Below are positions 1 to 52,355 of a stretch of 52,355 nt of DNA, one piece after another. A program made the translations under genes and the position numbers. The notes beneath the pieces are model-generated. The model worked only from the letters and a program-made list of their open reading frames with translations, was not told the origin of the DNA and made no database searches. Origin of the DNA: a virus; the IMG/VR virus record IMGVR_UViG_3300044846_003805, positions 1 through 52,355 of that record; one strand, given 5' to 3'. How positions within the stretch are numbered: position 1 is the stretch's first letter; every line of letters starts with the position of its first letter.

Positions 1-1
1 G

Positions 2-91
2 AAAATAAAAATATTAAAATTACCTGAAGACAAAGACGTTTGTGATTTAAGAGGTGAAATTAATGATTATTATTATAATATAAAAGATTAG
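2..91 (+). CDS. C-terminal tail of a gene cut by the window edge
   Basis: An open frame enters from the left edge and gives 29 residues before a TAG stop. It contains LPEDKDVCDLRGE, a pattern that resembles the end of Toprim-type primase domains (LPxGKDxxDL), but 29 residues cannot settle this. The next gene starts three bases after the stop, so it probably belongs to the same operon as the ParB-like genes that follow. Confidence 0.5.
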   Translation, partial: KIKILKLPEDKDVCDLRGEINDYYYNIKD

Positions 92-93
92 TT

Positions 94-453
94 ATGGTAG
101 AGAAAAAAATTAAAGACCTTAAACCTTTGTATAAAGTGAGTAGTTTTAGGTTTGAAGAAAACCCTGAAGAGTATGAAAAAATCTATAATGAAATTAAAAA
201 AAATGGGTTTAATGATAAGGTTAGTAAAATATTCGTATCGTTAGATAATCACATTATTAATGGTCATCATAGAATTGAAATTTTAAAAAAAATATATGGT
301 GATGAGTATGTGATTAAAGTTAGACGAATACCTGTTAATAGATTCGTATATCTTTCATTTATGAATTTATTAGTGTTCTTATTTTTGCCAATTTTAATTT
401 TATTGTTTTTTATAAATCGCTCAATAAAAATTTTAAGAAATTTTAAGAAATAA
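94..453 (+). CDS. ParB/sulfiredoxin-like domain protein with C-terminal membrane segment (copy 1)
   Basis: The first 75 residues resemble the ParB/Srx nucleotide-binding fold. The signature is DNHIINGHHRIEIL near residues 51-64, matching the family motif (D/N)GHHR. From about residue 84 there is a strongly hydrophobic stretch that should form one or two membrane helices, followed by a basic tail. The domain should therefore face the cytoplasm while anchored in the inner membrane. ParB-like domains bind or hydrolyse CTP or act as nucleases in various phage and plasmid proteins; which applies is unknown. The next gene is a paralogue starting inside this stop codon (TAATG). Confidence 0.6.
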   Translation: MVEKKIKDLKPLYKVSSFRFEENPEEYEKIYNEIKKNGFNDKVSKIFVSLDNHIINGHHRIEILKKIYGDEYVIKVRRIPVNRFVYLSFMNLLVFLFLPILILLFFINRSIKILRNFKK

Positions 454-797
454 TGGTATTGGTTAAAGTGAAAGATTTAAAACCAACTTTTGGTGGTGAT
501 TCATTTAGTTGGGGGGATGGTAAATCAAAAAAATTGTATAAAGAAATATATAACAATGGTTTTGATTATGAAAAGAGTGTTATTACTGTAACAAACGACA
601 ACCATATAATTGACGGTCATCATAGGGTTAAAATATTAGAAGATATCTATGGTGGTGATTATGAAATATATGTTGAAAAATGGCGTGTTAGTCGTAAAAC
701 GTATATTACCTTATTAGTGACAATTTCATTGATTTTGTCACCATTTAATAAAACTTGTAGAAAAATTTTAAAATTTTTTTACGAAAAATACATGTAG
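453..797 (+). CDS. ParB/sulfiredoxin-like domain protein with C-terminal membrane segment (copy 2)
   Basis: Tandem paralogue of the preceding gene with the same layout: a ParB-like region containing NDNHIIDGHHRVKILED and YGGDYEIYVE, then a C-terminal hydrophobic segment from about residue 86 and a basic end. It overlaps the upstream gene by one base (TAATG). N-terminal regions diverge more than the GHHR core, so the duplication is not recent. Function unknown; a membrane-tethered nucleotide-binding or nuclease role is possible. Confidence 0.6.
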   Translation: MVLVKVKDLKPTFGGDSFSWGDGKSKKLYKEIYNNGFDYEKSVITVTNDNHIIDGHHRVKILEDIYGGDYEIYVEKWRVSRKTYITLLVTISLILSPFNKTCRKILKFFYEKYM

Positions 798-813
798 TTT
801 TTAAAATAAAAAG

Positions 814-1680
814 ATGGATTTAAAAGAGATTGCTAAAGATATTAGAAATATCTTAGATGGAAGAAGAGAGGATATTGGGTTAACTTTTGAGGAAGAGACT
901 CATAAGTACACAATGAATGATGGGTTGGGGTTTTCTCGTAGTGATTGGCCTTCAGTGTCGAAGGTAATGAAAATATTCTATGATGAGTTTCCTGCTGATG
1001 AGATTGCCGAGAAAAAAGCAAAAGGTGACCCGGTTGAAAAAGCTCGTTTATTAAAAGAGTGGGCGGATGCTGGAACATACTCAACAAATATGGGGTCAAG
1101 AACCCATTATTTTTTGGAACAAGAAACTATTAAATTATTTGGTGATTATAAAGATGTTCGACAACCAATATTTGAATGTGACTTTGAACAGATATTGAAG
1201 AGTGATAGTATGATTACTGCAGGTAAAGACTTCTTATCAATTATGATTGAGAGAGGTGCGATATTATTAGATACTGAGATTGTATTGGGTGACCCTGACT
1301 TAGGTTATACCGGTCAACCCGATAAAGTGTGGGTGATAATGAATAAAGAACAAACTGAGTTTGGTTTGGTGATTACCGATTGGAAGACTAATAAACCTAA
1401 AAATTTTGAGGTTAGTTATTTCACTAAACCAATGAAATACCCATTCCAAGCACAACCAAATAACGCATTGGGTCACTATTTCACACAATTGCCATTCTAT
1501 GGTAAGTTGATTTTGAAAATGTTAGAAGGTACGAAGTATGAGAATATTAAACTGTATGGTTGTATCATTGTTTTAATAAAAGAAGATGGTGAGTATGAAG
1601 AATTTAGAATTCCAAGAGAAGTTCAATCAACAATTTTAAATATGGATATGCAACCATACTTGAGTAAGTTAAGAAAATAA
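814..1680 (+). CDS. PD-(D/E)XK (RecB/Cas4-like) exonuclease
   Basis: A 288-residue protein with the RecB-family nuclease layout. GSRTHYFLE around residues 94-102 gives the conserved His (H98). DTEIV (E155) comes next, then TGQPDKVW (D170) and ITDWKTNKP (D189 and K191) form the catalytic D-(D/E)xK core. QLPFYGKLI is the helix often seen as QxxxY in this family. The enzyme is expected to be a metal-dependent DNA nuclease of replication, recombination or host-DNA breakdown, in keeping with the gp46/gp47-like genes 2-6 kb downstream. No helicase or Fe-S cluster cysteine set is present, so it is not a full Cas4. Confidence 0.75.
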   Translation: MDLKEIAKDIRNILDGRREDIGLTFEEETHKYTMNDGLGFSRSDWPSVSKVMKIFYDEFPADEIAEKKAKGDPVEKARLLKEWADAGTYSTNMGSRTHYFLEQETIKLFGDYKDVRQPIFECDFEQILKSDSMITAGKDFLSIMIERGAILLDTEIVLGDPDLGYTGQPDKVWVIMNKEQTEFGLVITDWKTNKPKNFEVSYFTKPMKYPFQAQPNNALGHYFTQLPFYGKLILKMLEGTKYENIKLYGCIIVLIKEDGEYEEFRIPREVQSTILNMDMQPYLSKLRK

Positions 1681-1693
1681 ATTATAATTAGAT

Positions 1694-1789
1694 ATGAATA
1701 ATGTGATAATTAGTCCTGTATGGTATTATACAACAACTTGGGACACTGTTGGTTTAGGAAAAATAAACGTCAAATATATAATAAAATGA
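1694..1789 (+). CDS. Small hypothetical protein (31 aa)
   Basis: A 31-codon frame (begins MNNVIISPVWYYTTTW) that fills the gap after the nuclease gene. Its stop overlaps the next start as ATGA, the usual junction in this genome, which supports translation. No family is recognised. Confidence 0.35.
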   Translation: MNNVIISPVWYYTTTWDTVGLGKINVKYIIK

Positions 1790-2043
1790 AAATTAGAATG
1801 AGTAAAAGTTATTCGGTGTATGAAGTTTACGACACCATTGAGATTAACAAAGAAGATTATCCTGAGTTAGAAGGAATGACTGACGAGGAGGCTGTTGCTT
1901 ATTTGGATGAAAATAAGTGGGAATTTCCGATTGAAGGTGGTAGTGAAGATTCTTTAGGTTCTGAGTTTGAATTCAATAGAGACATCATTAAAGATAAATA
2001 TATGAATGAGGAATACTCATTACACTTAATAAAAGAAGATTAG
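1786..2043 (+). CDS. Small acidic hypothetical protein
   Basis: 85 residues, rich in Asp and Glu, with no membrane segment or cysteine motif. The start at 1786 is chosen because it makes an ATGA overlap with the preceding micro-gene. An in-frame start 66 bases further upstream would run through that gene. A second Met four codons later is also possible. Family not recognised. Confidence 0.55.
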   Translation: MKIRMSKSYSVYEVYDTIEINKEDYPELEGMTDEEAVAYLDENKWEFPIEGGSEDSLGSEFEFNRDIIKDKYMNEEYSLHLIKED

Positions 2044-2044
2044 T

Positions 2045-2281
2045 ATGGAATTAAATCAACCAAGAATTGACTTGAAAAAACAACCAACAATTGTTTGTGA
2101 AAAGTGTAATAGTATGTACTTCAAGGAAGTCGTATTAATTAAAAAAGTCCCGGCATTAATGACGGGAAGTAAGGAAGATACGTTAGTTCCATTTCCAACA
2201 TATAGATGTGATGATTGTGGACACGTAAATTCCGAATTTGCATTATTCGACGATGATAATAAAACTAATCTGATTCAATAA
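2045..2281 (+). CDS. Zinc-ribbon protein
   Basis: 78 residues with two CxxC knuckles, CEKC near residue 18 and CDDC near residue 55, spaced as in a treble-clef or zinc-ribbon fold. Small zinc-ribbon proteins of this kind are common in T4-like phages of Bacteroidota. They could bind nucleic acid or modify transcription; the sequence alone does not say. It is tightly packed with its neighbours (one-base gap before, one-base overlap after). Confidence 0.65.
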   Translation: MELNQPRIDLKKQPTIVCEKCNSMYFKEVVLIKKVPALMTGSKEDTLVPFPTYRCDDCGHVNSEFALFDDDNKTNLIQ

Positions 2282-2520
2282 TGACACATAAAGAATTTTA
2301 TATTTGGTTAGATGGGTTTCTAACTAACAGATGTTGGACGGTAATCCAACAGAAGGATATTGAATCAATTAAAGATAAAATGAAAGGTGTTAAAGGTGAG
2401 TTAGACTTTGACATTGATAAATATAAAGGACATAAATCGTCAAACCCATTTAATCCGATTAACCCAATTATTGATGGGGTTAATGATGATTTTGGTCATC
2501 CCCCAAAAATTGTAATGTAA
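2281..2520 (+). CDS. Hypothetical protein
   Basis: 79 residues, starting at a TAATG overlap with the zinc-ribbon gene. The N-terminus (EFYIWLDGFL) looks like a short helix and the C-terminus is Pro/Asn-rich and probably disordered. No family recognised. Its place in a tight co-oriented operon supports it being real. Confidence 0.6.
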   Translation: MTHKEFYIWLDGFLTNRCWTVIQQKDIESIKDKMKGVKGELDFDIDKYKGHKSSNPFNPINPIIDGVNDDFGHPPKIVM

Positions 2521-2521
2521 T

Positions 2522-3469
2522 ATGAAATTAAAAGAATTTGTAGAAATCGCTTTAATAGGTAAAGAAGATGTATTAAATACACTAACTGATATTGAAAGTT
2601 TTGGTGCCTTATACGGTGTTGAATTAGAAAAATATAAGAAAATTATTAAAGAATGTGATGAATTTGCTAAATGTGATTCGTTAGATATTTTACCTATGCC
2701 GTTAGTTAAAGGTAAAAATGATAAAATTTACACAACTGAAACTATTAAATTATCCGATTTAATGGAATTTAAGGGTAGATGTTATTTATTATCGTTATCT
2801 TTAACACCTGAAATGTATGACCCAACACAGTTAATTAAACCTGTTAAGAATGGAGCGGCAATTGGTCCTGTTATGTATGACCCATTAACTTTTGAACCAA
2901 GAAAACATATTTTATTAACTTGGTCACCTGAAATGGCTCAAGATATGGTCGGTATGAGTAATGAATCAACATTGAGAAATGATATTCATAAGTTATTGGA
3001 TGATGTATTAGATAATCCTGAAGAATATAAAACTAAAGGTACGAGACATGTTTTGCTTAGAGGATTATTTGAGGTTGTTGATAAAAATGATGGGTCTGAA
3101 GTTGTTAGAAATCATTACAATATTGATTTAACCGCAGACAGAGAAGATGTTGGTTATGCGGTTTACTATTTCGAACAAAATGTTGTTAAACCTGGTGAAA
3201 TTGAGTTGAGGTTAAATAATAAAATTATACCATCACATTTAAAAGATAAATTTATTGATGAGATTGGGACTGACCCTAAGACAATCACTGAGGAATTGAT
3301 TAACAAGTTTTTAGATATTAATAACGTACCAAGACCATTTGATAATACTAGGTTAAAGGATTTTTTGAAAAAAAATAAAGAAGTTGAGGATAGAATGAGC
3401 GACTTTGAAAAAAATGATAAAAAGATAAAGAATATGATTCGTAAAACCCAAATGAATAGAAACTTATGA
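2522..3469 (+). CDS. Hypothetical protein upstream of the gp47-like nuclease
   Basis: 315 residues, soluble, with no recognised catalytic motif. The middle (about residues 90-230) looks like mixed alpha/beta and the last 40 residues are Lys/Asp/Glu-rich and probably helical. Its stop overlaps the start of the gp47-like gene as ATGA, suggesting translational coupling and a role in the same recombination or replication process, but that is inference from position only. Confidence 0.65.
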   Translation: MKLKEFVEIALIGKEDVLNTLTDIESFGALYGVELEKYKKIIKECDEFAKCDSLDILPMPLVKGKNDKIYTTETIKLSDLMEFKGRCYLLSLSLTPEMYDPTQLIKPVKNGAAIGPVMYDPLTFEPRKHILLTWSPEMAQDMVGMSNESTLRNDIHKLLDDVLDNPEEYKTKGTRHVLLRGLFEVVDKNDGSEVVRNHYNIDLTADREDVGYAVYYFEQNVVKPGEIELRLNNKIIPSHLKDKFIDEIGTDPKTITEELINKFLDINNVPRPFDNTRLKDFLKKNKEVEDRMSDFEKNDKKIKNMIRKTQMNRNL

Positions 3470-4245
3470 TTAAAAAGTTAGTACATTTTTCAGACCTACA
3501 CATTAGGTTATTTAAAGACCACGATTTATACCGTTCAATATTGAACGATATGTTTGACCGATTCAGAGAAATCAAACCTGATAGAATCGTATTTACAGGT
3601 GATTTGGTACATTCTAAAAACCAAATGACACCTGAGTTAATTGAGTTTGTTGCTGAGACATTAACCGAATGTTCTAAGATTGCAAAAACAATTTTGATTA
3701 TTGGTAACCACGATTTCCTTGAGAATAATATGTCAAGATTGGATGCGTTAACACCTATCATAGATTCATTGAAAAATGAAAACATTGTTTATTTAAAAAA
3801 TCGTGGAGAATACGAAGATGAAAATGTTGATTGGGTTGTATTCTCATTAATGGACCATAACATCCCCCCTGATATTGAAAAGACGGGTAGAACTAAGATT
3901 GGTTTATTCCACGGACCTGTTCAGGGATTAACAACCGACATCGGATATAAATTCGATAGTGGTTTTGAATCTGATAAGTTTGGGGGTTGTGATTTAGTGT
4001 TATGTGGTGATATCCACAAACGACAAGTATTCAACATACCTGGTGGTAAGAAAGCTTATATGGTTGGTTCTACTATCCAACAAAATTATGGTGAGACAAT
4101 TACTAAACACGGATTCGGAATTTATGACGTTGAGAAAGATGATTACAGTTTTGTTGATTTAGATAACCCAAGACCATTCTTATCATTTAAGTTGAGTTCT
4201 TATGATGACATTGAAAGTGGTAGTGAAAAACTAGCGAATGCTTAA
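3466..4245 (+). CDS. SbcD/Mre11-like metallophosphoesterase, T4 gp47-like recombination nuclease subunit
   Basis: All five calcineurin-type motifs are present: FSDLHI (D10, H12), GDLVHS (D46), GNHD (N81, H82), LFHGP (H149) and CGDIHKRQ (H184). These residues coordinate two Mn ions in Mre11/SbcD/gp47. In T4, gp47 with the ATPase gp46 resects DNA ends for recombination-dependent replication and helps degrade host DNA. At 259 residues it is about 80 shorter than T4 gp47, so the C-terminal capping region is reduced. The gp46-like partner lies 1.4 kb downstream, separated by three small genes. Confidence 0.9.
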   Translation: MIKKLVHFSDLHIRLFKDHDLYRSILNDMFDRFREIKPDRIVFTGDLVHSKNQMTPELIEFVAETLTECSKIAKTILIIGNHDFLENNMSRLDALTPIIDSLKNENIVYLKNRGEYEDENVDWVVFSLMDHNIPPDIEKTGRTKIGLFHGPVQGLTTDIGYKFDSGFESDKFGGCDLVLCGDIHKRQVFNIPGGKKAYMVGSTIQQNYGETITKHGFGIYDVEKDDYSFVDLDNPRPFLSFKLSSYDDIESGSEKLANA

Positions 4246-4984
4246 CATAAATTCGAAATATGAAAATGACATCCTACAGTATTGTAAAATAAACAATATT
4301 GAGGATGTTAATTTATTTGTAACACAATGTTTCAAACAAGGTTTTGATATAAAGAAATACGGATTTTTGGGAAATTCACTTAATGAAGGTGAAAAACACT
4401 TAAAAACTGAGGTAATTGTTGAAAAACGTGTAGAAATCCCTGTTGAAGTAATAAAGGAAGTTGAGAAAATAATTGAAGTTCCTATTGAAGTAAAAGTTAT
4501 TGAATATGTGGATAGAGAAGTTATTAAGGAAGTTCCTATCGAAAAAATCGTCACAAAAATAGAATATATTAGTGACAAAACATCTGAGAATGAACTGTTG
4601 TTAAAAATACAACAGTTGGATGAAACCATTTTCCACTTAAATGAAGATTTGGAGTCTGAAAGGCAAGAATTTTCCATTAAAACTAAAGAAATGGGAAATA
4701 TTTTCCAAGATGAAATGTCTAACAAGGATAAAATATTAGACGAACTTAGACGTGATTTAGACGAACTAAGTAATAAAAACGAAAATGTTGAAGTTATCAA
4801 AGAGGTTACTGTTGACAATTCAAAACAAAAAATGTTAGAATCGACGATATTGAATTTAAGAAAAGAATTATCGTTGAAAAACTCATTAATTGATGAGTTA
4901 ATTTTAAAAAATAAACAATTGGAATCTAATATTCAGCAACCTGCGGTTTATTTAAAAGGTTCCAATATATCAGAAAAAATGTAA
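4238..4984 (+). CDS. Long coiled-coil protein between the gp47-like and gp46-like genes
   Basis: 248 residues starting 8 bases inside the gp47-like gene. A short globular head (about 1-50) leads into a Val/Ile/Glu/Lys-rich region of imperfect repeats such as VIKEVEKIIEVPIEV and EVIKEVPIEKIV. Heptad-like coiled coil follows to about residue 235. The overlap with the nuclease gene suggests coupled translation. A structural or tethering partner of the nuclease complex is possible, but no homologue of known function is recognised. Confidence 0.65.
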   Translation: MLNINSKYENDILQYCKINNIEDVNLFVTQCFKQGFDIKKYGFLGNSLNEGEKHLKTEVIVEKRVEIPVEVIKEVEKIIEVPIEVKVIEYVDREVIKEVPIEKIVTKIEYISDKTSENELLLKIQQLDETIFHLNEDLESERQEFSIKTKEMGNIFQDEMSNKDKILDELRRDLDELSNKNENVEVIKEVTVDNSKQKMLESTILNLRKELSLKNSLIDELILKNKQLESNIQQPAVYLKGSNISEKM

Positions 4985-4986
4985 TT

Positions 4987-5331
4987 ATGGAAATTTTTAT
5001 TTGGGTATTAATGGCTTATGGTATGAGTAACATACTAGTTTATGGGTCAATATTTAATTGGTTAAGAAATGGTCTTAAAAGTTGGGGTGATAATCCTTTT
5101 ATGCCATTTCAGGGTATTGGTGGTTTTTTTGCCGATTTATTGTCTTGTATGATGTGTACAAGTACTTGGGTTGGTTTCTTTATTGGGTTGGCGGTGTATT
5201 CACCAACTAACTTACACTTAGGATGTAATAACCACGTATCTTGGTTCTTTGATGGGTTATTTGCGTCAGGATGTGTATGGGCGATTAATTCTATTGTTGA
5301 ATGGTTTGAGGAAAATAGACCTTCAAAATAA
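4987..5331 (+). CDS. Small membrane protein with CMMC motif (DUF1360-like)
   Basis: 114 residues with about three hydrophobic segments (residues 2-22, 45-75 and 85-105). The central LLSCMMCTSTWVGFFIGL resembles the CxxCxxxW core of DUF1360-type membrane proteins that many phages carry. It should sit in the inner membrane, with the Cys pair able to bind metal or form a disulphide. Function unknown. Confidence 0.55.
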   Translation: MEIFIWVLMAYGMSNILVYGSIFNWLRNGLKSWGDNPFMPFQGIGGFFADLLSCMMCTSTWVGFFIGLAVYSPTNLHLGCNNHVSWFFDGLFASGCVWAINSIVEWFEENRPSK

Positions 5332-5387
5332 TTTGACTATTGAGATTAAATTCTCTAATATTATTAAAACAATTTAAATTTAGAATA

Positions 5388-5627
5388 ATGGGTAAAAAAG
5401 CAAAAGAACACAGAAAAAAAGTTGAGAAACGTAACGCTCGTTTAAAACAAGAAAAAAACATCTTTGATAAAGCGTATAAATCTGCTATGGAAGCTAAAAT
5501 GGCTGAATTAAAAGATAAATTCGCTAACTTATCTGATGAAGAAGTTAATATCGCGTTAAATAACGAAATTGTTGAAGTAACTGACTTTGAACCAACTACT
5601 GAAACAGAAACTGAAACTGCAAACTAA
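5388..5627 (+). CDS. Small charged coiled-coil protein
   Basis: 79 residues: a very basic N-terminus (MGKKAKEHRKKVEKRNARLK), a central helix and an acidic Thr/Glu tail. The start at 5388 is preferred over an upstream in-frame start at 5340, because the region before 5388 is low-complexity AT leader sequence and the upstream extension is hydrophobic and unlike the rest. It may bind nucleic acid; no family is recognised. Confidence 0.6.
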   Translation: MGKKAKEHRKKVEKRNARLKQEKNIFDKAYKSAMEAKMAELKDKFANLSDEEVNIALNNEIVEVTDFEPTTETETETAN

Positions 5628-5628
5628 T

Positions 5629-7953
5629 ATGAGTGTTGATTTAACTAAGTTCGATAATCCTTACGTACAAGTAGTTTGGGAGGATTATGCTGAGAACTTT
5701 ACACAAGAGAAAATTAAGAGTGTTAAACATTATTTCCAACAAAAGTATTCGACAACGAATATCAATGTAATTACCAAAACTAAAGTTAGTAAGGAAACAA
5801 CACATAATGTTGACATTTCTTTTAATATCTTGGATAAAAATTATCAGTTAACTTTAGTTGAGTCATTCTTAAAATCTAAGTCTAACGAGGGTTACTACGA
5901 TAAAATCTATGAGTTAGATAATCAAGTGGATAATAAAATGATAATGAACCAATCTGAGGTAACCCCCTTTAAAAAATGGTTTATTAAAAACATTGAGTTC
6001 TCCAACTTCTTATCTTATGGTGAGAACCAACGATTAGATTTTGATAAGTGTGATGGTATTTCAGTAGTGGAATCAAACCCACCTAACTTTGGTGGTAAAA
6101 CGGTACTTAGTGTCGATTTACTATTCTTTCTATTCTTTAACGAAACGACTAAAACTACTAAGGCAGAAGAAATCTTTAATAGATTTACAGATAAGAATAA
6201 GGTATCAGTTAAAGGTGAGATTGTTATTGATGGGGATGATTATATCATTGAGAGAAACATTACTCGTAAATTATCAAAAAGTGGTGATTGGACAGTTAAG
6301 ACAGAATTAGATTTCTTCAAAAAATTGGCTGATGGGAGTTTACAAAACTTTACAGGTGAACAGAGACGTGAAACTGAAGCGTTTATTAAAACTTCCATCG
6401 GTACAAAAGAAGATTTTTTGATGACAATCTTAACTACCGCAACAAACCTTGAAGAGTTAATTGATTCTAAACCAACTGCTCGTGGTCAGGTCTTGTCTCG
6501 ATTTATGGGTCTTGATTTCCTTAAAAGAAAAGAAGACACAGGGAAAGAATTGTATAGTGAGTTCTCAAAATCAATGATATCGAATGTGTATAATTCGGAA
6601 TCATTAAAAACTGATATTGAGACTTACAAAACAAATATTCAGACAATGACTGATGAAAATGTTGAGTTACAAAAAACTTTGATTGATATACAAGACCGAA
6701 TCATTAAAGGTCAAGAATATCGTGATAGTTTGATGCAGAGTAAACACACTGATATTGACCGAGAAATTAGTCAATTATCACCTGAGAAAGTTAATGGTGA
6801 AATACTACTATTAACTAGTCAGAAAGGTGGGGTTGAAAAACAGTTGTTGGAATTAAGGGTTGTTGAACCAAGTGAGTTTTATCACGAAGATAAACACGAT
6901 GAGGTTAAGAATGAGTACAACATTCAATACAAAGAGTCTGTTAGGGTTCAAAGTGAAATTACATCTATCGAAAAATTACAGTCATCGGTAAGTGGGGGTA
7001 TCATTTGTGAACACTGTGGTATTGATTTAATGAACGCTTCAATTACTCAAGCAAAAATCAATGAACTTGCAGGTTTTATCACGCATAAAGACCAAATTGA
7101 GGGGTTAATGACGGTTTTATCAGGCAAAGAGAAAGGTTTTGTTGCTCTTAAAAAAGAGTTTGATGAGTATGAGAAAAATAAGTTAATCAAGGAAAAATAC
7201 GAACTAACGATTGAGTCTTATGATTTAAAAATCAAAGGATTGAATGACAAGTTACAAAAGTATAATGAGTTACAAGACAAAATTTTGGCGAACGATAAAA
7301 TCGAGAACCAATTATTGAAGGCAGGTCAACGAATTACTGAATTGGAAACTGAAAAGAATGGTACAAATCGAAAGATTGATGGTAACGTTTACCAAATAGA
7401 AACACTTGAAGGTAAGATTACTGATAATCTTAAAAAGATTGAAAAAATTCTTGAGGAATCCGAGAAAGAAAAGATTTATAAATTGTACTTGGAAATTTAT
7501 GGTAAGAATGGGATTTCAAAACACATTATGAAAACTATGATGCCGTTGATTAACTCGGAGTTACAACGATTACTTGAAGATAGTTCTCATTTCAGATTAG
7601 AAGTTAGGATTAACGATAAGAATGAGGTTGAATTTATTATGGTTGATAATAATACTCAGGTTGAGAAGAATATCGCGTCAGGTTCAGGTTATGAACGTAC
7701 TATTGCATCCTTAGCGTTGAGAGCGGTGTTGAGTAAAATTTGTTCACTACCTAAACCAAATATTATTGTCTTTGATGAGGTGTTTGGTAAAATATCTAAC
7801 GATAACTTAGATATGGTTTCAGAGTTCTTTACTAAGATTAAAGAATACTTTGAGAAGATATTTGTTATTACGCACAATCCAATGGTTACAAATTGGGCGG
7901 ATAATGTTGTTAAAGTTAGGAAAGAAGAAAATATTAGTTATGTTACCCAATAA
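5629..7953 (+). CDS. SbcC/Rad50-like ATPase, T4 gp46-like, with an extra N-terminal domain
   Basis: 774 residues. The ABC-ATPase head begins near residue 115 (WFIKNIEFSNFLSYGENQ). Its P-loop is degenerate, NPPNFGGKT, keeping the Lys (K157) and Thr but lacking two of the usual glycines. Two coiled-coil arms flank a zinc hook, CEHC (C460, C463). The signature SGSGYERT and Walker B IIVFDEVFG (D716, E717) are intact. With the gp47-like nuclease it should form the end-resection complex. The first 115 residues have no counterpart in T4 gp46 (about 560 aa). The start at 5629 fits the tight junction with the upstream gene; an in-frame start at 5587 lies inside that gene. Confidence 0.88.
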   Translation: MSVDLTKFDNPYVQVVWEDYAENFTQEKIKSVKHYFQQKYSTTNINVITKTKVSKETTHNVDISFNILDKNYQLTLVESFLKSKSNEGYYDKIYELDNQVDNKMIMNQSEVTPFKKWFIKNIEFSNFLSYGENQRLDFDKCDGISVVESNPPNFGGKTVLSVDLLFFLFFNETTKTTKAEEIFNRFTDKNKVSVKGEIVIDGDDYIIERNITRKLSKSGDWTVKTELDFFKKLADGSLQNFTGEQRRETEAFIKTSIGTKEDFLMTILTTATNLEELIDSKPTARGQVLSRFMGLDFLKRKEDTGKELYSEFSKSMISNVYNSESLKTDIETYKTNIQTMTDENVELQKTLIDIQDRIIKGQEYRDSLMQSKHTDIDREISQLSPEKVNGEILLLTSQKGGVEKQLLELRVVEPSEFYHEDKHDEVKNEYNIQYKESVRVQSEITSIEKLQSSVSGGIICEHCGIDLMNASITQAKINELAGFITHKDQIEGLMTVLSGKEKGFVALKKEFDEYEKNKLIKEKYELTIESYDLKIKGLNDKLQKYNELQDKILANDKIENQLLKAGQRITELETEKNGTNRKIDGNVYQIETLEGKITDNLKKIEKILEESEKEKIYKLYLEIYGKNGISKHIMKTMMPLINSELQRLLEDSSHFRLEVRINDKNEVEFIMVDNNTQVEKNIASGSGYERTIASLALRAVLSKICSLPKPNIIVFDEVFGKISNDNLDMVSEFFTKIKEYFEKIFVITHNPMVTNWADNVVKVRKEENISYVTQ

Positions 7954-7984
7954 TTTGTTGGATTCGATTTTTTAGTTATCTTTG
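7954..7984 (+). promoter_or_regulatory. Bacteroidota-type promoter
   Basis: TTTG (7954-7957), 19 bases, then TATCTTTG (7977-7984) match the Bacteroidota primary-sigma consensus TTTG-N19-TAnnTTTG. It lies just after the gp46-like gene and 15 bases before the ATG at 8000, so it should drive the next gene and the sigma factor. Confidence 0.75.
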
Positions 7985-7999
7985 TTAAAAATAGTAGTT

Positions 8000-8596
8000 A
8001 TGAAACCTAAGAATATGAAATTTAAGTTTATCTTATTTTTGTTTGTTAAGAGTAAAAATCAAGATAATTACGTTACTGAAATAGCGGAAGAAATTGCTAT
8101 TTTAACAAAGAGTTCTAACATTAGATTCTATTATGGGCCTGAGGCTTCGGTGTTTACGTTTTCAACAGATGAAACATTGAAATCAGTTCAAGAATTTATG
8201 GATATAATATTAAGTGAAGATAAACCTGTTTACTTTTTATTACCATATGAACCTGACAACTTGTCATTTGGGTTACCAAGTGATATATCATCACACTTAT
8301 TTGGTGACACAACCCCTGACAAAAAGTCAGACTTTAATTTTACGGAACGAAAATTGAGTGACTTTAACTCTATAAGCGAAGAAATGTTTGACGACATTAT
8401 GAGTTTATATAGTGATGATGAAGATGATGATGAAATCTCTAAACTAATTAGAAAAACTAAGGAGATTAAAGTTAGTGATGTTGTGAGTGAAGATGTATTT
8501 AATTCAATTTTGGATAAAATAAGTACTCAAGGTAGAGCGTCATTAACAGAAAAAGAAGTATCTTTGTTAAACAAGTATTCAAACCAAATTAAATAA
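8000..8596 (+). CDS. Hypothetical protein with DUF6576-like C-terminus
   Basis: 198 residues. An N-terminal alpha/beta part is followed by an acidic linker (DDEDDDE near residue 142). The last 35 residues contain ILDKISTQGRASLTEKEVSLL, which resembles the small helical domain DUF6576 found at the end of Bacteroidota proteins (LDKIsxxGxxSLTxeExxxL). The ATG at 8000 is chosen because the promoter ends at 7984; an upstream TTG lies inside the -7 box. It precedes the sigma factor by one base and is probably co-expressed with it. Confidence 0.6.
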   Translation: MKPKNMKFKFILFLFVKSKNQDNYVTEIAEEIAILTKSSNIRFYYGPEASVFTFSTDETLKSVQEFMDIILSEDKPVYFLLPYEPDNLSFGLPSDISSHLFGDTTPDKKSDFNFTERKLSDFNSISEEMFDDIMSLYSDDEDDDEISKLIRKTKEIKVSDVVSEDVFNSILDKISTQGRASLTEKEVSLLNKYSNQIK

Positions 8597-8597
8597 T

Positions 8598-9401
8598 ATG
8601 ATGAAGGACAAAAATTCGGCAATTCCAATCAACCAAGACGAGATTCAAGTTTACTTGAAAGATATCCGTAAGATTAAAGTAATGACACCTGATAGAGAAA
8701 AAGAACTCTCTGAAATGATATCGAAAGGTGGTTTGTCTGATAAACAAATTCGTAACATCGAACAAGAACTTGTTGAAGGTAACTTACGTTTTGTTATCAC
8801 GGTCGCTAAACAATATCAAAACCAAGGATTACCATTACCTGATTTGATTAATGAGGGTAACTTTGGGTTACTAAAGGCTATCCGTAACTTTGATTGGTCA
8901 AAGAATTTAAGATTTATATCATATGCGGTGTGGTGGGTTAGACAATCTATATTACAATCACTAAATGATAACGCAAGAACTATCCGACTACCTGTTAATG
9001 TTGTTCAGGACTTGTATAAGGCGAAGAAAGAAATTGAAACGTCAGGTGGTAATTTAAGTGATAAATTCCAAAATCTACCATCAATAATTGATTTAGATAT
9101 GAATATCAACGATGAGGGTGATACATTAATCGACATCATTAAAAACGAGGGAGCTGAGATGCCTGACGAGGTTTTCAATGGTCAAGATATTCTAAAAACA
9201 AAGTTAATTGGTTTGTTAGATATCTTAGATGAACGTGAAAAAGTCATCATCGAAGATTATTTTGGATTGACAGGTACGTGTCGAACGTTAGAAGATATTG
9301 GTACTGATTTTAACCTAACTAAAGAACGTGTTAGACAAATAAAAGAAAAAGCGTTGAGGAAACTCAGAAATGAAAGCTCGGTCTTATTTGACTATATGTA
9401 A
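8598..9401 (+). CDS. RpoD-like sigma-70 family factor with shortened region 3
   Basis: 267 residues. Region 1.2 is seen as VYLKDIRKI, and region 2 as NLRFVITVAKQYQNQG, DLINEGNFGLLKAI and FISYAVWWVRQSILQ. Region 4 is LDEREKVIIEDYFG plus the helix-turn-helix LTKERVRQIKEKALRKLRN. Regions 2 and 4 are close to primary sigma factors of Bacteroidota. The segment between RLPVN and region 4 is shorter than in host RpoD and poorly conserved, so region 3 is reduced. It likely redirects host RNA polymerase to phage promoters, perhaps the recurrent ATATTTAT/TATAAATA motif. A strong terminator follows. Confidence 0.88.
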   Translation: MMKDKNSAIPINQDEIQVYLKDIRKIKVMTPDREKELSEMISKGGLSDKQIRNIEQELVEGNLRFVITVAKQYQNQGLPLPDLINEGNFGLLKAIRNFDWSKNLRFISYAVWWVRQSILQSLNDNARTIRLPVNVVQDLYKAKKEIETSGGNLSDKFQNLPSIIDLDMNINDEGDTLIDIIKNEGAEMPDEVFNGQDILKTKLIGLLDILDEREKVIIEDYFGLTGTCRTLEDIGTDFNLTKERVRQIKEKALRKLRNESSVLFDYM

Positions 9402-9409
9402 AAAAAAAG

Positions 9410-9442
9410 AAACCTTCTATTTATTATGATAGAAGGTTTTTT
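9410..9442 (+). terminator. Rho-independent terminator after the sigma gene
   Basis: An 11-bp perfect stem (9410-9420 with 9429-9439), an 8-base loop and a T-run. It lies 9 bases after the sigma-factor stop and has A residues upstream, so it may act both ways. Confidence 0.8.
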
Positions 9443-9469
9443 ACATTTATAATGACTAAAATTAAAATT

Positions 9470-9760
9470 ATGGGAAAAATTAATGACTTTATTACAAAAC
9501 ATTATCAAAAAATAGTATTCATCTTATTGTTTGCTATTTTCTTAAACACTTGTGGTAACCCCACAAAATCCGTGAATAAACGTATTGATGTTTTATCTGA
9601 AAAAATTGACTCTTTAGAGGTGATTACGGTGACTAAAACTGATTTAACTATCGAAGGGTTGAAATCTGAAAAAAGAATGATTCAATCAACTGATAGAAAG
9701 ATGTTGGATGTTACGAGACAAACTGAGATTGATAAAGAGATTGAAACTTTAACAAAATAA
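9470..9760 (+). CDS. Membrane-anchored coiled-coil protein
   Basis: 96 residues from the ATG at 9470 (an in-frame ATG at 9452 would add six). A hydrophobic segment, IVFILLFAIFLNTCG, comes near the N-terminus. It ends in a Cys that could be a weak lipobox (LNTC) or simply close a signal anchor. The rest is a charged helix (SVNKRIDVLSEKIDSLE). The stop overlaps the next start (TAATG). Possibly part of an envelope or lysis module with the amidase and membrane genes that follow. Confidence 0.6.
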   Translation: MGKINDFITKHYQKIVFILLFAIFLNTCGNPTKSVNKRIDVLSEKIDSLEVITVTKTDLTIEGLKSEKRMIQSTDRKMLDVTRQTEIDKEIETLTK

Positions 9761-10884
9761 TGAAAAATATTTGGAATTGGATTAAGGACAACCCTATTAG
9801 GTTTATGTTCTTAATCCCTATTTTATTGGTTGCGGTTATATCAATATCACACGTTGTGTCTTGGTATGATTTGGCAAACCCATTGAGTTGGGCGGTTTAC
9901 TTATCAATTGCGATTGAGGTAGGTGCGATGGTTGCATTAGTTGCTGCCACAAATAAGATTAAAGGTGGGGTTTGGTTTATGTTCGGATTGGTAACATTTA
10001 TTCAAATGGTAGGTAATATCTTTTTCTCATTTAAAGAAGTTGATACTGACGGAGCGTTATTCAAATCTTGGATTGAGTTAACGGCCCCTGTTTGGGAAGT
10101 ATTAGGTTCAGACCCGGCAGATTTAACGGCGATGAAACGTTGGTTAGCATTTTTAGAGGGTGGGTTATTACCGATTATTTCATTAACATCGTTACACTTT
10201 TTCGTTAAATTTGACGATAATAAACCTAAAGTTGAAACTATCGAAGAACCTAAAATTGAAGGTCCTACGGAAGATGAAGATGGTGGGTTAATGTCTGATT
10301 CTGTGATAAACCCTACTTATGAGATTACTAAAGAAGTTTATGAATCTAATGAGAAACAAGTTGTTTTTGATGAGGAAACAGGTGAGGTTGAATTACCTGA
10401 AGAAGAATTACCAATAGAAACTGAAGTTTATATAACTGAAACAACAACATTACCTATTATTGAAACATTTGCGAGTGAAGAAGAATATCTTGATTTACAG
10501 GAAAGTCATTCACCTGTAAATGAACCTGTAAATGAACCTGTAAATGATACTGTAAATGATACTGTAAATGATACTGTAACTGAGGGAGCAACTGAGGGAA
10601 TAACTGAGGGAATAACTGAGGGAGTAAATGAGGGAGTAAATGAGGGAGTAAATGAGGGTGTAAATGAAATTATTGAAGTACAACCTATGGAATTTCCTGA
10701 CGGTACGAGTATTTTATCATCAATGGATGAAGTTTATGAAGAACCAATAATTGAAACTACTGAAACTATTAGTGATGATGTTAGAGAAATATTAGAGGAA
10801 ATTGGTGATGAAGTTTATACTACAACCACAACAACTCTTTATGACGAATACGTTAAAAGACTTAGTTATGTGAAACAATCTTAA
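9760..10884 (+). CDS. Membrane protein with long acidic repeat-bearing tail
   Basis: 374 residues. Residues 1-150 hold about four hydrophobic helices (for example FLIPILLVAVISISHVV and AVYLSIAIEVGAMVALVA). The remaining 220 residues are acidic and Thr/Glu/Val-rich. They include 13 four-residue repeats (EPVN, DTVN, EGIT, EGVN types) encoded by a 12-bp tandem repeat. The tail should be disordered and cytoplasmic or periplasmic. Position just before the amidase hints at a lysis or envelope role, but no holin family is recognised. Confidence 0.6.
   Translation: MKNIWNWIKDNPIRFMFLIPILLVAVISISHVVSWYDLANPLSWAVYLSIAIEVGAMVALVAATNKIKGGVWFMFGLVTFIQMVGNIFFSFKEVDTDGALFKSWIELTAPVWEVLGSDPADLTAMKRWLAFLEGGLLPIISLTSLHFFVKFDDNKPKVETIEEPKIEGPTEDEDGGLMSDSVINPTYEITKEVYESNEKQVVFDEETGEVELPEEELPIETEVYITETTTLPIIETFASEEEYLDLQESHSPVNEPVNEPVNDTVNDTVNDTVTEGATEGITEGITEGVNEGVNEGVNEGVNEIIEVQPMEFPDGTSILSSMDEVYEEPIIETTETISDDVREILEEIGDEVYTTTTTTLYDEYVKRLSYVKQS
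10513..10668 (+). repeat. 12-bp tandem repeat (13 units) inside a coding region
   Basis: Thirteen contiguous 12-bp units, of the types CCTGTAAATGAA, ACTGTAAATGAT, GGAATAACTGAG and GGAGTAAATGAG, encode four-residue repeats in the membrane protein's acidic tail. Adjacent units are often identical (three of GGAGTAAATGAG, three of ACTGTAAATGAT-like), a sign of recent slippage. Unit length is a multiple of three, so copy-number change keeps the frame. Confidence 0.9.
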
Positions 10885-10915
10885 CACATAGGATAAAAGT
10901 TTAATATATGTGTCA

Positions 10916-11512
10916 ATGGTTGATGTTCAAAAATATGGAAAATTTAAAGGTACGGGAAAACAAAAGAAAAAACATCAAATTATTCTTACCCATACCTCAA
11001 GAAATATAAATGATTATCTACAATCATTAAAATACCGTTACAACGGTGAATACGATAAAATCCCCCATTATGTGGTAACACGAGAGGGGGTTATTTTACA
11101 ATTACTAACCAATTCTGAGTATAGTAATTATTTCCCTGAAACTAAAATAAATCAGGGGTCAATCATAATTTGTTTAGAAAATTTAGGTTGGATTCAAAAA
11201 GAACCCTTAAAAGATTATTACGTTAACTGGATTGGTGATATTTATAAAGGAGTGGTATTTGAGAGAAAATGGCGTGACTATTATTTTTGGCAACCATACA
11301 CTGAGACACAAATAGAAAAGTTGGTTCAATTATGTAAACAATTATTCGATGAAACCTCAGTCGATTCTCAAATTATCGGTCATAATACTAAAATAAAGGA
11401 TTTTCAAAAACAGGGGGGTGTGATAACCAGAAGTAATTACGATGTTGATTTTACTGATGTTAGTCCGGCTTTCAGTTTTGATAGTTTTACAAAAAAAATA
11501 GAAAATGGGTAA
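10916..11512 (+). CDS. N-acetylmuramoyl-L-alanine amidase (Amidase_2/PGRP), probable endolysin
   Basis: 198 residues with the Amidase_2 fold. ILTHTS supplies the first zinc His (H26), and HYVVTREGVILQLL is the core strand pair. YTETQIEKLVQLCKQL is the conserved helix, and IIGHNTK supplies the second His (H156). A late Asp in FTDVSP (D181) fits the third ligand (DPG in the family). It should cut the amide bond between MurNAc and L-Ala of the stem peptide during lysis. The ATG at 10916 is chosen over a GTG two codons earlier. No signal peptide, so export would need a holin or pinholin. Confidence 0.85.
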   Translation: MVDVQKYGKFKGTGKQKKKHQIILTHTSRNINDYLQSLKYRYNGEYDKIPHYVVTREGVILQLLTNSEYSNYFPETKINQGSIIICLENLGWIQKEPLKDYYVNWIGDIYKGVVFERKWRDYYFWQPYTETQIEKLVQLCKQLFDETSVDSQIIGHNTKIKDFQKQGGVITRSNYDVDFTDVSPAFSFDSFTKKIENG

Positions 11513-12137
11513 TTCACACGATGAAATTAAAAGATTGTTAAAGGCTTCAAGGTCATTATTAACAACTACAAAACTAAATGAAGATATTAATAATATCAGA
11601 ACCCAATATGGATTAATATCCGAACAAGAAAATATTACTTCAAAATTTAATCTTGGTAAATCAATTGAGGATGATATTGAAGATGATGAGTACGAAACTG
11701 CTGAAACTTCAGATGAAGAAGATGGAGAAAAAGAGGAAAGTAAAGACGATAAAAAACAAGCTTACAGAATTTCGGGGGGTGTGCTGGTTTTACACGGAAA
11801 AGACCAAACAGAGTTAGAATTAACTACTGATGAAAAAATTGCGTTCCAAGAAACTATGGATGAATTTATTGCTGAGGTATCTGACTTAGTTGACTTCAAT
11901 AAATTAAATGTCTATTCGAAAAATGTTGAATGGTCAGGAAAAATTATTGATTACGGGGTTGAATTCTATTATTCAATCGGTGAAGAGAACGGAGTTTATA
12001 TCGAAGGTGATATGATGAAATGTGATGATGAATTTTTGGTGTTCTTAAATAAATTGAAAGTTTATTATGAAAAATTTAAATCTAAATGGTCTAAAGTAAT
12101 GGGCTCAAGAAAGAAAACAATTAAAACTGAAGAATGA
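11505..12137 (+). CDS. Acidic protein with possible capsid-protease site
   Basis: 210 residues, overlapping the amidase stop by 8 bases. The N-terminus has a helix (EIKRLLKASRSLL), then IRTQYGLISEQ, which ends in I-S-E near residue 41, a match to the T4 prohead-protease rule I/L-x-E. An acidic linker (residues 54-83) separates this from a C-terminal alpha/beta domain. The layout (helix, cleavage-like site, acidic linker, domain) resembles other tagged proteins in this window. Function unknown. Confidence 0.6.
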   Translation: MGNSHDEIKRLLKASRSLLTTTKLNEDINNIRTQYGLISEQENITSKFNLGKSIEDDIEDDEYETAETSDEEDGEKEESKDDKKQAYRISGGVLVLHGKDQTELELTTDEKIAFQETMDEFIAEVSDLVDFNKLNVYSKNVEWSGKIIDYGVEFYYSIGEENGVYIEGDMMKCDDEFLVFLNKLKVYYEKFKSKWSKVMGSRKKTIKTEE

Positions 12138-12745
12138 AAACAATCTTAAAATATATTGATTTAAAAGTGGTGGTAATAATAGGTCTTATTATTACCATTT
12201 TGTGTTTAAGGTCTTGTGAGGTAAATACTGGCAAAATCACTTATGTTGGTGGTAAACCTTACGAAGTAATTAAACACACTGTGGATACTGTTTATGTACC
12301 AACAATCCAAACCGTTTATAAGAAAGGTGAGACCATATATAAGGAGATTCCGATTTATGTTGAATTACCGGGTCGTATCGACACCGTTGAGGTAATCCGT
12401 GATTATTATAGTAAAGTGGTGTATAAAGACACTTTAAAATTAAAAGATAGTTTAGGTTATATAGCTTTAACAGATACGATATTCCGAAATAATATATTGG
12501 GTCGAGTATGGGATTCACATATTAATAAAATGAAGATTAATGATGTTTTAATTGTTAAAGAACTACCTAAGAATCAATTTTATTTGGGAGGACAATTAGG
12601 ATTGAATAATCAAACGGGATTTACTTCAATAGGACCATCAGTATTGATGAAAACTAAGAAAGATAAAGTATTCTCAGTTGGTGTTGGTTTAGGTCCTAAT
12701 AAGACAATTCAATATCAAGGGGGTATTTATATTAAACTATGGTAG
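12134..12745 (+). CDS. Membrane-anchored envelope protein with beta-rich C-terminus
   Basis: 203 residues: a signal-anchor at about 12-28 (VVVIIGLIITILCLRSC), then an extended Thr/Val/Pro-rich periplasmic stretch with repeated VDTVYVPT-like elements. The C-terminal region of Gly-rich beta strands (FYLGGQLGLNNQTGF, FSVGVGLGPNK) looks like part of a small barrel. It overlaps the preceding gene by ATGA. A protein that spans from inner membrane to outer membrane near an endolysin could act as a spanin, but this is a positional guess. Confidence 0.55.
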   Translation: MKTILKYIDLKVVVIIGLIITILCLRSCEVNTGKITYVGGKPYEVIKHTVDTVYVPTIQTVYKKGETIYKEIPIYVELPGRIDTVEVIRDYYSKVVYKDTLKLKDSLGYIALTDTIFRNNILGRVWDSHINKMKINDVLIVKELPKNQFYLGGQLGLNNQTGFTSIGPSVLMKTKKDKVFSVGVGLGPNKTIQYQGGIYIKLW

Positions 12746-12746
12746 T

Positions 12747-12992
12747 ATGGCATTAACGGCGAGTGATAAGAAAGAAATCGAAGTAATAATTCGAAAAGAA
12801 ATCAAGGATTTTGTGGGGAGTACCACAATGAAACAATTTGAGGACAAATTATTGACTCTAATTGCTAATGAAATAAATCGTGGAAAAATCCACGGAAATG
12901 TTAAAGAGGTTGTGTTGAGAGTTTTTAGAGAGTTTTACAATTATATGTGGACTCAAAGAAGTTCTTGGGAACCAAGATTAAGAAACGCATAA
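12747..12992 (+). CDS. Small conserved phage protein
   Basis: 81 residues, helical, with a C-terminal aromatic patch (FREFYNYMWTQRSSWEPR). I recall similar small proteins from T4-like phages of marine and environmental bacteria, without an assigned function. Tightly packed between neighbours (one-base gaps). Confidence 0.6.
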   Translation: MALTASDKKEIEVIIRKEIKDFVGSTTMKQFEDKLLTLIANEINRGKIHGNVKEVVLRVFREFYNYMWTQRSSWEPRLRNA

Positions 12993-12993
12993 T

Positions 12994-13539
12994 ATGAATA
13001 TAGCTGACCAAATAAAAAGTAAATTTAATGAAATCTCAGCCGGTCAATTAGGTGGTATTGAAGGTGCTATGGTATCAGGTGAGATTAATAGAAAGTTATC
13101 ATCAACAGATATGACTGAAGAAGAAGATTGTGAGACTTGTGATAAAACAGAAACTAAAGAAACCACAGGTTCGGGAAGTGCGGGAGGATATTCGGCACCA
13201 TTGTTTAGTAAAGTTGAAGCTAACGAAACAACAAGTTCCTCATCTGTTGGAATGTATGACGCACCTGGGTTTGAAGATGTTAAAATGAAAGGTAATCATA
13301 CTCGTGGTTCAGGTAGGTCTTATAAGAAAACACAAATACCTGGTGGTAAATTTGTTGAGGTTAAAGCTAAATGTAAAAAATTCCCATATTGTAACCAAGG
13401 TGATATGAAAGCCTTAAAAATATTTGAGGATAAAAAAATGCAGGACGCGATTAAAAATGTTAGTAAAAAAATGAATATAAGTGAGTCGGTAATTAAAAAC
13501 ATTATTGCTTATGAATATGAAAATAGAAAATCTAAATAA
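12994..13539 (+). CDS. Putative virion-associated protein with Ser/Gly/Thr-rich repeats
   Basis: 181 residues. A central region holds two related low-complexity segments (ETTGSGSAGGYSAPLF and ETTSSSSVGMYDAPGF, about 45 residues apart). A C-terminal helical part contains paired cysteines (CKKFPYC). The N-terminus has NEISAGQLGG. Low-complexity Gly/Ser segments ending in APxF are typical of structural proteins in this type of phage. It precedes the late-motif gene at 13581. Exact function unknown. Confidence 0.55.
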   Translation: MNIADQIKSKFNEISAGQLGGIEGAMVSGEINRKLSSTDMTEEEDCETCDKTETKETTGSGSAGGYSAPLFSKVEANETTSSSSVGMYDAPGFEDVKMKGNHTRGSGRSYKKTQIPGGKFVEVKAKCKKFPYCNQGDMKALKIFEDKKMQDAIKNVSKKMNISESVIKNIIAYEYENRKSK

Positions 13540-13557
13540 ATAAACGAATATTCCATA

Positions 13558-13572
13558 ATATTTATTATAAAA
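13558..13572 (+). promoter_or_regulatory. Late-promoter-like motif
   Basis: ATATTTATTATAAAA, 15 bases from the end of the ATATTTAT core to the ATG at 13581. One of more than ten copies in the window. It overlaps the T4 late -10 consensus TATAAATA in form; no -33 TTG partner is evident. Confidence 0.6.
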
Positions 13573-13580
13573 ACAAAACA

Positions 13581-15119
13581 ATGAGAAAAAATAATCAAAA
13601 AAACATAGATAGTTTAGTTAGTAAAATTTTATCTGAAACGTTGGAGGAAAGAGCGGATAACTTAGTATCAAGATTAAAACATAATGAAGTTAATGAACTT
13701 GGTGGTATGGACGATGGTCATCCAAAATTCGGAAGTAAAAACTTTTCAGAAATGTCTTCTGATGAGATAGCTGACTTATTAAAAAATTATAATGATGATG
13801 ATTCTGATGTCGATTCTGAATTTGATGAGGAAATTAATGAACTTGGTGGTATGGACGACGGACACCCAAGATTCGGACGTAAAAACTTTTCAAAGATGTC
13901 GGCTGACGATATTGAAGATTTATTGAAACATTATGGTAATGATGATTCTGATTTTGAAGATGGGGTTGATGAATATTCTGATAATGATTCTGATTTCGAA
14001 TACGAAGATGATGATTTTGAAAATGAATTAGATGAAAGTGGTTCAGGATTATGTGAATGTGGTAGTGGTCTTTATGAGAATGAATGTAACGAGTGTGGTG
14101 GTTCATATGGTATGATGGATGAAGAAGAAGGTTTTGACTCTGAAGAAAATGTTGGTGGTTGTAAAGCCGTTAAAGATACTATTGAAAGTAAAGGTGGTGA
14201 AGCTGATGAACTTGATTTGGACTTAATTAAAAGATATAATTGTAAATCATTGAATGAGTCATTAAAAGGTGGTCAAAAGAAATTAGACAAGAATAAAAAT
14301 AATAAGATTGATGCTGAGGACTTCAAATTGTTAAGGGGTAAAAAAACTGAAACAAAAGAAAGTAAACCTGATTTCTTAGATTTAAATAAGAATGGCGATA
14401 AAAAAGAACCTATGAAAAAAGCTGCGAAAGAAGCTAAAAATAAAGGGGGTAAAAAAGAATCTTTGAAGTTATCTGAGTCTGAATTAATTGATTTAATTGA
14501 ATCAATCGTTAAAGAAGATTTAAAAACAACAGGAGGTAAAGTTAGAGGGTTATCTGAATATGAGAAAGCTCATAAAGGTTCGGGTAAAGAAAATGATGAT
14601 TACATCAAATCTGTAACTAAAAAAATGAAAGATTATTTAAAAGATGGTTCTAAAGGTGAATACACTGAAAACCCTAACCATTTTCCTAAAAATAACGGAC
14701 AATTATCTAAAATGACTAAAAAAGGTTATACAATGTCTAAAGACGGTGATGAGTTTTTGGATGATTATATGAGACCTGGTATGGAGAACTTAGATTATGA
14801 TGAAATTCAACCAAATGAAGATTGGATGGAAGGTAATATCGAAGGTTCATCTAAAACAGGAAATAACCCAAAATGGGCAAATGCTGAAGAAACTGACTTA
14901 GGTAAAAAACTTAATAAAAAACGTAAAGATAACAAGTTCGCTAAACTTCGTAATAAGTCATATAACAAAGCAACACAACCTATAACAGACAGACCGGATA
15001 ATGAATCAGGAAATGGTCTTAACATTAAACTTGAGTCTACTGAAAAGACAACTAAAGTATTAAATGAAGAATTCACTAAAATCCAACATTTGATGGGTTA
15101 TAGTAGAAAAACTCAATAA
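13581..15119 (+). CDS. Acidic repeat-bearing protein, scaffold- or core-like, with EF-hand-like loops
   Basis: 512 residues. The N-terminus (SLVSKILSE at 11-19) carries an L-S-E prohead-protease-like site. Two repeats of about 38 residues begin NELGGMDDGHP(K/R)FG, around residues 38 and 86. A Cys-rich patch lies near 155-175. Then come an EF-hand-like loop, DKNKNNKIDAEDF, and a second, DLNKNGDKKEPM. Further on there are Lys-rich linkers and many I/L-x-E sites, for example ELIDLIESIVKE. The C-terminus (EEFTKIQHLMGY) resembles the N-terminus of the gene at the right edge. Acidity and many cleavage sites recall prohead core proteins such as T4 gp22, which is inference. Confidence 0.55.
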   Translation: MRKNNQKNIDSLVSKILSETLEERADNLVSRLKHNEVNELGGMDDGHPKFGSKNFSEMSSDEIADLLKNYNDDDSDVDSEFDEEINELGGMDDGHPRFGRKNFSKMSADDIEDLLKHYGNDDSDFEDGVDEYSDNDSDFEYEDDDFENELDESGSGLCECGSGLYENECNECGGSYGMMDEEEGFDSEENVGGCKAVKDTIESKGGEADELDLDLIKRYNCKSLNESLKGGQKKLDKNKNNKIDAEDFKLLRGKKTETKESKPDFLDLNKNGDKKEPMKKAAKEAKNKGGKKESLKLSESELIDLIESIVKEDLKTTGGKVRGLSEYEKAHKGSGKENDDYIKSVTKKMKDYLKDGSKGEYTENPNHFPKNNGQLSKMTKKGYTMSKDGDEFLDDYMRPGMENLDYDEIQPNEDWMEGNIEGSSKTGNNPKWANAEETDLGKKLNKKRKDNKFAKLRNKSYNKATQPITDRPDNESGNGLNIKLESTEKTTKVLNEEFTKIQHLMGYSRKTQ

Positions 15120-15147
15120 TTTACTTTAACATAATAAGAATTATAAT

Positions 15148-15182
15148 TTCTCCATAGACATTTATCTATGGAGAATTTTTTT
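15148..15182 (+). terminator. Terminator hairpin overlapping the next start codon
   Basis: An 11-bp perfect stem (15148-15158 with 15165-15175), a 6-base loop and seven T. The 3' arm contains the ATG (15168-15170) of the following gene, so it may end the upstream transcript and also hide that start codon in read-through RNA. Confidence 0.75.
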
Positions 15183-15635
15183 AACTATATAACAAAGCCA
15201 TTGACACCTGAAGACGTTGACGTTTGGTTTCGAAGTAATAATATTATACCCGAAAAATTGGTATTATATTACGACTTTACACGTTCATTAAATATGTTAA
15301 TAGTAAAAACATATCTTGGTGAGACCGATAATACCATAGAGACCAAAATCACATTATCAGATGAAGATAATGGGAATCACTTTATTTGGTGTTGGAACCG
15401 AACATTAGAGAACTTCAAAAAAGAAAGTATTAACTTTTATCCCGAAGGTGAACATTTAGACTATTTTAAATCATTTTTCGATGATACATTTTATAATCAA
15501 AAAAATGAGGAAATTCGAAACGCTATTAATGATTTTTTCACCGATTTATTCGATACTAAAAAACCATTTACTAAATCCGATTTGGATATGATATCCTCTT
15601 TGTATAAAGTCTTGGATAAAAATATTGATAAATAA
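15168..15635 (+). CDS. Hypothetical protein starting inside a terminator hairpin
   Basis: 155 residues, soluble, acidic, with aromatic-rich beta-like segments (KLVLYYDF, HFIWCWNRTLENF) and a helical C-terminus. I recall similar proteins in other Bacteroidota phages but no function. Its ATG lies in the 3' arm of the terminator hairpin at 15148-15182; the alternative start would be well downstream. A late-like motif follows the gene, so it probably ends its transcription unit. Confidence 0.6.
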   Translation: MENFFNYITKPLTPEDVDVWFRSNNIIPEKLVLYYDFTRSLNMLIVKTYLGETDNTIETKITLSDEDNGNHFIWCWNRTLENFKKESINFYPEGEHLDYFKSFFDDTFYNQKNEEIRNAINDFFTDLFDTKKPFTKSDLDMISSLYKVLDKNIDK

Positions 15636-15683
15636 AAATTTCCCCCCACTATTTACATTAGGAGTAATAAAATTAACTTTTAG

Positions 15684-15691
15684 TATAAATA
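15684..15691 (+). promoter_or_regulatory. T4-late-like TATAAATA motif upstream of the Hc1-like gene
   Basis: An exact TATAAATA followed by AAAATAAAA, 25 bases before the ATG at 15717. It matches the T4 late promoter -10 octamer letter for letter. Confidence 0.6.
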
Positions 15692-15716
15692 AAAATAAAA
15701 CAAAACAACATTTAAA

Positions 15717-15893
15717 ATGGAAACATTAGAACAAATCAAAGCGTTGGCTGAAGAATTATCAGTGGATACAACTAAGTTTTTTGGTGGTAATAAAAGCGCG
15801 GGAACAAGAGCTAGACAAACCGCTCAAAAATTGAAAAAACAATTGGACGAGTTAAGAAAAGAAATTTTAGCTGAAAGAAAAACTGAGAAATAA
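15717..15893 (+). CDS. Hc1/histone H1-like DNA-binding protein
   Basis: 58 residues: METLEQIKALAEEL, then TTKFFGGNKSAGTRARQTAQ, then a Lys/Arg/Glu-rich helix ending KTEK. The KFxxGNKxAGTRxRxxxQ(K/D)LKK pattern matches the small histone H1/Hc1-like family (PF07432) of Chlamydiae and Bacteroidota, whose members coat and condense DNA. Length is normal for the Bacteroidota members. With a TATAAATA motif upstream it should be made late, when DNA is packaged, and might also enter the head. It overlaps the next gene by one base (TAATG). Confidence 0.8.
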   Translation: METLEQIKALAEELSVDTTKFFGGNKSAGTRARQTAQKLKKQLDELRKEILAERKTEK

Positions 15894-16081
15894 TGAACGA
15901 TATTAATACAATATTTCTATTTGTATTTATTTTTTCAGTAATCACTGTGTTAAGAACAGTGTTTAGGTTTATAGTGTCCCTATTACAATCAACACCACAG
16001 AAATTGGTATTAAGTAATAGGGAACTACTTTCCCTAGGATTAACAATAACATATTGTTTAACATACATTATAAAAAATTAA
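15893..16081 (+). CDS. Small membrane protein
   Basis: 62 residues with two hydrophobic helices (IFLFVFIFSVITVL and LGLTITYCLTYII) and a short connecting loop (STPQKLVLSNRE). One-base overlap with the Hc1-like gene suggests coupled translation. Possible roles such as a small holin-like or exclusion protein cannot be told from the sequence. Confidence 0.6.
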   Translation: MNDINTIFLFVFIFSVITVLRTVFRFIVSLLQSTPQKLVLSNRELLSLGLTITYCLTYIIKN

Positions 16082-16083
16082 TT

Positions 16084-16524
16084 ATGAGTTTATACAAAGA
16101 ATTTTCAACATTATTTCCATACTTACAATCGGTTAGGAAGTTAAAGAATTATCTAAGTTTCGACCTTAGTATTCCCAATTCTTGGAAACTACCTAAAAAG
16201 TATGTTGATGAAGAAAAGATTATGGAACAGGAATCAAAAATTGAAGGACATAGGTTAATATCATTTGTTACTGAAATTAGCGAAGATGCGGTTGAAAAAA
16301 ATACGGAGAATATTCAAAATATTATTAAGTACAATTTAGACCGAGAAGAAAAAGATAGATTATTCCAAGTGAAAGTTTCGGAATTAAAAACAATTTTTGA
16401 AAAACAAAGTTTAGGTAAGTTAAAAAATCTATCATTTGAAATTAGAACCGAAAAAATTGAATTAGAAGATGAAGAAGAGTCAGTTGGAATTACAGGCGAG
16501 CTTGTTAGAGAAGGAGAGGAGTAA
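16084..16524 (+). CDS. Conserved phage hypothetical protein
   Basis: 146 residues. The N-terminus reads LFPYLQSVRKLKNYLSFD and SWKLPKKYVDEE, followed by a long charged helix and an acidic tail. I recall this N-terminal pattern in other Bacteroidota phage genomes, again without function. The ATG at 16084 follows the upstream stop by two bases and is better than an in-frame ATG at 16054 inside the preceding gene. Confidence 0.65.
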   Translation: MSLYKEFSTLFPYLQSVRKLKNYLSFDLSIPNSWKLPKKYVDEEKIMEQESKIEGHRLISFVTEISEDAVEKNTENIQNIIKYNLDREEKDRLFQVKVSELKTIFEKQSLGKLKNLSFEIRTEKIELEDEEESVGITGELVREGEE

Positions 16525-16660
16525 GATACACCTTGAATTAGAACGTGAGAAGAGACAATTTATCAATCAAATTAAACAAGTTCAAAAAGAAGAAATATTA
16601 CCTAAAAAACCTGAAAAGTTGTCATTATGGAAGAGAATAATAAAAGTATTGATGGGATAG
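16469..16660 (+). CDS. Small basic helical protein in an overlapping frame
   Basis: 63 residues, almost wholly helical and Lys/Glu/Arg-rich (LELEREKRQFINQIKQVQKE), ending LWKRIIKVLMG, an amphipathic basic tail. The only ATG places its first 56 bases inside the preceding gene; a start nearer 16525 would need a non-ATG codon. The following gene in turn starts 34 bases inside this one. The coherent helix after 16524 supports a real gene. Confidence 0.5.
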   Translation: MKKSQLELQASLLEKERSKIHLELEREKRQFINQIKQVQKEEILPKKPEKLSLWKRIIKVLMG

Positions 16661-16878
16661 TTGAAAGACTAGCTTTAATTGTGGAGGCGACTGATTCATT
16701 ATTTCCTGAAGGGAAGATGGCGGTTGTGTTCCAATTAAATGAGAAAGATTTTAAGAGAGTACAGGACAACTTTAGAGAAGTTGACAGAGGACATAAGCAA
16801 TTTAAAATTGATATTTCAGGAACAGAATTTATTTTTTTACAGGAAACGTCGTTGACTGACGAAAAAGATAAGATTTAG
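16627..16878 (+). CDS. Hypothetical protein
   Basis: 83 residues, acidic alpha/beta (IVERLALIVEATDSLFP; MAVVFQLNEKDFKRVQ). It starts inside the previous gene and its 3' end overlaps the convergent minus-strand gene by 50 bases. No family recognised. Confidence 0.55.
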   Translation: MEENNKSIDGIVERLALIVEATDSLFPEGKMAVVFQLNEKDFKRVQDNFREVDRGHKQFKIDISGTEFIFLQETSLTDEKDKI

Positions 16879-17476
16879 GAAACCCGTAATTGACTAGTAT
16901 ATTGTATAAGTATTTTCGTTGTGATGACGATGAATCTTTTACAAACATACAGTCAATTTTTTTTTGCCCGATAAAAACTTTAGATAGGTTATCAATAAAC
17001 CTTAAAGAGTCCTCATCATTTTTAAATGTGAATAGATTAATCACATCATCATTTTGAACAATTATTTTGTTATTAAGTTTTGAAACCATCTTCAACCCAA
17101 CACCCGATAAATATTGCTTAGTGAATTGTTTAGTGTTAATTTTCTTTTTTGTTGTGTAATCCAAAAATTGTTCATCAATTTTATATGGTAAGACTTTTAT
17201 AATTGAAAACTCATCATCCTGTAAGTCAACTTTACTTTGCCTACCGAAATCATCTTTAATGTAAATAACTTCCTTATTCGTCCCCTTTTTACCTAATAAC
17301 GCAATCTCATAGTCAGATTTAAAACCATTCTCGTATTTTTTATCAAAAATAACCTCATCACTCTCCTCGACAAGTTTTTTATAAAACTCATCGGCGTTTT
17401 TAAGTGTTATAAATTTCTTGATTATTTTCTTTTTTACTTTATTTTTGAATAATACTATGAGGTAATGATGCTCCAT
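16829..17476 (-). CDS. Hypothetical minus-strand protein
   Basis: 215 residues, Lys-rich, mixed alpha/beta, with no membrane helix. The N-terminus MEHHYLIVLFKNKVKKKII and the C-terminus with a Ser-run (KDSSSSQRKYLYNIL) show no known motif. It is the only minus-strand gene in this stretch, convergent with and overlapping the preceding plus-strand gene by 50 bases, and divergent from DnaJ across a 33-base AT-rich gap that must hold both promoters. Confidence 0.65.
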   Translation of the reverse strand: MEHHYLIVLFKNKVKKKIIKKFITLKNADEFYKKLVEESDEVIFDKKYENGFKSDYEIALLGKKGTNKEVIYIKDDFGRQSKVDLQDDEFSIIKVLPYKIDEQFLDYTTKKKINTKQFTKQYLSGVGLKMVSKLNNKIIVQNDDVINLFTFKNDEDSLRFIDNLSKVFIGQKKIDCMFVKDSSSSQRKYLYNILVNYGFPKSYLFRQSTTFPVKK

Positions 17477-17509
17477 AAATAATAAGTAAAATTAAATACG
17501 GATAAGTAA

Positions 17510-18421
17510 ATGAGTCGTGAGAATTATTACGAAATACTAGGTGTTGATGAAAAGGACAATCAAGACACGATTAAAAAAAAATATAGAAAATTAGCCAAAG
17601 AACATCACCCTGATAAAGGTGGGGATGAAAACTTATTTAAAAGAATATCTGAAGCGTATGACGTATTGGGGGACGACAATAAACGAGCTCAATATGATAG
17701 TCAACGAAATAACCCATTCAGTGGTATGGGTGGTGGTGGATTCAATCCATTTGAACAAATGTTCAATCAGCAAAGACAACAACGACAAGGAGCTCCTGAT
17801 AAAGTAATTGATATTTTAGTAGGTGCGTTAGAGTCGTTTAATGGTTCTGATAAACACATAACATTCCAAAGGAAACATATGTGTAATGATTGTGGTGGGC
17901 AAGGTGGTGATAGACACACTTGTCAACATTGTCACGGTAATGGATTTGTAACTCAAAGAATAGGAACGGGGATGTTTGTACAAATGGTACAATCACATTG
18001 TAATGCCTGTAATGGTCAAGGATTTTCCTACACTAGAGTCTGTCATACTTGTCAAGGTTCGACAACTCAGGAGAAAATCGAAACAGTTAGTATTAAATTA
18101 CCCCACGGAATTGATGATGGTCAGTTTTTGAAATTACAAGGTAAGGGTGATTACTATAAAGGTATTTATGGTAATTTAGTTGTTCGAGTTAGATTAAATC
18201 CTGAAAACGATTTTGAGAAGTTTAATAATGATTTAATTTACAATAAATATTTTGATTTGAATGGGTTAAAAAGTGAATCATTTGAGGTTCCACACCCACA
18301 AGGTGCATTGTCAATAAAAATGCCACCAACGTTTGATACGTCAAAACCCCTAAGAGTTAAATCCAAGGGGTTCAATGGGGGTGATTTATTTGTTAAGTTA
18401 TTTGTAAAGTTTGCTCGTTAA
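17510..18421 (+). CDS. dnaJ: DnaJ/Hsp40 co-chaperone
   Basis: 303 residues with all type I DnaJ parts. There is a J domain with HPD at 33-35 (EHHPDKGGDENLFKRISEAY), a Gly/Phe region (GMGGGGFNPFEQMF) and four zinc knuckles (CNDCGGQG, CQHCHGNG, CNACNGQG, CHTCQGS). A substrate-binding C-terminal domain completes it. It is about 75 residues shorter than host DnaJ, losing part of the C-terminal dimerisation region. It should recruit host DnaK, as phage J proteins do for replication-complex or capsid folding. The gene ends in a palindrome shared with the convergent gene. Confidence 0.9.
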   Translation: MSRENYYEILGVDEKDNQDTIKKKYRKLAKEHHPDKGGDENLFKRISEAYDVLGDDNKRAQYDSQRNNPFSGMGGGGFNPFEQMFNQQRQQRQGAPDKVIDILVGALESFNGSDKHITFQRKHMCNDCGGQGGDRHTCQHCHGNGFVTQRIGTGMFVQMVQSHCNACNGQGFSYTRVCHTCQGSTTQEKIETVSIKLPHGIDDGQFLKLQGKGDYYKGIYGNLVVRVRLNPENDFEKFNNDLIYNKYFDLNGLKSESFEVPHPQGALSIKMPPTFDTSKPLRVKSKGFNGGDLFVKLFVKFAR

Positions 18422-18434
18422 TTAACGAGCAAAC
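18409..18434. terminator. Perfect 26-bp palindrome forming the shared 3' ends of two convergent genes
   Basis: Thirteen bases on each side of the 18421/18422 axis are perfectly complementary. The palindrome encodes Phe-Ala-Arg-stop on both strands, so DnaJ and the opposing protein both end FAR. It lacks a loop or clear T-run, so termination would rely on a stem with melted centre. It may act as a bidirectional end signal. Confidence 0.55.
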
Positions 18435-18637
18435 AAATGATAAATGTCTTGAACTATTTTAACAATACCATAACAAGACGTAAATACTACCGAAAACCCA
18501 ACAACTAAAATTGATACGTTATTTTTACCGATACCTTTATTACCACAAGATTTACAAGACTTCCCATCTTTATCACCAACTTCAGTGATTCTGTTTAACA
18601 CATCCGCCTCAACAACATTACCTTCAAATTCTTCCAT
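18422..18637 (-). CDS. Small membrane protein with CxxC motif
   Basis: 71 residues: an acidic N-terminus, then CKSCG near residue 28, a glycine-rich turn and one membrane helix (VSILVVGFSVVFTSCYGIV). It ends HLFAR, the last three residues being encoded by the palindrome shared with dnaJ. The start is preceded, 18 bases away, by an ATATTTAT motif on the minus strand (18656-18663). Family not recognised. Confidence 0.55.
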   Translation of the reverse strand: MEEFEGNVVEADVLNRITEVGDKDGKSCKSCGNKGIGKNNVSILVVGFSVVFTSCYGIVKIVQDIYHLFAR

Positions 18638-18655
18638 AATTATTAATTTTTTTTT

Positions 18656-18663
18656 ATAAATAT
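18656..18663 (-). promoter_or_regulatory. Late-promoter-like ATATTTAT motif on the minus strand
   Basis: Reads ATATTTAT towards the gene starting at 18637, with an 18-base gap. A second overlapping copy (18662-18669) reads GTATTTAT. On the plus strand the same bases contain TATAAATA, but dam is 70 bases away, so the minus direction is favoured. Confidence 0.45.
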
Positions 18664-18731
18664 AAATACAAATAAACTAATTTCAAGGTTGATTTGGGGA
18701 ATTATAATAACTATTCTTACATAAAAAAAGT

Positions 18732-19577
18732 ATGCTAAGTTACATCGGAGGGAAAAGTAAGATAGGGAAATGGATTGTTCCATTTATCCCAAATGACATT
18801 GAAACATATGTCGAACCATTTAGTGGTATGTTTTGGGTATTCTACAATATGGACCTAAAAAAATACCCCAACTTAACCAAGGTTGTTTACAATGATTTTA
18901 ATCCATTGAATTATAATCTGTTTAAATGTTTACAGAACCCAACAGAATTGTTGAATGCGATTAATTCATTTGAATGCCAGCAAGTGGGGGTTGAAGTTAC
19001 TCCACCTCATCTAAAAGAATTATTTAACAGGTTTCAGGCTGAAATATTTGCGGAGAATTTCAGCGTAACCCCTGGTGATTATCAGACTGCGGCAAAATAT
19101 GTATATGTTATAACTCAAGTATTTTCAGGGTCAAAACCTGAAAAGAGTTCGTATATCGACCTTAAAGGTAAGTACAAATCAAAATACTTAACATTCCGTG
19201 ATAAGTTATCTAAACCTGATTGGTTGGAGCACTTCTTAAAAATTACTGAGGTTGAGAATATGGATTTTGCTGATGTTATTACTAAATATGATGGACCTAA
19301 AACGTACTTCTATACTGACCCACCATATTGGAAGACTGAGAACTATTACTCTAATCACGATTTTGATAGAGAAGACCACGAAAGGTTAGCGAATGTTTTA
19401 AAAGATATGAAGGGTAAATTTTCATTATCTTATTATGATTTCCCATTATTATCTGAGTGGTTCCCAAAGGATGAATACGTTTGGGAAAGTAAGTTATTCG
19501 CTAAAGCAGCCGCGGCTAAGAAAGGTAAAACTCAAAGTATGGGGGAAGAATTGTTAGTGATGAATTATAGTATTTAA
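18732..19577 (+). CDS. dam: D12-class adenine-N6 DNA methyltransferase (Dam-like)
   Basis: 281 residues. YIGGKSKIGKWIVPFIP at the N-terminus and YVEPFSGMFWVFYN (27-40) form the AdoMet-binding motif I region. YTDPPYW near residue 197 is the catalytic motif IV. This order and spacing are those of the MethyltransfD12 family that includes E. coli and T4 Dam. It should methylate adenine N6 in a short recognition site to protect phage DNA or mark replication; the site cannot be read from the sequence. Length is typical. Confidence 0.9.
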   Translation: MLSYIGGKSKIGKWIVPFIPNDIETYVEPFSGMFWVFYNMDLKKYPNLTKVVYNDFNPLNYNLFKCLQNPTELLNAINSFECQQVGVEVTPPHLKELFNRFQAEIFAENFSVTPGDYQTAAKYVYVITQVFSGSKPEKSSYIDLKGKYKSKYLTFRDKLSKPDWLEHFLKITEVENMDFADVITKYDGPKTYFYTDPPYWKTENYYSNHDFDREDHERLANVLKDMKGKFSLSYYDFPLLSEWFPKDEYVWESKLFAKAAAAKKGKTQSMGEELLVMNYSI

Positions 19578-19616
19578 TAGTTATTTTAAAAATTATGACT
19601 ATTTTTGAAAACTGAA

Positions 19617-19632
19617 ATATTTATTAATAAAA
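19617..19632 (+). promoter_or_regulatory. Late-promoter-like motif
   Basis: ATATTTATTAATAAAA with a 16-base gap from the ATATTTAT core to the ATG at 19641. Confidence 0.6.
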
Positions 19633-19640
19633 ATAAAATT

Positions 19641-21032
19641 ATGAGAATAACTTCATTACTTTCAAACTTAATTGTTGAACAATCAAGATTTCAAGTATTA
19701 TACGATAAATTGGTAAAACCAGTACCAAGTAACGACCCTACTAAAAAAGCCAAAGGAGCCCTACCTTTCGAGATATTAAAACAAGTGATTTTTGCTGACC
19801 CTACAGTCCAAATGCCTGAGAACTTTGATGTTGAAGGTGCGTCTGTTGAGGATATGGAGAAAGTAAAGGTTGGTAAATTTACTCAATGGTTACTTAAAAG
19901 TTTGGTTAAACCTTCCAACGAAGAACTAGCGGAAATTGGTGATATTGAAGGTCTTGACCCAAAATCACCTGAATATAAGGCGATTGTTAAAGAATTCCGT
20001 AGACGATACCTTGAGGATTTATTTAAACTAAATGACTTACTTAAAAAGTTTGAATCATATAAAGCACATATCCCACAGGAAAGTCGTGACATTAATAAGT
20101 TAACACCAATGTCGTTAACTAGAGTTATCACATCAATTCCTGAAGATGTTGTTGCTAAGAAAAATAAAGAAAGTTTAAAGAAAGACATTCGAAAAGAACG
20201 TGAAGGTTATTCACATCCAGGTGCTGAGGTTATGAAAGTTGGTAGTGACTATACTTTAATTAAAATTGAAGGAACAGGTGACTTACAACGTGAGGCGGCA
20301 TCTTGGTATGGTGGTTATTATGATTACCAAAATGGTGAGTCACATTGGTGTACTTCACCTCCGGGTTCAAACTACTTTATGACTTACGCTAAACAAGGTC
20401 CATTATATGTTATCTTGGCAAATGATGATAAAGGTTTGGTTGGTAAAAGAACAGGATTACCTCAAGAAAGGTTCCAATTCCACTTTCCATCTGACCAATT
20501 TATGGACAGAATGGACCATAGAGTAAATTTGGTTGAATTGTTAAATGGACCATTGTCTGAATTTAAAGATGAGTTTAAACAAGAATTCGCAAAAGGTTTA
20601 GTGTCAAATAACTCAAAAACAGTTGATATTAATTACCCTAACAGTTCAGCGGGTAAATTCGTAGCGTTATACGGGTTTAATGAGTTATTCGAAAGTTTAC
20701 CATCTGATATTGATAAATTACATATAAACAATACTTCAAAAGAAAACATCGCACTTGATGTTCCTGAAAGTTTAGGTAAGTTTACCGATTTACAATCAAT
20801 AATGTTCACTAACTTAGTGAAAACATTACCTGATGTATTCGATAGAATGCCAAACTTGTATTTCTTATCATTAACTGAAAACAAACAATTGGAAGCAATT
20901 CCTGAAAGTGTTGCAGATGCTGATATGTTGAATTTCTTAGTATTGGTAGATTCAAATCCAAGTGTTAAGATACCTGAAAGACTTAGAGAGAAACTTGAAG
21001 AAGATGCTCCTATGTTCTTCACTGTAATGTAA
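19641..21032 (+). CDS. Tagged protein with WCT domain and leucine-rich repeats
   Basis: 463 residues. The N-terminus MRITSLLSNLIVE has I-V-E at 11-13, a prohead-protease-like site, then QSRFQVLYDKLV. The middle contains SHWCTSPPGSNYF and GPLYVIL (about residues 235-260), a motif I have seen in phage proteins of unknown role, related in look to PcfJ-type domains. From about residue 340 there are four or five leucine-rich repeats (LPDVFDRMPNLYFLSL, LEAIPESVADADML). The start at 19641 is chosen because it follows the late motif; an upstream Met at 19605 would sit before it. Probably packaged or virion-associated. Confidence 0.6.
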   Translation: MRITSLLSNLIVEQSRFQVLYDKLVKPVPSNDPTKKAKGALPFEILKQVIFADPTVQMPENFDVEGASVEDMEKVKVGKFTQWLLKSLVKPSNEELAEIGDIEGLDPKSPEYKAIVKEFRRRYLEDLFKLNDLLKKFESYKAHIPQESRDINKLTPMSLTRVITSIPEDVVAKKNKESLKKDIRKEREGYSHPGAEVMKVGSDYTLIKIEGTGDLQREAASWYGGYYDYQNGESHWCTSPPGSNYFMTYAKQGPLYVILANDDKGLVGKRTGLPQERFQFHFPSDQFMDRMDHRVNLVELLNGPLSEFKDEFKQEFAKGLVSNNSKTVDINYPNSSAGKFVALYGFNELFESLPSDIDKLHINNTSKENIALDVPESLGKFTDLQSIMFTNLVKTLPDVFDRMPNLYFLSLTENKQLEAIPESVADADMLNFLVLVDSNPSVKIPERLREKLEEDAPMFFTVM

Positions 21033-21052
21033 TTATAATTAAAACAAAATAT

Positions 21053-21346
21053 ATGATGAAGAATGTTGATGTTGATATTTATTTAAATCATTTTAAAACG
21101 TTTTTTGATAAAAACCCTAATGATTTAACCGAGTTACTTGGTGATGTGTTGGTAAACGATTTCTATAACAAAGTTGAAGAGCAATGTTATAAGAATCTTG
21201 AGAAAGGTGAAGATATTTCAGTGACACGACAACAATTGATTGAAATCGTAGTTGAACTTAAAAGTGGGGAAATACCACCTGAAGAAGTTAAACGAATCAA
21301 CAAACTATTCCAAAAAACAAAATACGGTTCATTTTGTTTGAACTAA
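21053..21346 (+). CDS. Hypothetical helical protein
   Basis: 97 residues (ATG at 21053 or one codon on). Mainly helical: YLNHFKTFFDKNPNDLTELL, then a second half VTRQQLIEIVVELKSGEIPPEEV. I recall similar small proteins in related phages, no function known. A strong terminator follows its stop by three bases. Confidence 0.6.
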   Translation: MMKNVDVDIYLNHFKTFFDKNPNDLTELLGDVLVNDFYNKVEEQCYKNLEKGEDISVTRQQLIEIVVELKSGEIPPEEVKRINKLFQKTKYGSFCLN

Positions 21347-21349
21347 AAT

Positions 21350-21383
21350 AATCCCCCAAAAAAATTGGGGGATTTTTTTTTTG
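21350..21383 (+). terminator. Rho-independent terminator
   Basis: A 10-bp perfect stem (21350-21359 with 21365-21374) with five C-G pairs, a 5-base A loop and a run of ten T. Confidence 0.9.
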
Positions 21384-21412
21384 AAGTTATGGTGCCAATT
21401 CAAAAAAGTGTG

Positions 21413-21420
21413 TATCTTTG
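21413..21420 (+). promoter_or_regulatory. Bacteroidota-type -7 box
   Basis: TATCTTTG, an exact TAnnTTTG match, 21 bases before the ATG at 21442 and directly after the terminator. No good TTG lies at the expected -33 spacing. Confidence 0.55.
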
Positions 21421-21441
21421 TTAAACCAAAACGATAAAGAT

Positions 21442-22206
21442 ATGAGAAACGCGATTATGACCTTAGACCAAGTTAAAGAAGTAGCACCATCTGTATTCGC
21501 TACAAGTCCATCACCAAAAGTATCTAACAGATACACATTCGTTCCAACAGTGGATATCGTAGAGAACTTCCAAAGAGAGGGGTGGGAGATTGCGAGTGTA
21601 AAACAAACAGGGAAAGGTGTCCACGGATTACACGAAATCAAGTTCCGTAATGGTGAATTACCAAACGTTGGTGACACATTGATTGAAGCGATAGTGTCTA
21701 ACTCACACAATGGTATGGCGACGTTAAACATTAAGGCGGGTTTACACCGATTAGTATGTGCTAACGGATTAACAGTACCTACGGCGTTATCTGAGGCTTT
21801 CAGAGTAAGACATACAGGTTTCGAGTTAGAAGATGTTAAACGATTGACTGAGGACTTCTCAAAAAGACTACCAATCATCGAAGGTTCAGTTAACCGAATG
21901 ATGGGGAGAGAGTTGACGACTGACGAGAAGATTGACTTCGTTAGAAAATCTGCGGAGGTTCGTTGGAAAACAGGTTCAGTACCGGCAACTTTAGACTACG
22001 AAGAAATCTTGAATCCATTGAGGGACGAGGATAAAGGAGACTCACTTTGGCAAGTATTCAACGTGGTTCAGGAGAAGTGGGTTAGAGGTGGTATTCAATA
22101 CAAATCTAACAGTGGTCGTAAAACTAAACTTAGAACGTTGAACGACATCTTAAATACTAACCGAATCAACACCAAACTTTGGGACTTGGCTGAGGAAATG
22201 TTTTAA
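21442..22206 (+). CDS. DUF932 family protein
   Basis: 254 residues. The pattern NIKAGLHRLVCANGLTV followed by FRVRHTGFELEDV is typical of DUF932 (PF06067), a family on phages and plasmids with no firmly established activity, sometimes noted as a host-takeover or plasmid-maintenance protein. The ATG at 21442 follows a clear -7 box, whereas an in-frame TTG at 21418 overlaps that box. It forms its own transcription unit between two terminators, which suggests separate and probably early, strong expression. Confidence 0.85.
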   Translation: MRNAIMTLDQVKEVAPSVFATSPSPKVSNRYTFVPTVDIVENFQREGWEIASVKQTGKGVHGLHEIKFRNGELPNVGDTLIEAIVSNSHNGMATLNIKAGLHRLVCANGLTVPTALSEAFRVRHTGFELEDVKRLTEDFSKRLPIIEGSVNRMMGRELTTDEKIDFVRKSAEVRWKTGSVPATLDYEEILNPLRDEDKGDSLWQVFNVVQEKWVRGGIQYKSNSGRKTKLRTLNDILNTNRINTKLWDLAEEMF

Positions 22207-22212
22207 TACGAC

Positions 22213-22237
22213 GGGGGTGAAAATCCCCCTTTTTTTT
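22213..22237 (+). terminator. Rho-independent terminator
   Basis: Five G-C pairs (22213-22217 with 22225-22229), a 7-base loop and eight T. It separates the DUF932 gene from the PcfJ-like gene. Confidence 0.8.
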
Positions 22238-22238
22238 A

Positions 22239-22246
22239 TATCTTTA
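22239..22246 (+). promoter_or_regulatory. -7 box giving a leaderless transcript
   Basis: TATCTTTA ends four bases before the ATG at 22251 and begins one base after the terminator T-run, so transcription would start at or within a few bases of the start codon. The -33 position falls in the hairpin and has no TTG. Confidence 0.5.
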
Positions 22247-22250
22247 CACT

Positions 22251-23957
22251 ATGGAAAAAATATATGAATATATTGTTGGTAACTACAATACGGATTTCTA
22301 TTGTAACTTCAACTCATTGGAACCAAAAAAAGTAAAAAACGAAAGTCTTTTTGGTGAGGATTGGGAGTATACGGCTAAGAGTATTGGTACTGCGAAACAT
22401 CCCCATTTTGAATATGATGAAACTAAAAAATCATCTAAGGATGAAAAAACGTTTGAAGAGAATTATGCCAACCCATTATGTGGGGTCCGACACGCAAGAC
22501 GAATTATATCCGTGGAAAGGACTGATACTAAAGTTTCCATTAAGTTGTTTCTATATGAAAGGATAAGAAAACCTGGTAAACCATATTTTATTAAATCAAC
22601 GGGGTTATATTTCGTAACCTACAATTATAAAACAAATTCATTATATAATGGGTCGTTAATTAATTACCATTTAAAACGAAAGTGTAAAAAGACACTCAGA
22701 AGGTCAGGATTGTGGGAAGACCCTATTGAGACAATTACGGAAAAGATTAAGAATTTTTTCACTAACCTGTCTTTTTGGGATACAATGACTGAAGTACCTA
22801 ATTTTGATATTGACAAGCCGATTATTGAATTTATTAATTCGATACCTGGTATTAAAGAGTATGACGAGGAACCTAAATACTCGTTGTATAAACACTTTTT
22901 AATTACGAGTGGGGTCAAACTACCTAACAATTGGAAACCACTCATTGAGGTCTACCCACAACCAAAAAAACCTGATTATAAAAAGGTGGGGTACAAGTAT
23001 GTCGATGCGTTTATGAACCTTCAAGATATGAAAGGTGATAAACTAAAACGTGTATTACATACAATTGAAAGATTTAATGTGACGGCATATAGATGGGGTG
23101 CAAAGTTCTTCGGTACTGATTTTCTTGTGTCAAAACCTGATAGTGAGTTGAAGATGATAATTGAAAGTGGTGCGTATTTTGCTGATGATAGTATGAATGT
23201 CCCGTTCACAAAAAGTGAACTGAATAACATATATCAAATATTTCTTTTGGTGTGTTCGGGAGTTCTTGATTATAGTACAATCGTTGACCACATTAATTTC
23301 AGAGCGAGATTGGAAAAATTACAACCGGTTAAATGGAAATCAAAAACACTAAATGGGTTTATTGATGAACACGATGAGTGGTCCAAACTTATTTCAAGTT
23401 ATACTAATGGGGTAACAACAAGACGATATAGTCGAGAATTCCAAGGTTCAGTGGAAAGACCAATATCATTTAATGGTGATGTTTATTACCCTGTGTTATT
23501 GTCAACAACAGATGATTATAACAATGAGTCGTCAGTTCAAACCAACTGTGTTAGAACTTATATTAATCGACCTGATTGTTTCATCATATCTCTTAGAAAG
23601 GGTGGGTTTGATAGTGATGAACGATTAACAAATGAATTCGCATTAACGGTTGTTAAAGATGAATTAAAAATTAAAAGAGTTCAGACTAAAGCGAAAAGAA
23701 ATAGTCAACCTGATATTAGTTGGTCAGGGGTTTTAGAGGTGTTAGATGAGCGAGTTGCTTATTTACACACACAAAAACTATTCACATTACCTCAAAAAGA
23801 CGTGGAATTTAAGTTGGGTATGGGAACTCACTCTGAAGCTATTGTTTACAATAATGGGGATTATTCTACCATTATATGGGATGAAAAATTAGAAGAAATG
23901 GAATTAAATAAATTTACATTTTTTCCCGAACACGATTTTGATGATTTACCACTATAA
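22251..23957 (+). CDS. PcfJ-like protein
   Basis: 568 residues, soluble. The C-terminal third contains SSVQTNCVRTYINR, CFIISLRKGG and RLTNEFAL (about residues 425-465). This matches the H/N-C-V-x-x-Y...I-x-x-x-R core of PcfJ-like proteins found on plasmids and phages, whose activity is unknown. The N-terminal 250 residues are unassigned. The promoter box lies four bases before the ATG, so the message is likely leaderless. Two other proteins here (19641 and the right-edge gene) carry WCT or GHC motifs of similar look. Confidence 0.6.
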   Translation: MEKIYEYIVGNYNTDFYCNFNSLEPKKVKNESLFGEDWEYTAKSIGTAKHPHFEYDETKKSSKDEKTFEENYANPLCGVRHARRIISVERTDTKVSIKLFLYERIRKPGKPYFIKSTGLYFVTYNYKTNSLYNGSLINYHLKRKCKKTLRRSGLWEDPIETITEKIKNFFTNLSFWDTMTEVPNFDIDKPIIEFINSIPGIKEYDEEPKYSLYKHFLITSGVKLPNNWKPLIEVYPQPKKPDYKKVGYKYVDAFMNLQDMKGDKLKRVLHTIERFNVTAYRWGAKFFGTDFLVSKPDSELKMIIESGAYFADDSMNVPFTKSELNNIYQIFLLVCSGVLDYSTIVDHINFRARLEKLQPVKWKSKTLNGFIDEHDEWSKLISSYTNGVTTRRYSREFQGSVERPISFNGDVYYPVLLSTTDDYNNESSVQTNCVRTYINRPDCFIISLRKGGFDSDERLTNEFALTVVKDELKIKRVQTKAKRNSQPDISWSGVLEVLDERVAYLHTQKLFTLPQKDVEFKLGMGTHSEAIVYNNGDYSTIIWDEKLEEMELNKFTFFPEHDFDDLPL

Positions 23958-23967
23958 AGATTAAACT

Positions 23968-24300
23968 ATGATACCAAAACATTGTATAGAATTATTTAAA
24001 GCTAAATATGAATCATATCCATCATATACCAAAGTATTAATGGATTCTAATATGTTTAAAAAATTAGTAAACCGAAGTGAATTACTTTGGTGTAGTCATT
24101 CGATTAGAGATAATGAGGATAATGTGTTAGCGTCATTACATTCTTTTCACGAGTCAGGTATTTATATTTACTTGGACACTGAACTTCAGGGTTCGATTTA
24201 TGAGAATGTTGTGTACTTTATGTATCAGGCAGATAAAAAACATATTGCAGATTTTACAATAAACCAAATAATAAAACAAAAGAAAAATGGAAATAAATAG
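23968..24300 (+). CDS. Hypothetical protein upstream of thioredoxin
   Basis: 110 residues, alpha/beta, one CxH (LLWCSHS). It overlaps the thioredoxin start by 14 bases, so translation is probably coupled. No family recognised; the operon position hints at a link with redox or nucleotide metabolism but nothing more. Confidence 0.6.
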   Translation: MIPKHCIELFKAKYESYPSYTKVLMDSNMFKKLVNRSELLWCSHSIRDNEDNVLASLHSFHESGIYIYLDTELQGSIYENVVYFMYQADKKHIADFTINQIIKQKKNGNK

Positions 24301-24610
24301 TATTGAATTACAAGAGAAGATTAAAAAAGGTGATAAACTTGTTGTTGATTTCTTTGCAGAATGGTGTGGTCCGTGTAAGATGATGAAACCTATCTTTGAA
24401 AGAGTTGGAGCGGATGCGATTAGTAATAACTCGTTAGTTTCTTATTACACATTTAATGTTGAATCTGATAAGGAATTTGCAGCATCATTAGGAATTAGAA
24501 GTATTCCAACTGTTAAATCATTCTCAGAAGGTCGTGAAATCACAACACAAACAGGGTTGTTACAAGAAACTCAATTGAGAAACTTAGAAAATATATTAAT
24601 CAATGGATAA
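24287..24610 (+). CDS. Thioredoxin
   Basis: 107 residues with the thioredoxin active site FFAEWCGPCKMMKP (WCGPC at about 26-30) and the cis-proline RSIPTVKSF. It should reduce disulphides, for example in ribonucleotide reductase, in the cytoplasm. Phage thioredoxins can also act as polymerase processivity partners. It overlaps genes on both sides and shares an operon with the glutaredoxin-like gene. Length is typical. Confidence 0.93.
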   Translation: MEINSIELQEKIKKGDKLVVDFFAEWCGPCKMMKPIFERVGADAISNNSLVSYYTFNVESDKEFAASLGIRSIPTVKSFSEGREITTQTGLLQETQLRNLENILING

Positions 24611-24887
24611 ATTAGTGATTGTTTATACGATGAACGGTTGTCCATTCTGTGAAATGATGAAAGAACAACTTAAAGAATCAAATATCGAATTCTATGAAAG
24701 AGATATTGACGAACATAAAGATGAATATGATATGTTTGTTGAGATTACTGAAAATGATTATGTTCCGGCATTTATGATTGTCGAATCACCTGGTGAAGAA
24801 CCCAAATCATTACTCTTCGCACCTGAAAGAGATTTCAATGAGATATCGGAAGGTATTGATATAATTAAAAAACATTTATTGGTATAA
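24603..24887 (+). CDS. Glutaredoxin-like protein
   Basis: 94 residues with YTMNGCPFCEMMKE (CPFC at about 13-16), the glutaredoxin-type dithiol site, and YVPAFMI in the cis-proline position. NrdH- or glutaredoxin-like proteins serve as electron donors to phage ribonucleotide reductase. No reductase is in this window. It overlaps the thioredoxin gene by 8 bases and ends at a strong terminator. Confidence 0.88.
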   Translation: MDKLVIVYTMNGCPFCEMMKEQLKESNIEFYERDIDEHKDEYDMFVEITENDYVPAFMIVESPGEEPKSLLFAPERDFNEISEGIDIIKKHLLV

Positions 24888-24920
24888 AAAAAACCCCATT
24901 TTTAACGAATGGGGTTTTTT
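24888..24920. terminator. Bidirectional terminator between convergent genes
   Basis: A 13-bp perfect stem (24888-24900 with 24908-24920), a 7-base loop, an A-run on the left and a T-run on the right, so it can stop transcription from both the glutaredoxin gene and the minus-strand gene. Confidence 0.9.
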
Positions 24921-24922
24921 GG

Positions 24923-25729
24923 TTAAAATATAACACAATCATTGGTTCGGTCTTTAACTAACCAAGGTTTATTATCGAATGGGAGAAGAATATCATCTAA
25001 AAAGTCATAACCCTCCAACCTCTCATTAAAAGTCGTTAAATCGAAGTCAAATACGTCTAAAACCATTGATTTAACGAAACCGTCGTTATACATTGAATTG
25101 GATTTAATGTCTATCATAAAATCTTCATCCTCGTCAAGTCTCGTGGAAATTTTAAAAGAAAGTTTTTGTGATACAATTGGGTTCATTATGTTGTGAGCGA
25201 TATACTCGGAATAGTAATAATGTGAACGACCCATATTCAAACTATAACCGTGTGGAAATTCTGAACTAATACTTAATGGGGGGTAAACGAAATTGGTTAA
25301 TTCGTCAATATCGTCATTGGAGAAATTTACCTCATATAGTAAATCATTTGTGATTGAAAGAGAATTATCTAAACCTGCGTGTTGAATAATAAAGTTAGTG
25401 TAGGTTGGTCTTGATGTGTTATAGAAGTCAAACCAAAATGTGTCTTTCTTATTTAGGTCAACATCGTAGACAAGTAAATCAATAAGGTTAAATTCCCCAT
25501 ACCCTAAGTCTTCAAGGGTTTCTTTGTATTCACTGATGAATGATGTTTTAATGGTGTTTAGTTCTAATAAGGTTTCTAATGATGTCATCCCATTAACTAA
25601 AACAAATTTACCACAATCGGTAACTTCAATGACAGAATCGTAATCACCTTTTTTGTTAATCTCTTTTAAAATATAGTCGGCTAATAGGTTGACAACACCT
25701 CGATTTAAATTTGGATTTATGTATTTCAT
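24923..25729 (-). CDS. Minus-strand hypothetical protein
   Basis: 268 residues, acidic, alpha/beta, no signal peptide. It begins MKYINPNLNRGVVNLLADYI and contains VIEVTDCGKFVLVNGMTS and FNLIDLLVYD. I have a weak recollection of related phage proteins labelled as AdoMet-synthetase N-terminal-like, but catalytic residues are not evident and I would not rely on it. The start is preceded by ATATTAAT, a weak form of the late motif (25746-25753). Confidence 0.6.
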   Translation of the reverse strand: MKYINPNLNRGVVNLLADYILKEINKKGDYDSVIEVTDCGKFVLVNGMTSLETLLELNTIKTSFISEYKETLEDLGYGEFNLIDLLVYDVDLNKKDTFWFDFYNTSRPTYTNFIIQHAGLDNSLSITNDLLYEVNFSNDDIDELTNFVYPPLSISSEFPHGYSLNMGRSHYYYSEYIAHNIMNPIVSQKLSFKISTRLDEDEDFMIDIKSNSMYNDGFVKSMVLDVFDFDLTTFNERLEGYDFLDDILLPFDNKPWLVKDRTNDCVIF

Positions 25730-25785
25730 ATTAATTGTTTTTATAATTAATATCGAAATTTAGTAACACTTTAAATAGTTTAAAC

Positions 25786-25812
25786 AAAAAAAGGGAGTTA
25801 ACAACCCCCTTT
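25786..25812 (-). terminator. Terminator for the minus-strand GCGC gene
   Basis: A 10-bp stem with one mismatch (25790-25799 with 25803-25812), a 3-base loop and, read on the minus strand, a T-run. It lies 20 bases past the stop of the small gene at 25833-25988. Confidence 0.7.
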
Positions 25813-25832
25813 ATACAATAAGTTTTAGCCCA

Positions 25833-25988
25833 TTACCTTTTTGTGTAATACTTCTCAACTACTTTTTTAATCGACTCTTGAATAGATTGATTATTGGTTT
25901 TTTGACCTTCAGGTTGTGAAGGTTGTTGACCTTGTTGAGTTGTAGGTTGTTGTGCTTGGTTTCCTTTGTTTTTACATCCACATCCCAT
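25833..25988 (-). CDS. Small Cys-start, Gln-rich protein
   Basis: 51 residues: MGCGCKNKGN, a Gln/Pro/Thr-rich low-complexity middle, then a short helix IQESIKKVVEKYYTKR. Small proteins starting MGCGC(K/G) are common in phages of this type; the CGC could bind metal. The gene has its own late-like motif (26020-26027, minus strand) and a terminator, so it forms a separate unit, and the strong expression implied fits a structural or packaged protein. Confidence 0.6.
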   Translation of the reverse strand: MGCGCKNKGNQAQQPTTQQGQQPSQPEGQKTNNQSIQESIKKVVEKYYTKR

Positions 25989-26019
25989 ATTAATGTTTTT
26001 TATTAAAGTTTATACATAG

Positions 26020-26027
26020 ATAAATAT
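26020..26027 (-). promoter_or_regulatory. Late-promoter-like ATATTTAT motif on the minus strand
   Basis: Reads GATATTTATC on the minus strand, 31 bases before the start of the gene at 25988. Divergent from the motif of the plus-strand gene at 26092. Confidence 0.5.
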
Positions 26028-26061
26028 CAACGAAAAGGTTTAATTGTAAAGTTTAATGGAC

Positions 26062-26091
26062 TATTTATTGTAATAATTGATATTTATTGAT
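26062..26091 (+). promoter_or_regulatory. Double late-promoter-like motif
   Basis: CTATTTATTGTAATAAT (starting 26061) and GATATTTATTGAT (26079-26091) lie in tandem. The second ends directly before the ATG at 26092, leaving four bases after its ATATTTAT core, so either the first is used or the message is leaderless. Confidence 0.5.
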
Positions 26092-27558
26092 ATGAAAAAA
26101 ATTAGATTAACTGAAAGTGGTTTGAAAGGGTTTGTTCGTGCGATTGTTGAACAAGTTGAAGGTGAATATTACCATATGGAACCTGGCCAATTTTTAACGA
26201 TGTTAACTGCCGGTGTTAACCGAATGGATATAGTAACTAAATTAAAACGATTCCAAGGGAAACTTGTGTGGATTGATGGTGATTTGGATTTGTCATCAAA
26301 ACCTATCACAACTTTAGGTAATCTTGCCGGTGTTTCGGGTGATTTAAAATTGGCGAGTTGTAAAAATCTTAAAGATTTGGGTAAATTAAAATATGTTGAG
26401 GGTAAGTTGGACATATCATATTCAAGGGTATCATCAGTAGATGGTGTTGAATTTGGGTCAATATCAGCATACGATTCTGAGTTAGAAAATAAAAAAATAC
26501 GTCAGGAATATAACGCAAAATTTGCCGAAATGCAAGCCGATAGAGAAGAAGGGACATTTGATGACCTTAATAGTAGTGAAGAGGCGGCAAAACGATGGGC
26601 ATTATTAGAATATCTTTCAAATAACGATAGTTCTGTAATGATTAAGACCGATGAGGTCAAAGAAGAATACGATGAGTTAAAACGACGATTAGAACTATTA
26701 CAAGACCGATACAATGAAACTGATGATGACGAAACTGTTGATTCATTACAAGATGAAATTGATGAGGTAGAATCTAGAATTGAAGAAATTGAATCCGAAT
26801 ATTATGACGTTTATGATATTGTTGATTATGGATATAACTCATTTATTGTTCGTGATTTAGGTGGTTTCCGTAATCCTAACGAATATTCTGTTATGACAAC
26901 TGATGAAGCTGATAAAGCGTTAGATGATTATTGGGATAATTACATTGATGATGTAGGGTATGAAAATTTTAGTAAGGACACACTTGAACGTCATATTGAT
27001 GGTGATGATGTTGCTGATGATTTTAAAGATTATTATTATGATGATATTAGTAGTGAACCTCAAGCATATTTTGATTTAAATAACTTAGATTATACCGATG
27101 ACCAAGAACGTGAAATCGCGACTTTACAAGCGTATATTGATGAGTTAGATGTGTACATATCTGAGTTGGAAGAAAAACAATCATCATTAGAGGATGAGAT
27201 TCCTATTGATAGTGACGAGTATTCACCGGCTTATGATGAGATTCAAAATTTAATTGAAAGAGCTGAAGAAAAGAAAGACGAAACTCAAGAAAAAATTGAT
27301 GAGATTGAACCTGAAGTTAGTGAAGATATGATTGAGTCTGAGGTTGAAGATAAATTAGCTGAAATTAGACGAGACCCTTTAGGGTTTTTGCAAGATATGG
27401 GTTATGATAGTAAAACCATATTTAGATATGTTGATGAAAAATCACTTAAAGAAGAATTAATAAGTAATGGTGATTATGGTGATTTGAATAGTTATGATGG
27501 TAGTTATGATGAGATTAATGTCGACGGTACTTACTATGTTGTTATGAGAACTAATTGA
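26092..27558 (+). CDS. Tagged, acidic coiled-coil protein
   Basis: 488 residues. The N-terminus MKKIRLTES carries L-T-E at 6-8 and a second site I-V-E at 18-20 after a short helix (GLKGFVRAIVE), the capsid-targeting pattern of this window. Residues 40-125 contain beta-strand repeats (GDLDLSSKPITTLGNL; GKLDISYSRVSSVDG), followed by two long acidic coiled coils (about 185-245 and 350-430). The C-terminus has an alternating Asp/Tyr-rich region. The start at 26092 fits the tag; a Met five codons upstream lies in the promoter motif. Likely virion-packaged. Confidence 0.6.
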   Translation: MKKIRLTESGLKGFVRAIVEQVEGEYYHMEPGQFLTMLTAGVNRMDIVTKLKRFQGKLVWIDGDLDLSSKPITTLGNLAGVSGDLKLASCKNLKDLGKLKYVEGKLDISYSRVSSVDGVEFGSISAYDSELENKKIRQEYNAKFAEMQADREEGTFDDLNSSEEAAKRWALLEYLSNNDSSVMIKTDEVKEEYDELKRRLELLQDRYNETDDDETVDSLQDEIDEVESRIEEIESEYYDVYDIVDYGYNSFIVRDLGGFRNPNEYSVMTTDEADKALDDYWDNYIDDVGYENFSKDTLERHIDGDDVADDFKDYYYDDISSEPQAYFDLNNLDYTDDQEREIATLQAYIDELDVYISELEEKQSSLEDEIPIDSDEYSPAYDEIQNLIERAEEKKDETQEKIDEIEPEVSEDMIESEVEDKLAEIRRDPLGFLQDMGYDSKTIFRYVDEKSLKEELISNGDYGDLNSYDGSYDEINVDGTYYVVMRTN

Positions 27559-27584
27559 TGTTTAATAGTTTTCAATTATATTTC
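27555..27584 (+). promoter_or_regulatory. Bacteroidota-type promoter
   Basis: TTG (27555-27557), 19 bases, TATATTTC (27577-27584); one mismatch to TAnnTTTG. It overlaps the stop of the upstream gene and precedes the ATG at 27602 by 17 bases. Confidence 0.6.
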
Positions 27585-27601
27585 AGTTAAAAGATTAACA
27601 A

Positions 27602-28369
27602 ATGGCTAAAAGCAAAAAATACAACTTTATAATGGAAACCGATTGGTTATTCCAAGGAATCATAGATGCTGAACAAAAACAATACGTATTACTAGACTAC
27701 TTTCAAAAATTAAACAAATATTTTGAGGAACTAAAAGTTTACCCAATGTTTATTGAATTGTCATTACATTTGGGTAATATGCAAACATTATCGACACAGA
27801 ATAAGATATTATATACCGAGAAGACTTTTAAAACACCTGATGATGAATTATTGTTATCGGATTTAAAACTCAAAGACATACCGGTATTGACTGATGAAGA
27901 ATTGACTGAATACAAAAAAATTGTTGAATATTGTCAACCACAAATCCACGACTATTTTAATTTTGCGAAATCATTATGGTCTGTAGTATTTGATTCAATT
28001 AAAGTTAAACCAAAATTGAATAAATCCAACTTACATAACAAAATTGGGTTCTTTTATTATAATGATGGGAGTATTACTTATGTATGGAGATATGTTACCA
28101 AAAAGGTTTATAAGGTAAAAAATCAAGAAAGAACCGAACTAACATTAATTTTTAAAAATGACTTAAAAGATTTGACCATCTACGACGTTATCCCTAAATT
28201 TTCTAAAACATATGAAAAGAATAATGAGTCAGAATCGCCTATCTTTGAAGTAACCTGTAGTAATGAATTCCCATTGGAAGAAACATTGTTACCTATCTTT
28301 AAAAGAAAGATTTTGTCGTATATTAATCAAAAAGATATAATTGACACCAAAACCGAATTTGTTAACTAA
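27602..28369 (+). CDS. Conserved hypothetical phage protein
   Basis: 255 residues. The opening YNFIMETDWLFQGIIDAEQKQ, split as YNFIMETDWLF and DAEQKQYVLLDYFQKLNKYF, is a pattern I recognise from several Bacteroidota phage genomes. No function is attached. A soluble alpha-helical N-terminus leads into a beta-rich C-terminus (GFFYYNDGSITYVWRYVTKK). It has a good host-type promoter rather than the late motif, suggesting earlier expression than its tagged neighbour. Confidence 0.7.
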   Translation: MAKSKKYNFIMETDWLFQGIIDAEQKQYVLLDYFQKLNKYFEELKVYPMFIELSLHLGNMQTLSTQNKILYTEKTFKTPDDELLLSDLKLKDIPVLTDEELTEYKKIVEYCQPQIHDYFNFAKSLWSVVFDSIKVKPKLNKSNLHNKIGFFYYNDGSITYVWRYVTKKVYKVKNQERTELTLIFKNDLKDLTIYDVIPKFSKTYEKNNESESPIFEVTCSNEFPLEETLLPIFKRKILSYINQKDIIDTKTEFVN

Positions 28370-28379
28370 ACCTAATATT

Positions 28380-28559
28380 ATGGAAAAAACTTTAAAACTA
28401 CTTGAAGCAAAATTAAGATTACCAATCCATATTAATTATATTTCAGAACATATCCTGAAAAAAGATTTGGAAGAAACTCGAATAATCATAAATAATTTGA
28501 TTTCTGACGGGTTTATAGTTGAAAGTGAAACTTCAAAAGATTATTATAGGGTAAAGTGA
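28380..28559 (+). CDS. Small winged-helix-like protein
   Basis: 59 residues: two helices, ISEHILKKDLEETRIIINNLI, written here as ISEHILKK and LEETRIIINNL, and a beta hairpin DGFIVESETSKDYYRV at the end. This is the look of a small winged-helix DNA-binding domain, though too short to be sure. The ATG at 28380 lies after the upstream stop; a longer frame from 28341 would overlap that gene. Confidence 0.5.
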   Translation: MEKTLKLLEAKLRLPIHINYISEHILKKDLEETRIIINNLISDGFIVESETSKDYYRVK

Positions 28560-28565
28560 TAATTT

Positions 28566-28796
28566 ATGGAAAAAGAAATGGTTAATAATCCCGTTCATTA
28601 TGGGGGAAAAAGTAACCCGTATGAAGCAATCAAAGTTATTGATGCTTGGGAATTAGGATTTTCATTGGGTAATACGGTTAAGTATATCTCAAGAGCGGGA
28701 AAAAAAGATAGTGACGCTGAGTTACAAGATTTGAAGAAAGCGTTATGGTATCTTCAACATCATATCGACAATTTAGAAAAAAAACAAACTACATAG
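28566..28796 (+). CDS. DUF3310 family protein
   Basis: 76 residues. HYGGKSNPYEAIKVIDAW followed by GNTVKYISRAGKKDSDAELQ and DLKKALWYLQHHID match the DUF3310 family (PF11753), common in phages and often labelled nucleotide-kinase-like, though activity is not established. Length is typical. It ends an early-type operon just before the late tail-fibre operon. Confidence 0.88.
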   Translation: MEKEMVNNPVHYGGKSNPYEAIKVIDAWELGFSLGNTVKYISRAGKKDSDAELQDLKKALWYLQHHIDNLEKKQTT

Positions 28797-28822
28797 TCTA
28801 CAAAATAAAATAGTCTGAACCT

Positions 28823-28837
28823 ATATTTATATTTAAA
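28823..28837 (+). promoter_or_regulatory. Late-promoter-like motif of the tail-fibre operon
   Basis: ATATTTATATTTAAA, followed by TAAAAG. The leader to the ATG at 28862 is about 30 bases, longer than at other copies, and contains GTTTATAGACTATTTT. It should drive the six-gene structural operon that follows. Confidence 0.55.
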
Positions 28838-28861
28838 TAAAAGTTTATAGACTATTTTTAA

Positions 28862-29695
28862 ATGGCTAATCAAAAAGTACCTCAATTACCGGTATTATCC
28901 GCAGTGACGGGTGAAGATTTATTCTATGTTGTTGACGTTAGTGATACAACGGATGACCCCACCGGTAGTTCGAAACAAATTACACGAGACGATATATTAA
29001 CGAATGTCAATCAGATTGAGTTTGATGTTACCGCAACTACAACATCCCAAATAGGTAGTTTAACTTGGGATGCTGGCACAGGTACATTGAATGTTGGTGT
29101 TGGTGTTCCAGGTGGGACATTAATTGACTTACAAGTAGGTCAAGAAGAACTTGTTAGAGTTTATAATGAGGAGGCTACTACTTTAGTTAAGGGTGAAATA
29201 GTTTATGTTTTTGGTTCTCAAGGTAATAGACCCTCAGTTAAAAGAGCGATAGCGACAGGTGATGGTTATTCAGTAACTACATTAGGTATGGTTACCTCAG
29301 ACATTACATCAGCCGGGGAAGGTTATGTAACAACATTTGGTATTATAAGTAATTTAAATACTAATGGTTTTAGTGGTGGAACTGCATTATGGTTATCACC
29401 AACAGTTGCTGGTGGTTATACATCAACAAAACCACAAGCACCCTATCACACAGTATTAATTGGTTATGTTATTAGACAATCTGCAACAGTGGGTTCCATA
29501 TTTATTAATATTTCAAATGGTTGGGAATTAGACGAACTACACGACGTTAGAATTACTAATCCTACGGAGGGGGATGTTTTAGTCCGTTCAACATATAATG
29601 GGTCACCCGTATGGGTTAACACACCGTCACAATCACCAAGTTTATTTAATTACGGATTGGCTAATGCAATTATGACAGGAAACTTTTTAACATAA
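28862..29695 (+). CDS. Tail-fibre-like structural protein
   Basis: 277 residues. The N-terminus (PQLPVLSAVTGEDLFYVVD...GSSKQITRDD) and the middle (WDAGTGTLNVGVGVPGG, LVRVYN, KGEIVYVFGSQGNRP, ALWLSPTVAGGYT) are typical of fibre or appendage proteins in tailed phages of Bacteroidota. It continues GWELDELHDVRI, a frequent junction before variable regions. No coiled-coil or chaperone domain is seen. First gene of an operon with small structural proteins and three glycine-rich adhesin paralogues. Confidence 0.75.
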   Translation: MANQKVPQLPVLSAVTGEDLFYVVDVSDTTDDPTGSSKQITRDDILTNVNQIEFDVTATTTSQIGSLTWDAGTGTLNVGVGVPGGTLIDLQVGQEELVRVYNEEATTLVKGEIVYVFGSQGNRPSVKRAIATGDGYSVTTLGMVTSDITSAGEGYVTTFGIISNLNTNGFSGGTALWLSPTVAGGYTSTKPQAPYHTVLIGYVIRQSATVGSIFINISNGWELDELHDVRITNPTEGDVLVRSTYNGSPVWVNTPSQSPSLFNYGLANAIMTGNFLT

Positions 29696-29719
29696 AAATA
29701 AATAAAAAAATAATATAAA

Positions 29720-30145
29720 ATGGCAAATACATCATTAAATACACAACCAATTTATACGGCATCCGCTGACACACAATGGGTAGGTTCTGTATTGACGGCT
29801 AACACAACTAAAGATTTAACATCAGGAACCGCTTATATGGCATTTCACGCATCAACGACAAATGGTGGTTATGTTCAAAGGATGAGGTTCAGAGCGTTAG
29901 GGACTAATGTGGCGACAGTTGCAAGAGTATTCATTAATAATGGGGATGTTACAGGAACAACAGAAAATAATACATTGTGGGATGAAATATCATTACCTGC
30001 AGTAACACTTTCAGAAACTGCGGCTTTACCTACATATGAATTACCATTAAATTTTGCATTACCTCCGGGTTATAAACTTTTTGTTACAGTAGGAACTGCG
30101 GTTGCTGCGGGATATGATGTGACAGTAATTGGTGGTAAATATTAA
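29720..30145 (+). CDS. Small beta-rich structural protein
   Basis: 141 residues, beta-rich, with TASADTQWVGSVLTANTTKDL and a jelly-roll-like pattern of alternating hydrophobic residues ending VTVIGGKY; the first motif is split across strands. I recall close relatives next to fibre genes in many environmental phages. Probably a decoration or baseplate/fibre accessory protein. Confidence 0.65.
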   Translation: MANTSLNTQPIYTASADTQWVGSVLTANTTKDLTSGTAYMAFHASTTNGGYVQRMRFRALGTNVATVARVFINNGDVTGTTENNTLWDEISLPAVTLSETAALPTYELPLNFALPPGYKLFVTVGTAVAAGYDVTVIGGKY

Positions 30146-30149
30146 GGTT

Positions 30150-30326
30150 ATGGAATATATTTTATGTGAATTTGAATATGGGTATGAAGGTCAATTGTAC
30201 CAAGAAATTAGTAATGGTTCAGTTATTAGATTTACTGACTTAGACGGTAATACTTTAACTCTTGAAGGGAGTTATGGTTATAGAGTAATAAACTCCACAC
30301 CTGAAAGACCCGTTTGGGCTAATTAA
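30150..30326 (+). CDS. Small virion-type protein
   Basis: 58 residues, acidic and beta-rich (EFEYGYEGQLYQEISNG; FTDLDGNTLTLEG). The ATG at 30150 follows the upstream stop by four bases. Small proteins with a DxxGN...Y(G/R)V pattern accompany fibre genes in related phages. Function unknown. Confidence 0.55.
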   Translation: MEYILCEFEYGYEGQLYQEISNGSVIRFTDLDGNTLTLEGSYGYRVINSTPERPVWAN

Positions 30327-30328
30327 TT

Positions 30329-31252
30329 ATGGGTATAGATTATAATCATATAAATGATAATAGTTTAAAAAACCAAGTTTTTTATTTTGCAGGAACTGAT
30401 GCTTGGCAAACTTGGATTAAACCACCTAATTGTAAATTCGTTAACTTCTTCTTAGTAGGAGGTGGTGCGGGTGGACGTGGTGGGGCGACAGGTGCGGCAT
30501 CAACACGAAGTGGCGGTAACGGAGGTGGTTCTGCCGCGTATGCTTACATAACCGTTCCCGCTTTTACTTTACCCGATATGTTATATATTCAAGTTGGTGG
30601 TGGTGGTATTGGTGGAGCGTCAGGTAATGGTGCTGGTGGTGTTGGAGGTTTAAGTTATGTTTGTTCAATTCCTGATATTTCAACACGTTATAATATATTA
30701 ATGAAAAGTGGAACATTGGGTGCGGGAACAACATTAACTCAAAATGCTGGAACAATAATTGTCCAAGCGGATATCATATTAGGTCAAGTTGGTTTGGTTT
30801 CGGCGTATGCAGGTCAAGCCGGTGGTATAGGTGGGTCATCAAGTACTCCCGCAACTAACGTAACACCATCAGGTATTCCGTTCACAGGTGGTGCGGGTGG
30901 TGCGGGTTGTAGTTCGGTTGGAACTTTAGGGGCATCTGCAAGTATTGTGGGTATTTTAGATTTCCCAACGATTTCAGGTGGTACTAACACCGCAGTTCAG
31001 AGTGCAACCGCCAATCCGGGTAATAATGGTTATGCGACAAGAGAAAACTTCATCGGACCAAACTTTAAAACACCAATGTTCTTTAGTGGTGGTGCTGGTG
31101 GTGGTGCGGCTTCACAAACATTAGGTGTTGGAGGTAAAGGTGGTGATGGTTCATTCGGTTGTGGTGGAGGTGGTGGAGGAGCCGGAGGTAACTCAACCGC
31201 AGGAATCGGTGGTCGTGGTGGTGACGGATTCGTTATTGTAACAGTTACTTAA
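30329..31252 (+). CDS. Glycine-rich adhesin-like tail protein (copy 1 of 3)
   Basis: 307 residues. After an N-terminal segment (NQVFYFAGTDAWQTWIKPPN) comes FVNFFLVGGGAGGRGG and then glycine-rich loops to the C-terminus (GCGGGGGGAGG, GGRGGDGFVIVTVT). Dense glycine with short hydrophobic strands resembles the polyglycine-helix bundle of T4-like gp38 adhesins, which bind host receptors at the fibre tip. It is the first of three tandem paralogues sharing the same N- and C-terminal blocks. Confidence 0.7.
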   Translation: MGIDYNHINDNSLKNQVFYFAGTDAWQTWIKPPNCKFVNFFLVGGGAGGRGGATGAASTRSGGNGGGSAAYAYITVPAFTLPDMLYIQVGGGGIGGASGNGAGGVGGLSYVCSIPDISTRYNILMKSGTLGAGTTLTQNAGTIIVQADIILGQVGLVSAYAGQAGGIGGSSSTPATNVTPSGIPFTGGAGGAGCSSVGTLGASASIVGILDFPTISGGTNTAVQSATANPGNNGYATRENFIGPNFKTPMFFSGGAGGGAASQTLGVGGKGGDGSFGCGGGGGGAGGNSTAGIGGRGGDGFVIVTVT

Positions 31253-31255
31253 ATT

Positions 31256-32200
31256 ATGATAGATATTTTTAATATAGTTGACGGTAGTCAAAACAGACAA
31301 GTTTTTTATGCCAATGGAATAAATTCATTCTATAGTTGGATTAAACCTCAAAATTGTCAATTCGTTCATTTCTTCTTAATTGGTGGTGGAGGTGGAGGTG
31401 GTGGTGGTCAAGGTGCTGGAACTGCGACCGCTAGACGTGGTGGTGGTAGTGGTGGTTCATCCGCAGGAATGAACGCCTTAGTACCCGCTAGTTACTTACC
31501 TGAAATCCTACACATCCAAGTTGGTGGTGGTGGTTCTGCGGGAATTGGTGGGACAACTAACAGTAACGGTGGGGCAGGAACATTATCATATGTTTTGGTA
31601 GCTTCTGATACAGGAAAAACCGCATCAAATGTTTTATATCAAAGTGGAACTGCGGCTGCGGGTGGTGGTGCTTCAGGATTAAATGGTGGAACTGCGGGAA
31701 CTGCGGGAACTCTTTGGAGTGAAACTACAGGTATATTCTCAGAATTTAGTTTAGTACCCGCATTTGATGGTTTGCCAGGTGTTTTAGGTCAAACAACCCC
31801 AATACCAAATTCAATCACTATTAGTGGTATAACAACACCGGGTGCTGCGGGTGCGGGAATGAATGGTGGGACTGCTCAAGCGGGAGGTAATGTAAATGCG
31901 GGTGGTAATATCCCCACAATGACAGGTGGACCTGCGGGTGGTTCAGCTACTAACACAACACCGGGTGGTAGTGGTAGTGGTGGTTATATGTCATTTAACC
32001 CGAACACTAATGGATACTCCACAGAACCTTTAGTTTTCTTAGGAGGTGCGGGTGGTGGTTCATCAGATGGTGGACCTGGTGGACAAGGAGGTCACGGAGC
32101 CTATGGTAGTGGTGGAGGTGGCGGTGGAGCCGGAATAACTAACCAAGGTGGTAATGGTGGTAGAGGTGGTGACGGATTAGTCATAATAACATATTGGTAA
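31256..32200 (+). CDS. Glycine-rich adhesin-like tail protein (copy 2 of 3)
   Basis: 314 residues, same plan: NRQVFYANGINSFYSWIKP, then FVHFFLIGGGGGGGGG, variable Gly/Thr/Ala loops, and the conserved end GGHGAYGSGGGGGGAG...GGDGLVIITYW. N- and C-terminal blocks match copies 1 and 3, while the middle differs in length and composition, as expected for receptor-binding loops under selection. Confidence 0.7.
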   Translation: MIDIFNIVDGSQNRQVFYANGINSFYSWIKPQNCQFVHFFLIGGGGGGGGGQGAGTATARRGGGSGGSSAGMNALVPASYLPEILHIQVGGGGSAGIGGTTNSNGGAGTLSYVLVASDTGKTASNVLYQSGTAAAGGGASGLNGGTAGTAGTLWSETTGIFSEFSLVPAFDGLPGVLGQTTPIPNSITISGITTPGAAGAGMNGGTAQAGGNVNAGGNIPTMTGGPAGGSATNTTPGGSGSGGYMSFNPNTNGYSTEPLVFLGGAGGGSSDGGPGGQGGHGAYGSGGGGGGAGITNQGGNGGRGGDGLVIITYW

Positions 32201-32206
32201 ATAATA

Positions 32207-33166
32207 ATGATAGATATATTTAACTTACCCGGTAAAGAAAATAGTAATCAAGTTTTTAGGGTTAATTCATCAGGAGCAACTGCTTGGCAAACTTGGTCAA
32301 AACCAAATAACGCATCTTTCGTTTATATTTTATGTATAGGTGGTGGTGCTGGCGGTGGTGGAGGTCGTGGAAATACTAACAACTCAGGAACAGGAGGTGG
32401 TGGAGGTGGTTCTTCAGCATTCGCGGCAGGACTTTTTCCTGCGTCATTATTACCTGACACATTGTTCGTTCAAGTAGGTAGAGGTGGTGTCGGTGGAACA
32501 GGTGGTATCGTTAATGGTAATGGTGGAATAGGTGGTAGTGGAGAACATTCTTATGTTTCTGTAATCCCCTCAACGGGAACTACTGCGGTATTAATGAAAA
32601 ATGGTAATGTCGCCCCAACAGGTGGTGGTGGTGGAACAACATCAGTTAATGGTACTGCAGGGGCTGCGGGAACAATATGGACTTACTCAACTTCATTTAT
32701 ATTTCCTCAGTTAGGTCAAATAAATCCTGTTGCTGGCCAAATCGGAGTTGTTGGTGGTTCAAGTGGTGGTGGTACGGGTAACTCAATTACATTAATATCA
32801 CCTGTTTCTGCGGGTGCTAGTGGTGGTGGGAACTCTGCGGGTGGTGCAACTGCGAATGGTGGTAACATTACAGGTACAGGTATTATACCAACACTTAGTG
32901 GTGGAACCGCAAATTCAGCAACTGTTATTGATGGTGGTCACGGAATGGGAGACCAAGTTGATGGTTCAGGTGGTAATACTGATACGCCATTATTTTACAC
33001 AGGTGGTGCTGGTGGTGGGTCATCAAGTACTGCGGGTAGAGTTGGTGGATTTGGAGGTGATGGTGGTCACGGTTGTGGTGGTGGTGGAGGTGGTTCCGCA
33101 CAAAACGCAGCCGGTGGTGCGGGTGGTGACGGTGGTCACGGATTAGTCATTATTACTTGTTGGTAG
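32207..33166 (+). CDS. Glycine-rich adhesin-like tail protein (copy 3 of 3)
   Basis: 319 residues, same plan: NQVFRVNSSGATAWQTWSKP, VYILCIGGGAGGGGG, variable loops, and the end GCGGGGGGSAQ...GGHGLVIITCW. Three tandem copies could give three different fibre tips, or one tip chosen by assembly or recombination. Confidence 0.7.
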   Translation: MIDIFNLPGKENSNQVFRVNSSGATAWQTWSKPNNASFVYILCIGGGAGGGGGRGNTNNSGTGGGGGGSSAFAAGLFPASLLPDTLFVQVGRGGVGGTGGIVNGNGGIGGSGEHSYVSVIPSTGTTAVLMKNGNVAPTGGGGGTTSVNGTAGAAGTIWTYSTSFIFPQLGQINPVAGQIGVVGGSSGGGTGNSITLISPVSAGASGGGNSAGGATANGGNITGTGIIPTLSGGTANSATVIDGGHGMGDQVDGSGGNTDTPLFYTGGAGGGSSSTAGRVGGFGGDGGHGCGGGGGGSAQNAAGGAGGDGGHGLVIITCW

Positions 33167-33195
33167 TTGACATTTCAACTCAAAAAATCTATTAT
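33167..33195 (+). promoter_or_regulatory. Possible sigma-70-type promoter
   Basis: TTGACA (33167-33172), 17 bases, TATTAT (33190-33195), five bases before the ATG at 33201. This looks like the Proteobacterial consensus rather than the Bacteroidota one, so it may be chance. The same bases form a 6-bp hairpin AGTTGA/TCAACT. Confidence 0.3.
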
Positions 33196-33200
33196 TAAGT

Positions 33201-34067
33201 ATGGAAAATTATATTGGAAAAATTATAAATGGTAGTTGTATTGATGTAATGGCGGATATGCCAATCAATTCAATTGACCTAATTGTTACATCACCCCCAT
33301 ATGGAGTTGGAATTGCTTATGACGTACACGATGATGATATGTACATTGAAGAATACTTAAAGTTTACAACTGAATGGTTAACACAAGCCTATCAAATATT
33401 AAAGGATGATGGTAGAATCGCCATCAACATACCATACGAAATAAATAGACAAGATAAAGGGGGTAGAATTTTCTTTTGTTCTGAGATTTATCAGGTTATG
33501 AAAAGAATTGGGTATAAGTTCTTTGGTATTGTTGACTTGGAAGAAGATTCACCTCATCGAAGTAAAACGACTGCTTGGGGTAGTTGGATGTCTCCTTCAA
33601 GTCCTTATATTTACAATCCAAAGGAATGTGTAATATTAGCTTACAAACACAAACATATTAAAATAGTTAAAGGTGAACCACAATGGAAAGGTGTTCCAAC
33701 TGAGATAGAACAAGAAGATGGTTCCGTTAAGAAAAAAGTTGTCTATGAAGAGACGGATAAGAAAGAATTTATGGAATTGGTTTTTGGTCAGTGGAAATAT
33801 TTTGCGGACACAAGGTCATTAACTAAAGCGACATTCTCAATGGACATCCCAACGAAAGCCATTAAAATATTATCATATAAAAACGATGTTATATTAGACC
33901 CCTTCGCAGGTTCAGGAACAAGTTTAGTTGCCGCAGAAACCTTGGATAGAAGATGGGTAGGGATAGAATTATCCCCAAATTATGCTGAGATAGCAAGAAA
34001 TCGAGTTCAAGGGTTTGTTGACCAAAAGAAACAATCTGTAATGGAATTTGAAGAAGGGACTAAATAA
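33201..34067 (+). CDS. Beta-class DNA methyltransferase (N4-cytosine or N6-adenine)
   Basis: 288 residues. Catalytic motif IV, TSPPYGVG, comes at about residues 30-37 and the AdoMet motif I, LDPFAGSGTSLVAA, at about 234-247, the order of the beta class. An S-P-P-Y form is common in N4-cytosine enzymes but also occurs in N6-adenine ones. A central target-recognition region lies between. No cognate endonuclease is adjacent, so it is probably a solitary protective methylase, complementing Dam. A terminator overlaps the stop. Confidence 0.88.
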   Translation: MENYIGKIINGSCIDVMADMPINSIDLIVTSPPYGVGIAYDVHDDDMYIEEYLKFTTEWLTQAYQILKDDGRIAINIPYEINRQDKGGRIFFCSEIYQVMKRIGYKFFGIVDLEEDSPHRSKTTAWGSWMSPSSPYIYNPKECVILAYKHKHIKIVKGEPQWKGVPTEIEQEDGSVKKKVVYEETDKKEFMELVFGQWKYFADTRSLTKATFSMDIPTKAIKILSYKNDVILDPFAGSGTSLVAAETLDRRWVGIELSPNYAEIARNRVQGFVDQKKQSVMEFEEGTK

Positions 34068-34080
34068 GTCCCTTTTTTTT
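34054..34080 (+). terminator. Terminator overlapping the methylase stop codon
   Basis: An 8-bp stem (34054-34061 with 34067-34074), a 5-base loop containing the TAA stop, and a T-run. A ribosome finishing translation would cover the hairpin, so termination may depend on translation. Confidence 0.8.
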
Positions 34081-34090
34081 GTTTTTCATA

Positions 34091-34105
34091 ATATTTATTA
34101 ATAAA
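34091..34105 (+). promoter_or_regulatory. Late-promoter-like motif
   Basis: ATATTTATTAATAAA, 14 bases from the ATATTTAT core to the ATG at 34113, directly after the methylase terminator. It should drive the tagged hydrophobic protein and the tagged DHH phosphoesterase. Confidence 0.65.
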
Positions 34106-34112
34106 AAATAAT

Positions 34113-35177
34113 ATGAAAGGTATTGTACTACAAGAATCTGAATTTAACAACAGAGTCAAAGAAATATATCGTGAAGAACAATATAAAGTTTTATCAGAAA
34201 AATGGAAAACTTTAAGTAAAAACGAGAGAAAATTTGTTGTTGAATTTTATAAAGCCATCCACCCTGAGAACTCAAAATTGATTAACGAATCTAAATGGTA
34301 TAACACCGTTGGTGATATTGCCGGTATTTTTGACCCAACGGGTGTTATTGATTTAGCAAATGGTATTAGTTATTGGAAACAAGATGATAAATTATTTGCA
34401 ATTTTATCTTGGGTATCGGTAATCCCATTATTGGGTGATGTTATTGCAAAACCTGTTGTTGGTCTTTTAAAATTAGGTGGTGATGCCGTTAAAGGTTTTA
34501 GATATGCCGCTGCGGGTAAAGACGCATTTAAATTGGCTGAGGCGGCTAAAGCGGCTGGTGGTCCTGTTGCTAAATTTGTTGAGAAATCACCAAGTTGGGG
34601 AACTAAATTAGTTGCACTTTTACGTTCATCAGTTGGTAAAATACCATTTCTTAAAAATATTGTTAGTTTGGTTGAGGACTATATTAAGTTATTCACTACC
34701 GCTAGTAAAGAAATGAAGGTTGGTTCTAAATTGGCTAAAGGTCTTGGTGCGGCTGAAAAAGAAACTCTTAAAACGACATTTAAAGGGTTTAGAGAATTTG
34801 GTAACGTTAATTATAATTATACTAAATTTATCACATCTAAAAATGTTTCTTTATGGAATAAATTTGCCGCAGGAGTTCCTCGTTTATTAGGTGGTAATCC
34901 GGCAACAAGAGCTTTAATGAGGAGAACTAAATGGTATCTTGGTTTATTAGATACTTTAGGAATTGTTGATTCAAAAACAACACCTGATGAAGTTTTAAAA
35001 CAATATCCTGAAGAAATTGAGAAATATAATCAAAGTGAAGAGGGTCAAAAAAATTGGGAAGAAGATTTTGGTGATGGGAATGTTGGTGAAACACCAAATA
35101 TTGAAGCACCTAAATCACCATCAAATACAAATAAAGTGGACCCATTTAGTTCATTATTAGGGTCTTTATTTAAATAA
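34113..35177 (+). CDS. Tagged protein with hydrophobic, pre-toxin-like core
   Basis: 354 residues. MKGIVLQES carries L-Q-E at 6-8, the tag pattern. Residues 65-170 contain GDIAGIFDPTGVIDLANG, then FAILSWVSVIPLLGDVIAKP and Ala/Gly-rich helices that could insert in membranes. The DP-TG...IP-x-x-GD pattern resembles pre-toxin or membrane-translocation segments of polymorphic toxins (a resemblance only). The C-terminus is acidic and Pro/Asn-rich. If packaged, it might form a channel or be ejected into the envelope. It precedes the DHH gene by three bases. Confidence 0.6.
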   Translation: MKGIVLQESEFNNRVKEIYREEQYKVLSEKWKTLSKNERKFVVEFYKAIHPENSKLINESKWYNTVGDIAGIFDPTGVIDLANGISYWKQDDKLFAILSWVSVIPLLGDVIAKPVVGLLKLGGDAVKGFRYAAAGKDAFKLAEAAKAAGGPVAKFVEKSPSWGTKLVALLRSSVGKIPFLKNIVSLVEDYIKLFTTASKEMKVGSKLAKGLGAAEKETLKTTFKGFREFGNVNYNYTKFITSKNVSLWNKFAAGVPRLLGGNPATRALMRRTKWYLGLLDTLGIVDSKTTPDEVLKQYPEEIEKYNQSEEGQKNWEEDFGDGNVGETPNIEAPKSPSNTNKVDPFSSLLGSLFK

Positions 35178-35180
35178 TCT

Positions 35181-36587
35181 ATGAAAAAAAGAGTAATATT
35201 AGAATCAGGTCTTAGAGATATTAACGCGATTGCGGATAGATATCAAAAGGCTAAAATATATTTTCACCAAGATTTAGATGGTGTTACAACCGCAATTGCT
35301 ATGAAAGAATACTTGGCACAATACGGAATCAAAACTGTTGATTGTGAAGTAATCCAATATGGTGATAAAGAATGGTCTATAAAGAAACCTGAAGGTAGTG
35401 GTGACGTTATGCCGGTGTTAGTGGATTTTGCTCACGGAAAACCAATGTTTGTTATACATACTGACCACCACGATACTCAAGCGGGTGTTGATGATAAAAC
35501 ATCGACTAACTTTAAAGCGTCACGTTCAAATGTGGAAACTGTATCACAAACAATATCAACTAAAGAGTTATTCCCAAGTGATGACCTTTTATTGATTTCA
35601 ACAGTTGACTCAGCAAACTTTGCACCACAAGATATTAGTGTTGATGAGGTTATCAATTATTTATTTAAAATAGATAAAGATAAGTCATTACAAAAAAATA
35701 AAATGGCGATGGGATTTGTGTGTAACAAATTACTATTGGCGTTCAAAAACAAACCAGGTTTCTTAGAAGAGTTGGTTATGAAATCAACACCTTCATTATT
35801 GAATATCTTACATAATATCAAACGTATTATGGTTGAAAAAGGTTTTGCTCCTGTTGAACAATTAAAGAAAAACCAAGAGAACTATATTGAGTCGATGAAA
35901 AATCATCCAAACGTAAAAGTATTGGATAATGTTATTGTTCAATATGGTGGTGGTAATATGATGAAACCGGGGTCTTACGATAGATATACCCCATTCAAAA
36001 ATAATCCTGAAGCTGACTTCATAGTTATTGCTTGGCCATTAGGATTGGTACAAGCGTCTTGTAATCCATACAAAAAAGATAGAGCATTGAAAGGTGTGAA
36101 CTTAGGGGAGATTAAAGATGAGGTTTTAGCTAAATGGGAATCGCAATTAAAAGATAGACAAATACCTTTATCAACAATTAAATGGGTTTCAGAATCATCA
36201 GTTGGTGAGGAGTCAGTTGGGTTTACATTCAAAGACTTTGTTGCACTATATGGTGATAAATTTAAGTCAATGGGTAATGGTAAAGAACTATTGACTATCG
36301 TTGGGGACATAATGTCAAAACCATATAAATCGTTGAGTGAAAAACAAAAGGCGATTATGGAAAAGATATCTATCACTGCTTGGGATTTGATTCAGGCGAA
36401 TAGTGGGGGACATAAATGTATCACTAATATATCAGGACTTAATTATTTAGGAAAACCTAGTCAAAAATCATCGGGAGGTGGTGGAGGTTACCAACGAAGT
36501 GAAGAAGATTCACCGGCAGTTAAGTTCACTAAAATGATTCAAAATGAATTCGTAAGAGTTCTACAAAGTAAAATAAACGAAGGTTAA
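35181..36587 (+). CDS. Tagged DHH-DHHA1 family phosphoesterase
   Basis: 468 residues. MKKRVILES carries I-L-E at 6-8, the tag pattern. The DHH core follows: YFHQDLDG (H29, D31, D33), VDFAHG (D82), TDHHDTQ (D95-H97) and STVDSAN (D143), the usual Mn-binding set. NSGGHKC (G409-H411) is the DHHA1 substrate loop. Relatives include RecJ (ssDNA exonuclease) and NrnA/GdpP (short oligonucleotide and cyclic dinucleotide hydrolases). The middle region (190-400) is larger than in NrnA. A packaged enzyme of this type could destroy nucleotide alarm signals on entry, which is a hypothesis. Confidence 0.8.
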   Translation: MKKRVILESGLRDINAIADRYQKAKIYFHQDLDGVTTAIAMKEYLAQYGIKTVDCEVIQYGDKEWSIKKPEGSGDVMPVLVDFAHGKPMFVIHTDHHDTQAGVDDKTSTNFKASRSNVETVSQTISTKELFPSDDLLLISTVDSANFAPQDISVDEVINYLFKIDKDKSLQKNKMAMGFVCNKLLLAFKNKPGFLEELVMKSTPSLLNILHNIKRIMVEKGFAPVEQLKKNQENYIESMKNHPNVKVLDNVIVQYGGGNMMKPGSYDRYTPFKNNPEADFIVIAWPLGLVQASCNPYKKDRALKGVNLGEIKDEVLAKWESQLKDRQIPLSTIKWVSESSVGEESVGFTFKDFVALYGDKFKSMGNGKELLTIVGDIMSKPYKSLSEKQKAIMEKISITAWDLIQANSGGHKCITNISGLNYLGKPSQKSSGGGGGYQRSEEDSPAVKFTKMIQNEFVRVLQSKINEG

Positions 36588-36925
36588 AATATAATGGTAT
36601 CGTCAAGTTTAATATCTAAACGTTTGCACGTTCCACCTTTAACCTCTAATATCATATCACCTTCACCACAATAGTTTCCACAATCATCTGATTTACAAGG
36701 GTTACAATTGTGGTGGATGTTGAAAATCTTACCATCTTTGATGAAGATAATATCCAATGGGATAATACAATCCTTCATCCAAAAACAATGAATACCTTCA
36801 TTCATTAAGAATAACATTCCATTGAAAGTTTTGTCAAATTTTTTACCCATCATACCTTTTTGAGTCTGACCTGGTGTCATCATTACTTTGACTTTAAACT
36901 TATTATCGTTGATTTTAATTACCAT
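36584..36925 (-). CDS. DUF192 family protein
   Basis: 113 residues. KGMMGKKFDKTFNGMLFLM, then CFWMKDCIIPLDIIFI and ILEVKGG match DUF192 (PF02643), with the family's WMK(N/D)xxxPLD motif. An insert with four Cys (CNPCKSDDCGNYC) could bind zinc. DUF192 proteins have no settled function. It is convergent with the DHH gene with a four-base TTAA overlap of stop codons and has its own minus-strand late-like motif. Confidence 0.85.
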   Translation of the reverse strand: MVIKINDNKFKVKVMMTPGQTQKGMMGKKFDKTFNGMLFLMNEGIHCFWMKDCIIPLDIIFIKDGKIFNIHHNCNPCKSDDCGNYCGEGDMILEVKGGTCKRLDIKLDDTIIF

Positions 36926-36929
36926 AATG

Positions 36930-36937
36930 ATAAATAT
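36930..36937 (-). promoter_or_regulatory. Late-promoter-like ATATTTAT motif on the minus strand
   Basis: Reads GATATTTATC towards the DUF192 gene, with only four bases between the core and the ATG, as at 26092 and 46449. Confidence 0.5.
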
Positions 36938-36960
36938 CTAAAACTTTTTAAAATTTAGTA

Positions 36961-37051
36961 ATATTTATATTTTACACAAAATACCATTAACCCCTTTCTT
37001 ACTATGGTTGAAAAAAATCCCAATAGAGTAAATCTTTATTGGGGTTTTTTT
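36961..37051 (+). ncRNA. Candidate short transcript between late motif and terminator
   Basis: A plus-strand ATATTTAT (36961-36968) is followed about 45 bases later by a terminator (stem 37013-37025 with 37037-37049, one G-T pair, then T-run). No gene lies between, so a short RNA of about 75 bases could be made. Alternatively the motif is chance and the terminator only blocks read-through. Confidence 0.3.
37013..37051 (+). terminator. Rho-independent terminator upstream of smpB
   Basis: A 13-bp stem with one G-T pair (37013-37025 with 37037-37049), an 11-base loop and a T-run. Confidence 0.75.
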
Positions 37052-37053
37052 AT

Positions 37054-37061
37054 TATATTTG
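37054..37061 (+). promoter_or_regulatory. -7 box for smpB, leaderless type
   Basis: TATATTTG, an exact TAnnTTTG match, five bases before the ATG and three bases after the terminator T-run. The -33 region is occupied by the hairpin. Confidence 0.55.
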
Positions 37062-37066
37062 TTCAT

Positions 37067-37501
37067 ATGAAAAATTCCGTTAACATAGTAAACCGAAAGG
37101 TTAAGTTTGAATATCACTTTGTTGAGACATTTATCGTTGGGTTAAAACTCCAAGGGTCTGAAGTTAAAGCAATTACCAACAACTTAGTTTCAATGGTGGA
37201 TACCTATTGTTATTTTAATAAAGGTGAGTTATTTGTTAAAGGAATGAATGTTACGAGTAATAATGTTGCATATAGTCACGAGTCTAACCGGGAACGTAAA
37301 CTCTTAATGAAGAAAAAGGAGTTAAGGAAATTAGAAAAAGAATTAATTAATGGTTTAACGATTGTCCCATATCGTCTTTTTCGAAATGAACGTGGGTTAA
37401 TCAAAATGGAAATTGTTTTGGCTAAAGGTAAAAACTTATACGATAAACGAAATTCAATCAAAGAGAGAGATATTAATCGTGAAATGATGCGTGGTATTTG
37501 A
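37067..37501 (+). CDS. smpB: SmpB-like tmRNA-binding protein
   Basis: 144 residues. NRKVKFEYHFVETFIVGLKL, then GSEVKAI, LFVKGMNV and RERKLLMKKKELRKLEKEL give the core fold. It continues GLTIVPYRLFRNERGLIKME, AKGKNLYDKRNSIKERD and RE. These are the landmarks of SmpB, the partner of tmRNA in ribosome rescue. The basic C-terminal tail ends soon after DKRxxIKERD, as in short SmpB proteins. No tmRNA gene is seen, so it would use the host tmRNA or block it. The ATG at 37067 follows the -7 box by five bases; an upstream frame would run through the terminator. Confidence 0.9.
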   Translation: MKNSVNIVNRKVKFEYHFVETFIVGLKLQGSEVKAITNNLVSMVDTYCYFNKGELFVKGMNVTSNNVAYSHESNRERKLLMKKKELRKLEKELINGLTIVPYRLFRNERGLIKMEIVLAKGKNLYDKRNSIKERDINREMMRGI

Positions 37502-37534
37502 ATTTAATTAATAACTTTGATAAAAATAAGAATT

Positions 37535-37645
37535 ATGAAAACAATTGAGATTACGCAAACGGAGATTTTGATGGCGACAAGACCTAATGTTTATCGCAAT
37601 AGAAAAAAATACACACGTAAGGATAAACATAAAACAAATTACTGA
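37535..37645 (+). CDS. Small basic peptide
   Basis: 36 residues: MKTIEITQTEILMATRPN then YRNRKKYTRKDKHKTNY. The basic tail NRKKYTRKxKHK recurs in small proteins of related phages. The next gene starts one base after the TGA. Could bind RNA or DNA. Confidence 0.5.
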   Translation: MKTIEITQTEILMATRPNVYRNRKKYTRKDKHKTNY

Positions 37646-37646
37646 T

Positions 37647-37886
37647 ATGTTAAAAGGAACTATTAGATTTAATGACGAGAAGGGGTTCTATGTTGAACAT
37701 ACCCCAAAAAACATACACGCAAATTGTGGTGGTGAAAAAGTTGTAAGAACTTTTTACCAAGAATTAATATTGGACCCATTCACCGATAACTCCAAATATA
37801 AAGATGGGGATGAGGTGACATTCAGGAAAGAATTGTACATTGATAACGGGGGTTCATTTTATTTTGCGGAAATAGTTGAATGTTAA
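37647..37886 (+). CDS. Small beta-rich hypothetical protein
   Basis: 79 residues (ATG at 37647, one base after the preceding stop). The start LKGTIRFNDEKGFYVEH looks like a beta-strand pair and could belong to a small OB- or SH3-like fold. One Cys near each end. No family recognised. Confidence 0.55.
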   Translation: MLKGTIRFNDEKGFYVEHTPKNIHANCGGEKVVRTFYQELILDPFTDNSKYKDGDEVTFRKELYIDNGGSFYFAEIVEC

Positions 37887-37907
37887 TCAAAATTATTACT
37901 ATATTTG
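37876..37907 (+). promoter_or_regulatory. Bacteroidota-type promoter
   Basis: TTG (37876-37878), 21 bases, TATATTTG (37900-37907), 16 bases before the ATG at 37924. Confidence 0.6.
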
Positions 37908-37923
37908 TTGAAACGAAAAAATT

Positions 37924-38199
37924 ATGACGACAGTAACATATAACATTAGAATTGAGAACGAGAAGTTCGGGTCATTATTGAATGAGTCATTTGTTGACGG
38001 AGTACAATACAAATTATTTCTTAAAATGGTTCAAGGGTGTTTGGAATTGAAGAACGATTTGTTATTCTTCAACGGGACTGACTTCTTAATCCACGTTCCA
38101 TACAAATATTTGTGTGAGTCAATCGTCATCACTAAAACAAATGAATATGATTTGGCGGACCATATGAAAAGTAAAATCGAAGCATTAGTCACTAAGTAA
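37924..38199 (+). CDS. Hypothetical protein
   Basis: 91 residues, soluble, alpha/beta. Nothing in it matches a known motif. With its own host-type promoter it heads a run leading into the lipoprotein gene (one-base gap). Confidence 0.6.
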   Translation: MTTVTYNIRIENEKFGSLLNESFVDGVQYKLFLKMVQGCLELKNDLLFFNGTDFLIHVPYKYLCESIVITKTNEYDLADHMKSKIEALVTK

Positions 38200-38200
38200 G

Positions 38201-38647
38201 ATGAGGATATTAATCGGTTTATTATTAATCTTGGGGGTAACATCTTGTATCAAAGAGAACCCCCAACCGTCAGGACCGCCACCGGTGATTACGTATCCAC
38301 ATAACAATGATACCATACAAGACTCAATACCGACTTTGGTAGGTCAAACCTGGGTTATAACGGGGATAAGGATTGGGGGGATAGGAAATCCTACTACAAC
38401 CTATGATACGTTAAAATTCGTCACCAATACCGTGTATAAATTTAATGGTTACACATCTAACTATTCTTTATACTACACGGGAGGTGGGTTTAACCTATCA
38501 ATGAACGGTACACCTTGGGGATATTTGAGTGGGACGATATATCAATACAATTTGGTTAGTGGAAATATTCAGGGATTGAAATTTATTGACATCACACCTG
38601 GTACAAGTAACAAAACAAATTACTATATTTGGATGACCAAAGTCTAA
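38201..38647 (+). CDS. Phage-encoded lipoprotein
   Basis: 148 residues. MRILIGLLLILGVTSC is a complete lipoprotein signal peptide with lipobox GVTSC (Cys16). After a Pro-rich linker (PQPSGPPPVITYP) the mature part is beta-rich (GQTWVITGIRIGG, LYYTGGGFNLSM), resembling small lipocalin-like domains of Bacteroidota. It should be lipidated and placed in the inner or outer membrane. In phages, lipoproteins commonly block superinfection by binding the receptor or the injection channel; this role is suggested, not shown. Confidence 0.75.
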   Translation: MRILIGLLLILGVTSCIKENPQPSGPPPVITYPHNNDTIQDSIPTLVGQTWVITGIRIGGIGNPTTTYDTLKFVTNTVYKFNGYTSNYSLYYTGGGFNLSMNGTPWGYLSGTIYQYNLVSGNIQGLKFIDITPGTSNKTNYYIWMTKV

Positions 38648-38707
38648 TTGACTTTATGAATTATAAAGAGTACTATTATTAACAATTAAAATTTATTAAA
38701 TTATGAA

Positions 38708-38938
38708 ATGAAAGGGTGGTTAAATTTAAGTAGTAATGGTTGGTTGGTTCTGGCTTCTACAATTATCTACATCAGTGTCCTCACAATGGTATTTGAATAT
38801 GTTATCAGTCGAGAGTGTCCGGTGTTCTTACAAATGATTACGGTGTTTTTTGTGTTATTCTACACCGTGTTCCAATTGAAAACAATAGCACATTATTTTA
38901 TTAATTTATTAACAAAAAAAGAAGAAGAAAAATTATGA
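38708..38938 (+). CDS. Two-helix membrane protein
   Basis: 76 residues with two hydrophobic helices (GWLVLASTIIYISVLTMVF; FLQMITVFFVLFYTVFQL) and a charged KKEEEKL tail. Its stop overlaps the SPFH gene start by ATGA, so the two are likely made together and may act together in the membrane. Confidence 0.65.
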   Translation: MKGWLNLSSNGWLVLASTIIYISVLTMVFEYVISRECPVFLQMITVFFVLFYTVFQLKTIAHYFINLLTKKEEEKL

Positions 38939-39837
38939 TTACAATTATTTTATTAGTATTGTCATTGATTATTGCAGGTGTAATGATTTTTAAAGGTATC
39001 TCAAATGATGATACTGTAAGTTTAAGAAACGGGATTGTCGTTGGTGTCTTGGGGATTGTTATCTCATTAATCCAACCATTCTCAACAGAAAGAGTTGATA
39101 CAGGTAACGTAGGTATCAAAGTTAATTTAACAGGTGATGCTCGTGGTGTATCGAAGTATGAATACAAAACAGGTTGGGTGGTTTATAACTCTTGGACTGA
39201 AACAATGTATGAGTTTCCTGTGTTCCAACAACACATTGAGTATGGTGACCAAATGGTTATTACTAAAGGTGGATTTACCACAACTATTAACCCTACATTT
39301 AACTACAAACTGAAATCTAGTACAGTTGGGGATATGTTCCAAAACTTGAGATTACCAATTAAAGAGGTGGAACAAGGATGGTTGAAAAACGCAATCGTTG
39401 GAGCGGTGAATGACGTGGCGAATACTTGGTCTGTCGATAGTATCTTTAACCACCGTGAAAACTTTGAGTCTAACATCGTTGTCGAATGTAATAAACGATT
39501 GATTAAATGGTTTGACGTATCTCAGTTGAGAACTAACATTACACCTCCTGAGGCATTACAAGAATCTATTATCGCAAAAACAAGAGCTATCCAACAAGCT
39601 GAAGCGTCTAAACAACAGGCAATTGCTGCACAGGCTGATGGTCAACGTAAAGTTGCGGTCGCAAAAGCTGACTCCGCTGAGACTGTCATCAACGCATCCG
39701 CTAAGGCAAGAGCGATGGATTTAACACAACAAAAGTTAACACCTTTGTATGTTGAATACAAGAAAATTGAGAAATGGGATGGACAATTACCGACAACTAT
39801 GGCGGGTGGACAAGGAACTTTCTTGAACATTAAGTAA
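38935..39837 (+). CDS. SPFH/band 7 (prohibitin-like) protein
   Basis: 300 residues. One or two N-terminal hydrophobic segments (ITIILLVLSLIIAGVMIF; GIVVGVLGIVISLIQPF) precede a band 7 domain (about residues 50-200, GNVGIKVNLTGDARGV, FTTTINPTFNYKL). A helical region rich in Ala, Gln and Lys follows (AEASKQQAIAAQADGQRKVAVAKADSAE, seen as two halves). SPFH proteins form large membrane-bound rings and control membrane proteases. A phage copy may shape membrane domains, delay lysis or block other phages. Confidence 0.88.
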   Translation: MITIILLVLSLIIAGVMIFKGISNDDTVSLRNGIVVGVLGIVISLIQPFSTERVDTGNVGIKVNLTGDARGVSKYEYKTGWVVYNSWTETMYEFPVFQQHIEYGDQMVITKGGFTTTINPTFNYKLKSSTVGDMFQNLRLPIKEVEQGWLKNAIVGAVNDVANTWSVDSIFNHRENFESNIVVECNKRLIKWFDVSQLRTNITPPEALQESIIAKTRAIQQAEASKQQAIAAQADGQRKVAVAKADSAETVINASAKARAMDLTQQKLTPLYVEYKKIEKWDGQLPTTMAGGQGTFLNIK

Positions 39838-39854
39838 TAGAAATCTCACAACAC

Positions 39855-39884
39855 TATGGTAACGACAACAATGTCGTTACCATA
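39855..39884 (+). other. Perfect 13-bp hairpin with an eight-codon frame
   Basis: TATGGTAACGACA (39855-39867) pairs with 39872-39884 across a four-base loop. There is no T-run on either strand, so it is not a normal terminator. An eight-codon frame, ATG (39856) to TAA (39883-39885), fits the hairpin almost exactly (MVTTMSLP). It may be an mRNA-end protector, processing site or leader element for the next gene. Confidence 0.55.
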
Positions 39885-39920
39885 AAACAAAAAAGTAACT
39901 AACAATAAAAACTTATAGAT

Positions 39921-40436
39921 ATGAAATTAGATGTGTCAAACTTATTATTAAACGAATTAGTTGAACTTAGAGATAAAATCAACGGAATGATTTGGGAATA
40001 TAATGATGGACACATCTACATCTGTAAGGTTAGGTCTTATGGTCGTAATTGGGAAGAAAAGGGTATTACTAATATAAGTAGATTAAGAGACTTATGTTAT
40101 GACTATGATGGTGATAATGGTATTGTTGACATTTACACGACAAATACTGACTTAGGTGAAGGTTTTTATAACTATGGTGATACTAAAGTTATAAAATCAC
40201 TTGAGGATTATGAGAAGTGGAATAAACACGAGGTATTAACTAATCACCTCCAAAGGATAGAACAAGATTTACGTGAGGATGCGGAGGACCAAGAGAGACC
40301 GTTTAATCAACGACGTTCACATTTTAGAACACCCTACACTCAGGAAATGGTTGATGAACTGAAGGAAGATATTAAAAACCTTCCGATGGATTTTGAACCT
40401 CCAAGAAATTATTTTCAGTATGAAGATGCTGAGTAA
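39921..40436 (+). CDS. Hypothetical acidic protein
   Basis: 171 residues: an N-terminal helix (SNLLLNELVELRDKING), an aromatic beta-rich middle (YNDGHIYICKVRSYGRNW) and an acidic helical C-terminus with a basic patch (ERPFNQRRSHFRTP). No family recognised. Confidence 0.6.
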   Translation: MKLDVSNLLLNELVELRDKINGMIWEYNDGHIYICKVRSYGRNWEEKGITNISRLRDLCYDYDGDNGIVDIYTTNTDLGEGFYNYGDTKVIKSLEDYEKWNKHEVLTNHLQRIEQDLREDAEDQERPFNQRRSHFRTPYTQEMVDELKEDIKNLPMDFEPPRNYFQYEDAE

Positions 40437-40449
40437 TTGAAAATTTGTT

Positions 40450-40457
40450 TATATTTG
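40450..40457 (+). promoter_or_regulatory. Bacteroidota-type -7 box
   Basis: TATATTTG, 20 bases before the ATG at 40478. No TTG at the -33 position. Confidence 0.5.
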
Positions 40458-40477
40458 TATATATAAAACAAACGGAT

Positions 40478-40702
40478 ATGGATTCACAGACATTAGCAAC
40501 ATTAGCAATCATAGGATTTGGTGGGTATATGATTTTCAAATTTTGGAAAACTATATTAAAAATGTTAATAGGTTTACTATGTTTTTGTGTGGTGTATACA
40601 TACTTATCATTGAAAAAATATTTCGATGGTTCTAACGAGGGTAAACAAAAAATAGAACAAGTGGTTCAGGAGACGGTTGTGAAATCGACACCGAACTTTT
40701 AA
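40478..40702 (+). CDS. Small membrane protein
   Basis: 74 residues: two adjacent hydrophobic stretches (LATLAIIGFGGYMIFKFW; ILKMLIGLLCFCVVYTYL) and a charged C-terminal helix. The ATG at 40478 follows a -7 box; an upstream TTG-led frame would overlap the box. Function unknown. Confidence 0.6.
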   Translation: MDSQTLATLAIIGFGGYMIFKFWKTILKMLIGLLCFCVVYTYLSLKKYFDGSNEGKQKIEQVVQETVVKSTPNF

Positions 40703-40758
40703 AATATGTCGTTTCCTTGTATCGTATAACAAGGTGGTGGATGTGCCTTTATGGCCCC
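40703..40758 (+). other. Short noncoding stretch with small hairpin
   Basis: Between the membrane protein and the terminator lies CCTTGT...ACAAGG, a 6-bp stem with an 8-base loop, and a GGTGGTGGATG stretch that is GC-richer than its surroundings. No gene is apparent. Could be a 3' UTR element; nothing else is seen. Confidence 0.3.
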
Positions 40759-40787
40759 AAAGGGAGATTTCGGTCTCCCTTTTTTTA
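40759..40787 (+). terminator. Rho-independent terminator
   Basis: A 9-bp stem AAAGGGAGA/TCTCCCTTT with a TTTCGG loop and a T-run. Confidence 0.88.
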
Positions 40788-40794
40788 TTCTCGG

Positions 40795-40810
40795 ATATTT
40801 ATAAATAAAA
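40795..40810 (+). promoter_or_regulatory. Late-promoter-like motif
   Basis: ATATTTATAAATAAAA, containing an exact TATAAATA (40800-40807), 14 bases from the ATATTTAT core to the ATG at 40817. The best single example of the motif. Confidence 0.7.
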
Positions 40811-40816
40811 ACGATT

Positions 40817-41128
40817 ATGGGTAATATCATTATAACTGAAAAACAATTAGAAAGACTTACTAAGAAAATCAAAAAGTCAATTAATGAGAATCAGGAGGAA
40901 GGTTCTTATATGGCTAAGCAACAACTTTATACTATTGCTACATTGGCTAAAACAATGTGGGAGAAAATGGAGGAAGGTGAACAACTTGAAGATTGGATGG
41001 AAACTAAAATTGCTCAGGCTGAACAAAGTATAACTTCTGTGGTTAACAATTTTATGTACAAAGAAGTTGATGGTGGTCTTGACGGAACAAAGAGTATTGA
41101 TTTTAATGAAATTGTAATTGGTCAATAA
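40817..41128 (+). CDS. Tagged small helical virion-type protein
   Basis: 103 residues. MGNIIITEKQ carries I-T-E at 6-8, then a basic helix and a second site I-N-E at 22-24. The mature part (YMAKQQLYTIATLAKTMWEK; LEDWMETKIAQAEQSI) matches a helical domain frequent in structural proteins of T4-like environmental phages (LxxWxxxKIxxAxxxI). Probably packaged or capsid-associated. Confidence 0.6.
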   Translation: MGNIIITEKQLERLTKKIKKSINENQEEGSYMAKQQLYTIATLAKTMWEKMEEGEQLEDWMETKIAQAEQSITSVVNNFMYKEVDGGLDGTKSIDFNEIVIGQ

Positions 41129-41145
41129 TAAAAATCTGAATTTTT

Positions 41146-41571
41146 ATGAAAATTATAATTACAGAAGATAAGTTAGATAAAATCTACGAAGGGTTTAAAA
41201 AATTAATGGAGGTGAATTCTGATTTACATAAGATTGAACGACCATATGATTTTTGGGTTCACACTAGAAACACTTATGTTGATTACACTCCATTTAATTT
41301 TTATAAAGAAATTAATGATGATGAGTGGGAAGATGATGATTGGATATTTCAATACGCCGAAGTTGAACCTTACACGGGAAATAAAATAGGTATTTATCCT
41401 ATGTTATTGTACTCTAGTTATAAACTAAAGTCATTAAAAAAAATATTTGGTACTTGGTTTGAAACGTTATTAAAACGGTGGTTTGAAGAAACCTACGGAT
41501 TACCGGTTAATAAAGTGGTTGATGATAGGGAAGGGTATGAAATTTTAGATTTGTACGGGGACAATGATTGA
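41146..41571 (+). CDS. Tagged hypothetical protein
   Basis: 141 residues. MKIIITEDKLDKIYEG carries I-T-E at 5-7 and I-Y-E at 13-15. The mature part is acidic and aromatic (YDFWVHTRNTYVDYTPFNFY; DDEWEDDDWIFQYAEVEPY), without a known family. It follows the previous tagged gene by 17 bases and should share its late promoter. A strong terminator follows. Confidence 0.6.
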   Translation: MKIIITEDKLDKIYEGFKKLMEVNSDLHKIERPYDFWVHTRNTYVDYTPFNFYKEINDDEWEDDDWIFQYAEVEPYTGNKIGIYPMLLYSSYKLKSLKKIFGTWFETLLKRWFEETYGLPVNKVVDDREGYEILDLYGDND

Positions 41572-41578
41572 TACTATG

Positions 41579-41614
41579 AAACCTTTATCTTATAATTAGA
41601 TAAAGGTTTTTTTT
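41579..41614 (+). terminator. Terminator directly abutting the next start codon
   Basis: A 12-bp perfect stem (41579-41590 with 41598-41609), a 7-base loop and eight T running straight into the ATG at 41615. Confidence 0.85.
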
Positions 41615-42139
41615 ATGGAATATCCTCAATTTAAAAGTAATCCGGTGTTTGTGGACCACCGAGGAACATTTGCTCCACTATCTCTAAATTCTTTTGATAA
41701 GAATTGGTTACAGAGTAATATCAGTTTTAACCCCCAAATTTACACTCTAAGAGGTTTGCACTTCCAAGTTGGGGAGAAATCTCAGGCTAAGGTAATTAAG
41801 GTAATTACGGGGTCTATAGTTGATTTTATAGTAGATATCCGTGAGGACTCTCCTGAGTATATGAAAATATATTCTTATGATATGAAACCTGGCGATGAGT
41901 TGTTAGTTCCGAGGGGTTTTGCTCACGGGTTTATGACAACATCATTTAACACTATAGTTCAGTATTTGGTGGACAATGATTATTCACCTGAGTCGGAGGG
42001 TTCGATTTATTGGAAAGAGGTTGATGGGTTATATGATGTTTTAAATTCATATGTTCTATTTGAGGAATTAACAGATGACATTATCATAATGTCAGATAAA
42101 GATTATTTAACTAAAAATTTTGTTAGAAATGATAAGTGA
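41615..42139 (+). CDS. RmlC-like dTDP-sugar 3,5-epimerase
   Basis: 174 residues. DHRGTFAPL, LRGLHFQ (catalytic His), AKVIKVITGSIVDFIVDIR and PGDELLVPRGFAHGF are the cupin motifs of dTDP-4-dehydrorhamnose 3,5-epimerase, in order and spacing. The family converts dTDP-4-keto-6-deoxyglucose to the rhamnose precursor. No other rhamnose genes are here, so the enzyme may remodel host surface sugars or supply a sugar for phage DNA or protein. The start lies at the T-run of the preceding terminator, so its promoter is not obvious. Confidence 0.88.
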   Translation: MEYPQFKSNPVFVDHRGTFAPLSLNSFDKNWLQSNISFNPQIYTLRGLHFQVGEKSQAKVIKVITGSIVDFIVDIREDSPEYMKIYSYDMKPGDELLVPRGFAHGFMTTSFNTIVQYLVDNDYSPESEGSIYWKEVDGLYDVLNSYVLFEELTDDIIIMSDKDYLTKNFVRNDK

Positions 42140-42350
42140 AACTAAATTAAAGATTCAATTAGAAGAGTTATTTGAGAATAACGTATTCGGAACAATTAAG
42201 AATGATGAGTTTAAAAATATCTTATCGGAATTAATTGGGGAGCGTAAGAAGCTCAAGGGAATGATTAAAGAAACCCAAAACGATATGGAGTTGGGTAAAT
42301 TAGTTAGGTCTTATTTTATAAATGAAGGTATTTATAGTAAAAACGTATAA
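42129..42350 (+). CDS. Small helical protein
   Basis: 73 residues from the ATG at 42129, which overlaps the epimerase stop by 11 bases. Wholly helical and charged (ISETKLKIQLEELFENN; IGERKKLKGMIKETQND). A T4-style GTATTTAT motif sits in its 3' end and would serve the next gene. No family recognised. Confidence 0.55.
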   Translation: MISETKLKIQLEELFENNVFGTIKNDEFKNILSELIGERKKLKGMIKETQNDMELGKLVRSYFINEGIYSKNV

Positions 42351-42352
42351 AT

Positions 42353-42823
42353 ATGGAAAAAAGTTTTAGTAAAAAAGATATGTTAACTCGTAAGTTAATG
42401 GAACAAGAAGAGGATAAGACTGATGAAAAAAGTGAAGAAAAAACTGAAAGTGGTGAGAATGGTAATTTCTCACAATTAGTTTCAAAATTATTACACTCAA
42501 GAAATCAGACTCACATCTTTCATTTACAAACTAAATCATACGCAGAACATATTGCGTTAAATGATTATTATGATGGTGTTTTGGGTTTATTTGACGGGTT
42601 AATTGAATCTTACCAAGGTAAACACGGAATCATATCAAATTATAAATGTGATGGATTTGAGAACTATAAAAGTGGTGAACAAGTAATTAACTATTTGAAA
42701 AAATTGGATGGTGATATCGACACACTAAGAAAGTCGGTTAAAGAAAGTTACCTACAAAATCAGATAGACACAATTCAGGAATTAATTAATTCCACATTAT
42801 ATAAACTAAGATTTTTAAAATAA
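42353..42823 (+). CDS. DUF5856 (ferritin-like helical) protein
   Basis: 156 residues. An acidic N-terminus precedes FSQLVSKLLHSRNQTHIFHL and TKSYAEHIALNDYYDGVLGL, then DGLIESYQGKHG. This His/Glu pattern is that of DUF5856, a phage family with a four-helix, ferritin- or Dps-like layout. Metal binding through the E/H residues is plausible, enzymatic function unknown. Preceded by GTATTTAT and TATAAATA motifs (42328-42352), so probably late. Ends at a terminator. Confidence 0.75.
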   Translation: MEKSFSKKDMLTRKLMEQEEDKTDEKSEEKTESGENGNFSQLVSKLLHSRNQTHIFHLQTKSYAEHIALNDYYDGVLGLFDGLIESYQGKHGIISNYKCDGFENYKSGEQVINYLKKLDGDIDTLRKSVKESYLQNQIDTIQELINSTLYKLRFLK

Positions 42824-42829
42824 AATCTG

Positions 42830-42857
42830 AACCCTCACTGAAAAGTGGGGGTTTTTT
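42830..42857 (+). terminator. Rho-independent terminator with GAAA tetraloop
   Basis: A 10-bp stem (42830-42839 with 42844-42853) with one T-G pair, a GAAA loop and a T-run. Same design as the terminator at 43851. Confidence 0.85.
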
Positions 42858-42860
42858 GTT

Positions 42861-42868
42861 TATATTTG
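42861..42868 (+). promoter_or_regulatory. -7 box giving a leaderless transcript
   Basis: TATATTTG, three bases after the terminator T-run and four bases before the ATG at 42873. No TTG at -33. Confidence 0.55.
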
Positions 42869-42872
42869 TTTT

Positions 42873-43199
42873 ATGAACGAGAAAGTTAAACATAAGTTAG
42901 CGGAATCAATTGTTAATCTAACTAAGTTGGATTTGTATTACGAAGGTGTTGGGTTTCTTATGTTCAAAATTGAATACCCATTTAAATGTGATGGTTTTGG
43001 AGATTATAAATTAAAACTTAACTTGAGTGATAAAGAATCTTGGACTATTGATTTTCCTGCGAGTTTTAACTTATTTGTATACTTAGAATCCCTATTCAAA
43101 ATCAAAGATGAGAAGACCAAAGAAGAGATTCGTGAACTAATTATTGATGAATTAGAAATAAGAATCAGAAATTTTAGAGAAACTCTATTGACACCTTAA
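42873..43199 (+). CDS. Hypothetical protein with leaderless promoter
   Basis: 108 residues, alpha/beta (VGFLMFKIEYPFKCDGFGDY; LFVYLESLFKIKDEKTKEE). No family recognised. The -7 box lies four bases upstream of the ATG, so the message likely starts at the start codon. Confidence 0.6.
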   Translation: MNEKVKHKLAESIVNLTKLDLYYEGVGFLMFKIEYPFKCDGFGDYKLKLNLSDKESWTIDFPASFNLFVYLESLFKIKDEKTKEEIRELIIDELEIRIRNFRETLLTP

Positions 43200-43243
43200 A
43201 AAAAAACTTATATACTTTAACTATAACAAAAACAAAAAGACAT

Positions 43244-43675
43244 ATGACAATTAAACAAGCGTTAAAAGAAAAGAACCGATTGATTAAAGCAATCGACGAT
43301 GAGTTTAAAAAAGTGTACTCGTACAACTCAATTGATGAAGGTAATGTTAGACCTTACTCAACGGTAAATTCTTTGTCTAACATAATGACATTGGAAGAAG
43401 GTTTAATCGACCTTAAAACAAAAATCCATAGAGCGAACATTGGGGTTTACGACAAAATCTTTAGATTGTCTGAATTGAAATCTTTGGCTAAGAAACTTAA
43501 CCAAATTGATTGTAGTGAAGGTAAAGTATCTGATAGATACTCAAGACAGGAACCTACACTTAAAACTGCGGAAATCTCAATTGTTGAGAGAGACGTGAGA
43601 GTTAAATCAATCGAAGAAGAAATCGAGAGATTACAAGAAGAGTTGGATAACCACAACGCAACGACATCAATATAA
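43244..43675 (+). CDS. DIP1984-like coiled-coil protein
   Basis: 143 residues, helical. MTIKQALKEKNRLIKAID, then LKTKIHRANIGVY, LSELKSLAKKL, DRYSRQEPT and LQEELDNHNATTSI follow the order of DIP1984-type proteins (a helical family also labelled septicolysin-like in databases). The resemblance in spacing and in the final L-D-x-x-N-x-T-T is good but not proven. Function of the family is uncertain. Confidence 0.55.
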   Translation: MTIKQALKEKNRLIKAIDDEFKKVYSYNSIDEGNVRPYSTVNSLSNIMTLEEGLIDLKTKIHRANIGVYDKIFRLSELKSLAKKLNQIDCSEGKVSDRYSRQEPTLKTAEISIVERDVRVKSIEEEIERLQEELDNHNATTSI

Positions 43676-43850
43676 TCGGACTTGTTGTTGACTAACAAAT
43701 ATATACTAGAACTTATTCAGTGATGTTCGATGTTTATGAATGTGATGCCGACTCAAAGTTCAACTATCAAAAATATTCAAGGTTCAACATTTAAACATTA
43801 AAACTCGTCTACCCTGGTATTTGTTTTTCGACACAATAAGATTATATCTC
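43676..43850 (+). other. Intergenic region with a possible 23-codon frame
   Basis: About 175 bases between the DIP1984-like gene and the terminator at 43851. The only open frame is 43723-43794 (starts MFDVYECDADSKFNY), 23 codons, no overlap with neighbours. GGTTCAA at 43783 recalls a tRNA T-loop but no cloverleaf could be built. Otherwise nothing is seen. Confidence 0.3.
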
Positions 43851-43881
43851 ACCCCTCATCTGAAAAGGTGGGGGGTTTTTT
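43851..43881 (+). terminator. Rho-independent terminator with GAAA tetraloop
   Basis: An 11-bp stem (43851-43861 with 43866-43876) with two G-T pairs, a GAAA loop and a T-run. Confidence 0.8.
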
Positions 43882-44383
43882 AATAAAAGGCGATGTCATC
43901 AATATCAAACCCCTCATCTTCTAATTGTTCTTGAACAACTCTTGTGTCTGTGTGTTCGGTAAACTCTAAACCTAATGCGGGGCTTGCATATAAAAATTCC
44001 GGTCTAAATTCACCATTATAATCGTTGTTTAAACTTTTAATAAGTGGGTCGTAGATTTCTTTGTTAATACTTTTATATTCTATTCTAACATCAGGTTCTG
44101 AAACACCAAAAAGTTTAACTGCGGTCTCAAGTTCTTCAGTATATTCATCCATATATATTTTGTTAACTTCATCGTTATATTCTTGACTGAAGTTAGGGTT
44201 GGGGTTGTTTCTATTACCTCTCCAAAATTTTGAATGGTCAATCGTAAAGATGTAGGTGATAAGAAACTCTCGTTTTTTTATCATACCATTTCTGATTGCT
44301 ATACGGATATCGTAATCAACCATAATTTTTAATATGTGTTTGGTATATTTCTCTAAACCTTTTTTTAATATTTCTTTGTCCAT
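43880..44383 (-). CDS. Minus-strand hypothetical protein
   Basis: 167 residues: a basic helical N-terminus (KKGLEKYTKHILKIMVDYDI), a central FLITYIFTIDHSKFWRGN, and an acidic C-terminal half ending DDIAFY. No family recognised. It shares a 33-base divergent control region with the plus-strand gene at 44417 that carries a near-palindromic TATTTATAAATA. Confidence 0.6.
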   Translation of the reverse strand: MDKEILKKGLEKYTKHILKIMVDYDIRIAIRNGMIKKREFLITYIFTIDHSKFWRGNRNNPNPNFSQEYNDEVNKIYMDEYTEELETAVKLFGVSEPDVRIEYKSINKEIYDPLIKSLNNDYNGEFRPEFLYASPALGLEFTEHTDTRVVQEQLEDEGFDIDDIAFY

Positions 44384-44400
44384 AATTTTTAATTAAGTAG

Positions 44401-44414
44401 TATATTTATAAATA
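44401..44414. promoter_or_regulatory. Divergent late-promoter-like palindrome
   Basis: TATATTTATAAATA. On the plus strand the ATATTTAT core ends seven bases before the ATG at 44417. On the minus strand it reads TATTTATAAATATA, about 18 bases before the start at 44383. The palindromic centre could serve both genes. Confidence 0.55.
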
Positions 44415-44416
44415 CT

Positions 44417-45091
44417 ATGAATGACGAGATTTATGTAAAGATGTTGACTAAATACTTTAAAGGTGTTGCAAACATTAATGGGATTTTATGTTATCCTTTA
44501 GGGGTTTTTGAGGCTAGTATGGGCCCTGATATTCTAAAATTTAGAATGAAGAATCCTGATGATTTGTCATATACTAACCCTGGACTTGAATCACAATTAG
44601 GTGAACAAGTTGATTTCTTCAATCGACTTGCGGGTATGGGTCAACACTCAAGATTTAATGTGAAAATTGAGGGTGCTAAAGACATTTATACGAGTAATGA
44701 TGTTAATGATTATGTTAAATCGGTACTTTCGAATGTTAAGAAATTAAAAACCAATATTTACGAGGACGAGGAAACTAATGAGAAAATGTATGATATAATA
44801 TTGGTTAACCATAAAGATGTTGAATATCATTTGGACGAAGACTTTGTTGCTATATATAATAAAGTTGACCCAATTAAGGCATATCAATATCGAGCTGAAG
44901 ATGGTTCATTAGTTGGTGAAATGCCTTTGGAAGATGCTCTTAGTGGTTATGAGTGGTGGCAAAATCATCATATTTATGATGAAACTGAAATTAATTACCC
45001 TCAGTTTGACTCTTTTTTTAGTGAAGGTAATGTTCCTAATTATATAGACACCGACTTCCAAGCACCATACGTCATAACAATATTCCAATAA
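44417..45091 (+). CDS. Hypothetical protein
   Basis: 224 residues, acidic, alpha/beta. The N-terminus (VKMLTKYFKGVANINGILCY) and the C-terminal aromatic end (YEWWQNHHIYDETEINYPQF) fit no family I know. It heads a two-gene unit with the tagged protein at 45102 under the divergent late-like motif. Confidence 0.6.
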   Translation: MNDEIYVKMLTKYFKGVANINGILCYPLGVFEASMGPDILKFRMKNPDDLSYTNPGLESQLGEQVDFFNRLAGMGQHSRFNVKIEGAKDIYTSNDVNDYVKSVLSNVKKLKTNIYEDEETNEKMYDIILVNHKDVEYHLDEDFVAIYNKVDPIKAYQYRAEDGSLVGEMPLEDALSGYEWWQNHHIYDETEINYPQFDSFFSEGNVPNYIDTDFQAPYVITIFQ

Positions 45092-45101
45092 AAAAATAGG
45101 T

Positions 45102-45650
45102 ATGAAGATATTAATTAAAGAAGAACAATTAGATGACGTAAGAAAAAAACTATTACGTAAGATATGGAGTAAAAGACCGTATTGGGATGATGCTTATTTA
45201 ATAAGTATTGGGATTAAGAATGATTGGCAAGCTCGTGATAAAGCCATCGGATGGTTCGCGGAATTTATTGGTGATGAGAAAATTGAAAAAATATTAGAGG
45301 ATAATTTTGGTGGTTACAATTTACGTGTTAATAATTGTGGGTCTTATGACTTTGAATTTGATATTATTGATTATACCTTGTATGATGAAAATGAAGCTAA
45401 CCGTAGACGTGGTGGGGATGACACATTCATTCATTTAGTTATTGAAGTTGATTGTAAAGTTGATAAAACACGAGGTAGAGTTGAAATTGATGGTGAAGAA
45501 ATGTCATTAGAAGACGCGTTAAATAATGATGAAATTGGATGGGAAGTGAGTGGTGAAGTGATTGAATGTATTTCTAATTATCTATATACGGAATTTAATT
45601 TACTGAAGACTACCGGTATTGGTAGTATTGAAGTGAATATTGTGAATTAA
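45102..45650 (+). CDS. Tagged hypothetical protein
   Basis: 182 residues. MKILIKEEQLDDVRKKLLRK carries I-K-E at 5-7, a variant of the tag, and a short basic helix. The mature part is acidic with beta strands (FIHLVIEVDCKVDKTRGRVE) and no known motif. Ten bases after the previous gene; ends at a bidirectional terminator. Likely late and possibly packaged. Confidence 0.55.
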   Translation: MKILIKEEQLDDVRKKLLRKIWSKRPYWDDAYLISIGIKNDWQARDKAIGWFAEFIGDEKIEKILEDNFGGYNLRVNNCGSYDFEFDIIDYTLYDENEANRRRGGDDTFIHLVIEVDCKVDKTRGRVEIDGEEMSLEDALNNDEIGWEVSGEVIECISNYLYTEFNLLKTTGIGSIEVNIVN

Positions 45651-45678
45651 AAAAACCCCCTTAATATTGGGGGTTTTT
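45651..45678. terminator. Bidirectional terminator between convergent genes
   Basis: A 10-bp perfect stem AAAAACCCCC/GGGGGTTTTT (45651-45660 with 45669-45678), 8-base loop, A-run before and T-run after. Confidence 0.88.
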
Positions 45679-45680
45679 AG

Positions 45681-46289
45681 TTATTTAATATCTGTTGATT
45701 CTAATAATGTGTAACTGAATTTGTTACCGTGAATTTTAGAAGCTTTTTTACAGATAGACATAAAGACATCAAAGTCTTTAACTCTTTTAAATACTTGACA
45801 TCCCTCAGACCAATTTTCAACCCAAGTAGAATCAGTTCCTGCTTTGTGAATGTTAATACCAAACATACCTTCATCAGTAACAGTTTCTTCAAAAAGTAAG
45901 TTTTTATTTGCATCACGATAAACTTTAACTTTTGCCAATCTTTGACAAAGAGCGTCATATTTTCCCTGATGTTTATCAACCGCCCAAGTTGTACGATATT
46001 GATTAGGAACTAATCTAGCAACTCCTTTGTTGTTATGAAATTCCATAACACCTTTTTTACCTGGGTCTGTTGTTGCGTTCCAACAATAGAATTGCCAAAC
46101 ACCTTTCTCATCTTTAAATGAAATTGTGATATGGTCATCAAATACATTAGTCACCTTTTTAGCAACTGATGGTGAATTGTTTCTAACACCAACGATGTTG
46201 ACATCGTAAGATTTATTTGCGTCATCATTAAACCATTTATACCCTTTTGATTTAAGTGCTGACTCAATCTGTTCTCTTGTGTAAGACAT
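45681..46289 (-). CDS. L,D-transpeptidase (YkuD)-like protein
   Basis: 202 residues. The C-terminal half contains FGINIHKA followed about 15 residues on by WSEGCQVFK. This His...S-x-G-C pattern is the catalytic arrangement of YkuD-type L,D-transpeptidases (H-x(14-17)-S/T-x-G-C). The N-terminal half (VRNNSPSVAKKVTNVFDD; GVWQFYCWNATTDPG) also fits proteins seen in other phages. If active, it would cut or form peptidoglycan cross-links, or act as a peptidase. No signal peptide. A TATAAATA-like motif lies upstream (46318-46325). Confidence 0.6.
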   Translation of the reverse strand: MSYTREQIESALKSKGYKWFNDDANKSYDVNIVGVRNNSPSVAKKVTNVFDDHITISFKDEKGVWQFYCWNATTDPGKKGVMEFHNNKGVARLVPNQYRTTWAVDKHQGKYDALCQRLAKVKVYRDANKNLLFEETVTDEGMFGINIHKAGTDSTWVENWSEGCQVFKRVKDFDVFMSICKKASKIHGNKFSYTLLESTDIK

Positions 46290-46363
46290 AATTAAAATTT
46301 TTTATTGTTTATTTTAATATAAATAGTGAGGTATGATATTTATGTTTTTAACCCCCCAAACAA

Positions 46364-46426
46364 ATGGAAGATATTATAGAAGATTACGACAACGATTTCG
46401 GTGACCACAGTACTACTAGTTTTTAG
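46364..46426 (+). CDS. Possible 20-codon acidic micro-gene
   Basis: MEDIIEDYDNDFGDHSTTSF after ATATTTAT (46336-46343) and an A-rich leader. Too short to be sure; listed because it has a motif and leader like the other genes. Confidence 0.25.
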   Translation: MEDIIEDYDNDFGDHSTTSF

Positions 46427-46436
46427 TTAGTTGTGA

Positions 46437-46444
46437 ATATTTAT
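46437..46444 (+). promoter_or_regulatory. Late-promoter-like ATATTTAT motif
   Basis: Four bases before the ATG at 46449, the short-gap class also seen at 26092 and 36925. Confidence 0.45.
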
Positions 46445-46448
46445 TAGT

Positions 46449-47399
46449 ATGACAAAAAGAGAACGTTTAATAGATTACATTGAAAGATTAAATGATGGTG
46501 ATGATATGACTGATGAAATTAAGTTATTTCATAACTTCGATAATTTAATTAAGGTTATTAATAAAGAAGGTCTTTTAATGACGTTAAATCCTCATAGTTC
46601 AAATTTTAACGAAGATTATCAAGGTCAGGTGTTATTAGCAATGTTGGATAATGATACCACAGGTGATGTTATCAAACATATTGTTAATGAGAGTTTCAAT
46701 GACATTCTTGTGGAAAATGGTAACTATTATTATAAAGGTGAATTATCTGATTTAAAAGAATTATTTACTGCTGATTATTCCTGTGAGAGGATTGCTGACA
46801 CTATCTTATCTAATGAATATTTTGAAATGTTTACCATAGATAGTTTTGATGCTTTTGTTGATGTTGTAGATAACTTAAATATTGCAAACCAAGAACGATT
46901 AAAACAATATCTTTTGGAAAATCATCGTGGATTTGAATTCGATGACGGGACTATATTAGGTGACGATAATGTGATTGATGCAATTAATGACCAAAGTTAT
47001 TTTGATGAGATATATTCAATGGACGATAACTTGGAACAAGAACTTTATAATATTTATAGTCAATCCTATAACAACGCTTGGGAAAGTGAACAACAAAAAT
47101 ATGTCTTTGATGCTTTAACCGAATATTTTGATATGGATAACCTTTGGACTGAAGACGGTAAAGGTGGTTGGAATTTAAAAATTCGAATCCCTAAATTTGA
47201 ACAGATTATTAGAGATTATTTAAATGAAACAATTGATGGGTATCCATTTAACCCAATTGATTATTATGGTAGTTTCCTTTCAATTTTAACGGTATTAATG
47301 GGGAATAGTGATGAGTATAAGTATTTGTCATTTCATATTGTTGAATACCCTTACAATGTTAAAGAACATATTAATGAGTTATTTGGTGATTATATATGA
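46449..47399 (+). CDS. Acidic hypothetical protein
   Basis: 316 residues, strongly acidic (Asp/Glu/Asn/Tyr-rich), largely helical, no membrane segment or signal peptide. The composition resembles that of the tagged protein at 26092, but it lacks the I-x-E tag. Its stop overlaps a small downstream gene (ATGA). No family recognised. Confidence 0.6.
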   Translation: MTKRERLIDYIERLNDGDDMTDEIKLFHNFDNLIKVINKEGLLMTLNPHSSNFNEDYQGQVLLAMLDNDTTGDVIKHIVNESFNDILVENGNYYYKGELSDLKELFTADYSCERIADTILSNEYFEMFTIDSFDAFVDVVDNLNIANQERLKQYLLENHRGFEFDDGTILGDDNVIDAINDQSYFDEIYSMDDNLEQELYNIYSQSYNNAWESEQQKYVFDALTEYFDMDNLWTEDGKGGWNLKIRIPKFEQIIRDYLNETIDGYPFNPIDYYGSFLSILTVLMGNSDEYKYLSFHIVEYPYNVKEHINELFGDYI

Positions 47400-47554
47400 A
47401 TGAGGTAATCGGTAAGATGGTAAAAAAGATTGTTGACAAACAATTGGACTCGGACCCGATTGATTACGATAAAATCATCAAAGATTTAAAAAAATTAAAG
47501 AAACAATTAAATAGTGGTATGGTTATTGATAGTGTTTTGGAAAAAACATTATGA
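47396..47554 (+). CDS. Small helical protein (52 aa)
   Basis: 52 residues, Lys-rich helix (KMVKKIVDKQLDSD; IKDLKKLKKQLNSG). Overlaps the preceding and following genes as ATGA at both ends, strong evidence of a real coupled gene in spite of its size. Confidence 0.55.
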   Translation: MNEVIGKMVKKIVDKQLDSDPIDYDKIIKDLKKLKKQLNSGMVIDSVLEKTL

Positions 47555-47649
47555 TTCATAACATCGAAGCCATCGTTCAAGTAACACTATCATCAGTATT
47601 AGTATTATTAGTTATCACTCACTTAGTGATTAGTAAAATTAAAGGGTAA
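47551..47649 (+). CDS. Single-helix membrane peptide (32 aa)
   Basis: 32 residues with one membrane helix (VTLSSVLVLLVITHLVI) and a short basic end (SKIKG). Overlaps the upstream gene by ATGA and ends directly at the convergent minus-strand gene. Small single-helix peptides of phages often modify host membranes. Confidence 0.5.
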   Translation: MIHNIEAIVQVTLSSVLVLLVITHLVISKIKG

Positions 47650-48132
47650 TTATTTGACTTGTCTAATCTCATCGGCTCTTACACCCCAACTATTTAACTC
47701 ACTATCAATGTAATCTCTACTACGGTAAGGATTTTCATTACCACTCCAAATATCAAATCTATCATCAGATTCTAATTCAATGATGATATCTGAAATGTTT
47801 GATGAATCATCTTCATATGTTGAGAAATTTTGAACTAACTCCTGTCTCTCAACAAGTGTCTCAATAATATAATAAGGAACATTGTAAACTTTTAAAGATG
47901 GTTTTTCAATACTTGATTGGTCATTATTAATAATACTTTCAAAATTCAGTTTTAAATAAGTTTTGATGTAACTATAATCTACATATCCGGCTTGTATTTT
48001 AAATAAAGAAGCGACTTCGGACACCGCATCAAATAACTCTTCATAGTCATCAATATCAATTTCTTGTCCGATTAGTTTTTGACATATTTTAAATACCGCT
48101 TTATCCGGTAGAGATTCAAATGCTGAAGCCAT
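47650..48132 (-). CDS. Minus-strand hypothetical protein
   Basis: 160 residues, acidic, helical N-terminus (LPDKAVFKICQKLIG; YEELFDAVSEVASLF), no known motif. Convergent with the peptide gene without a gap. Upstream CTATTTAT (minus strand, 48153-48160, 20-base gap) is a near match to the late motif. Confidence 0.6.
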   Translation of the reverse strand: MASAFESLPDKAVFKICQKLIGQEIDIDDYEELFDAVSEVASLFKIQAGYVDYSYIKTYLKLNFESIINNDQSSIEKPSLKVYNVPYYIIETLVERQELVQNFSTYEDDSSNISDIIIELESDDRFDIWSGNENPYRSRDYIDSELNSWGVRADEIRQVK

Positions 48133-48207
48133 AATGTTTTAATTCTTAAATAATAAATAGTGTTGATTAAGAAAAAATAAATAACTACCTTTAATAAAAA
48201 AATTATT

Positions 48208-48423
48208 ATGCAAACATTAGTATTTAACACAACAACAAAGACTGCGAAACTTTATGAAGGTATTGCGGAAAAATCCGATTTAATCGTTCATTACACTGAC
48301 GTTCCAACTGTGAAAGTTATGGATGACGGGTTTTACCAAGTGATGCAAAGAGACGCAATGGAAAAACAACTACCGGTATTAAGATTACCAATCGCTAACA
48401 CCAATATGTTTATTAAAGAGTAA
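48208..48423 (+). CDS. Hypothetical protein
   Basis: 71 residues, beta-rich (LVFNTTTKTAKLYEG; IVHYTDVPTVKVMDDGFYQV). I recall the N-terminal pattern (LVFNTTTKTVKLYE) from other phages, function unknown. First gene of a four-gene overlapping operon (48208-49497). Confidence 0.6.
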   Translation: MQTLVFNTTTKTAKLYEGIAEKSDLIVHYTDVPTVKVMDDGFYQVMQRDAMEKQLPVLRLPIANTNMFIKE

Positions 48424-48740
48424 TGAAATCTATTAGCCAAATTTTCCGAAATAACAGGGACTTACTTGATGAACCTGAAGTTCAGGAACTTGTTGAATAT
48501 GCTCAAGAATTGGAAGGTTTGGTTATGGATAAAAAGATTGAAGATAATTACGATAAAGAAGACATCTTATTAGGAATCATTAGAGACATCTACTCAAGTT
48601 GTAAAGACACATTGGAACAAGATGAGTTACACGAAAGATTCCCAAGTGTTGTTGACCCTATCGGTGATTATAAAGAAAGTCTAATTAACTTAAAAAGGTT
48701 TATCTCTGATATGTGTAGAGAAAATAGAATTAATTTATGA
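48423..48740 (+). CDS. Hypothetical helical protein
   Basis: 105 residues, acidic and helical. The frame begins MKSISQIFRNNRDLLDEPEV. It overlaps the gene before it by one base and the HAD gene by four (ATGA). No family recognised. Confidence 0.6.
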   Translation: MKSISQIFRNNRDLLDEPEVQELVEYAQELEGLVMDKKIEDNYDKEDILLGIIRDIYSSCKDTLEQDELHERFPSVVDPIGDYKESLINLKRFISDMCRENRINL

Positions 48741-49123
48741 AGAAACGAGTTTATTTGGTCGACATAGATGGGACCATTTGTGATGATATAAAAAATGAGG
48801 AAAGTCATTTATATTCCGACGCTAAAGTCTACGATGGGGCTTTAGAAGAATTGAATAAGTTATACGATGAAGGTAATATCATTACATTCTTTACTGCTAG
48901 AGAAAGTAAAGACCGTGAGGTAACTGAAAAATGGTTGAACGATAATGGTTTTAAATACCACGGGTTAATAACAGACAAACCAAGAATTCAAGGTAAGTCA
49001 GAATATGTTTGGATTGATAACATTCCAATTAGGGGAATAACTTACAAAGGGAAATGGTCACCTATCATTGAGAAACAATTATTCTGTGATGAGGTGAAAT
49101 CAATGTTGATGTTTAAGAAATGA
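48737..49123 (+). CDS. HAD-superfamily phosphatase
   Basis: 128 residues. VYLVDIDGTICDD gives motif I (D-x-D-G-T, nucleophile D8 and acid D10), ITFFTARESK motif II (Thr), and YVWIDNIP the motif IV acidic position. Small HAD proteins of this layout in T4-like phages often are nucleotide or polynucleotide 3'-phosphatases; the substrate is not shown here. Length is short, so no cap domain. Embedded in an operon of small unknown genes. Confidence 0.82.
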   Translation: MKKRVYLVDIDGTICDDIKNEESHLYSDAKVYDGALEELNKLYDEGNIITFFTARESKDREVTEKWLNDNGFKYHGLITDKPRIQGKSEYVWIDNIPIRGITYKGKWSPIIEKQLFCDEVKSMLMFKK

Positions 49124-49497
49124 AAAAAGTAAAATTAGTTCAAAGTGAAGACAATAGATTGTTTATCATATCTGACGATGAAATAGTTTTAGGTGATGAG
49201 GTCTGTGAATTATTAACGACAGGTGATTGGTTACCGATGACGGTTCATACACCCAATGATATTGATGTTGAACGTCAAATGAAAATAGTAATGCGTGGTG
49301 ATGAGGTTGGTTATATTTATGATGACCACGAATTCTCATCAGTACATTATAGAAAGATTAGTCAAAATGATATTGTGGAAATATTAGGTGACGATGGTGA
49401 TTGTTATCTTGAAATGAACACATTTGAAGGTGATTACTGTGGTTTCAGAATACCACATCTAATTGAAAATATGGGGGTAATAAGAAAAGGGGTCTAA
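49120..49497 (+). CDS. Hypothetical protein
   Basis: 125 residues, acidic, beta-rich (VKLVQSEDNRLFIISDDEIV; YLEMNTFEGDYCGFRIP). Overlaps the HAD gene by ATGA. Its stop codon sits in the loop of a terminator hairpin. No family recognised. Confidence 0.6.
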   Translation: MKKVKLVQSEDNRLFIISDDEIVLGDEVCELLTTGDWLPMTVHTPNDIDVERQMKIVMRGDEVGYIYDDHEFSSVHYRKISQNDIVEILGDDGDCYLEMNTFEGDYCGFRIPHLIENMGVIRKGV

Positions 49498-49512
49498 ATC
49501 GACCCCTTTTGT
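49485..49512. terminator. Bidirectional terminator with a stop codon in its loop
   Basis: A 10-bp perfect stem AAAAGGGGTC/GACCCCTTTT (49485-49494 with 49501-49510); the TAA at 49495-49497 is in the loop. It serves both the plus-strand gene and the convergent minus-strand RlpA-like gene. Confidence 0.85.
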
Positions 49513-49851
49513 TTATTTCAATGGTACAACTACAACTTGAATTTTACCCACTTTGTGATTAGCCAACTTCCCAAATGATTTTTTACTTAAATCAATTCGG
49601 TTTGAAGATTTGTTTCCCATTCTATCAGTAACTTCAACAGTATCTGTCTTGTTATTTGATAAATTGGTAACAACTAATTTAGTGTGTAAAGGTAAGTTGT
49701 TGTACGCTGCGGTCGAGTGTTCCCTATGGACTCTAGGGTGACCTGATGTGTCATACCAAGTAGCGGTATGAACACTCGGAATTACATTTCTTGTAGTAAA
49801 TGTAAATGAACTAAATGTAAGACCTAATAATAAAACTAAAATTGTCTTCAT
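49513..49851 (-). CDS. RlpA-like double-psi beta-barrel wall protein
   Basis: 112 residues from the ATG at 49851. A signal peptide (TILVLLLGLTFSSFTF) precedes ATWYDTSGHPRVHREHSTAAY, LPLHTKLVVTNLSN, VEVTDRMG and RIDLSKKSFGKL, the order of RlpA's double-psi barrel. The Asp in VTDRMG is the RlpA catalytic position. RlpA is a lytic transglycosylase acting on denuded glycan. Here there is no SPOR domain. It should be exported and could aid lysis or virus entry. It has a -7-like ATATTTAT (49857-49864) five bases before the start. Confidence 0.82.
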   Translation of the reverse strand: MKTILVLLLGLTFSSFTFTTRNVIPSVHTATWYDTSGHPRVHREHSTAAYNNLPLHTKLVVTNLSNNKTDTVEVTDRMGNKSSNRIDLSKKSFGKLANHKVGKIQVVVVPLK

Positions 49852-49856
49852 AGTTA

Positions 49857-49903
49857 ATAAATATATAAGAATTATTGACAAAAGGAAAGGATTATATATT
49901 TAT
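49857..49903. promoter_or_regulatory. Divergent late-like motifs
   Basis: Minus-strand ATATTTAT (49857-49864), five bases from the RlpA-like start, and plus-strand ATATTTATTTATAAAA (from 49896), 15 bases from the ATG at 49919, share a 67-base gap. Confidence 0.55.
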
Positions 49904-49918
49904 TTATAAAAACTTGAT

Positions 49919-51115
49919 ATGAAACACAAAATAATAATTACAGAATCTCAGTATAGGGTGTTGATGAGAAATATTAATGAACAATGGACACCTACGTTAC
50001 AGAAAACATCAAACGTCGCACCTGCGTGGTTGAGTGCTATTATTGGGGATAAACAAGATGGTTACACATTTGATTTACCGCCATCAACAAACACTGAAGA
50101 AGTTAATAAAATTATTAGTGATGAAGAAGTTGAAAAATATAATGAAAACAAACAACTTGTTGCTGAAGTGTCAAAAAAATTGGGTGAACGAAATGATACT
50201 CACTTTAGAGTTACAATGTTAAAAAAGAACCCAAAATATCGAGCAATGATATTGAAAGTGTATTCAGAATTAAAGGCAAGTACTGAAGGTAATATTACTA
50301 TTATGTATGCGAGAACTAAAAAGGCTTCAAACACAAAACCAATTGAAACGCCAGGGACAACTCAACCAATTAATTTTGAATTTCCTGTTGACGATGATTT
50401 AGTAAGTAAAAAATACTTTATTGATAATAGTTGGAAATTGGACCCTGAGTTTGTTGCTCAATTTAGAGAAACAACCCTAAAAAAGGTTAAAGACGCTTTA
50501 ATTAATACGCCTAATAGTAAGGGATTATTAAATGGATTAACAATCAAAACATCTTGTTCAACATTACCTAATGGTACATCACCTGATGGTAAAGTTCATA
50601 CTTTTGCCGAATTATCAAAATTAAGAAACGAGTCGGCTAAAGAATTTGTTATTGCTGAATTAAAATCAATTGGTGTTACAATATCACCAAAATTAATTTA
50701 TACACCTAATTGGGAAGGTAATCTTACGGGTAAATATTTGGGAGCGTCAAGTAACAGTGGTGATATTTATGGTCAACCTGGAGCATCAAAAGATAAGTCG
50801 GATTATGAATCCGATAAATATTTAAAAATTGCTTTAGATTTAAATATTTCGGGTAATTCTAAGTTAAAGACAGACCCATCAAAAACATATCCTACTTATG
50901 ATTTTGATTATGATTACGGTGTAGCGTTTAAAGTTCCTAAGATTCCATATAGAATTCCGGGTATTAAATTAGCATATATTTGGAATCCAAAAACTCAATC
51001 TAAATGTAAAGTTGGTGAACCTAATTCTCAAATGCAATGTGAAACTTGGGGTGAAGGGCCTAAAGATTGGTCAACCAATATGAAAGGCACTATTCATTGG
51101 GGAACCGAAGATTAA
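49919..51115 (+). CDS. Tagged OmpA-like protein
   Basis: 398 residues. MKHKIIITES carries I-T-E at 7-9, then a helix and I-N-E at 19-21 (QYRVLMRNINE). The mature part has a linker with acidic helix. A region LTIKTSCSTLPNG...FAELSKLRNESAKEFVIAEL, seen as two motifs, resembles OmpA-like peptidoglycan-binding domains (LSxxRAxxVxxxLxxxGV). The C-terminus is aromatic and has two Cys. If packaged, it might meet the wall during ejection. The OmpA likeness is moderate. Confidence 0.6.
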   Translation: MKHKIIITESQYRVLMRNINEQWTPTLQKTSNVAPAWLSAIIGDKQDGYTFDLPPSTNTEEVNKIISDEEVEKYNENKQLVAEVSKKLGERNDTHFRVTMLKKNPKYRAMILKVYSELKASTEGNITIMYARTKKASNTKPIETPGTTQPINFEFPVDDDLVSKKYFIDNSWKLDPEFVAQFRETTLKKVKDALINTPNSKGLLNGLTIKTSCSTLPNGTSPDGKVHTFAELSKLRNESAKEFVIAELKSIGVTISPKLIYTPNWEGNLTGKYLGASSNSGDIYGQPGASKDKSDYESDKYLKIALDLNISGNSKLKTDPSKTYPTYDFDYDYGVAFKVPKIPYRIPGIKLAYIWNPKTQSKCKVGEPNSQMQCETWGEGPKDWSTNMKGTIHWGTED

Positions 51116-51117
51116 TT

Positions 51118-51147
51118 AAAAAGGGAGTTTAACACTCCCTTTTTTTA
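51118..51147. terminator. Bidirectional terminator
   Basis: An 11-bp perfect stem (51118-51128 with 51134-51144), 5-base loop, T-run after and A-run before; between convergent genes. Confidence 0.88.
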
Positions 51148-51702
51148 TATCCCACGAACAACAATGTAAATGTTTGAGTTTTCAATGGTAAACCCAAACC
51201 CAAATTCTTTGTATTCGTTGTCAAGTAAAACATCCATATGGTTCTTAGAGGTAACAAATACGTCGAAGATAGATTCCGCAACTAATTTATTAAAATCACC
51301 ATCAGTTTTTTTGATTAATGTGAAAGTAATAAGTGGTAACATAGAAATACATTCCGAACCTTTAGTTATTTTATCGTGACAGTATTTTTTTACCAATTTT
51401 TTAGAGTAATTCTTAGACTCTATAGTTAATTGATGGTCCTCAACGACAGAACATTTTCCATAATCATTTCTGAATTCATTAAATGATTTTAACAAATATG
51501 ATTTTATTTTGTTAGTGTCTATTTTGGTATTAACTGAGTCTAAGTAGTCATATCTAAAACTAACTGAACCGTTAATTGGTTGAACTACCGCAGTTTTATT
51601 GTTGTAATCAAATAACCATACTTTAGAGTATAGTTTGTAACCACTTTGAGAGTTAACGTTGAATGTCATTAAGATTACTAATATTGTCGCTAAAGTTTTC
51701 AT
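51145..51702 (-). CDS. Secreted CAP/SCP-like protein
   Basis: 185 residues. A signal peptide (TLATILVILMTFNVNSQS) precedes LLKSFNEFRNDYGKCSV, SKKLVKKYCHD, SIFDVFVTSKNHMDVLL and FGFGFTIENSNIYIVV. These match the CAP (SCP/PR1) fold in order: N-x-x-R-x-x-x-G, the first His (CHD), S-x-x-H and the final G-x-G strand. CAP proteins bind metal and lipids or sterols; bacterial ones are little known. Secretion in a phage context suggests an effect on the envelope or host surroundings. Confidence 0.6.
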   Translation of the reverse strand: MKTLATILVILMTFNVNSQSGYKLYSKVWLFDYNNKTAVVQPINGSVSFRYDYLDSVNTKIDTNKIKSYLLKSFNEFRNDYGKCSVVEDHQLTIESKNYSKKLVKKYCHDKITKGSECISMLPLITFTLIKKTDGDFNKLVAESIFDVFVTSKNHMDVLLDNEYKEFGFGFTIENSNIYIVVRGI

Positions 51703-51734
51703 ATCTGTTATTTTAATGGGTTGTTGTATATTAT

Positions 51735-51764
51735 CAAAGATATGAAATTATTTGAATTCACCAA
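51735..51764 (-). promoter_or_regulatory. Bacteroidota-type promoter for the CAP-like gene
   Basis: On the minus strand: TTG (51764-51762), 19 bases, TATCTTTG (51742-51735). An exact -7 match with ideal spacing, about 32 bases upstream of the start. Confidence 0.75.
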
Positions 51765-51776
51765 TTGATTTACTTG

Positions 51777-51792
51777 ATATTTATAAATAAAC
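51777..51792 (+). promoter_or_regulatory. Late-promoter-like motif
   Basis: ATATTTATAAATAAAC, containing TATAAATA, 15 bases from the ATATTTAT core to the ATG at 51800. Confidence 0.65.
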
Positions 51793-51799
51793 TTTTAGA

Positions 51800-52355
51800 A
51801 TGAGAAATTTATTAGCCGAACATATTAGTAAGATTCAATCTATGATGGGTATTCAGGATGAATTATTAGTTGAAGCGTCAAAGTTAAAAATATTAACCGA
51901 TAAAGAAGGGTTAGACAAAGACCAGGCTGAATTATTAGATGAATTGTGTGGTTCATTATCAGTGTGGATGTTAGGTCGTGTTAAGAAATATTTACAGGAC
52001 ACTCATTTTAAATCTTGGGAAGAAGGTGTTGATATTAATGCAATTACAATTAAAGAAATTAATAATAGTAGTGTAATTAGTAGATATCGTCAGACAATTA
52101 TTGGAATTATGGATTGGATTCGTGTTGGTTTGGATGGTAATGTAAAACCATTTAAAAACTTACAGTTAGACGAATTAGCTAAAAAGTCTAAGGAATGGCA
52201 CGACTCATTAGGATTGGGTGAGGGTGATATCAATTACGTTGAGAAAAATGAAATTATAAAAGATTTCCGTGATGAAAATGGTAATGGGTTCTATTGGGCT
52301 GATTTAAATACTAAGGATTCAAAAGAAGAGTCGGAAAGAATGGGACACTGTGGAC
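51800..52355 (+). CDS. Tagged protein, cut by the window edge
   Basis: 185 codons open to the right edge. MRNLLAEHISKIQSMMGIQD has L-A-E at 5-7 and then L-V-E at 23-25 followed by Ala, an ideal prohead-protease site. The helix HISKIQSMMGI resembles the C-terminal FTKIQHLMGY of the gene at 13581. The last visible residues, ERMGHCG, resemble the start of the HC/WCT-type domain seen at 19641 and in the PcfJ-like protein. Preceded by a good late motif. Confidence 0.6.
   Translation, partial: MRNLLAEHISKIQSMMGIQDELLVEASKLKILTDKEGLDKDQAELLDELCGSLSVWMLGRVKKYLQDTHFKSWEEGVDINAITIKEINNSSVISRYRQTIIGIMDWIRVGLDGNVKPFKNLQLDELAKKSKEWHDSLGLGEGDINYVEKNEIIKDFRDENGNGFYWADLNTKDSKEESERMGHCG

Follow-up and report, generated by a model that had tools for sequence, protein, structure and literature searches.

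Background

In phage T4, the IP proteins and Alt reach the prohead by means of short N-terminal CTS peptides (~10-20 residues); gp21 removes these peptides, and the proteins that carried them enter the host (PMC7411985; PMC9958956). Related prohead proteases cut after Glu (PMC5694885). Among DHH proteins, the motif I ligands of drRecJ are D79, D81 and D83, and RecJ motif VI contains Ser371/Arg373 (PMC4846377); in NrnA motif I comprises H34, D38 and D40 (PMC11229311), and the NrnB-type enzymes tested are 3'-5' exoribonucleases that do not cleave c-di-AMP (PMC12709177).

Here we analyze an IMG/VR virus record of 52,355 bases (hereafter the window), whose source, in the explanation that we propose, is a large aquatic bacterial virus, namely a T4-like jumbo phage. 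It encodes a DHH-DHHA1 phosphoesterase with a short N-terminal tag, along with other proteins that start in a similar way (Table 1).

Table 1. Features of the tagged DHH gene and of other tagged genes in the window
Feature	Coordinates	Strand	Remarks
Tagged DHH-DHHA1 phosphoesterase CDS	35181..36587	+	ATG start, 468 aa; relatives, predicted fold
N-terminal tag, residues 1-8 (MKKRVILE)	35181..35204	+	proposed prohead-protease cut after Glu8 (I-L-E^S)
Predicted mature enzyme, residues 9-468	35205..36584	+	inferred from tag; conserved core from G10
DHH motif I, HQDLDG (29-34)	35265..35282	+	H29, D31, D33, G34 invariant
DHH motif II, VLVDFAHG (79-86), putative metal ligand D82	35415..35438	+	invariant
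DHH motif III, D95-H96-H97	35463..35471	+	invariant
DHH motif IV, VDSA, putative metal ligand D143	35604..35615	+	D143 invariant
DHHA1 motif VI equivalent, QASCNP (291-296)	36051..36068	+	Q291, S293, N295, P296 invariant
DHHA1 loop, SGGH (408-411)	36402..36413	+	S408-G409-G410-H411 invariant
Upstream neighbour, 354 aa, tagged MKGIVLQESEF...	34113..35177	+	one hydrophobic stretch, residues 94-112
Tagged protein MKKIRLTESGLKGFVRAIVE^Q	26092..27558	+	tagged if ATG at 26092 is the start
Small tagged protein MGNIIITEKQLERLTKKIKKSINE^N	40817..41128	+	conserved downstream of the DHH gene, 50 loci
Tagged protein MKHKIIITESQYRVLMRNINE^Q, 398 aa	49919..51115	+	no known family matched

A divergent DHH-DHHA1 protein

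Examination of the gene product, whose N-terminus reads MKKRVILESGLRDIN, bears out the original prediction of an ORF at 35181-36587 that begins with MKKRVILES and carries all DHH motifs (HxDxDG, and DHH at 95-97): the metal-binding motifs I-IV, including the D-H-H, which falls at exactly these residue numbers, are present and place the protein in the superfamily. The catalytic positions of motifs I-IV and the SGGH are invariant in an alignment of the window protein with 19 diverse relatives (n=20), which include the two most distant ones at 36-38% identity. By analogy with RecJ, H29, D31, D33, D82, H96 and D143 would serve as metal ligands. The textbook DHHA1 motif is GGGHxxAAG; the expected GGH loop is found here within SGGHKCITNISG, which retains the GGH and otherwise departs from that pattern, and the fold match covers both domains. 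The equivalence of QASCNP to RecJ motif VI was judged by eye.

The Pfam DHH profile matches all 20 members scanned (best E 1.1e-5); the window protein itself scores 19.3 bits (E 0.0014) against a curated cut-off of 28.1 and is in this sense divergent. Its AlphaFold2 model (pLDDT 75, pTM 0.75) recovered 27 matches in the PDB by Foldseek at E<=1e-3 (range 1.7e-5 to 1e-3), all of them DHH-DHHA1 proteins except for the DHH-superfamily pyrophosphatase 1k23. The top match is the pGpG phosphodiesterase PggH, and the others include Pyrococcus RecJ, Methanothermobacter RecJ-Cdc45, MjRecJ2, pAp phosphatase, bacterial RecJ and family II pyrophosphatase. Together the invariant motifs and these matches corroborate the predicted identity as a DHH-DHHA1 enzyme, while the low TM-scores (0.2-0.4) indicate that no solved enzyme is close. 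Searches of the PDB with phmmer and profiles returned no DHH match, and a search of PHROGs returned no match for the protein; weak Pfam and PDB matches to Calmod_bind_C, Lem4 and BH0236 were dismissed as chance. NCBIfam gave weak hits only, all to RecJ families, and the bacterial RecJ equivalog profile TIGR00644 scored 11.5 bits against a cut-off of 396.9; the length of 468 residues leaves no room for an OB domain. In BFVD the two near matches (57% and 41% identity) come from uncultured phages and are themselves uncharacterised; the DHH proteins of other jumbo phages stand at 11-14%. Since nothing characterised is close, the protein is, by sequence comparison, a member of a distinct DHH-DHHA1 subfamily that has no characterised representative.

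Two homologues show further architectural variation. On a 229-kb phage contig, a homologue with 68% identity and a full tag is fused to a C-terminal SET domain (L290:2450-4696; PF00856, E 7.9e-9), and in that of a 635-kb phage an insert resembling a winged helix separates the DHH half from the DHHA1 half (L082:11968-13959).

Phyletic distribution

At least 598 relatives occur in viral contigs, more than 590 contigs of uncultured phages encoding one, with ~70% identity over the best 80 of these hundreds of contigs. Distant relatives are found in huge phages of 283-735 kb; among 50,697 phage records only 4 match, all of them huge uncultured phages of 635-735 kb. A genome collection yielded just two matches, a 283-kb contig, which is phage-like in that it also encodes gp23 and a prohead protease, and a single Myxococcales MAG from a phylum in which 2 of 237 genomes match, one of them at E 9.9e-4; in view of this a cellular origin was rejected. 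The copy in the Myxococcales MAG (L099:5824-7488) starts with what appears by eye to be a Sec signal peptide, and for this reason that enzyme may act outside the cytoplasm. Nine contigs, all possibly fragments, were chosen by their capsid protein alone: the gene is present on those of 272 kb and 229 kb and absent from one of 296 kb and from six of 74-90 kb, i.e. it is found on two of the three that exceed 200 kb.

The N-terminal tag

In an alignment of 80 distinct sequences anchored at the catalytic histidine, every one has Glu at residue 8, residue 6 is Ile in 61 and Leu in 19, and residue 7 is variable, such that all 80 share a short N-terminal peptide ending in hydrophobic-x-Glu. With this family-wide conservation, the packaging-like tag of the original prediction proves to be more than a chance resemblance. 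Glu8, Ser9 and Gly10 are encoded by differing synonymous codons among these sequences, which indicates that it is the protein sequence of the tag that is kept. In the AlphaFold2 model residues 1-10 have a pLDDT below 50.

A tag is present in every phage relative examined, being exchanged in some for longer tags or for T4-CTS-like peptides. Full-length tags are found in the relatives L005, L006, L007, L012, L289 and L290; comparison of those from L005 (MKIKLTESKYNNIIKRIIVE^SG), L006 (MKKIVKLTESELTQVIKRMITE^SG) and L012 (MKIIITESQYKQLIKE^SG) with those from the above 272- and 229-kb contigs (G016, MKNLIRRIIKEETTKLLNE^SG, and G017, MKIIITESQYRQIIKE^SG) reveals that the length differs and the end is constant. 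The huge-phage homologues have another leader (MISKYNQFINE^EVG, MLRKYGQFINE^EVG), and the most distant of them, translated from a TTG start, begins with MIKEFHNFALNE^E; we take these leaders to resemble the short capsid-targeting peptide of T4. A search of the literature for this tag sequence turned up word fragments only and no match.

Other tagged proteins and gene neighborhood

The strict form of the tag pattern is seen in 8.4% of N-termini versus 1.4% at internal Met when the window and the 80 loci are taken together (152 protein families), and tag-like N-termini make up 12% of the ORFs of a 282-kb relative contig versus 3-5% at internal Met. The short pattern alone yields false positives, and a match at the N-terminus of the ribonucleotide reductase small subunit was rejected as chance.

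The immediate upstream neighbour of the DHH gene carries a tag in 76 of the 80 loci; 48 of these tagged genes are like the one in the window, and the remaining 28 code for another small protein. The window version has no Pfam match and is a candidate co-packaged, membrane-active internal protein. The tagged protein encoded at 26092 has an orthologue with a full tag at position 101242 of the 282-kb contig. That contig also encodes a thioredoxin that bears the whole of the tag, MKKVITLTENDLVRLIKKVISE (L191:18394-18774; PF00085, E 1.1e-21), and a tagged protein with matches to L,D-transpeptidase (YkuD) and Tlde1, possibly a head-packaged cell-wall enzyme (L195:5326-6141). Elsewhere, four tandem paralogues start with the tag-like MKIIITENQYELLK and apparently result from a local expansion (L192, G009:160894-163323).

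Directly downstream of the DHH gene, on the opposite strand, lies a gene for a DUF192 protein (36584-36925, E 3.3e-23) that is conserved in 76 loci. The window also codes for a phage-encoded SmpB near the DHH locus (37004-37501; PF01668, E 2.9e-41), and no tmRNA was found in it; Pfam further identifies a sigma-70 factor (8598-9401) and a DnaJ homologue (17510-18421).

Head genes of relatives

No head genes were recognised in the 52-kb window fragment itself. They are seen on two contigs of 282 and 261 kb whose DHH gene is ~70% identical to that of the window: on both, PF03420 marks a gp21-type prohead protease (E 4.3e-25 and 2.4e-24, respectively), and the gp23 capsid protein that accompanies it (E 2.2e-65 and 4.2e-63) has a propeptide-like end, ASFLINE^ATSEG, with the same hydrophobic-x-Glu site as the tag. 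By position and appearance only, the adjoining genes look like those for scaffold, portal and terminase. In 13 relatives the capsid protein begins MGALLESGL (MGALLE^SG) and has a propeptide-like end of the form SFLINE-A, SHLINE-A or SYLINE-A, and in the huge phages QINE-N or SINE-N occupies the equivalent place. For freshwater jumbo phages in which terminase, portal, protease and capsid genes form a similar block, the predicted hosts are Bacteroidetes (PMC9723584); the window may belong to that group.

Proposed packaging and function

The tag resembles the head-loading labels of T4, which makes it probable that the enzyme enters the host by injection together with the DNA of the virus. We favor, as the better-than-even reading, that the DHH protein is an internal head protein that is cleaved after Glu8, ejected with the DNA, and hydrolyses phosphodiester bonds in the host. 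The eight-residue tag would bring the enzyme to the prohead's scaffold core, where the gp21-type protease of the phage would cut after Glu8 (I/L-x-E^S) to leave a mature enzyme starting at Ser9. This would remain amid the packaged DNA and be ejected along with it; in the host, two metal ions held by the six ligands named above would support phosphodiester hydrolysis early in infection, ahead of new phage protein synthesis. Because a literature search found no virion proteomics for this phage group, we infer packaging by comparison. The original prediction had a pre-loaded enzyme delivered with the DNA: the likeness of its tag to a prohead-targeting, protease-removed peptide stands, in light of the conservation, the interchangeable leaders, and the gp21-type protease and matching capsid site of relatives, and presence in the virion and injection are predictions of this reading. 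The packaging reading is well supported by these comparisons, if unproven.

As in its structural relatives, the substrate of the enzyme is most probably a single strand or a short oligonucleotide. The motif I spacing, H29-x-D31-x-D33, is that of drRecJ, with His in first place, rather than the H-x3-D-x-D of NrnA; together with the data on NrnB-type enzymes this inclines us to such substrates, with cyclic ones as a possibility. Somewhat short of an even chance, we think, is the more specific proposal that a packaged RecJ-like or nanoRNase enzyme serves nucleic-acid turnover early in infection, either trimming DNA ends or breaking host oligonucleotides down to nucleotides. Archaeal RecJ, RecJ-Cdc45, MjRecJ2 and the pGpG-specific PggH are among the best fold matches and, like the motif I spacing and the uniformly RecJ-type NCBIfam hits, point in this direction; an enzyme specific for ssDNA or oligonucleotides could also share the head with dsDNA. 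However, the OB-fold domain of bacterial RecJ is absent, Asn295 replaces the motif VI Arg, and the identity is too low for substrate specificity to be transferred.

A less likely alternative is that the enzyme is an ordinary, unpackaged intracellular phage nuclease, the N-terminus of which is part of the fold or mediates some other interaction. Packaging is indeed deduced indirectly, and some other proteins have chance matches that look like short tags; but the tag is disordered in the AlphaFold2 model, its end remains hydrophobic-x-E even as its length and type differ among homologues, and it is common to many unrelated proteins, including thioredoxin and the start of the capsid protein.

The original prediction also raised a pre-loaded counter-defence role against the alarms of CBASS-like or similar systems. 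In the form considered here, the ejected enzyme would destroy the cyclic di- or oligonucleotide alarms of CBASS, type III CRISPR and related systems before effector activation; this is possible but not favored, and we regard it as improbable. Cyclic dinucleotides and type III CRISPR messengers are among the substrates that DHH-DHHA1 enzymes can cleave, countering of cyclic-nucleotide signals has already been proposed for other jumbo-phage DHH phosphodiesterases (PMC7824862), T4 IPI* is a known case of an anti-defence protein that is ejected (PMC3012670), and a small-molecule substrate would spare the packaged genome. Against this, motif I is spaced as in RecJ and not as in NrnA (PMC11229311; PMC4846377), c-di-AMP was not cleaved by the NrnB-type enzymes tested (PMC12709177), and the gene is strongly conserved across the best 80 of hundreds of contigs, unlike typically variable anti-defence genes; the absence of a PADLOC match is a weaker point, since PADLOC catalogues defence rather than anti-defence. 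Least probable of all is the composite scheme in which jumbo phages of this group load unrelated enzymes (the DHH nuclease, thioredoxin, L,D-transpeptidase and many small orphans) through one cleavable tag, and in which the widely conserved DHH enzyme, loaded beforehand, erases host nucleotide alarms to protect the genome before phage gene expression.

If the DHH protein is indeed an internal head protein ejected with the DNA, an abundant group of uncultured jumbo phages would deliver a nuclease or phosphodiesterase together with its genome, and the tag would make the packaged proteome of such phages readable from sequence alone. Predictions follow on the protein content of the head, on the cleavage sites of these proteins, and on the ability of a pre-loaded enzyme to weaken host defence early on; the sequences also define a DHH-DHHA1 subfamily with no characterised member.

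Comparison with known systems

Like T4 IPI-IPIII and Alt, the proteins described here share a short N-terminal peptide ending in hydrophobic-x-Glu and are otherwise unrelated, and in both cases the phages have a gp21-type protease and a gp23-type capsid protein. They differ in that the cargo here is a DHH-DHHA1 enzyme whose packaging is predicted from sequence, and in that the tag of the window group is distinct in sequence from the T4 CTS, the leader of the huge-phage homologues being the one that resembles it.

With archaeal RecJ, GAN and RecJ-Cdc45 and with bacterial RecJ, which are among its best structural matches at ~12% identity, the window protein shares the DHH-DHHA1 fold, the residues of motifs I-IV and the RecJ spacing. 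Unlike RecJ, it lacks the OB fold, has Asn295 for the motif VI Arg, and, between this motif and the GGH loop, contains a mostly helical insertion of ~95 residues. Its stand-alone DHH-DHHA1 architecture is that of NrnA/GdpP/CnpB, NrnB and PggH, the last being the closest by Foldseek, though its motif I spacing differs from that of NrnA. The AR9 'NrnB' and the PhiEaH1 phosphohydrolase of jumbo phages belong to the same superfamily by their BFVD matches, but at 11-14% identity they represent a different subfamily. T4 Acb1, finally, is comparable as a phage phosphodiesterase that acts on nucleotide signals, and its fold is reportedly unrelated to DHH-DHHA1.
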